From contig JANQFB010000533.1 of NCBI GenBank assembly GCA_028278085.1, positions 1 to 32,342 of the forward strand: a stretch of 32,342 nucleotides of DNA, written 5' to 3'. The DNA comes from Chitinophagales bacterium. GTDB taxonomy: Bacteria; Bacteroidota; Bacteroidia; Chitinophagales; JANQFB01. The position numbers and the translations under genes were made by a program. A model generated the notes under the pieces. That model was not told the origin of the DNA. It saw only the letters and a program-made list of their open reading frames with translations, and searched no databases. The stretch's first letter is position 1, and each line of letters begins with the position of its first letter. Positions 1 through 32,342 of the stretch are shown here, in pieces.

Positions 1-3000
1 CCACGGGATTAAGCAACCCGAATGTTTTCAACCCGGAAGCCAGTCCAACAGTAACGACCACCTATACTTTTACGATAGCCGATGGGCAAAATTGCATCAG
101 TTCGGATGATATGACGGTAACAGTCATCGGACAAAACAACTCGTTGGATTTCGATGGATCGAATGATAACGTTTCGATCCCAGCCAACCCTCAATATCAA
201 TTAGGTACCGGAGACTTTACTATGGAAGCCTGGATCAAAGCCGCTCCATCACAGGTAAATTTCCCTCAAATTTTGGCCTATCGATCTAATCCAACAGGAT
301 TCGACGGATTTTTGTTCGGATTATGGCTGGATGGGAAATTGTTTACCCAATTGGACGGGCTAACCCAGGTACGCGCTACCGGACCAGATCTTCGGGATGA
401 TCAATGTCATTATGTCGCGCTTACCCGGAACGGCAATAATTTCACCTACTATATCGATGGCAATCCGGCAGGCAACTTTGTTAGCAATCGCAACATCAAT
501 TCGGATGTACTCACCGACCTGTGGATTGGAAACGACAAAGCCCACAATACCACTCAAACGCCATTTAGGGGTATCATCGATGAAGTACGTCTATGGAATG
601 TAGCCAGGTCGGCACAAGAGATCCTCAGTCATTTCGACCGGAACCTGATCGGTAACGAAAACGGGTTGATCGGCTATTGGGACTTTAATGAAACCTCCGG
701 ACAAACAGTGATCGACCGGAGCCCCCTTGCCAATAGTGGTTTCCTGGGCACTATCCTGACGCCGGATGGTAATGACCCGGTAAGAAGTCATACAGCCTGT
801 TTTACCCGTTGTTGTCCGGAAATTCCGGTAGATGCAGGCAACGATATCACGATTTGCCAGGGCGAAAGTACCCCACTCTCCGCATCCGTTTCAGGTGGAG
901 CCGAACCCTATAGTTATTCCTGGGATCCGGCCATAGGTTTAAGTGATCCCAACATAGAAAACCCGGATGCCAATCCAACGGTAACCACCACCTATACCTT
1001 AACGGTTACAGATGACAATGGCTGCCAATCGACAGATGAAATAACCATTTCCGTGGAAGATTGTTCCTGTATCGCTGCTTGCGGACCGGGACCGGATTGG
1101 GTGGAGTCGTGCAATGCCGGAACTGACCATTTATTAACCACCGGCGGACGAATAGGCATTGATCTAAACTTTGATCCCGATTGTATACTGGAAGTGTTTG
1201 TGTACTTCCTTCATGCTAATTCAGCTACTATTATTCGGCGAGACAATCCTGTGGATATCAATATTTTTGATCCTCCTTTCGTAGCCACCATCGATGGTAG
1301 TCCGGATGTGATCCCCATGGAATTGGTCAGCCAGGAATTATCTTTTTCCCAGGGTGTCAAACTTGTCGTAGGAGCGGGTCAGCAAAATGGCCCCTTTACC
1401 CTGGCGCCTTCCTTAGGGTTTATCGTGGAAGATCAGTCCGACAATACGCTTGCCAACAGCTACTTTGACGTCTTTTTTGAAGTGGAAGTGCCCCCTTCTA
1501 TTACAGGCGGATCAGACCCCATGTTCCTCTATAATCGAACCCCGTTAAGGCTTTCTACTTTGGGTACAACAGAAATACCGCCTTGTGCGACCACTTATTT
1601 CCATCCGCTGGACCTTTGCATCGAACTTTTTCCCAAACCTACGCCGGATCCTATACCGATCCCACCCGTGGCCAGGTTAACGGAAGCAAGCCATTCCGTC
1701 AATTTCTTTCCGGATACCTGTTTAGGCTTAGCCGTGAACCTCATTGGATCTAATGTAAGTTGCCATGGATTTAATGACGGCGCCATCAATACGAACGTTA
1801 CCGGTGGAACGATGCCCTACACTTATTTCTGGTCGAACCTGGCCACCACGCCTAACCTTAGCGGACTACCTCCCGGCACCTATGACGTTGTTGTAGAAGA
1901 CGATGTAGGTTGCACAGCCGCAGCAACGATCATCATCACGGAACCGGATGAATTAGTGGCTGATGCAGGAACGGATGTCCCTATCTGTAACGGCACCAGT
2001 ACCATAATCGGAGGTGCGCCTACTGCCTCCGGCGGAACACAGAATTATACCTATAGCTGGACGCCGGCAAGTGGACTCAGCTCCGCTAGTGTTGCAAACC
2101 CATCCGCCAGCCCCACTTCCACGACCATCTATACCGTACAAGTTACAGACGCCAATGGATGTATTGCTTCGGACCAGGTTGAGATAATGGTATTGAATTG
2201 TTCCTGCGACCCACAATGCGGTCTGACCCCTCATTGGATCGATGATCAAGACCCCGATTGCCTGTCCGGATGCCCGGCAGGGGACGACATTATCCAGACT
2301 GGTGCAAAAGTGGCCATCGACCTCGATTTTGATTGCATTCCCGAACCAGGCTTCAACCTGGTATTAAAAGGTCCGGCACAGATCAGGAGAAGCGACCCCA
2401 TGGATATCCTTGTCAACCGAACAGATGTAGATGTCGAGGCATTCGTTGACAACCATTGCGATGTGCTGGAAACCGAGATCATCAGCATGACCTTGACAGA
2501 TATTTTCGGCAGCGGCATCATCCTGTCAGCCGGAGCGGGCCAGCAGCAGAATCCAGTACTGAGCCCTGATCTTGCCCAAACGATTGGAAAGATCGTTGAA
2601 CGACCCACAGATCCCAACACCGGCCGCAGCTATTTCGATGTTTTCTTTGAGCTGGAAGTGCCGAATCCTTCCGGGCCAGGCACTATTTTCCTGTACAACC
2701 TGGATACTGACCCGTTAACAGTAGTTGCCGACATAAAATCTGTTCCCCCTTGTGGAAGGATCTATCACCATCGCGAAGCCGGCCAGGACCTTTGCATCCC
2801 ACTATACCCATCCCCTTCGGGTGGAATTCCCATTGCACAGTTGGTGAATCCGCAGCACAGTGTCGAAGAAGAATGTGATGGTAAAGTCACCATCAATGGG
2901 CGGGGCACTATTGGCATATGTCCACCTCCCCCACCCCACCCGATAAACGGTGGCTTTCCGACACGCACGCCATGTCCCGGCCTTCCCTGGGAGTATTGTG

Positions 3001-4721
3001 TAACCTATGAAAACACAGGTTTTGCGCCATTCTTACCCGGTACTATCCTGCAACTGACCATAGATCCCACGATGACGTTTTCGGGCGCTGCCTCGATTAC
3101 CTGTAGTGGAACTGCCGTTCTAGCGCCCATTCTTCTTGCACCGGGGAATGTCATGCAGTGGCAGATTGTCAACGGTTTAATGGCGCCTGGCGAATCCTGT
3201 GAAATATGCGTTATTGTGGATGTCAACAGCATTCCGATGCAGCCCAGGATCGCCACCAGAAGCCTGGCGTTTCTACCCCTGCCTATTCAACCTCGACCGA
3301 TACGCGCCATTCCTGCCGGACAATGGCATACCACCGGAACCATTATCGCCGATTGTCCTCCTCCGGGTGGTGTTAATGAAATTTTCAGCACTACTCTTAC
3401 AGAAGGCAATGCCTGTTCCTGCGATCCCAATGACAAGCAGGTTTCTCCTATTGGTTGTGGTATTCAAGGGATAATCGAAAACCAGGAATTAACCTATACC
3501 ATTCGCTTCCAGAATTTGGGGACCGGCCCGGCCCATGATGTCGTGATCAAGGACATCATTGATAACGACCTTGACATCCGCACCTTTAACATCCTGTCGA
3601 GCAGTCATACGATCACGCACACCCAGTTGCTGGCCATTGACCGGGAGCTGAACATTATTTTCAGTGGTATCGAATTACCTGCTTTCGTTGATGATGAAGA
3701 AGGCAGCAATGGTTTTGTAACTTTTACTATTTCACCACTTGAGGATCTGCCGGACGGAACGGTTATTGAGAACAATGCCGCCATCATCTTTAATGGGAAT
3801 CTCCCGGTGGTTACCAATACCGTCATCAATACCATAAAGGAGGATCCCGATATAATCGTAAACGCACAAGTATGTCATACCGTTTATCCCGCTTATCCAC
3901 CGGCCGCTTGTGCAGCGCTTTCTGCTACCGCCACGAATGGACTAGCACCTTTTAATTACTATTGGAGCACCGGAGATAGCACCCCGACGATTACTGTTTG
4001 TCCGGATACAACCACTACTTATACCGTAATTATAGAAGATTCCACAGGATGTGTGGGGGCAGAGGAGATAACCGTTTATGTGGTAGATATTTGTTGTGAT
4101 GAACACAGCGAAAGTGAGAGTGGGAGTGAGAGTGGGAGTGAGAGTGGGAGTGAGAGTGGGAGTGAGAGTACGAGTAGTACTAGCAGTGATGACGATGGTT
4201 GTACGAAGATCCTGGTTTGCCACCACCCCTCCCCATCGAGTCCTTCTAACAGCGGTTCGGATAGTGATGATGATGATGATCCGCAAACCTTGTGTTTGAA
4301 AGTGCCGAAAGCCAAATTCCTGGGTACATCAAGGGATAAGATAGCCCGGCATTTAGCACATGGAGATCATCTGGGTTCTTGTTCAATAACGGATCCCTGT
4401 GGTACCGGAACTTCCAAAACAACTGGGTTGCATCACCAGGAAGAAGCAATAGAGGAAAACGAGATCCGATTGGAAGCCTATCCCAATCCATTTACGGGCA
4501 CTACCCATATAAAATTCACCTTACCGGAGTCAGCAAACGTGATTTTGGATGTATTCACCTTAACCGGTGCAAAAGTGAGCACGCTATTTCATGGAACGGC
4601 ACAAGAAAACAAACCTTACACGGTGGAATTCTCAGCAGCAACGCTACCGGCAGGTGTTTACTTGTTCCACTTGAGAACGCCAAAACAAGCTCATCATGGA
4701 AAATTGATCCTGATCAAGTAA
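1..4721 (+). CDS. Large secreted multidomain protein (PKD/SprB-like repeats, LamG/ConA-like domain, duplicated unnamed domain, DUF7619-like domain, Ser/Gly/Glu linker, C-terminal T9SS type A sorting domain); 5' end lies outside the window
   Basis: The ORF track starts at an internal Met (111), but the same frame is open to the window edge and encodes TGLSNPNVFNPEASPTVTTTYTFTIADGQNC, homologous to the internal GLSDPNIENPDANPTVTTTYTLTVTDDNGC. LamG-type residues FDGSNDNVSIP...IDEVRLWNVARS...GYWDFNE; SprB-like VSCHGFNDGAINTNVTGGTMPYTYFWS; C-terminus YPNPFTGTTHIKFTLPE...LPAGVYLFHLRT...KLILIK. Confidence 0.9.
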   Translation, partial: TGLSNPNVFNPEASPTVTTTYTFTIADGQNCISSDDMTVTVIGQNNSLDFDGSNDNVSIPANPQYQLGTGDFTMEAWIKAAPSQVNFPQILAYRSNPTGFDGFLFGLWLDGKLFTQLDGLTQVRATGPDLRDDQCHYVALTRNGNNFTYYIDGNPAGNFVSNRNINSDVLTDLWIGNDKAHNTTQTPFRGIIDEVRLWNVARSAQEILSHFDRNLIGNENGLIGYWDFNETSGQTVIDRSPLANSGFLGTILTPDGNDPVRSHTACFTRCCPEIPVDAGNDITICQGESTPLSASVSGGAEPYSYSWDPAIGLSDPNIENPDANPTVTTTYTLTVTDDNGCQSTDEITISVEDCSCIAACGPGPDWVESCNAGTDHLLTTGGRIGIDLNFDPDCILEVFVYFLHANSATIIRRDNPVDINIFDPPFVATIDGSPDVIPMELVSQELSFSQGVKLVVGAGQQNGPFTLAPSLGFIVEDQSDNTLANSYFDVFFEVEVPPSITGGSDPMFLYNRTPLRLSTLGTTEIPPCATTYFHPLDLCIELFPKPTPDPIPIPPVARLTEASHSVNFFPDTCLGLAVNLIGSNVSCHGFNDGAINTNVTGGTMPYTYFWSNLATTPNLSGLPPGTYDVVVEDDVGCTAAATIIITEPDELVADAGTDVPICNGTSTIIGGAPTASGGTQNYTYSWTPASGLSSASVANPSASPTSTTIYTVQVTDANGCIASDQVEIMVLNCSCDPQCGLTPHWIDDQDPDCLSGCPAGDDIIQTGAKVAIDLDFDCIPEPGFNLVLKGPAQIRRSDPMDILVNRTDVDVEAFVDNHCDVLETEIISMTLTDIFGSGIILSAGAGQQQNPVLSPDLAQTIGKIVERPTDPNTGRSYFDVFFELEVPNPSGPGTIFLYNLDTDPLTVVADIKSVPPCGRIYHHREAGQDLCIPLYPSPSGGIPIAQLVNPQHSVEEECDGKVTINGRGTIGICPPPPPHPINGGFPTRTPCPGLPWEYCVTYENTGFAPFLPGTILQLTIDPTMTFSGAASITCSGTAVLAPILLAPGNVMQWQIVNGLMAPGESCEICVIVDVNSIPMQPRIATRSLAFLPLPIQPRPIRAIPAGQWHTTGTIIADCPPPGGVNEIFSTTLTEGNACSCDPNDKQVSPIGCGIQGIIENQELTYTIRFQNLGTGPAHDVVIKDIIDNDLDIRTFNILSSSHTITHTQLLAIDRELNIIFSGIELPAFVDDEEGSNGFVTFTISPLEDLPDGTVIENNAAIIFNGNLPVVTNTVINTIKEDPDIIVNAQVCHTVYPAYPPAACAALSATATNGLAPFNYYWSTGDSTPTITVCPDTTTTYTVIIEDSTGCVGAEEITVYVVDICCDEHSESESGSESGSESGSESGSESTSSTSSDDDGCTKILVCHHPSPSSPSNSGSDSDDDDDPQTLCLKVPKAKFLGTSRDKIARHLAHGDHLGSCSITDPCGTGTSKTTGLHHQEEAIEENEIRLEAYPNPFTGTTHIKFTLPESANVILDVFTLTGAKVSTLFHGTAQENKPYTVEFSAATLPAGVYLFHLRTPKQAHHGKLILIK
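4113..4169 (+). repeat. Short tandem repeat, 12-bp unit agtgagagtggg (four complete copies plus a degenerate one), encoding (Ser-Glu-Ser-Gly)n
   Basis: Direct reading of agtgagagtggg x4 followed by agtgagagtacg; in frame with the large CDS (HSESESGSESGSESGSESGSEST). Confidence 0.95.
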
Positions 4722-4767
4722 AGCGCATAAAGAAGGGAGTTAGGTTTTGGAAATTTTTAGATAAAAC

Positions 4768-5913
4768 CTATCTCCCATTCCTACGTTCCAAAAAATAGTC
4801 GATAAACCGGGGGATATTCTCCTCAAAATTGAAATTATTGACGATCACTTCTTTCCTGCTTTTGAGGGCTTCGGGTGACGGGATCTTGCCATCCAGGATC
4901 ATTTTCATGCGATCGGCAATGGCGCGGGGTTCGTTTTCAACCAGTTGGAGATCTACTTGATACTTTTCCTCGAACAGGCGGTAGGGACGCTTATCGGACA
5001 CGATCACGGGCCGGCACTCATTCAGGGGTTCCATCAGGGAGGTCGATAATTGATCGAACTCGATGATCTGGAGACCACAGTCCACTTTTTTCCAGATCTG
5101 TTTGATATCGTAGGTGGGGATGAAAGGATGCTCTACTACTTTGATGAGGTGGTGGAGATCATATTGATCCAACAGCTCGTTGATCCGTTTCAGCGTTTTT
5201 TCGTGCACCCGGTTGGCGATCCAGAAATACACGATGAAATTTTCGATCCCCTCTTTAACCAAAAGGTTTACACTTTCAATCACCAGGTCGTGGCGGCTGT
5301 TGGGATTGATGGATTTCGGGAAGAAGAAGGTCTTTTTATCGGCCGGAAGCGCTTGCAGAAAGGATTGGGTAAAAGGATGCAATTCCTGCACGGTGGTTTC
5401 ATCATAATTCTCATAGGTCATGCCCCAGGGTAAGAACTCGGCATTAGCCCCCTCGATCTTTTGCATCAATTCGTGTGTACCCCACCAGTTGCATTGGACA
5501 AAGTCGCAGCTTTTCAGGAATTTTCGCAGTAACCAGCCCTTGGGATTTTTTTTCAGGATCTGCCGGGCGGTCGATTCGTTCCAGATATTATAATTCAAAA
5601 GGATGGAGCGTTTGCGGAACAGGTAGATCGGCAACAGCGCCAGGACCCATGACCAAAGATGGATCCAGATCAGATCGTAATCGCCCCTGACATGCCGGTA
5701 TACCAGCCGGACCGATCGGAAAAAGTTGAGCCCCAGCTTATGGATCTTAACGGGGCGGAATGTTTCGAAATCATAGTGAAAATCTTTTCCGATATACAGG
5801 TGGGTAACTTCATATTCGTCGGGATGGCGCCTGAAAAAATCAAAGAACATCATGATATTGTGGCCCTGTCCGGGACCGAACATCAGGATCTTTCTTTTGG
5901 GCTTATCCTTCAT
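4768..5913 (-). CDS. Glycosyltransferase, GT4-like
   Basis: 381-aa ORF with N-terminal KRKILMFGPGQGHNIMMFFDFF, FFFPKSINPNSRHDLVIESVNLL and a C-terminal SLMEPLNECRPVIVSDKRPYRLF segment typical of GT-B donor domains; gene context. Confidence 0.75.
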   Translation of the reverse strand: MKDKPKRKILMFGPGQGHNIMMFFDFFRRHPDEYEVTHLYIGKDFHYDFETFRPVKIHKLGLNFFRSVRLVYRHVRGDYDLIWIHLWSWVLALLPIYLFRKRSILLNYNIWNESTARQILKKNPKGWLLRKFLKSCDFVQCNWWGTHELMQKIEGANAEFLPWGMTYENYDETTVQELHPFTQSFLQALPADKKTFFFPKSINPNSRHDLVIESVNLLVKEGIENFIVYFWIANRVHEKTLKRINELLDQYDLHHLIKVVEHPFIPTYDIKQIWKKVDCGLQIIEFDQLSTSLMEPLNECRPVIVSDKRPYRLFEEKYQVDLQLVENEPRAIADRMKMILDGKIPSPEALKSRKEVIVNNFNFEENIPRFIDYFLERRNGR

Positions 5914-6988
5914 GGAACTTTTGCTTGTAGATCTCCTGTGCGCGGTTATACTCCTTCCATTCCCCGATATCCAGCCAGGAACCTTCGCTTACCGGGAAAA
6001 CACCTACCCGTCCATTCCTTTTTTTAATGATCTCCATTAGCTGGGTAATGTGGAAAAGCTCGTTTTCGGGGATCTCATCCAACAAATGGGGCTCCAGGAT
6101 ATACATACCGGAATTGATCATGAAGGTCAGATCCGGTTTTTCCTTCAATCCCAACAGCAAGCCTTCATCTCCGACATCCAGGGTACCATAGGGAATATGG
6201 TAATGCTTCAGCGCACCGACGATCGTCAATTCGTTACTGTTGGCTTTATGGTAGTTGTATACTTCCCGGTAATCTTCATCGATGATTATATCACAATTGT
6301 TTACAAAGAAAGTATTATGGATCTTACCTTTGAGCAGATATAAGCTTCCCGCCGTACCTAAGGGCTTTTCTTCCTGTACAAACCGGACCTGGTAGGGCTT
6401 CTCATCCTGGTTTTCGAAGTAATGCCGGATCATTTCATGTTTATAATTCACGGAAATGAAAAAATCCCGGACGCCGATATCTACGAAACGATCGATGATC
6501 ACCTCTATGATCGGTTTTTCATCCAGCGGCATTAAAGGCTTGGGGATAATGTTGGTAATGGGCTTTAAGCGGGTGCCTTTTCCCCCTGCCATCACAACCA
6601 CCTGGACATCCAGCAGCTCTTCATTGGCCGAATGTTTTGTCCGGAATACATCACTCCAGAAATGAATGTCGACCAGGTTATTTTTGTCATCCACTACGGG
6701 CATGAATACCGTCCTGAATTCCTGCATGATCTCTTTGATCCGGTCGAAGCTATCGCCGGTCCTGCAAATACGAACCTGTTTCCTCAACACCTGCGCTATG
6801 GGAGCATCCATGGGAACATTATTGATGATCGCTCGCTGAATATCTCCGATACTGACCAGGCTGAAATATTTATCATCCCGTGTTACAATAAGCAATTTCA
6901 TATCCACCCGGTCCATTTGCCGGATCGCCTGCAATACGGGGCTATCGATGTCGATGCTGAGCTGTTTGATCTTTTCTTGTATGTCCAT
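5903..6988 (-). CDS. Nucleotidyltransferase with N-terminal CBS pair (PtmE-like sugar-1-phosphate guanylyl/nucleotidyltransferase)
   Basis: CBS-like N-terminus (VTRDDKYFSLVSIGDIQRAIINNVPMDAPIAQVLRK) followed by NTP-transferase signature VVVMAGGKGTRLKPITNIIPKPLMPLDEKPIIE. ATG at 6988 preferred over the longer ORF start at 7027, which overlaps the upstream gene. Confidence 0.85.
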   Translation of the reverse strand: MDIQEKIKQLSIDIDSPVLQAIRQMDRVDMKLLIVTRDDKYFSLVSIGDIQRAIINNVPMDAPIAQVLRKQVRICRTGDSFDRIKEIMQEFRTVFMPVVDDKNNLVDIHFWSDVFRTKHSANEELLDVQVVVMAGGKGTRLKPITNIIPKPLMPLDEKPIIEVIIDRFVDIGVRDFFISVNYKHEMIRHYFENQDEKPYQVRFVQEEKPLGTAGSLYLLKGKIHNTFFVNNCDIIIDEDYREVYNYHKANSNELTIVGALKHYHIPYGTLDVGDEGLLLGLKEKPDLTFMINSGMYILEPHLLDEIPENELFHITQLMEIIKKRNGRVGVFPVSEGSWLDIGEWKEYNRAQEIYKQKFHEG

Positions 6989-6995
6989 ATGCAGG

Positions 6996-7835
6996 TTATG
7001 CCGTTCCTCCGGGATACGTTTTTTCAAGCTTCGAGGTATCTATGCGTACCTTTGCCCTGGAGCCCTTATCCACCTTGATGATCTTCGAGTTTTCGTTCCC
7101 AAATTGCCGGATGATATTTTCGGCCAATTGCAAGTAGCTGATGTTTTCCTGTCCGATATTATAGATCCCGCTAAGATCTTTATCCAATACATGATCGACG
7201 ACCTTCAGCAACTGTCCGATCTCCATAAAGTTACTGATCCGCTCGCCATCCCCAAAAACGGTAATGGTATTATTTTGAAGCAATTCCTTTTTCATAATGG
7301 TAAATATCCTGTCTTCGCGCATGCCTTCCCCGTATATCTGGGATAGCCTTAGGTTCGTCACCTTGCACAGGGAATTTTTCAGCAATAGCTCCAGTAGATT
7401 TTCGCTGCAAAATTTCGATAATCCGTACAGGCCTTCGGCATTGGCGGAAGGCCTTATCTCGGCTGTTTCGGTATAGTTGCCATCCGTGTTGGGATAGACG
7501 GCAATGGTTGAAAAATTGATCACTTTTTTGGCCTCGAGCGACTGAGCCAGATAGACAACACTTTCAGCCATTTTTACATTGTCATAAAAAACATCGATAT
7601 CGGTAGCTTCCTGGGCCGTCATTAACCGGGAGGCCAGGTGCAGGATAACATCTACCGTATCCCGGGGAGGGTCCAATTTTGATTTTACCGCATCCGGGTC
7701 CGTAAGGTCCAGGGAAAAATATTTATCCGAAGCCTGGCTGCTCCTGCTGATGGTCCAAACATGGTGATCTTTTTGGAAATAGTTAACCAAATGTTTACCA
7801 ATAAAGCCTGTTGCGCCGGTGATCAGGATATTCAT
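6996..7835 (-). CDS. NAD-dependent epimerase/dehydratase (extended SDR)
   Basis: MNILITGATGFIGKHLV Rossmann motif; YGLSKFCSENLL (YxxxK) active-site motif. ATG at 7835 preferred over TTG at 7841. Confidence 0.85.
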   Translation of the reverse strand: MNILITGATGFIGKHLVNYFQKDHHVWTISRSSQASDKYFSLDLTDPDAVKSKLDPPRDTVDVILHLASRLMTAQEATDIDVFYDNVKMAESVVYLAQSLEAKKVINFSTIAVYPNTDGNYTETAEIRPSANAEGLYGLSKFCSENLLELLLKNSLCKVTNLRLSQIYGEGMREDRIFTIMKKELLQNNTITVFGDGERISNFMEIGQLLKVVDHVLDKDLSGIYNIGQENISYLQLAENIIRQFGNENSKIIKVDKGSRAKVRIDTSKLEKTYPGGTA

Positions 7836-7846
7836 ATACAATAGGT

Positions 7847-8821
7847 TTAACCAACAAACATTTCATCAAAGTAACGGATCACCTTCCCTTCTTTTAAGGC
7901 AAAGGGTTCCACGGGCATTCCCAGATGCAGCCGGATGATCAGTTCAATTTCGTTGTAGCCGAACAACGACCGGATATAAGTGGTTCCGGAATGCCGGGGG
8001 TTGATCTCGAAGATCTTGGGAATACCTTTATCATCCAGCCTCAATTGGAAATTGCAGGCCCCAAAAGGCTGGAGATCATGCGCAACCTCGGAAATATATT
8101 CATAAATGACCGGCGGTGTAGCATGGTCGTGAAAGGCTTCAAAGGTATGGCCAATTTTCAGCTTTCTCCTCAAAGCAATGCGCGCTTTCAATTCCCCTTC
8201 CATAAACACCACTCCACAAGTATATTCGGTTTCCATATTCCCGATCAATTCCTGCACAACCGGGTCTTTGATACCGGGGAGCTTTTCGTTCAATTCGGCT
8301 AAAGAATCGACTTTATATACACCCCTGCTGGTCGTTCCTACCCTCGGTTTAACCATACAGGGAAATTTCAGGCCCGGGCCAATATCGCCCGGTAAATAAG
8401 TCAGCGGATGGTAAAAATCGTGATCTCTCAGATATTCATAGGTCAGGTATTTATCATTGCCTATCCGGATGATCCGTTCATCGCTGACAAAAACCTCACA
8501 ACCCGTTTCTGCATTGATCCGTTGCCGGAATTTGGCAAACAAAGGCAATTCGAAATCCACGCCGATAAACAGTAATCGGATGTTTTTGTCGCGGATAATA
8601 TCGATGAGCTTCTCCAGCCACATGTCTTCGGAAATTGCCGGCGCCAGGAAATCCGGGAGCAACAGGTGTTCATCGACCCAGTAGGAACCGACTGTTTCCG
8701 GAAAATAATCGAAACCGACCAGGTGAATATCACTTTTCAGGGCGCTATCCCTGATGCACTTGATAATGGCCTGGCCGACCAGGCTGCCGGTACCGGTTAC
8801 TCCTATGTTATACGACTTCAT
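7847..8821 (-). CDS. ATP-grasp domain protein (CarB-like fold)
   Basis: NIGVTGTGSLVGQAIIKCIRDS, FPCMVKPRVGTTSRGVYKV, VQELIGNMETEYTCGVVF and IPKIFEINPRHSGTTYIRS are ATP-grasp signature blocks. Confidence 0.82.
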   Translation of the reverse strand: MKSYNIGVTGTGSLVGQAIIKCIRDSALKSDIHLVGFDYFPETVGSYWVDEHLLLPDFLAPAISEDMWLEKLIDIIRDKNIRLLFIGVDFELPLFAKFRQRINAETGCEVFVSDERIIRIGNDKYLTYEYLRDHDFYHPLTYLPGDIGPGLKFPCMVKPRVGTTSRGVYKVDSLAELNEKLPGIKDPVVQELIGNMETEYTCGVVFMEGELKARIALRRKLKIGHTFEAFHDHATPPVIYEYISEVAHDLQPFGACNFQLRLDDKGIPKIFEINPRHSGTTYIRSLFGYNEIELIIRLHLGMPVEPFALKEGKVIRYFDEMFVG

Positions 8822-9536
8822 TTTCCCCGAATAATATATTTGTACAGGAACCGATATTTTTCAGCCGGTGGGCATCCGATCCGATGGATACCAACGGGTT
8901 ATATTGGGTAAAGAGGGAGGTCAGCACCGGAATATGATCAATATGGTAGCGGCTGTTAAAATCGAAGGCAATACCATATTGCGCACATGCCTCGATAATC
9001 TCTTCGAAATATTCGGTGTTGAACACTTTGTGCGCTGTTAAGGACATGCCCCCCGGATGCCCCAAAACCCGGAATCCTCCCCTTTTGATGGCTGCCAGGG
9101 ATAACTCCAATTCAATTTCCTGGCTCATCTTGGCGCTGAATTCCTTGGCGGCAAACAACTTCTGCCCCATTGGGAAGCGATGGACGCTGAGGATGCTGAT
9201 ATCGGAAGCTTCCAGGTTTTCTGCCGATACATCGATCTCCCCGTCAAAATTCATGACCTTAGCCTCGAAACCGACGTAGGCTTCAAAGTCGAGCGCTTGG
9301 GCCTGTCTTCTGATCTCCCGGGCATAATCCGGGAAATAGGTGGATCCCTTGCGGATATGATCGGTAAAGCAGATCCGTTTTAAACCGACTGTTTTGGCAT
9401 GTTCGATAATGTCCTCGATCGTCCCTTCCCCATCCGTCCATTCCGAATGAAAATGCAGATCACTTTTCCGGTAATCTTCATCTATATCGTTGAAATGCTT
9501 GAAGGAAAAGGATTGGGATGAATTGTCAATATGCAT
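8808..9536 (-). CDS. PHP-domain phosphoesterase-like protein
   Basis: KSDLHFHSEWTDGEGTIEDIIEHAKTVGLKRICFTDHI and VSIGSDAH are PHP metal-binding motifs. ATG at 9536 preferred over TTG at 9545; 14-bp overlap with the ATP-grasp gene. Confidence 0.8.
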   Translation of the reverse strand: MHIDNSSQSFSFKHFNDIDEDYRKSDLHFHSEWTDGEGTIEDIIEHAKTVGLKRICFTDHIRKGSTYFPDYAREIRRQAQALDFEAYVGFEAKVMNFDGEIDVSAENLEASDISILSVHRFPMGQKLFAAKEFSAKMSQEIELELSLAAIKRGGFRVLGHPGGMSLTAHKVFNTEYFEEIIEACAQYGIAFDFNSRYHIDHIPVLTSLFTQYNPLVSIGSDAHRLKNIGSCTNILFGENEVV

Positions 9537-9696
9537 GTGATCCAATTAAGAGCAGGGACGCGGAGCTGATATCATCCTGCCGTTGATCTTAGAACGATGT
9601 GCCAGCCCGGCCGGTGGCATTTTGACCGGTAAAAGACTTGGCAAATTTAGGAAAATAAAGTAGCATTCCGACAAGCTAATTAATAATGTCCGGACT

Positions 9697-10839
9697 TTAT
9701 AGCCTTACACTACTGGGGATATTGACCAGGCGATCTTCGAGCCATTCCGCCTGGGAGAGATCGTGGGGAGTGGTGGTTTTAAACATATCCAGCTTATTCA
9801 TCAATGTCCAGGCCGGCCGCGTCATGACGCCGGCATCATTGGTTTGCCGGAGAAATTGATCTCTTTGTTCCCGGTTTTCCAGGATCACGGCATTCAACCA
9901 ATAATTGGCATAGCAATGTGCAGGTTCTTCGACAAAGCTGATACCCTGGCCCTTAAAGAATTCCGTATACAAACCGGCTAAATCTCTTTTGTTGTCAATA
10001 TACGCATCCAGGTGTTCTAATTGGGCACAAGCTACGGCTGCGTTGATGTTCGGCAACCGGTAATTATAGCCGATCTCATCATGTACATATTCCCAGGGAT
10101 GGGGAACTTTGGCTGTTGTGGTGATATGTTTGGCTCTTTGTGCCCAGGCTTCATCATCGGTTATGATCACACCCCCTCCACCGCAGGTTACGGTTTTATT
10201 GCCATTGAAACTGTATACACCGACTTTACCGAAAGTGCCGGTGGCTTTTTCCTTGTATTTTGACCCTAAGGACTCAGCGGAATCTTCTATCAGGGTGATC
10301 CCATAACGGGAACATATCTCTGCAATCTGATCGATCACCACCGGATGGCCGAAAGTGTGCATCGGCATACAGCCGCCGATCCTTTTACCGCTGCTTTGAT
10401 CATAGCAAAACCCATCATCTTTCCGGACCACATGTTTTTCCAGGAAAGCTTCCAGGCTGTCCGGGCTCATCCCGAGGGTCTGACGATCCACGTCGACAAA
10501 TACCGGAGATGCGCCGGCATAGGAGATGGCATTGCAGGTAGCTACGAAAGTCAGGGGTTGGGTGATCACCTCATCCCCCCGTTCTACACCGGCAACGATC
10601 ATCGCCATGTGCAAAGCTACCGTACCATTGACGGTTGCCACGGCATGTTCCGCCCCGGAAATATCCCGGATCATTTCCTCAAATTGGGTAACATATTTCC
10701 CGACATAGGAAACGAAGGTAGAATCGATACAATCGTTCAGGTACTCTTTTTCCCGGCCAATAAATTTAGGTTCATGAAGGGGGATGAATTGATCGGTGTC
10801 AAAAACCGACCGGATAAAATCGATGGTTGGCTCAAACAT
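9697..10839 (-). CDS. legC: LegC-family PLP-dependent aminotransferase (DegT/DnrJ/EryC1)
   Basis: MFEPTIDFIRSVFDTDQFIPLHEPKFIGREKEYLNDCIDSTFVSYVGKYV N-terminus; PLP-Lys region VGVYSFNGNKTVTCGGGGVIITDD. Start set to ATG 10839 rather than ORF-track 10992, whose first 51 residues overlap the upstream gene out of frame. Confidence 0.82.
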   Translation of the reverse strand: MFEPTIDFIRSVFDTDQFIPLHEPKFIGREKEYLNDCIDSTFVSYVGKYVTQFEEMIRDISGAEHAVATVNGTVALHMAMIVAGVERGDEVITQPLTFVATCNAISYAGASPVFVDVDRQTLGMSPDSLEAFLEKHVVRKDDGFCYDQSSGKRIGGCMPMHTFGHPVVIDQIAEICSRYGITLIEDSAESLGSKYKEKATGTFGKVGVYSFNGNKTVTCGGGGVIITDDEAWAQRAKHITTTAKVPHPWEYVHDEIGYNYRLPNINAAVACAQLEHLDAYIDNKRDLAGLYTEFFKGQGISFVEEPAHCYANYWLNAVILENREQRDQFLRQTNDAGVMTRPAWTLMNKLDMFKTTTPHDLSQAEWLEDRLVNIPSSVRL

Positions 10840-11818
10840 TACGATACTTGGCGTTGTCAGGATCGGTGATGAATTGATTGTCGAGCGCCTGCTTGATGGT
10901 GCGGATCCCATCCGGTACACGCATGGTGATCCTGAAATCCAGCTTATCCCTGATCTTATCGAAGTTGACCCTGTAGTCGCGGGGATCTTCATCCTTTTTT
11001 ACATAGGATATATTGGCATCGGGTATCTGATCGCTGATCTCGTTAACGATCATTTGCTTGGTATAGTTTTCATTGGTATCGCCCACATTGAATACATCAA
11101 AGGCCACCTGTTCATCCGTGGCATTAAATACGGCGATCACCGACCTCGACAGATCCCTGACATGACAGTAGGGCCGCCAGAATTGTTCCCCGAAGATGAC
11201 CAATTCCCGGCCCAGGGCCAGTTCTCGTGTAAATTCGTTGACCGTCAGGTCGAAGCGGATCCGGGATGATAGGCCATAAACCGTCGAAAACCGGAGACAG
11301 GTCGGTTTACAGGTATTGTTTTTATCCTGGCCCAACAAATACTTTTCGATCTCCACCTTGGTTTCGGCATATAAGGAAACCGGCGCTAACTCGGAATCTT
11401 CCCGGACAAAAGCATTCGGATCCTTCATTTTCCCGTAATTGCTGCAGGTAGAGGCGAAGACAAATTTTTGCACACTCATCTCATTGGCCAGATCATAGAC
11501 CATCCGGGTACCGTCGAGGTTGATACTGCGGGCCAGATCGGGTTGCTTGGCACAGGCCGGGTCACCGACAATTGCGGCCAGGTGAGCGACATAATCGATC
11601 CCTTCCAGGGCCTTTCTCACATCGGCTTCTTCCCGCACATCCCCTTTCAGGAATTCGATCCGGTCATGGTCGAGCAAGTCGATCACCGGCTCACCACCGA
11701 ACATCAGCATATCCAGGATCCTGACATGGTAGCCATCTTCCAGCAATAGCCTGACCAATACGCTTCCGATATAACCGGCGCCACCGGTTACCAATACTTT
11801 TTTGTTTTTTAAAGTCAT
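10832..11818 (-). CDS. NAD-dependent epimerase/dehydratase
   Basis: KKVLVTGGAGYIGSVLVRLLLEDGYHV; HLAAIVGDPACAKQPDLARSINLDGT; SLYAETKVEIEKYLL. ATG at 11818 preferred over 11887. Confidence 0.85.
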   Translation of the reverse strand: MTLKNKKVLVTGGAGYIGSVLVRLLLEDGYHVRILDMLMFGGEPVIDLLDHDRIEFLKGDVREEADVRKALEGIDYVAHLAAIVGDPACAKQPDLARSINLDGTRMVYDLANEMSVQKFVFASTCSNYGKMKDPNAFVREDSELAPVSLYAETKVEIEKYLLGQDKNNTCKPTCLRFSTVYGLSSRIRFDLTVNEFTRELALGRELVIFGEQFWRPYCHVRDLSRSVIAVFNATDEQVAFDVFNVGDTNENYTKQMIVNEISDQIPDANISYVKKDEDPRDYRVNFDKIRDKLDFRITMRVPDGIRTIKQALDNQFITDPDNAKYRNV

Positions 11819-11863
11819 GTTTTGTCGTTTGGATAAAAGCTCCGCAAAATTAGGAAAATTTTC

Positions 11864-11919
11864 GGCACCCTTGGCACAGTTCGCCATGCATTAGCTTGGT
11901 AAACTGTGCCAGGGGTGCC
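11864..11919 (-). terminator. Long inverted repeat between the DUF1697 gene and the epimerase gene; probable transcription terminator for minus-strand transcripts
   Basis: Arms ggcacccttggcacagtt (11864-11881) and aactgtgccaggggtgcc (11902-11919) pair over 18 bp with one G-T. The minus strand then reads CGAAAATTTTCC. Confidence 0.5.
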
Positions 11920-11921
11920 AA

Positions 11922-12467
11922 TTACCGCTCTTTGGCCAGAGCGGCTAATTTGTTTACCGTTTTCCAGTTCCGTGTGGTGGCGGCTACTTTTAGCTTTTGC
12001 TCAAAGAAGTTATTATTCATTTTGGCCTTGCCATAGCCTTTTGGCGAGTAAAAATAGATGTTCCCGCCATCCAGTACAAAGGCCTCGGGGCTGTGATCGA
12101 CCCCATTCAACGTTTCTATGCGATCCTGTGCGGGTAATGATCCCAAAAAGGTAATATAAACCCTGTCCGGATCTTTTTCGGGATCTTGCAGAAAAGGGTT
12201 GTTGCGGATGACTGCTTCGAAATCGGACGGTTCCTTTACCAGGGTCGGCACCTCGAATCCGTAATGGCTACGGATCTTTTGTTCGATCTCACGGGCCAGT
12301 CGATCCGGGGTAGCACCGGCCTGATCAAATAATACATTGCCACTTTGGATGTAGGTTTCCACATTTTTGTAGCTCAATTCCGATAAAAGCCCCCTGAGAT
12401 CGGCCATTTTGATCTTTTTCTGACCACTGACATTGATGCCCCGGAGCATGGCAATGTAGGTTTTCAT
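11922..12467 (-). CDS. DUF1697 family protein
   Basis: MKTYIAMLRGINVSGQKKIKMADLRGLLSELSYKNVETYIQSGNVLF is characteristic; ATG at 12467 preferred over TTG 12476. Confidence 0.85.
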   Translation of the reverse strand: MKTYIAMLRGINVSGQKKIKMADLRGLLSELSYKNVETYIQSGNVLFDQAGATPDRLAREIEQKIRSHYGFEVPTLVKEPSDFEAVIRNNPFLQDPEKDPDRVYITFLGSLPAQDRIETLNGVDHSPEAFVLDGGNIYFYSPKGYGKAKMNNNFFEQKLKVAATTRNWKTVNKLAALAKER

Positions 12468-12472
12468 TGGAC

Positions 12473-13801
12473 TCAAAAAGTAATTTGTCCGCCCAACACC
12501 AGGCCATGACTGAACGCGTCCCGGACACTATGGGTAGTACCGGGAGGGAAAGGCGCAAAGGGGGCACTTCCGCTGATGAAATTCAATGGGGCATACCCGT
12601 CAGTCCTGAAAAACTCAATGAATAGCTTGGAAGAATTTTGGAACATACCGGAAAACCCGGCTATTATTTGGTTTTGCCGCTCCCATGGTGCGCCGCTGGG
12701 TCCGGCCTTGAAGTTGGAGAACTCCCCTGATAGGGCATACCGAACTTTTCCTTCCGGGTTAATGTCGAATTTTGCGCCTGCAGAGAGGGAGGATACTTTG
12801 GAGGCAGGGAACACATCCAATGGCGGTGTCGGGTTATGGGTTCCCGGCCATACCTTTTCCGTAACTGCAAATCCGCCCATGAGGATTAACCGGTCGTTGA
12901 AAGTGAGTTTTCCATAAACCGTACTGGCCGGGTTGTTCTCCGCGCAGGGTTCAAAGTGCACCACCGGAAAGCTTTGGCAGTAGGCGCTTCCCAGTAAATA
13001 GGACCCACCTAACATGAATTTCACATCCTCGCCGATCTTCAGGGTGTAATTCAGGTCACCTGCAAAGTTGTTGAGTTGTGATGGAACATTGGTAGAATCG
13101 CCGACAGGTGTATGCATCGCCCGGAACTGTGCGCCACCCTGAACGGCCATTAAGGTTGCATGCAGCCCCCATTTCTTGAAGGCAACCTGGGCCCCATAGC
13201 CCAATCCTCCAAAGGCATGCCACATGGTTGAATTCGTAAAAGGACTTACGGAACCCGTCAGACCAAAAGGTGCATCCATCTTACCAATGGCACCATAGAG
13301 GGGAAGTTTGTTCAGGTCACCAAACACGATAAAGCCTTTGCGCAATTGGATCTGGTTCCTCCCCAAAGCAGTGATGGTTCCCGCTCCAAAGCTTTGCTCC
13401 GGATTATAAAGCATCTCCGCATAAGCGGCCAGCCAATTGTTGACAGCTCCTGCAAATGAAAGTTGGAAGGAATGGATCACTGCCTCACTGACTTCTTTAC
13501 CGATCTGGTTGTTGGCTGTCGGATGGCGCATGAGATAGCCAAACTTTGAGTCGGTGTTGGATTGCTGATAGTCTGCCAATGCAATAAGGGATGCCCCCAG
13601 GATCAGTTGCTGTTCCCGGAGGTTTCCGGCTTTTCGTTCTTCTAAAAAGATGTTGACTTTGCGCAGATCCTGGTTTGGTTCCAGCATTTTATAACTGAAC
13701 GGTGAGTTGAGACCGATCGATCCATTTGATTTCATGGGGATGGTGTTTTGTGCTAGTGTGGTTGCACTACATAGCACAAGGATCAAGGTTAATTGTTTCA
13801 T
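12473..13801 (-). CDS. Outer-membrane porin-like protein (resembles LbtU-family siderophore porins)
   Basis: Signal peptide MKQLTLILVLCSATTLAQ; GFIVFGDLNKLPLYGAIGKMDAPFGLTGSVSPFTNSTMWHAFGG block; beta-barrel-like composition with C-terminal GLVLGGQITF. Confidence 0.6.
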   Translation of the reverse strand: MKQLTLILVLCSATTLAQNTIPMKSNGSIGLNSPFSYKMLEPNQDLRKVNIFLEERKAGNLREQQLILGASLIALADYQQSNTDSKFGYLMRHPTANNQIGKEVSEAVIHSFQLSFAGAVNNWLAAYAEMLYNPEQSFGAGTITALGRNQIQLRKGFIVFGDLNKLPLYGAIGKMDAPFGLTGSVSPFTNSTMWHAFGGLGYGAQVAFKKWGLHATLMAVQGGAQFRAMHTPVGDSTNVPSQLNNFAGDLNYTLKIGEDVKFMLGGSYLLGSAYCQSFPVVHFEPCAENNPASTVYGKLTFNDRLILMGGFAVTEKVWPGTHNPTPPLDVFPASKVSSLSAGAKFDINPEGKVRYALSGEFSNFKAGPSGAPWERQNQIIAGFSGMFQNSSKLFIEFFRTDGYAPLNFISGSAPFAPFPPGTTHSVRDAFSHGLVLGGQITF

Positions 13802-13973
13802 GATGGTTGTGGTTTAATGTGGTTTATATCGATTTGGAATATCCTTTGTTGAAATGGCTTTTATGTGTGGTTAGCTATTGATTTTCAGGGGGCATATTAC
13901 CATAAATGAGGTATTTCTTTTTCGCGCTGCCTTATGCATCTTTGCTATTTAGAATTCGTCTAAATAAATAAGT

Positions 13974-14459
13974 ATGGAAGAGCTATTCCCTGTTATTCGT
14001 ACTGTACATGTGTTGTCCGGTTCATTCTGGATTGGAGAGGTAGTTGTCATCAATTTCATATTGATCCCCGTATTATCAAATTTTCAAGGTGATATGAGAA
14101 AACAATTTTTGATCACCCTATTCCCTAAAATATTCCATTTAGCTTCTATCCTTTCTGCAACAGTTGTGATTACCGGTGTGTTCATGGTGTATTATATGAC
14201 CAATGGTGACTTTAATAATTTGCTTTCGGGAAGGTGGGGCTTGTCCATATTGGTTGGCGGAAGTTTGGGTATTATCTTAACGGCTTTCCACTTTTTTATG
14301 GAAAACAGGTTGGCTAAAAAAATAGGCCTGGGCAAACAAGGCGATGAGGAAAAATTAGGCGAAGTACATGTTAAATTGAAGATTGTTCCCAGAATGGGCC
14401 TGATAGTTATCACTTGCATATTTTTACTAATGATCAACGCTGTCCGGGGTATTTTTTAA
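13974..14459 (+). CDS. Small integral membrane protein (CopD-like)
   Basis: 161 aa with four hydrophobic segments; HVLSGSFWIGEVVVINFILIPVL. Confidence 0.55.
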   Translation: MEELFPVIRTVHVLSGSFWIGEVVVINFILIPVLSNFQGDMRKQFLITLFPKIFHLASILSATVVITGVFMVYYMTNGDFNNLLSGRWGLSILVGGSLGIILTAFHFFMENRLAKKIGLGKQGDEEKLGEVHVKLKIVPRMGLIVITCIFLLMINAVRGIF

Positions 14460-14589
14460 AGCACAATCAGGCGCTTAATACCGTACTGGCACGTTATTCA
14501 ACCGGTGTGTATACCCCTTTTGTTTTCAGGAATTTATGCCGCACGATAAAGATACATATTCCTTGAAAAAACCGCAAAAGGTGGTCGTT

Positions 14590-15339
14590 CTATTTTTCCT
14601 GGTCATGACAGGAGCGGGCATATACTTCATTGGCTTTACCATACCCCAAAGCTGCAGCTTTCTTATAGTCAGCACAGGCGCCTGGCAGATCACCCAGCTT
14701 ACGCTTAATGTTTGCCCGGTTATTGTAAGGATAAGCATAGCCGGGTGAAAGTTGAATGGCCTTGGAGTAGTCAGCCATCGCCCCCTCATAATCTTTTAGA
14801 TCATCCTTGATGCTTCCCCGAACATTATAGGCATGTTCATTCAGGGAGTCGATTTGAATGGCGGTATTCAGGTCCGTCAGGCTGTGATCATAAGCCCCCA
14901 GCCGTCTGAACACCATACTTCTGGTAATATAAGCCTTTACATAGGCTGGATCCAGGGAAATGGCCTTGTCCAGATACCCCATTGCTTTGTCGGGATCAGT
15001 TCTCCGGAGTGCATAACCCATCCCATATAGCGCCAATGTGTTCAAGGAGTCTATTTTCAGCGCCTGGTAATAATCAAGCATAGCTTTGGAATAGTCAAGT
15101 CCGCCATTTTCATAGTTCTCCAGCTTATGTTTTGCCCTGCCTCTGAATGCAAAGTAATTGGCGTTGTTCGAGTCAAGGGCAATGGCTTTCGAGTAAAAAT
15201 TGATGGCTTGTGCAAAGTTTTTGTCTTTAAAGCGCTCATGCCCGCAATTAGCCAGCGAGTCTGCTGTTTCTTTGTTGGCGTTTGATATGGGAGGAAATGC
15301 CAGGAGGAGCCCGATGATTATGGTTGGTTTTTTTAACAT
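14590..15339 (-). CDS. Tetratricopeptide repeat protein, probably secreted
   Basis: Multiple TPR units, e.g. AINFYSKAIALDSNNANYFAFRGRAKHKLENYENG and AMADYSKAIQLSPGYAYPYNNRANIKRKLGDLPGACADYKKAAALG. Confidence 0.88.
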   Translation of the reverse strand: MLKKPTIIIGLLLAFPPISNANKETADSLANCGHERFKDKNFAQAINFYSKAIALDSNNANYFAFRGRAKHKLENYENGGLDYSKAMLDYYQALKIDSLNTLALYGMGYALRRTDPDKAMGYLDKAISLDPAYVKAYITRSMVFRRLGAYDHSLTDLNTAIQIDSLNEHAYNVRGSIKDDLKDYEGAMADYSKAIQLSPGYAYPYNNRANIKRKLGDLPGACADYKKAAALGYGKANEVYARSCHDQEK

Positions 15340-15508
15340 TTTAAATTAGCGTGAACGGTTTAGCTAATGCCAGATTACAATGTTATAGGTTTTGTTGGCG
15401 GATCGTGGCTTTTGCTCCTGACTCCTGAGAGGAGTATGAATTCAGCTACATATGTGGCTTGCTCATTCATCTCTCCGTTGCCATATCGATTGTTGCCAAC
15501 TTTTTCCG

Positions 15509-16921
15509 TTAGGGACTTTTTCCGAATATCTGTTGCTTTAAAAGTTTAAAGTCATCCATGTATGCTTGTACCCGGTTGACGCCATACAGATCGGAATTGT
15601 TGGTGAGCAGCCATTTACTCAGCGCCTTGTCGGCAACAAACACTCCAATGAAATTAGCCAGTGCAATACCCACCCATATCCCTTCCAAACGGAACCATGA
15701 ACCGATAAATGTCAGGGGAATGGTAAGCATTAATGATTTGATGAGCGTAATCCGGAGTGATGCTTTTGGTTGATATACACCGTTAAAAAAAGAGGTCGTT
15801 GTAAGGGTCAATCCATAAGCAGCAAAGGAAATTCCTACGATCCGGAAATAGGTTTTGGTGTACCCGATCACTGCAAGATCATCCGTGAAGATGGAGGTCA
15901 TGGCACCCGCCAATCCCAGCAAGAGGAGATAGAAAGCTACTGACCAGTAAACATTGAGTTTGCCAGCATAAACAATCAGTTGATCCAGGCGTTCCCGGAT
16001 CTTAGCTCCGAAATTTTGGGCCACTAGGGGCGTCAAGATAACGCTCAGGGCAAGTATACCTGTCAGGCCAAGCGATTCAATACGAATAGCGATACCATAG
16101 GCTGCCACAGCTTTATCTCCATATTTCGCCACCAAGGCGGTAATCACGGTAATAGCGATCGGATTCAACACCTGTGCTGCTACGGCAGGTAATCCGACCA
16201 GGAGGATCTCTCCTAGTCCGGTTTTTATTTTTTGAAGGTTTAAAATGTTTTTTAGCGACCACAATTTCTCTTTGATCAGCAGCGCCGTCATTAGCACCAA
16301 GGTAAGTAGCCAGGAGATCACTGTGGCGAGCGCAGCGCCTTGTAGTTCCAACCTTGGGAAAGGGCCCATTCCAAATATCAGTAAATAATCCAGCAACCCG
16401 TTGCAAATTCCACCAATGGCCATGATGATGGTGGATTGGACCATAATTCCCTTGGACATTAATGAAGCATTGCCAACGAGCGTTCCTACAAGGGCAAACA
16501 TACCGATGTAAATGATCTCCATGTAATCAGCAATCATAGGAAGGGTTGTTGTTGCTGCTCCAAGCAAAGCAAACACCATTGAAATGGTATAGAAACCCAG
16601 TACTCCTATGCCAAGCGTCAAAAACATGAAGGCAAACTGAGATATGGTGGTGAGGAAGCTTGCCTTTTCAGCGTTTTCTTCCCCCAACGACTTACCTACC
16701 GCAGCGGATATTCCTGCAGCAATACCCATAAACAAGCTTACAATGAGTAAATAAACCGGATAAGCAAATCCAATGGCAGCCAATTCGGTCGATCCCAGCT
16801 TACCAATGAAATAGGTATCTACCAGTTGAAATAAGAAGGTAAGCAGCATTCCAAAAGATGCCGGCGCTATCATGGAAATGATGCTTGCACGAACTGGCCT
16901 ATGTAGTAGGTTATTGCCCAT
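15509..16921 (-). CDS. MATE-family multidrug/Na+ efflux transporter
   Basis: 470 aa, about 12 TM segments; MIAPASFGMLLTFLFQLVDTYFIGKLGSTELAAIGFAYPVYLL. Confidence 0.88.
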   Translation of the reverse strand: MGNNLLHRPVRASIISMIAPASFGMLLTFLFQLVDTYFIGKLGSTELAAIGFAYPVYLLIVSLFMGIAAGISAAVGKSLGEENAEKASFLTTISQFAFMFLTLGIGVLGFYTISMVFALLGAATTTLPMIADYMEIIYIGMFALVGTLVGNASLMSKGIMVQSTIIMAIGGICNGLLDYLLIFGMGPFPRLELQGAALATVISWLLTLVLMTALLIKEKLWSLKNILNLQKIKTGLGEILLVGLPAVAAQVLNPIAITVITALVAKYGDKAVAAYGIAIRIESLGLTGILALSVILTPLVAQNFGAKIRERLDQLIVYAGKLNVYWSVAFYLLLLGLAGAMTSIFTDDLAVIGYTKTYFRIVGISFAAYGLTLTTTSFFNGVYQPKASLRITLIKSLMLTIPLTFIGSWFRLEGIWVGIALANFIGVFVADKALSKWLLTNNSDLYGVNRVQAYMDDFKLLKQQIFGKSP

Positions 16922-16924
16922 ATA

Positions 16925-17164
16925 CTATGTTTCCTTCGGATCTGCTCCATGCACGTGAACATGTGAATCCGCATACCAGTTACCGTTGTTATCTTTCAGG
17001 AATTGTGATTCCCAAACCGTTTGAAAGCGGTTCGGATCCCATGTACTGACTTCCGGCCAGTAAATCGGTTGCTGTAAATGCCATAAGTAGGAGGTGTGTA
17101 CTTGGGTGTGTGCGGTGACCATACCATACAGCAACAACAAGCGGATAAAGTGTGAAGCCTTCAT
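16925..17164 (-). pseudogene. Truncated N-terminal remnant of a secreted glycosidase-like protein (GH57-like YLWHLQQPIYWPE motif)
   Basis: 79 aa: signal peptide plus HTSYLWHLQQPIYWPEVSTWDPNRFQTVWESQFLKDNNGNWYADSHVHVHGADPKE, then a stop abutting the MATE start. Far shorter than expected for the family. Confidence 0.55.
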
Positions 17165-17397
17165 GCTAAGCGTAAATTTAACACTAGTTTATGGGTCCTG
17201 TATAGGTGGGCATAAAAAACTTATAGCCAGGACTAAAACACATCGGAAGGAGCTTGACATGAGCCTGGCTGATGCCCGTTACAGCAGTGGTTAGCCCTAT
17301 TTTACTTTATTTGTAAGCCTTGTCCATTAACTTTTTGTCGGGTCAGCCCGGAATAATATTTGAGGTAACATAACGTTACTCCATCAAAGCGATACCT

Positions 17398-17817
17398 GTG
17401 ATTCGTCCGTTGCTATTTGCTCTATTGGTGCATCCGCTTGTTGGTTGGGGGCAGGATACCTATCTTGCCGTCAATAAGTTGGATCTGGATTTCCGCGACG
17501 GGTTTTTCTATTACCAGAATTCTCTCTATTCAGGATTTTACACTTTGGTTTACTCCTCACGTATCTTTGGTAGAAGCCGCGCTATTGAGTTTGGCCGATT
17601 CGAAAATGGCGTTAAGGATGAGTTATTCGATCAGTCTAATTTTAACGGTGTCGTTGTTACTTACTACGAAGGGAAATCATCGCTTAGGCTTTACTTTAAG
17701 GAAGGTAAGTTGCGGAAAGAAAAATGCTGGGATAAAGAAGGAAGACTATATTATAAGCGTACCGTCAATTACGAAAAAGGAAAAGTAAGGGAGTACAACC
17801 GGCAAAAGCGAAAATGA
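17398..17817 (+). CDS. Secreted hypothetical protein with MORN-variant-like YEGKSSLRLYFKEGKLRKEKCWDKEGRLYYKR repeats
   Basis: 139 aa from a GTG start with a signal-like N-terminus. Confidence 0.5.
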   Translation: MIRPLLFALLVHPLVGWGQDTYLAVNKLDLDFRDGFFYYQNSLYSGFYTLVYSSRIFGRSRAIEFGRFENGVKDELFDQSNFNGVVVTYYEGKSSLRLYFKEGKLRKEKCWDKEGRLYYKRTVNYEKGKVREYNRQKRK

Positions 17818-18326
17818 GAAGGTATCTATTGTGTATATTATTCCTGTGTTTTTCCCTGACTATGATCAAAGCCCAAAACAACTCCGCTTGCAAAACAGGT
17901 CATGTGGACAGACAGGCACTCGTCAAGCAAGTTATCATCATCCAAGGTACGGACTCTATTTATGCAGCATACATAGATTCACAGCAGGAAGTGATGGCAT
18001 ATGTATACCAGGAGTTAAGCATGCTTCAAAAAAAATACACCGGTATGTGTACGCATACCACCTGGGTCGATGATCGTTGTACGAAACTCCTCAAACAACT
18101 TGAGGTTAAAGAAAAAGAGGTTTTACAGGTACAAGATTCCATACGGATCATTGTCAAAGCGAAAGAGGAACAGTTATATCAACCCATCTATGAAAAGGTT
18201 GATCATGCCATCAATCAAGTAGCCATTGAACAAGGATTTTCTTACATTTTGGATTCGGATATACTTCTTTTTTCCAATGAAGAACTAGACATCACAGCAC
18301 TCGTTCGCACCAGGCTGGGGCTGTGA
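17814..18326 (+). CDS. OmpH/Skp-family periplasmic chaperone-like protein
   Basis: Signal peptide MRRYLLCILFLCFSLTMIKAQ; helical central region; C-terminal IYEKVDHAINQVAIEQGFSYILDSD block typical of OmpH. ATGA overlap with the preceding ORF. Confidence 0.75.
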   Translation: MRRYLLCILFLCFSLTMIKAQNNSACKTGHVDRQALVKQVIIIQGTDSIYAAYIDSQQEVMAYVYQELSMLQKKYTGMCTHTTWVDDRCTKLLKQLEVKEKEVLQVQDSIRIIVKAKEEQLYQPIYEKVDHAINQVAIEQGFSYILDSDILLFSNEELDITALVRTRLGL

Positions 18327-18486
18327 ATATTTAGTAGCCCTCAGCTTTTCCTTTGGATACGAATTCATTTTCATAAAGCCCGGCAGGACTTTCTTTGTTT
18401 TATGTTAGGTTGGCATTAGAACTTCTTATTTTTTTCCCGGACCTTCGAAGCAGGCATGAGTGGATTACCTTTAATATCCAGCTCTG

Positions 18487-19155
18487 TCAACTGTGGGTTT
18501 CTGTTTTGATCCGCTTTGAATACAATTGAAGCATTCGATATGCTATCACTCCTATCCAGATTAATGGAAATAAAATCCCCAATCTTTGTATAATGCCACC
18601 GAATTCAGGGGCCCCGATCGTGAAAACGGTTACCCAAAGCGTAATGCCGGGAATATTGGCCAATATAGCCATTATCATGGTGAACCATTTGTAATTGCTC
18701 CATTTGGGGTCTTTTCTCATCCTTGCAAAAATAAAGAAAGGGGAAATGCCCAAATTCATGCCGGCTATGAATGATGCCAGCGCATGCAAAGTGCCGGTAA
18801 AATTTCTCTCTTTGATGAAATTGTTACAATCAAGATCGCAATGAAAAATGGCAGCGCCAATTAATCCCATACCTGCCAGTACTAACATTCCTGGCCCTAT
18901 TTTAGAGCCTTTGCCTTCACTGATATTTCGATGGATGCCTGTACCGAATGCCATAATAAGCACTCCGGTAAACCCTATACCTAGGTTGAAGGTAATTCCC
19001 CTGATACCCCCTACCCCTCCTAATATGCTCATCATCTCTGTTGCATGGCTGTAGCCAGGTTCGAGTAATCCTAAGATCAGGATAAGGCCAACATACAAGA
19101 AGGGCGTCAAAATACCCGACAGGGCAAAGTAAACATCGAGGTTTTTGTTTTTCAT
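18487..19155 (-). CDS. DUF998 family membrane protein
   Basis: FALSGILTPFLYVGLILILGLLEPGYSHATEMMSILGGVGGIRGITFNLGIGFTGVL; six predicted TM segments. Confidence 0.8.
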   Translation of the reverse strand: MKNKNLDVYFALSGILTPFLYVGLILILGLLEPGYSHATEMMSILGGVGGIRGITFNLGIGFTGVLIMAFGTGIHRNISEGKGSKIGPGMLVLAGMGLIGAAIFHCDLDCNNFIKERNFTGTLHALASFIAGMNLGISPFFIFARMRKDPKWSNYKWFTMIMAILANIPGITLWVTVFTIGAPEFGGIIQRLGILFPLIWIGVIAYRMLQLYSKRIKTETHS

Positions 19156-19352
19156 TGGTGTTAATCGAGTGGTCTGCTGTTGCCATCGACCACTTTAAAG
19201 TTGGTCAAGATCAGACATTTTACTACTCAGGTAGGTCTACATGAGGTATTTGGTGGTTTTAGGGTCGTTTTTTTATTAATGCTAACAGCGTGAGTTTGGG
19301 GCGTTGCTAATTATTGAGTAGCTTACGGTTCAGCAATGGTCTATACCGATTG

Positions 19353-20396
19353 TCATGCCAAAATTTTTTCTAATTCTTCCAAACCATGTTCAAAAGTTTT
19401 GGACACATATGAAAATCTTTCCTTCATTTGCGGTCCCAGTAATTCGGTGTAACGTTCTTTTGTTCCATTGGTATCTGGATTGATAACACAGAATTTTCTA
19501 ATCCTTGTTCTACTGTTAGTTCCAAGCGAAAATAAATATTTAAAAAAAGCATCAGTTTCGGGCAAGGAATAACCAATCACGAATATGTTTTTTGCCTTTG
19601 ATAAACAAGCAGATGCCTTGTTCCAGATATTCGAAATTGATTTATGATACATCGTTTTATTCCAAGTGGGTGGAACAATGAAGGGAGTAATATTTGGATA
19701 TTGATTTGGAAAATAATCTGAAATGTATTCATCAAAAGAAAATGTCGTTGTTTCATTCATTTGCACATTTAATAACCCAAAACTCCAATTTTTGAAAAAA
19801 TCGGTAATATAATGTGGTGTTACAATGTCATTCCTATCCTGGTACCAATTCAATGATCCATGCAGTTTTAGTAATGGAAACTTCTTATCATCAGGGCTAA
19901 TGTAATATTGAAACTTAATCCGTTCATTTGTAAGAGCAACATCAATTCCAAGGTCATAATTGAAAGTTATTATGGCAGATTTCTCTTTTTGATCTTTCAA
20001 AAGTTTAACGAATTTAACATAACTGCCAATTGGCGATATTTTATTCGTATCAAGTAGCTGAAATTTCATAGTATGTACAAGGGTTTCAGCTATCATTTTC
20101 TTGTAGGTATTTTGTAATGATCTAAAATCAAGTTCATTTTGATTAATTGGATATTTTAGAATTTCCGACATTTCAAGTAATCCTAAAACTGACTCGATAT
20201 TGTTAAGATCAATGTTCGCCTTAGATTGAATACTATTCAAAGATGTGATAACGGAAAACAACTCTTTTATCTCTTCAGGTTCCTGATAAGCATCCTGTGC
20301 CAGTAAATCTTCTGCCCTATCCAGAAAGTTATTCATGACCGGGGCTCCTGCGTCAACCGATGCACCCGCACCCAAAATAAAAAGGTTTTCAATCAC
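19353..20396 (-). CDS. SIR2-like (SIR2_2) domain protein, putative NAD-consuming effector
   Basis: FILGAGASVDAGAP nucleotide-binding motif; IITFNYDLGID; LLKLHGSLNWY; IFVIGYSLPETDAFFKYLF. GTG start. Confidence 0.85.
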   Translation of the reverse strand: MIENLFILGAGASVDAGAPVMNNFLDRAEDLLAQDAYQEPEEIKELFSVITSLNSIQSKANIDLNNIESVLGLLEMSEILKYPINQNELDFRSLQNTYKKMIAETLVHTMKFQLLDTNKISPIGSYVKFVKLLKDQKEKSAIITFNYDLGIDVALTNERIKFQYYISPDDKKFPLLKLHGSLNWYQDRNDIVTPHYITDFFKNWSFGLLNVQMNETTTFSFDEYISDYFPNQYPNITPFIVPPTWNKTMYHKSISNIWNKASACLSKAKNIFVIGYSLPETDAFFKYLFSLGTNSRTRIRKFCVINPDTNGTKERYTELLGPQMKERFSYVSKTFEHGLEELEKILA

Positions 20397-20483
20397 AATT
20401 ATTTTCTTTTAGGTATAGCGTTACAATAAAAAGTGTTTGTGTCCCCTTTGTCAAAAGTGATTTTTATTGATTGTTGGAATCTT

Positions 20484-23060
20484 TTAATATTCTACTTTTT
20501 CAATTTGCTCCTTTACAGATAGTATTTCTTCAAGAGTTTTATTGAGTAGTTGTGAAGAAGGTTCAATTGAATCTTGCTTAATTGCGCTAGCAACAATTTC
20601 AATTTTTTCCAAATGTGATTTGTCGCTATTAAAAAGACTCAACACTTTCTGATTAAATTGCGATACGGAGTTTTGATAAATGTTAACAAGTTTATTAAGC
20701 CTTTCTTTGAATGCAATAATGGAGTTATGGTTATTGTGTAAGTGTGTTCCTTCAAGTTTAGACAAGAGCATTTCTTCATTTTGAAGCCATTTGTCTTTAA
20801 TTCTACTTGCAATTTCTTTTTGACGTGCTTCATTCTGTTCCTTAAAATTCTTTAATAACTCATCTGCTTGTGAATTATGAATCGCATAAATCTGCTTTTT
20901 AAAATCTTCAATTCTGTTAATTCTGAGTTTTTCAAATTTGTCAAAGGCTCTAATGATTAATGCAGCAACTATACTGACAATAACAGCAATACCTATGTTA
21001 GTAAGTAAACTCGTTGACATTTTAATATGAGAATAGTTCTTAAAAACATAAGCAAGACCAATTAAAACAAAAGGTACAAATATTGCAATTAGATATTTAA
21101 TTCGTCTTTGTTTTTTAAGTTTGATAATATCTGACCTCAAGGTTGCTAATTGGGCTTGAACATTTGTAATAAGGTTGTTGAAGACATTAGAAATGAAGGA
21201 GTTAATCTGGTCATCTTCAAAGTTATTTCCATCTACAACCTCAGAATTCAATTCTTCATGAAAACTAAAATCCGGGCTTGAATTAATCAGGTCTTGTTCA
21301 AACTCATCTAAACCAGATTCAGGTTGTTTAATGCTTTCCAAAAATTCGTTTGAAAATTCTTCATAGTTTCCACTCAATTCCTTCTCCGTTTCTGAGTTGT
21401 ATTTATTTCGACTAATTCCAGAAGCTTCCAATTTATCAAATTCTGACGCCAGTCCAAGCTCTCCAACTATGGTTCTAACCTCAAAAGAGAAAACAGCCGA
21501 ATTGTACATTTCAAGTGCTTGATAGTAAACATCCATCACCACTCTTAATGCCTCTCTGTACTTGAGGATATTGTCATTGGTAGGATCAAGTGGTCTTTTT
21601 GCTAGAAGAACTTTCTTAAATGTTTTAAGTTGGTCTTTCAATATGCTATAATCAGACAATGCTTTACGCCTGAAAGATTCAAAGGCTTCATTTAAATACG
21701 TTTCTTGATTATAAGGAAAGTTAAGTGGATGTTTAAAACTCGTTTCATCCCTAAGATTTTGACTGGATATGGATAATGATTGAAAATCAATCGCTTCTAA
21801 AATCTTTTCCTTAAGATCAAGAGTTTCAACTTGAACCTGACTTTCAAGTTCCCTTATTATTTTACTAGCCAGAAATGCTGATTCTTCATCTATTTTTTTT
21901 CTGATTTTCTGCCTAAAAGACAGCAAATCTCCCGAGTCTTTGAACGATTTAATAATTTCTATATCTTCTTTAATACGTTGAAGACTATTCTCAACCTGGC
22001 CAAATATTCCAGAGAATACCTGCACGTTTTCATTCCATAATGATCTTAACTTAATTTTACTAACATCAATTTGATCATCGAAATATTCACTATTATCTTC
22101 TGCTTTTTCAATCAAGATTTTACAATTGTCGATTTTGGAGTTTGCCAGAGCCAAAAAGTAATCATGTATTCTCTTGATTTCCTTTCTAAAATAATTCAGC
22201 TTGTGATTGTGGAGTATTACTAAATTTTCAGAATTCTTTTTTGCTAGTGATTTTAATCTGTTACTAAGTTCTGAGATATTGAAATTGCTTAAATTATCAA
22301 TCAGAATAAAATCTTCTGTTTTAAATTCACCTAAAGGAATGGTCTCGGAGATTCTGTTGATAATTACTTGCAATTCCTTTTGGTATTTGGTGAAATCAAA
22401 ATTCTCTTGGGTAAGTTCTACACTTCTTGATTTTCGAAATTCATCTCCTCTCGTCAAAACAAAAATTAGAGGTATGTCTTTTAACTTATCTTGCTGAGCA
22501 ATCAAGAATGGACTATCAATAGTGGTGAATGGGGCTGTAGAATTTAATGTATATATAATCAAGTCACATAATGGTAGACTATCTCGGACGATCTCTTCAA
22601 TTATATTAGGATCACCTGAACCAGGTGTATCCATTAGTACAATATTTTCCAAAAATTCAGATTGAAAATTTGTCTTTGTCCTAATTGGAATTGTCCCTTC
22701 CTTGGAAAAAGTAAAAACATTTTCAACGTTTGTATCATTGGTTATTAACGTGATATGATCATCTGTAGGGTTGTTCCCAGTAGCTCTTTCATTTTTAGAA
22801 CCTCTTATTCCCAGGAGGGAGTTTATAGTACTTGATTTCCCTGAACTGTAGCTTCCCAAGAATCCAATATATAATAGACCGACTTCCTTTTTCTTATATT
22901 GTTCGAGACTATTGGAAATACTCGTCAGTTCTCTGAAATAGTTGTTACTTTCTGCACGGGAATTCAACTCAAGAACCTTAGATGGGGCTTCATGATCCAA
23001 AGATTCTAGGAGTGCTCCTAAAGAATTTGCTAATTCTTTTGTGATCTCATCTGTTATCAT
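20484..23060 (-). CDS. Dynamin-like large GTPase with C-terminal TM hairpin
   Basis: G1 GFLGSYSSGKSSTINSLLG; G3 LMDTPGSGDPN; G4-like FVLTRGDEFR; long coiled-coil helical regions; TM pair YLIAIFVPFVLIGLAYVF / LLTNIGIAVIVSIVAALII. Confidence 0.85.
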   Translation of the reverse strand: MITDEITKELANSLGALLESLDHEAPSKVLELNSRAESNNYFRELTSISNSLEQYKKKEVGLLYIGFLGSYSSGKSSTINSLLGIRGSKNERATGNNPTDDHITLITNDTNVENVFTFSKEGTIPIRTKTNFQSEFLENIVLMDTPGSGDPNIIEEIVRDSLPLCDLIIYTLNSTAPFTTIDSPFLIAQQDKLKDIPLIFVLTRGDEFRKSRSVELTQENFDFTKYQKELQVIINRISETIPLGEFKTEDFILIDNLSNFNISELSNRLKSLAKKNSENLVILHNHKLNYFRKEIKRIHDYFLALANSKIDNCKILIEKAEDNSEYFDDQIDVSKIKLRSLWNENVQVFSGIFGQVENSLQRIKEDIEIIKSFKDSGDLLSFRQKIRKKIDEESAFLASKIIRELESQVQVETLDLKEKILEAIDFQSLSISSQNLRDETSFKHPLNFPYNQETYLNEAFESFRRKALSDYSILKDQLKTFKKVLLAKRPLDPTNDNILKYREALRVVMDVYYQALEMYNSAVFSFEVRTIVGELGLASEFDKLEASGISRNKYNSETEKELSGNYEEFSNEFLESIKQPESGLDEFEQDLINSSPDFSFHEELNSEVVDGNNFEDDQINSFISNVFNNLITNVQAQLATLRSDIIKLKKQRRIKYLIAIFVPFVLIGLAYVFKNYSHIKMSTSLLTNIGIAVIVSIVAALIIRAFDKFEKLRINRIEDFKKQIYAIHNSQADELLKNFKEQNEARQKEIASRIKDKWLQNEEMLLSKLEGTHLHNNHNSIIAFKERLNKLVNIYQNSVSQFNQKVLSLFNSDKSHLEKIEIVASAIKQDSIEPSSQLLNKTLEEILSVKEQIEKVEY

Positions 23061-23091
23061 AGTAATATGAGAGGTTTTCCTTAATGATTAT

Positions 23092-23139
23092 TAACATTCC
23101 GGCTAAACTGCGTTTTAATGCAGTTTAGCCGGAATGTTA
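23092..23139. repeat. Perfect 20-bp inverted repeat (8-nt loop) between the helical-protein gene and the dynamin-like gene
   Basis: taacattccggctaaactgc - gttttaat - gcagtttagccggaatgtta, read directly. Confidence 0.95.
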
Positions 23140-23147
23140 GCGGTATT

Positions 23148-23765
23148 TTATTTTAACAATTTCATCCGAGCTTTAGCATACGCAGAAGTAACTGCTGTCC
23201 ATCCATTTTTGACGTTTTCGTTTACCGTATACATTTTATATCCTAAGTCATCACCTACTAATTGTCCGCTTTCCGTTCGATACTTATAGACCATTGACAT
23301 GGCAGGGTACTTGGCTGTGGAATTCTCCTTCAAAGTAAATTCAGATTCCTTCATGAAATCCAATAAATCTGAAAAATGACCATGATACGTTCTAAACATC
23401 CCAGAAGCTGACCCTAAATAATTTCGAACGGAAGTAAAAAATTCAGATGCTTCACTCGGTAACCTACTTAATTCATCTTCATTAAATGCCTTTGCCATTT
23501 CATGAGCTTTTATTCTCAAATATTCCAGTTCGGATTTTTTCTTCTTGACAATTTCATTCATCAAATCAGTTGAATGTGGTATGTGGCGATATTCCTCAAG
23601 CAGTTTTTCGAAACTTTCAGTGTAGTTATTGTGAATAGTAGTTAAATCCAGAAAAATCGGCTCAATATGATCTTCAAATAAACGTCTTTGTGATTCCCGG
23701 CTTGATTTGGCGAGGTTAATAATACTGTCCAAAATATGAAGTGCATCTGATATCATGATTGTCAT
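23148..23765 (-). CDS. Hypothetical helical protein, first gene of the SIR2/dynamin cluster
   Basis: 205-aa ORF with helical Lys/Glu-rich N-terminal two-thirds; same strand and spacing as the downstream genes; no family recognised. Confidence 0.75.
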   Translation of the reverse strand: MTIMISDALHILDSIINLAKSSRESQRRLFEDHIEPIFLDLTTIHNNYTESFEKLLEEYRHIPHSTDLMNEIVKKKKSELEYLRIKAHEMAKAFNEDELSRLPSEASEFFTSVRNYLGSASGMFRTYHGHFSDLLDFMKESEFTLKENSTAKYPAMSMVYKYRTESGQLVGDDLGYKMYTVNENVKNGWTAVTSAYAKARMKLLK

Positions 23766-23787
23766 TTTTTAATTACCGCTAACATCC

Positions 23788-23811
23788 GAATAAAGTGCAT
23801 GCACTTTATTC
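23788..23811. repeat. Perfect 24-bp palindrome upstream of the SIR2/dynamin cluster
   Basis: gaataaagtgcatgcactttattc equals its own reverse complement. Confidence 0.95.
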
Positions 23812-24024
23812 ATACTATAAGTATAATAGTTCTGTTATTTGACAAGTAACTATAAAATTTAAATATACAGTTTTTTCATATATATATATATAATCTAGCA
23901 AAAATAATGCAAATTGAACACAAATTTTATTACAAGAAATCTATAGAATTGATACAACGAAAAGTGCCCCCCTAAACCATTGTCCGTCCCTGAAATAGGT
24001 TGACCGCAAAACCGGTCAACAAAG

Positions 24025-24402
24025 ATGAAAAAACCAGGCAAAAAACTACACACGAGAAAAGTTTATTCAGTAGCTTTCCGCAAGGCCCGAGTAGCCGAGT
24101 ATGAGAGTGGTCAACTGACCATTAGTCAGATCATCAAGCAATACGGTTTGGGTCATTATACCGTTTATAGGTGGATACATCAATATTCATTGTACAATAA
24201 AAAAGGATATAAGGTAGTGGAACACAGTGAGAGTGCGGGTAAAAGGATAGAGTTACTGGAGAAAAAGCTAGCAGAAGCCGAACGCCTGATCGGCCAGAAG
24301 CAGATCATCATCGACTACCAGACCCAACTGATTAAACTGGCTGAGGAAACCTATGGAATCGATATAGAAAAAAACTCCAACACCCCGCAATCCAGCAAAT
24401 GA
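24025..24402 (+). CDS. IS3-family transposase OrfA (HTH plus coiled coil)
   Basis: HTRKVYSVAFRKARVAEYESGQLTISQIIKQYGLGHYTVYRWIHQYS HTH; ELLEKKLAEAERLIGQKQIIIDYQTQLIKL leucine-zipper-like segment. Confidence 0.9.
   Translation: MKKPGKKLHTRKVYSVAFRKARVAEYESGQLTISQIIKQYGLGHYTVYRWIHQYSLYNKKGYKVVEHSESAGKRIELLEKKLAEAERLIGQKQIIIDYQTQLIKLAEETYGIDIEKNSNTPQSSK
24369..24375 (+). promoter_or_regulatory. Candidate -1 programmed ribosomal frameshift heptamer A_AAA_AAC
   Basis: OrfA codons read GAA AAA AAC, giving X_XXY_YYZ in the correct phase; OrfB lies in the -1 frame with no intervening stop. Confidence 0.8.
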
Positions 24403-25376
24403 GATCTATTCGCCATAAGCTTCCTTACAGTATGAACGCTGTTTATGCAGCCATAGGCATCAGCAAGCAGGCGGTTCATCAGCAGATAAAACGTCAACAG
24501 TTATGGGAGGCCAATGTAGCTGATCTTGTGACCGAGGTCAACCTGGTGCGCCAGGAACACCCGGGTTGTGGGGTGGAGAAGATGTATGATATAATCCAGC
24601 CGTCCTTTGTGGGCAGGGATCGTTTTGTAGCTCTTCTCATATCGATGGGATACCGAGTTCAAAAGCAACGCAACCACATCCGTACTACCCAATCTGTTAG
24701 TCGGGGGTATTCGCCTAACTATATAGAGGGAATGCTGGTTGATAATGTGAACAGGATATGGCAGTCTGATATCACCTACATCCTGGTAGGTGGGGTGTAT
24801 TGCTACCTGACTTTCATTATCGATGTTTATAGTAAACGCATCATAGGCTATCATGCCAGTGCCCATATGCGAGCAGAAGCCAACATAACAGCGCTGAAAA
24901 AGGCCTTTAGAAGCCGGAATGGAATATCACTGCAAGGTTTAATTCATCATTCTGATCGGGGGAGCCAATACAATGACAAAGCCTACAAAGAATTACTCCG
25001 TGAGCATGGTGTAATTATTAGCATGTGTGAAAAGGCTCCGGACAATGCTTATGCGGAAAGAATAAATGGAACCATTAAGAATGAATATCTCAAGTATTGG
25101 TCTATCCAAACAGTGGAACAGTTAAGAAAAGCGGTGAGAAGAGCAGTAACTCACTACAATACAAAAAGATCCCATAGACATTTACCCGGCAAGCTTACAC
25201 CACTGGAATTTGAGAAACAAATTGCCAGCAAAGACACAAGTATAAGAAAAGGGATGATAATATATGCACAGAATCACCCTGATCCCAAGCCGGCCTACGG
25301 CCAACTTGGGATCAGGGTGATCTCGGATCTAACAGGACCAGTATGTCCTGTTAATACTCTGAACAACATTACTTAA
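24399..25376 (+). CDS. IS3-family transposase OrfB (rve integrase core, DDE)
   Basis: IWQSDITYILVGGVYCYLTFIIDVYSKRIIGYHAS; IHHSDRGSQYND; DNAYAERINGTIKNEYL catalytic D,D,E motifs. ATGA overlap with orfA. Confidence 0.93.
   Translation: MRSIRHKLPYSMNAVYAAIGISKQAVHQQIKRQQLWEANVADLVTEVNLVRQEHPGCGVEKMYDIIQPSFVGRDRFVALLISMGYRVQKQRNHIRTTQSVSRGYSPNYIEGMLVDNVNRIWQSDITYILVGGVYCYLTFIIDVYSKRIIGYHASAHMRAEANITALKKAFRSRNGISLQGLIHHSDRGSQYNDKAYKELLREHGVIISMCEKAPDNAYAERINGTIKNEYLKYWSIQTVEQLRKAVRRAVTHYNTKRSHRHLPGKLTPLEFEKQIASKDTSIRKGMIIYAQNHPDPKPAYGQLGIRVISDLTGPVCPVNTLNNIT
25273..25321 (+). repeat. 17-bp perfect inverted repeat inside the 3' end of orfB
   Basis: atcaccctgatcccaag (25273-25289) and cttgggatcagggtgat (25305-25321). 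Confidence 0.92.
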
Positions 25377-25409
25377 CAAAACGGTCAACACTAATCAGGG
25401 ACGGACACA

Positions 25410-26717
25410 TCACCTCCCCACCCCAGGCAAGCTCTCCCCCCTCTTCTCAAACACCCGATACTTCACAATATACACATACACCACCACCAACACCGTTGCC
25501 ACAGTAGGGCTCTTAATGGCATGGCCGGCGAGAAAGGAATGGCCAATAAAGAGCAGGATGCACAATAAAAAGGTAAGGTTCAATAAGGTTCTTTTGCGGA
25601 AAAAGATCCAGGTCATCCGAAGTCCCATAAAAGTGGGGAATAACAGGATAAGCCCCCCGAAAATATAGCCATAATAGCCGATCATATCGAGGATATCCTG
25701 TTCGACATTTTTGCCGTGTGCAGTCCGGCTCCAGCCGCGATGGGCGACTTCCACGAAACGACGGAAGGAATAGCTGCCTTCACCCAATAGGGATTGCAGC
25801 CAGCTTCTTTCAGCGATGCGCTCAGAGCCGGCGGCTTCCAGCTTGGCTCGGGGGGATTGCTCGAGGAGGATCGCTAATTTGTTGACCATATAGCCGTATT
25901 CCATAATGAACTGGAATAAAAAGTAGCTGCCCACCACCAAGCCGATCATTAGCACCGTAAACAAACTGAACTTAACGATGCGGTTGATCTTCACTTCCTT
26001 TCGGCCGAACAGACCCATTGAAAAGAGGTAAATAAAGGCTACACCCACGGAACCTAGAAGTCCGGTCCGGGTACTCAGGAAAAGCATAGCCATCAGGATA
26101 GAAATGACCACGACCAGGTATTTGAATTTCAGTTCCGTCAACAGCAAATAACAGCTCATGGGCAGGCTGAGCACCATCAGGAGGCTGATCGCATTCTGGG
26201 CCTTGAAAAAGGACTTCACCCCGTAATTCTGCTCGAACTTTTCATAGGTCTGCAAACCGATATCCGTAAAAAAAGAAAAGATGATCGAGGCGGCCGTGAT
26301 AAAGGCCATCAGGCTAACCAGCTTCATCAGCAGCTTGATGTCTACCTCGAAGTGCTGGAGCAGGTAAAGGAAAAAGCAGAGCAGTGCAAAAGGAAACAGG
26401 ATCTCCACATAGGCTTGGATCTCCACCACCGGCAAATAATGGCTGGTGAGGAAGTACCAGATGGGCAATAAACATAAAAACAAGCCCGTGATCGTCAGCA
26501 AATAGATCTGCACCCACCGCTCCCGGATATAGAGAAAAAACGGAACCGTCAACACAAACAACAATGACCGGTACAGCACCCCCACCGAAAAATCCACCTT
26601 CCCTCCCCAGATCAGGAATCCGTTGGCCAGATCCACAAATACCGGCACCACCAAAATCAGGATCAGCAGATAATGGAAGCGGTGGTTTTTGGGGAGAAGG
26701 ACCTTATTGGGGATCAT
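25410..26717 (-). CDS. O-antigen ligase/polymerase-like (Wzy/WaaL-type) membrane protein
   Basis: Polytopic; LSTRTGLLGSVGVAFIYLFSMG followed by a large periplasmic-loop-like segment (VEVAHRGWSRTAHGKNVEQDILDMIGYYGYIFGGLILL). Confidence 0.75.
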   Translation of the reverse strand: MIPNKVLLPKNHRFHYLLILILVVPVFVDLANGFLIWGGKVDFSVGVLYRSLLFVLTVPFFLYIRERWVQIYLLTITGLFLCLLPIWYFLTSHYLPVVEIQAYVEILFPFALLCFFLYLLQHFEVDIKLLMKLVSLMAFITAASIIFSFFTDIGLQTYEKFEQNYGVKSFFKAQNAISLLMVLSLPMSCYLLLTELKFKYLVVVISILMAMLFLSTRTGLLGSVGVAFIYLFSMGLFGRKEVKINRIVKFSLFTVLMIGLVVGSYFLFQFIMEYGYMVNKLAILLEQSPRAKLEAAGSERIAERSWLQSLLGEGSYSFRRFVEVAHRGWSRTAHGKNVEQDILDMIGYYGYIFGGLILLFPTFMGLRMTWIFFRKRTLLNLTFLLCILLFIGHSFLAGHAIKSPTVATVLVVVYVYIVKYRVFEKRGESLPGVGR

Positions 26718-26747
26718 GGGTTAACGCGCATGATATTTTTTTTCGGC

Positions 26748-26812
26748 AAATCACAAATCGAAAATCATAAATCATTGGATCGTATTGATTTATGATGTGT
26801 GATGTGTGATTT
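26748..26812. repeat. Imperfect hairpin built from AAATCNN-type short repeats in the intergenic region
   Basis: aaatcacaaatcgaaaatcataaatca; 11-bp arms atcataaatca (26764-26774) and tgatttatgat (26786-26796) plus outer aaatcaca/tgtgattt. Confidence 0.8.
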
Positions 26813-26844
26813 TTTCAAAATAGTGGAATATTTCGTCAGGGTTG

Positions 26845-28065
26845 CTAATGATCAAAGATCACCCATTCTCCGGGTTTTAGTTGGCCATTGTAGGCGCCTG
26901 ATCCGGCAAATTTCCGGATCTTTTCCTGCTGGGCCGATACAGCCCTGAGGGCATATCTTACGGAAGCCTTCTGGCCAATGATATCTACATAATCGGTCGT
27001 TCGATTGACATAATACCCTTCCCGGATAACAGACCATAAGGCCCTTAACAATTCAAAGGAATATTTAGGCGCGCCATGAACATCAAAAAAGCCCAATACC
27101 CCTTTCTTCTTGGGATTATCGATCAGCTTGAAAATATAGATCCTTTCCAGGTCATATCGATACGCAAATTCCAGGACACTGACAAAAGCGTCCATGATAC
27201 GGTAGCTGTGGGTTTGTTGGATCCGCTCTTCCTGGGTATTCCGCAGCGTTGAATAAACGTTAAACTCCGTAATCTGTCCACTATAAAAAACACTATCTTC
27301 CAGTTGATCAACAGGAATGGCAACCTTAGAGGAGTTCATATAATAATGAAAGGAAAGGTCTGCCCCGGTTCCCAGCATTGTATCCCTATGAATAGTCTCC
27401 AAAAAGGCCTGTTTGCGGGGTTTGTCGTCCAAAAATGGGCCGGTGGTAAATCCGCAGCATAGCAATTCCACGGGATAAGGCTCCAATAACCGGTATAAGC
27501 GGTCACGGATCTTGCTGAATTCCTTCGCATTTCCCCAAAAATAATTGGCCGCGTCGGGTTCGTTGAATATTTCGATCGAAAGATGTTCCAAATATCCCCT
27601 TTGCTGCAGCGCATCCATAAAGGCCTTCACATAGACCAGGTATTTTTCCAGATCCAGGGGTGGAAAACGATTGGAATAACGATAGATCTGCTTTACCTTT
27701 TCCCGGGATGCCGGCAAGCGGTGCTCGTCCGCTTCATAAGGAAAATTCGACAGGCTCAGTAGCACCTTGCAATCCCGCTTGACCAGTTGGCCGATCAGGT
27801 CGAGGATCTTGGCGGTATCCCGGTATAAGCCACGGGTAAAAGGCTCATAAACCCTGACCCAATCGAATCCCTGCCGTTTCATGGAATCCAGGACCGGATA
27901 GGTCATTTTGGTTTCTCCGAGGTAGCCGAGGTTGAAGCCGATGTCGACCTGTTTAAAAGCAGCAGGTCCCTGTCCTTCCCCTGGTTGCTGATGCTTGCAG
28001 GTGAACCGGAGGAAGAGCACCGATAAAACGATCAAAATCCAATTATAGAGCATTGATTGATTCAT
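26845..28065 (-). CDS. Glycoside hydrolase-like TIM-barrel protein (clan GH-A/GH39-like), membrane-anchored or secreted
   Basis: DIGFNLGYLGETKMTYPVLDSMKRQGFDWVRVYEPF; LSIEIFNEPDAANYFWGNAKEF (NEP acid/base motif); GQITEFNVYS. ATG 28065 preferred over 28116. Confidence 0.65.
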   Translation of the reverse strand: MNQSMLYNWILIVLSVLFLRFTCKHQQPGEGQGPAAFKQVDIGFNLGYLGETKMTYPVLDSMKRQGFDWVRVYEPFTRGLYRDTAKILDLIGQLVKRDCKVLLSLSNFPYEADEHRLPASREKVKQIYRYSNRFPPLDLEKYLVYVKAFMDALQQRGYLEHLSIEIFNEPDAANYFWGNAKEFSKIRDRLYRLLEPYPVELLCCGFTTGPFLDDKPRKQAFLETIHRDTMLGTGADLSFHYYMNSSKVAIPVDQLEDSVFYSGQITEFNVYSTLRNTQEERIQQTHSYRIMDAFVSVLEFAYRYDLERIYIFKLIDNPKKKGVLGFFDVHGAPKYSFELLRALWSVIREGYYVNRTTDYVDIIGQKASVRYALRAVSAQQEKIRKFAGSGAYNGQLKPGEWVIFDH

Positions 28066-28094
28066 TTGTCGTGTTTTGTTTGGCCAGGCTACCG

Positions 28095-28136
28095 ATGGCA
28101 CAGTTCGCCTGGCCAAGGCCTAGCGAACTGTGCCAT
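28095..28136. repeat. 14-bp perfect inverted repeat overlapping the 3' end of the sulfotransferase gene; shares TGGCACAGTTCGCC with the 11864-11919 hairpin
   Basis: atggcacagttcgc (28095-28108) and gcgaactgtgccat (28123-28136). Confidence 0.9.
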
Positions 28137-29061
28137 GTGTGCTGCGCTCAAACCATATCTTTTCCAGGTCTTTACCCAACAGTACCGATAACTGTGCCAC
28201 ATCATCCGCATACCAGGCCCTGAGCTTTTCATAAGTCGCTTCGGCCATCGGCGGATTTTCCTGCGAAGCAGTATTCATGTCCAATAACTTCCTGGTAAAT
28301 TTCCGCCGGATCTTCATCCTTAACTCCAGGGGAAGGATCTTCTTATAGAATTTTTTGGCTGTAGACGGATTCGTAATGGATTGGGTCAGTAGCTTCACCC
28401 TGGGCCTTCCGGATTCATTATGCTTTTGCTGTACAAAGTCCAGGTCGAGATCGATAGGATCCATGCCCAGAAATTTCAACAAATCCCGGAAAGCATTTTC
28501 CTTATCGGCCAAAAACTCTTCCAACAGGATCACCTTCACCCGGGCCGGGCCGAACAGCTCCTGGTAATGTTTGATGCCTTCATAATACAGGCCGGCTTTC
28601 AGGTATGGAAAGGTTATGGTTTTTTCTTCTCCAGTTAAAGCAGCCATTTCCCTTTCTTCCCTTTCGATCACTTTTTCAAAACTGCTTTCTTTCTCCTTCA
28701 CCTTGTTGTGAAAGAACCAGAAGTTCGAATAGGCCCTGTCCACAGGATTGCGCAGGCAAACAATGATCCTCGCATCAGGATTATAGGAATGGATCCGTGG
28801 AGCGCAATAATGATGCAGGTATAGCAAAGCCACATCTGCCAGGCCGATCACTTGCGCGGGATCAGCGATAAAGGTCTTGGGTGGGTAAAAACCGGGCAGG
28901 TTGGTTTCGAAATCGTGGAAAAGACCATCTTCACTGAAGATCCGCACCTCCTTGATCAAGGGTTGAATGACCTGCGGTACCTGGTTCAGGTACTCATAGA
29001 TAGAGGTAGTCCCACATTTGGGCGCCCCGATGATGAAAAAATCTATTTTCTGGTCAGACAA
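28120..29061 (-). CDS. PAPS-dependent sulfotransferase
   Basis: DFFIIGAPKCGTTSIYEYLNQ (5'-PSB loop); RIIVCLRNPVDRAYSNFWFF (3'-PB motif). TTG start. Confidence 0.9.
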   Translation of the reverse strand: MSDQKIDFFIIGAPKCGTTSIYEYLNQVPQVIQPLIKEVRIFSEDGLFHDFETNLPGFYPPKTFIADPAQVIGLADVALLYLHHYCAPRIHSYNPDARIIVCLRNPVDRAYSNFWFFHNKVKEKESSFEKVIEREEREMAALTGEEKTITFPYLKAGLYYEGIKHYQELFGPARVKVILLEEFLADKENAFRDLLKFLGMDPIDLDLDFVQQKHNESGRPRVKLLTQSITNPSTAKKFYKKILPLELRMKIRRKFTRKLLDMNTASQENPPMAEATYEKLRAWYADDVAQLSVLLGKDLEKIWFERSTHGTVR

Positions 29062-30325
29062 TTTTATATTTTTTTAAGACGATAAAGCCGATAAACTTCC
29101 AAAGGAAAGTAGACACTAACACGGCAATAGCGGCCCCGGTAATACCATATTCCGGTACCAGTATCAAATTTAAGACAATGTTAACAATCAAAGCCAGGAT
29201 AATGATCCGTTGGTAAATATGCTGATTATCGGTTAGCGACAAAAAAGAGGCAATCGGGCCGAACAGGGAACCCCCGACAAAAATTGCGGCCGTGTAAATA
29301 TATAGCGGGATCACCGTTTGCTTATGTTCTTCCCCAAAAAGGCCCAGGAAAAACTCCGGGAACAAATAGATGCTGAGCCCGATCGGGATACCGGCAGCCA
29401 ACAGGATCTTGATCGTATTGTAATACAATCTCTTCACCACATCCAGGTTTCCGTTGACATAGTTTTTGGCGATCTTGGGCGCCAGGTAACCATTGATGGA
29501 GGTATTCAAAAAACTCAGCGGCAGCGACAAGCGAATGATAGCGGCATACAGCCCGACTTCATAAATGCCGTGAAAATAACTGACAAAAAGGGTATTCAGT
29601 TTACCCATGATGAATATGGACGAAGAGCCGATCATCATCGGGTAGGAGTATTTGACTATACTGGCCGTATAGCGGCTCCGGCTAAACTTACCGACAAACC
29701 CGGGTCCGTATTTCTTTCGAAGGAAAAAATACAACAAGACGATACTGGTCAACAGCCCGATGGTGATACTGGCAAACAAGGCATATACCGGGTCGATGTC
29801 GATCTTCAGGATATACACAGATACCGCTAACAACAACAACAGTCCGAATTGCAGGAGCACATTCCGGATTACGGCAAAGCGGAAGAGTTCATGGAATCCG
29901 CGGAAAATGAATGAAAACACGATAGTGATCGCATATAAACCGGCAAAGAGGCTTAGTCCGACAATATAATGAAAGGCATCGATATCGGGGAAGATATGCT
30001 CGTTCAACAGTCCCGACATCAACAAAACCAATACACAAACGACCCCGGAATTTATCCCCAGGATCACGAATGCTTGCTTCAGAAAACCCAGGGTCTTGAT
30101 CTCATCGTCCTCATACTCCGCGATTTTGCGCACGACATATAGATCCAGGCCCATTTTGCTGAGGATCGACAAAAAGGTAACCAGGGTAAACACAAGATTG
30201 TAGGTACCCAGCGATTCGACCCCGAACGACCGGGAGATCACAATACCTACCAGCATATTGCTGATCGCGGAGACGATTTTGATCGCAAAAATAAAAGATG
30301 AACCCTTAAGGATGGATTTCAGCAT
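29054..30325 (-). CDS. Oligosaccharide flippase (Wzx/MATE-like polysaccharide biosynthesis protein)
   Basis: 423 aa, about 12-14 TM; MLKSILKGSSFIFAIKIVSAISNMLVGIVISRSFGVESLGTYNLVFTLVTFLSIL. Confidence 0.85.
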   Translation of the reverse strand: MLKSILKGSSFIFAIKIVSAISNMLVGIVISRSFGVESLGTYNLVFTLVTFLSILSKMGLDLYVVRKIAEYEDDEIKTLGFLKQAFVILGINSGVVCVLVLLMSGLLNEHIFPDIDAFHYIVGLSLFAGLYAITIVFSFIFRGFHELFRFAVIRNVLLQFGLLLLLAVSVYILKIDIDPVYALFASITIGLLTSIVLLYFFLRKKYGPGFVGKFSRSRYTASIVKYSYPMMIGSSSIFIMGKLNTLFVSYFHGIYEVGLYAAIIRLSLPLSFLNTSINGYLAPKIAKNYVNGNLDVVKRLYYNTIKILLAAGIPIGLSIYLFPEFFLGLFGEEHKQTVIPLYIYTAAIFVGGSLFGPIASFLSLTDNQHIYQRIIILALIVNIVLNLILVPEYGITGAAIAVLVSTFLWKFIGFIVLKKYKIV

Positions 30326-30366
30326 ACTTGCGGGAAATTAAACCGGGAAAACAATACCTGGGTGAC

Positions 30367-31185
30367 TCAGCCCCTTTGAACAATAAACCAATTGTTCAAC
30401 AAATTCTCTTTGTTATAACGCAGGGGTTGTTGGGTAGTGTTGTCGATCACCACACTCCCGGACTGTTCCGCAATCGCTTGTCCGGCGCCGGTATCCCATT
30501 CCATGGTGGGAGCGAAACGGGGATATACATCGGCCTTACCTTCGGCCACCATACAGATCTTCAACGAACTTCCCCTGGACAGGATATCAATTTCTCCGTG
30601 CTGTTCCTTCAATTGTTCGATAAATTCCTCCGTTTCCGGTGACATATGGGAGCGGCTGCCGACGACAGTATAATTCCGGTCATTACCATTGGGCAGCGGT
30701 AAGGCGGTCGATAAAGCTTTGATCCCCTCCAGGTCCATGCCATCGGAAATGGTTGCATCAGCATGCTCGAGCTTGTGCGATCTCACCTCCCCGGAACAAA
30801 AATACAATTCATCTTTCGCCGGGACATAGATAACGCCTAAAACCGGCTTTTGATCCCGGATCAAGGCAATATTCACGGTAAATTCGCCATTCCTTTTGAT
30901 GAATTCCTTGGTGCCATCCAGCGGATCGACCAGCCAGCAAAACGACCAGTCTTTTCGCTGTTCATATTCGGTTTGCCTGGTTTCCTCCGAAATGATCGGG
31001 ATGTCGGGATAATGTTCTTTCAACCTGCTCACAATGATATCATTGGAAGCTTTGTCGGCCTCGGTAAGGGGTGATTGGTCATCCTTCTGTTCGACTTCGA
31101 AATCCTTTTCATAAATGTTCATGATCGCTTTACCGGCGGCAATTGATATTTTGATGATGGCGGAAAGGTCAATTTTTGTTACCAT
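30367..31185 (-). CDS. cysQ: 3'(2'),5'-bisphosphate nucleotidase CysQ
   Basis: IIVSRLKEHYPDIPIISEE; WLVDPLDGTKEFIKRNGEFTVNIALI; MEWDTGAGQAIAEQSG inositol-monophosphatase family motifs. Confidence 0.92.
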   Translation of the reverse strand: MVTKIDLSAIIKISIAAGKAIMNIYEKDFEVEQKDDQSPLTEADKASNDIIVSRLKEHYPDIPIISEETRQTEYEQRKDWSFCWLVDPLDGTKEFIKRNGEFTVNIALIRDQKPVLGVIYVPAKDELYFCSGEVRSHKLEHADATISDGMDLEGIKALSTALPLPNGNDRNYTVVGSRSHMSPETEEFIEQLKEQHGEIDILSRGSSLKICMVAEGKADVYPRFAPTMEWDTGAGQAIAEQSGSVVIDNTTQQPLRYNKENLLNNWFIVQRG

Positions 31186-31209
31186 GTTAATCCTGATTTT
31201 AGCTTGCTG

Positions 31210-31806
31210 TCAATTAAAATGCTCTCGTGGGGCTAATTCCGGGGTTTCATCGTTCATGGAAAAATTATTGGGGGCCTCTTCAAATCCCGGCAGCACCTTA
31301 TCTTTAGGGGATATGATCAGCTCTTCCTCCTTCAATTCCCAATCGATGTTCAAGCTTTTGTCGTTATAGATGATGCCGGTCTCATGTTCTTTGGAATAAT
31401 AGTTATCACATTTATAAAAGAACACCGCCTGCGGGCTCTTCACGATAAACCCGTGCGCAAACCCCCTGGGGATCATCAGTTGTTTCTTATTTTCTCCCGA
31501 TAATGTGATACTAAAGGACTTTCCATAAGTCGGAGAGCCTTTGCGCAGGTCGACCACCACATCCAGCACCTCTCCTTCCAGCACCCGGACTAATTTGGCC
31601 TGGGCATAGGGTGCCAATTGATAATGCAAACCCCTGAGGACGCCAAAGGAGGATCTGGATTCATTATCCTGCACAAACTGGTAGGATAAGCCTGCCTTTT
31701 CAAACAATTGATGGTTGTAACTTTCGAAGAAATAGCCTCTTTCATCTTCCCATACCGCAGGTTCGAAAATGATCAGTCCCGGGAATTCGGTTTGTATAAA
31801 AGCCAT
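31210..31806 (-). CDS. rfbC: dTDP-4-dehydrorhamnose 3,5-epimerase
   Basis: FPGLIIFEPAVWEDERGYFFESYNHQLFEKAGL; FVQDNESRSSFGVLRGLHYQLAPYAQAKLVRVLEGEVLDVVVDLRKGSPTYGK; IPRGFAHGF. Confidence 0.93.
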   Translation of the reverse strand: MAFIQTEFPGLIIFEPAVWEDERGYFFESYNHQLFEKAGLSYQFVQDNESRSSFGVLRGLHYQLAPYAQAKLVRVLEGEVLDVVVDLRKGSPTYGKSFSITLSGENKKQLMIPRGFAHGFIVKSPQAVFFYKCDNYYSKEHETGIIYNDKSLNIDWELKEEELIISPKDKVLPGFEEAPNNFSMNDETPELAPREHFN

Positions 31807-31817
31807 CTCCCCGCGTG

Positions 31818-32342
31818 TTATAGGGTGTTATTGATTAATTTACCCTTCTCTATCAGCATGGCCAAATGTTTACTCTCCCGGCTGCGGTTGATCACCCCCA
31901 GGTGGCTGGCATTGTGAAGGTCGGTACCGACCAGGTCGATAAGATCCTGTTCGATCATTTTCTGCGCAATTTCCTTCACCCTACCGGAATAAGCCCCGGT
32001 AAGGGAAGGCAGGTTCAACTGGTAGTAGAGGCCCATGTTTTTCAAGTCATGGTATTGATCCAGGCTTTTGCTATGGAAGTAGGGATATCGTTCGGGATGC
32101 GCCAGGATGGGCTTGATACCATTCGTATTCATCTTAAAGATCGCTGCCTCCAGGTTAACGGGCTTTTGCAGGAAGGACAGCTCGAACAACAGCAGGTTGT
32201 CGCCGAAGGTCAGCATTTCTTCCTTATCCAAACGATCCTCGAAATGCTCATCCAGGTAATATTCCGCGGCAGCTTCCACCTCCGCATCAATATTTTGATC
32301 GGCAAGCGCTTTCCGGACTTTTTCCAATCCTGCCCTGATGAT
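31818..32342 (-). CDS. CpsB/YwqE-like tyrosine-protein phosphatase (PHP fold); N-terminus beyond window
   Basis: Frame remains open to the window edge (IIRAGLEKVRKALADQNIDAEVEAAAEYYLDEHF); GIKPILAHPERYPYF and LVGTDLHN motifs. The ORF-track start at 32327 is an internal TTG. Confidence 0.82.
   Translation of the reverse strand: MIRAGLEKVRKALADQNIDAEVEAAAEYYLDEHFEDRLDKEEMLTFGDNLLLFELSFLQKPVNLEAAIFKMNTNGIKPILAHPERYPYFHSKSLDQYHDLKNMGLYYQLNLPSLTGAYSGRVKEIAQKMIEQDLIDLVGTDLHNASHLGVINRSRESKHLAMLIEKGKLINNTL

What the first reader, a model, noticed from the sequence alone, without database searches (positions are those of the whole stretch)
19353..23811. Candidate undescribed defence system: helical protein + dynamin-like membrane GTPase + SIR2 NADase-like effector
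Three minus-strand genes (205 aa, 858 aa, 347 aa) lie with 87-bp gaps between them, in a visibly AT-rich segment between unrelated chromosomal genes and next to an IS3 element. SIR2-domain proteins are established NAD-depleting effectors in several anti-phage systems (e.g. DSR, Thoeris ThsA, SIR2-HerA, SIR2-pAgo). Bacterial dynamin-like GTPases are also linked to phage defence and membrane repair. I know of no named system combining a SIR2_2 effector, a single TM-anchored dynamin-like GTPase and this helical protein. Inference: the GTPase and helical protein could sense membrane or phage assembly events and license NAD depletion.
Basis: partly seen in the sequence, partly recalled or inferred. 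Interest (0 to 1): 0.88.

Follow-up and report, generated by a model that had tools for sequence, protein, structure and literature searches.

The report
Orphan SIR2–dynamin pair beside integron-like cassette
The three genes are real and sit in a foreign-looking, AT-rich insert, but they do not form a recurring three-gene defence system: the first gene looks like a separately inserted integron-type cassette, the SIR2 gene belongs to a widespread stand-alone family of probable NAD-destroying enzymes, and the dynamin-like gene has no detectable relatives outside its GTPase domain.

Summary
In detail: three minus-strand genes, HEL (205 aa), DYN (858 aa) and SIR2 (347 aa), with two 87-bp gaps and 32-35% GC against about 46% around them, lie next to an IS3-type element. 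DYN has the GTPase motifs but two TM segments, not one. SIR2 keeps the catalytic Asn and His. The three-gene system is not supported. HEL is bracketed by a 12-nt inverted repeat, and the HEL-DYN gap is a hairpin with the geometry of an integron cassette boundary: circularised, HEL is a 688-bp cassette whose junction closes a perfect 26-bp stem. The 52-bp leader in front of HEL recurs once in the genome, before an unrelated AT-rich DUF4238 gene that ends in an attC-like site. SIR2 has 39 close homologues (29-41% identity) across many phyla, with no shared neighbour. No homologue of DYN or HEL lies within 8 kb of any of 85 SIR2 loci. Most likely this is an acquired, probably anti-phage insert assembled from independent pieces: a stand-alone SIR2_2 NADase candidate, an orphan dynamin-like membrane GTPase and an inserted cassette. 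A DYN-SIR2 two-gene unit cannot be excluded, because DYN has no relatives to test.

The parts
19353..20396 (-). SIR2: stand-alone SIR2_2-type protein, 347 aa; GAGAS 9-13, N146-Y-D148, L-H179-G
   Evidence: PF13289 2.8e-5; PADLOC SIR2/Aga_SIR2 5e-16; N146, D148, H179 invariant in 36 sequences
20484..23060 (-). DYN: dynamin-like GTPase, 858 aa, G1 GSYSSGKS 69, G3 DTPG 144, G4 TRGD 203, two TM segments 654-672 and 685-703
   Evidence: PF00350 7.4e-8; motifs and hydropathy; no relatives beyond the G domain
23148..23765 (-). HEL: helical protein, 205 aa, no family
   Evidence: no Pfam, PADLOC or NCBIfam family above threshold; low-confidence all-helical model, pLDDT 68; no PDB fold match at E<=0.001
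23095..23782 (-). HEL cassette as it would be excised (688 bp), from G|TTAGCGGTA to ...GGAATG|TTAATAAT
   Evidence: 12-nt perfect inverted repeat across the gene flanks; circular junction closes a perfect 26-bp stem
23092..23139 (-). attC-like palindrome in the HEL-DYN gap (20-bp stem in situ, 26 bp when circularised); no U-tract after it on the coding strand, so not a canonical terminator
   Evidence: DNA fold z = -8.7 in situ, -12.9 circularised
23768..23819 (-). Hairpin leader GAATAAAGTGCATGCACTTTATTCGG.TG|TT directly upstream of HEL; second copy (88%) upstream of an unrelated DUF4238 gene on contig C215
23978..25407 (+). IS3-type insertion sequence next to the AT-rich segment
   Evidence: terminal repeats 23981-24006 / 25382-25407; rve and HTH_Tnp_1

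Best explanation
A horizontally acquired AT-rich insert assembled from independent pieces, probably serving phage defence. HEL is a one-gene integron-type cassette inserted directly after a hairpin leader and in front of DYN-SIR2 (shown: boundary geometry and shared leader; inferred: insertion by an integron integrase). SIR2 is a member of a widespread stand-alone SIR2_2 family and most likely hydrolyses NAD+ with Asn146/His179 when triggered by infection, causing abortive infection (shown: family and residues; inferred: activity and trigger). DYN is a membrane-inserted dynamin-like GTPase that most likely acts on the inner membrane by itself, as B. subtilis DynA does when it delays lysis (inferred). 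DYN and SIR2 probably share a transcript, having no boundary between them, but functional coupling is not shown.
For: HEL boundaries: 12-nt inverted repeat TACCGCTAACAT (1 of 300 shuffles reaches it; 1 of 629 same-geometry positions in the window), 26-bp stem at the circular junction, fold z = -12.9. The leader recurs at C215:12901-12952 (E 9e-12) before an unrelated DUF4238 gene at about 28% GC, whose 3' end (C215:11739-11873) folds when circularised into paired R and L boxes with a large loop, as attC sites do; z = -2.6. SIR2: 39 close loci without any recurrent neighbour family; no DYN or HEL BLAST hit in 1,230 ORFs of 85 loci. N146, D148 and H179 invariant in 36 homologues. Profile matches in the PDB are SIR2 proteins 8w9l, 8yhx and 8j4u. 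Dynamins in phage defence: PMC8844932. Integron cassettes as carriers of defence genes: reviewed in PMC12409362.
Against: No complete integron integrase was found: TIGR02249 gives no hit over cut-off, only Xer-like genes and a fragment on C521. No CGCTAAC...GTTAGCG array exists in the genome, nor a stricter form in 396 phylum genomes. The HEL boundary stem is perfectly paired, without the bulged bases usual in attC. No attC-like fold follows SIR2 (z = -0.04). No NADase or anti-phage assay of this SIR2 subfamily was found. No classical defence genes flank the window insert.
Confidence: 0.55

Rival explanations
1. DYN-SIR2 is a genuine two-gene defence unit: the membrane GTPase senses phage-induced membrane damage and switches on the SIR2 NADase; HEL is only an inserted passenger.
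For: Adjacent, same strand, 87 bp apart, matching low GC, no boundary repeat between them. SIR2 effectors elsewhere work with a partner, e.g. SIR2-HerA (PMC12700824 and its references); the closest solved structures are SIR2-like proteins.
Against: The SIR2 family is stand-alone and has no dynamin next to it in 39 close or 85 total loci, apart from one divergent, unrelated dynamin in L131 that is missing beside the related SIR2 in L121.
Confidence: 0.22
2. All three genes form one undescribed defence system, with HEL as a sensor or regulator.
For: Same strand, two 87-bp gaps, shared AT-rich composition.
Against: Cassette boundary between HEL and DYN, no co-occurrence, and no HEL relative better than E about 0.001 in 396 genomes.
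Confidence: 0.08
3. The HEL flanks are not integron sites but another mobile or regulatory palindrome, such as an operator or terminator pair carried by AT-rich inserts.
For: Perfect palindromes, no integrase, no attC array; the leader palindrome sits just before a start codon in both copies.
Against: The C215 copy ends in a site with attC-like R/L box architecture whose R'' box pairs with its own cassette start; the HEL junction closes at exactly G|TT.
Confidence: 0.15

Closest known systems
SIR2_2 (PF13289) antiphage sirtuins: SIR2-HerA, DSR1/2, ThsA, SIR2-APAZ/pAgo
   Same: Rossmann GAGxS, catalytic Asn and His; best PDB profile matches are SIR2-like proteins (8w9l, 8yhx, 8j4u)
   Different: Single-domain protein of about 350 aa with no HerA, Argonaute, TPR or SLOG partner; matches known models only weakly (NF042942 24.6 of 500 bits)
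Bacterial dynamin-like proteins: DynA (B. subtilis), LeoA/LeoBC (Eleos)
   Same: Dynamin GTPase motifs, long helical body predicted, membrane segments
   Different: Only the G domain is recognisable (LeoA model 26 bits, LeoBC 14 bits); single gene, no LeoBC partner
Integron gene cassettes carrying anti-phage genes (Darracq 2025, Kieffer 2025, cited in PMC12409362)
   Same: Small one-gene units bounded by folded recombination sites; AT-rich foreign genes
   Different: No integrase and no array found; boundary stem perfectly paired
DUF4238 candidate defence gene (PF14022)
   Same: Sits behind the same hairpin leader in the same genome; DUF4238 is listed among anti-phage systems in PMC10855318
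   Different: Unrelated protein; no match in the PADLOC version used here

Membership tests
SIR2_2 / antiphage sirtuin-type NADase | SIR2_2 domain above curated cut-off | tested here: met
   PF13289 24.7 bits against cut-off 24.5, marginal
SIR2_2 / antiphage sirtuin-type NADase | Conserved NAD-site motif and catalytic Asn/His | tested here: met
   GAGAS, N146, D148 and H179; all but the variable fourth motif residue invariant over 36 homologues
SIR2_2 / antiphage sirtuin-type NADase | NAD+ hydrolysis on infection | not testable with these tools
   needs an assay
SIR2-HerA | HerA ATPase partner next to SIR2 | tested here: not met
   no HerA-like gene beside SIR2 in the window; no recurrent neighbour in 39 homologous loci
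Eleos (LeoA + LeoBC) | LeoA and LeoBC proteins together | tested here: not met
   one dynamin gene, G-domain match to LeoA (8.7e-7) and weak to LeoBC (0.005)
Bacterial dynamin-like protein | Dynamin_N GTPase domain with G1, G3, G4 motifs | tested here: met
   PF00350 33 bits against cut-off 27; motifs
Bacterial dynamin-like protein | Dynamin fold (neck, trunk, membrane paddle) | tested here: inconclusive
   AlphaFold2 model too poor, pLDDT 37, no alignment available
Integron gene cassette (HEL) | 3' attC whose outer arm pairs with the cassette's own 5' end at G|TT | tested here: met
   26-bp stem at the circular junction
Integron gene cassette (HEL) | attC asymmetry (bulged bases, R and L boxes) | tested here: not met
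   perfect stem without bulges; the C215 DUF4238 site does show R/L boxes
Integron gene cassette (HEL) | Integron integrase or attC array in the genome | tested here: not met
   no TIGR02249 hit over cut-off; no array pattern; genome is a 590-contig draft

The most novel reading that the evidence does not exclude
DYN and SIR2 form a new two-gene abortive-infection system in which a two-TM dynamin-like GTPase that senses membrane damage activates a SIR2_2 NADase, carried on an insert into which an integron-type cassette (HEL) was later recruited.
Probability: 0.2. Interest if true: 0.65.

Novelty: new member of a known kind. Interest (0 to 1): 0.35.

Why it matters
It shows that an apparently tidy three-gene operon with equal gaps can be an assembly of independently moving pieces, so equal spacing is no evidence of a system. 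It also points to a widespread stand-alone SIR2_2 subfamily (present in many bacterial phyla and archaea) with intact NAD-site residues that is not well captured by the NCBIfam and PADLOC models used here, and to integron-type cassettes carrying defence-candidate genes in a genome that lacks a visible integrase.

Tried and rejected
Co-occurrence of DYN and SIR2: BLAST of DYN/HEL and a dynamin HMM against 1,230 ORFs of 85 SIR2 loci; the single dynamin found (L131) is divergent in orientation and unrelated outside the G domain, and the related SIR2 in L121 lacks it. DYN relatives: none in plasmids, viral contigs, genome contigs, 396 phylum genomes (almost only G-domain hits) or 130 relatives. 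HEL relatives: only weak coiled-coil-like hits; fold search gave nothing. attC array pattern in own genome and phylum: none. A one-off leader-like match in G415 lies inside a gene and is chance. attC after SIR2: no fold. Self-repeats around homologous SIR2 genes (e.g. L079, L094) were not clear attC sites. Bacteroidetes-type promoter consensus on the minus strand: no match. AlphaFold2 of DYN: unusable. Papers naming a SIR2-dynamin system: three papers hold the terms SIR2, dynamin and anti-phage; only PMC10855318 was read for these terms, and it lists dynamins and SIR2 systems separately.

Full report
WHAT IS THERE. The three ORFs are as described: SIR2 19353-20396, DYN 20484-23060 and HEL 23148-23765, all minus strand, both gaps 87 bp. 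They are 32-35% GC, with GC3 27-33%, against 41-49% GC in neighbouring genes. An IS3-type element with HTH_Tnp and rve genes borders the segment. A DUF998 gene lies on the other side.

SIR2. It passes PF13289 by a hair (24.7 against 24.5 bits) and matches PADLOC SIR2 models, best 5e-16. A scan of GTDB genome contigs gave 80 loci and a scan of viral contigs 5 more. In 39 of them the protein is closely related (BLAST score at least 140 bits, 29-41% identity), in hosts from Bacteroidota, Bacillota, Proteobacteria, Omnitrophica, Nitrospirae, Acidobacteria and archaea. In a 36-sequence alignment G9, A10, G11, S13, N146, Y147, D148, H179 and G180 are invariant. A profile search of the PDB returns three SIR2-like proteins (8w9l, 8yhx, 8j4u), which from my own knowledge include the SIR2 subunits of SIR2-HerA complexes. 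The protein is therefore very probably a NAD-consuming SIR2_2 enzyme; activity was not tested.

Its partners. Among neighbours within three genes of the 39 close homologues no family recurs beyond two or three loci. BLAST of DYN and HEL against 1,230 ORFs of the 85 loci gave nothing. A dynamin HMM found a single dynamin (L131, Pelotomaculum), divergently oriented, unrelated to DYN outside the G domain, and not present beside the related SIR2 of L121. So this SIR2 family is stand-alone. The Vibrio plasmid relative (L015) lies among small genes next to catB9, which looks like a cassette array from its annotation.

DYN. Dynamin_N and G1/G3/G4 motifs, two hydrophobic segments at 654-672 and 685-703. 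No full-length relative was found in 396 phylum genomes, 130 nearer relatives, plasmids, viral contigs or genome contigs. The absence of co-occurrence is thus informative for the SIR2 side only. A two-gene DYN-SIR2 unit unique to this lineage remains possible.

HEL. No family, no homologue better than E about 0.001 in 396 phylum genomes, low-confidence helical model.

The cassette boundary. On the minus strand HEL is preceded by ...GAATAAAGTGCATGCACTTTATTCGGATG|TTAGCGGTAATTA and followed by TACCGCTAACATTCCGGCTAAACTGC-ATTAAAAC-GCAGTTTAGCCGGAATG|TTAATAAT. A 12-nt perfect inverted repeat therefore flanks the gene; 1 of 300 dinucleotide shuffles reaches it, and 1 of 629 same-geometry positions in the window. 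If the unit is excised at G|TT on both sides, a 688-bp circle forms whose junction is a perfect 26-bp stem, z = -12.9, against 20 bp in situ. That is the logic of an integron cassette. The 52-bp leader has one other copy in the genome (C215:12901-12952, 88%, E 9e-12), upstream of an unrelated AT-rich DUF4238 gene (PF14022, 1e-24). The 3' end of that gene (C215:11739-11873) folds, when circularised with its own start TTGGCAGTT, into two paired boxes separated by an internal loop around a large loop, the architecture of attC. DUF4238 is listed among anti-phage systems in PMC10855318. No such boundary lies between DYN and SIR2, and none was found after SIR2.

Weak points. No integron integrase over the curated cut-off and no attC array were found, though the genome is a 590-contig draft. 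The HEL stem lacks the bulged bases of typical attC. The integron reading of HEL is likely, not proven.

MECHANISM. Most likely: infection triggers the SIR2 NADase and the cell stops growing (inferred from the family; PMC12700824, reviews NADase antiphage sirtuins). DYN probably acts on membranes; DynA of B. subtilis delays phage lysis (PMC8844932). HEL is an independently recruited gene. Integron cassettes are a known reservoir of anti-phage genes (Darracq 2025 and Kieffer 2025, as reviewed in PMC12409362).

VERDICT. The three-gene defence system is not supported. The parts are new members of known kinds. Interest is modest, with a 20% chance of a genuinely new dynamin-SIR2 unit.

Noticed in passing
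G000:C215:11739-12952 (L158): DUF4238 gene at about 28% GC behind the same hairpin leader as HEL, ending in an attC-like site whose outer box pairs with its own start.
   Followed up: yes
G000:C215:9411-9707 and 10913-11527 (L158): Two separated pieces of DUF1016/YhcG PDDEXK nuclease genes downstream of the DUF4238 unit; the second has PADLOC PDC-S02 matches and appears to be frameshifted or truncated at its start.
   Followed up: partly
G000:C521:2092-2550 (L055): Truncated tyrosine recombinase (152 aa), the best C-terminal match in the genome to the integron integrase model, without its N-terminal half.
   Followed up: partly
L015 (Vibrio sp. HDW18 plasmid) 905-2038: Distant SIR2 relative (26%) among small genes next to catB9, looking like an integron cassette array by annotation.
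   Followed up: no
L131 5274-8921 (Pelotomaculum): Double-GTPase dynamin (807 aa) divergently next to a distant SIR2_2 gene; the related SIR2 locus L121 has no dynamin.
   Followed up: partly
L054 / L017 (G291:C78): A SIR2 homologue (37%) overlaps a large P-loop gene upstream (587 aa in L089), a possible different SIR2 partner.
   Followed up: no
window 23869-23897: Long (TA)n run and AT-rich stretch upstream of HEL, a possible promoter region; no Bacteroidetes-type promoter consensus matched.
   Followed up: partly
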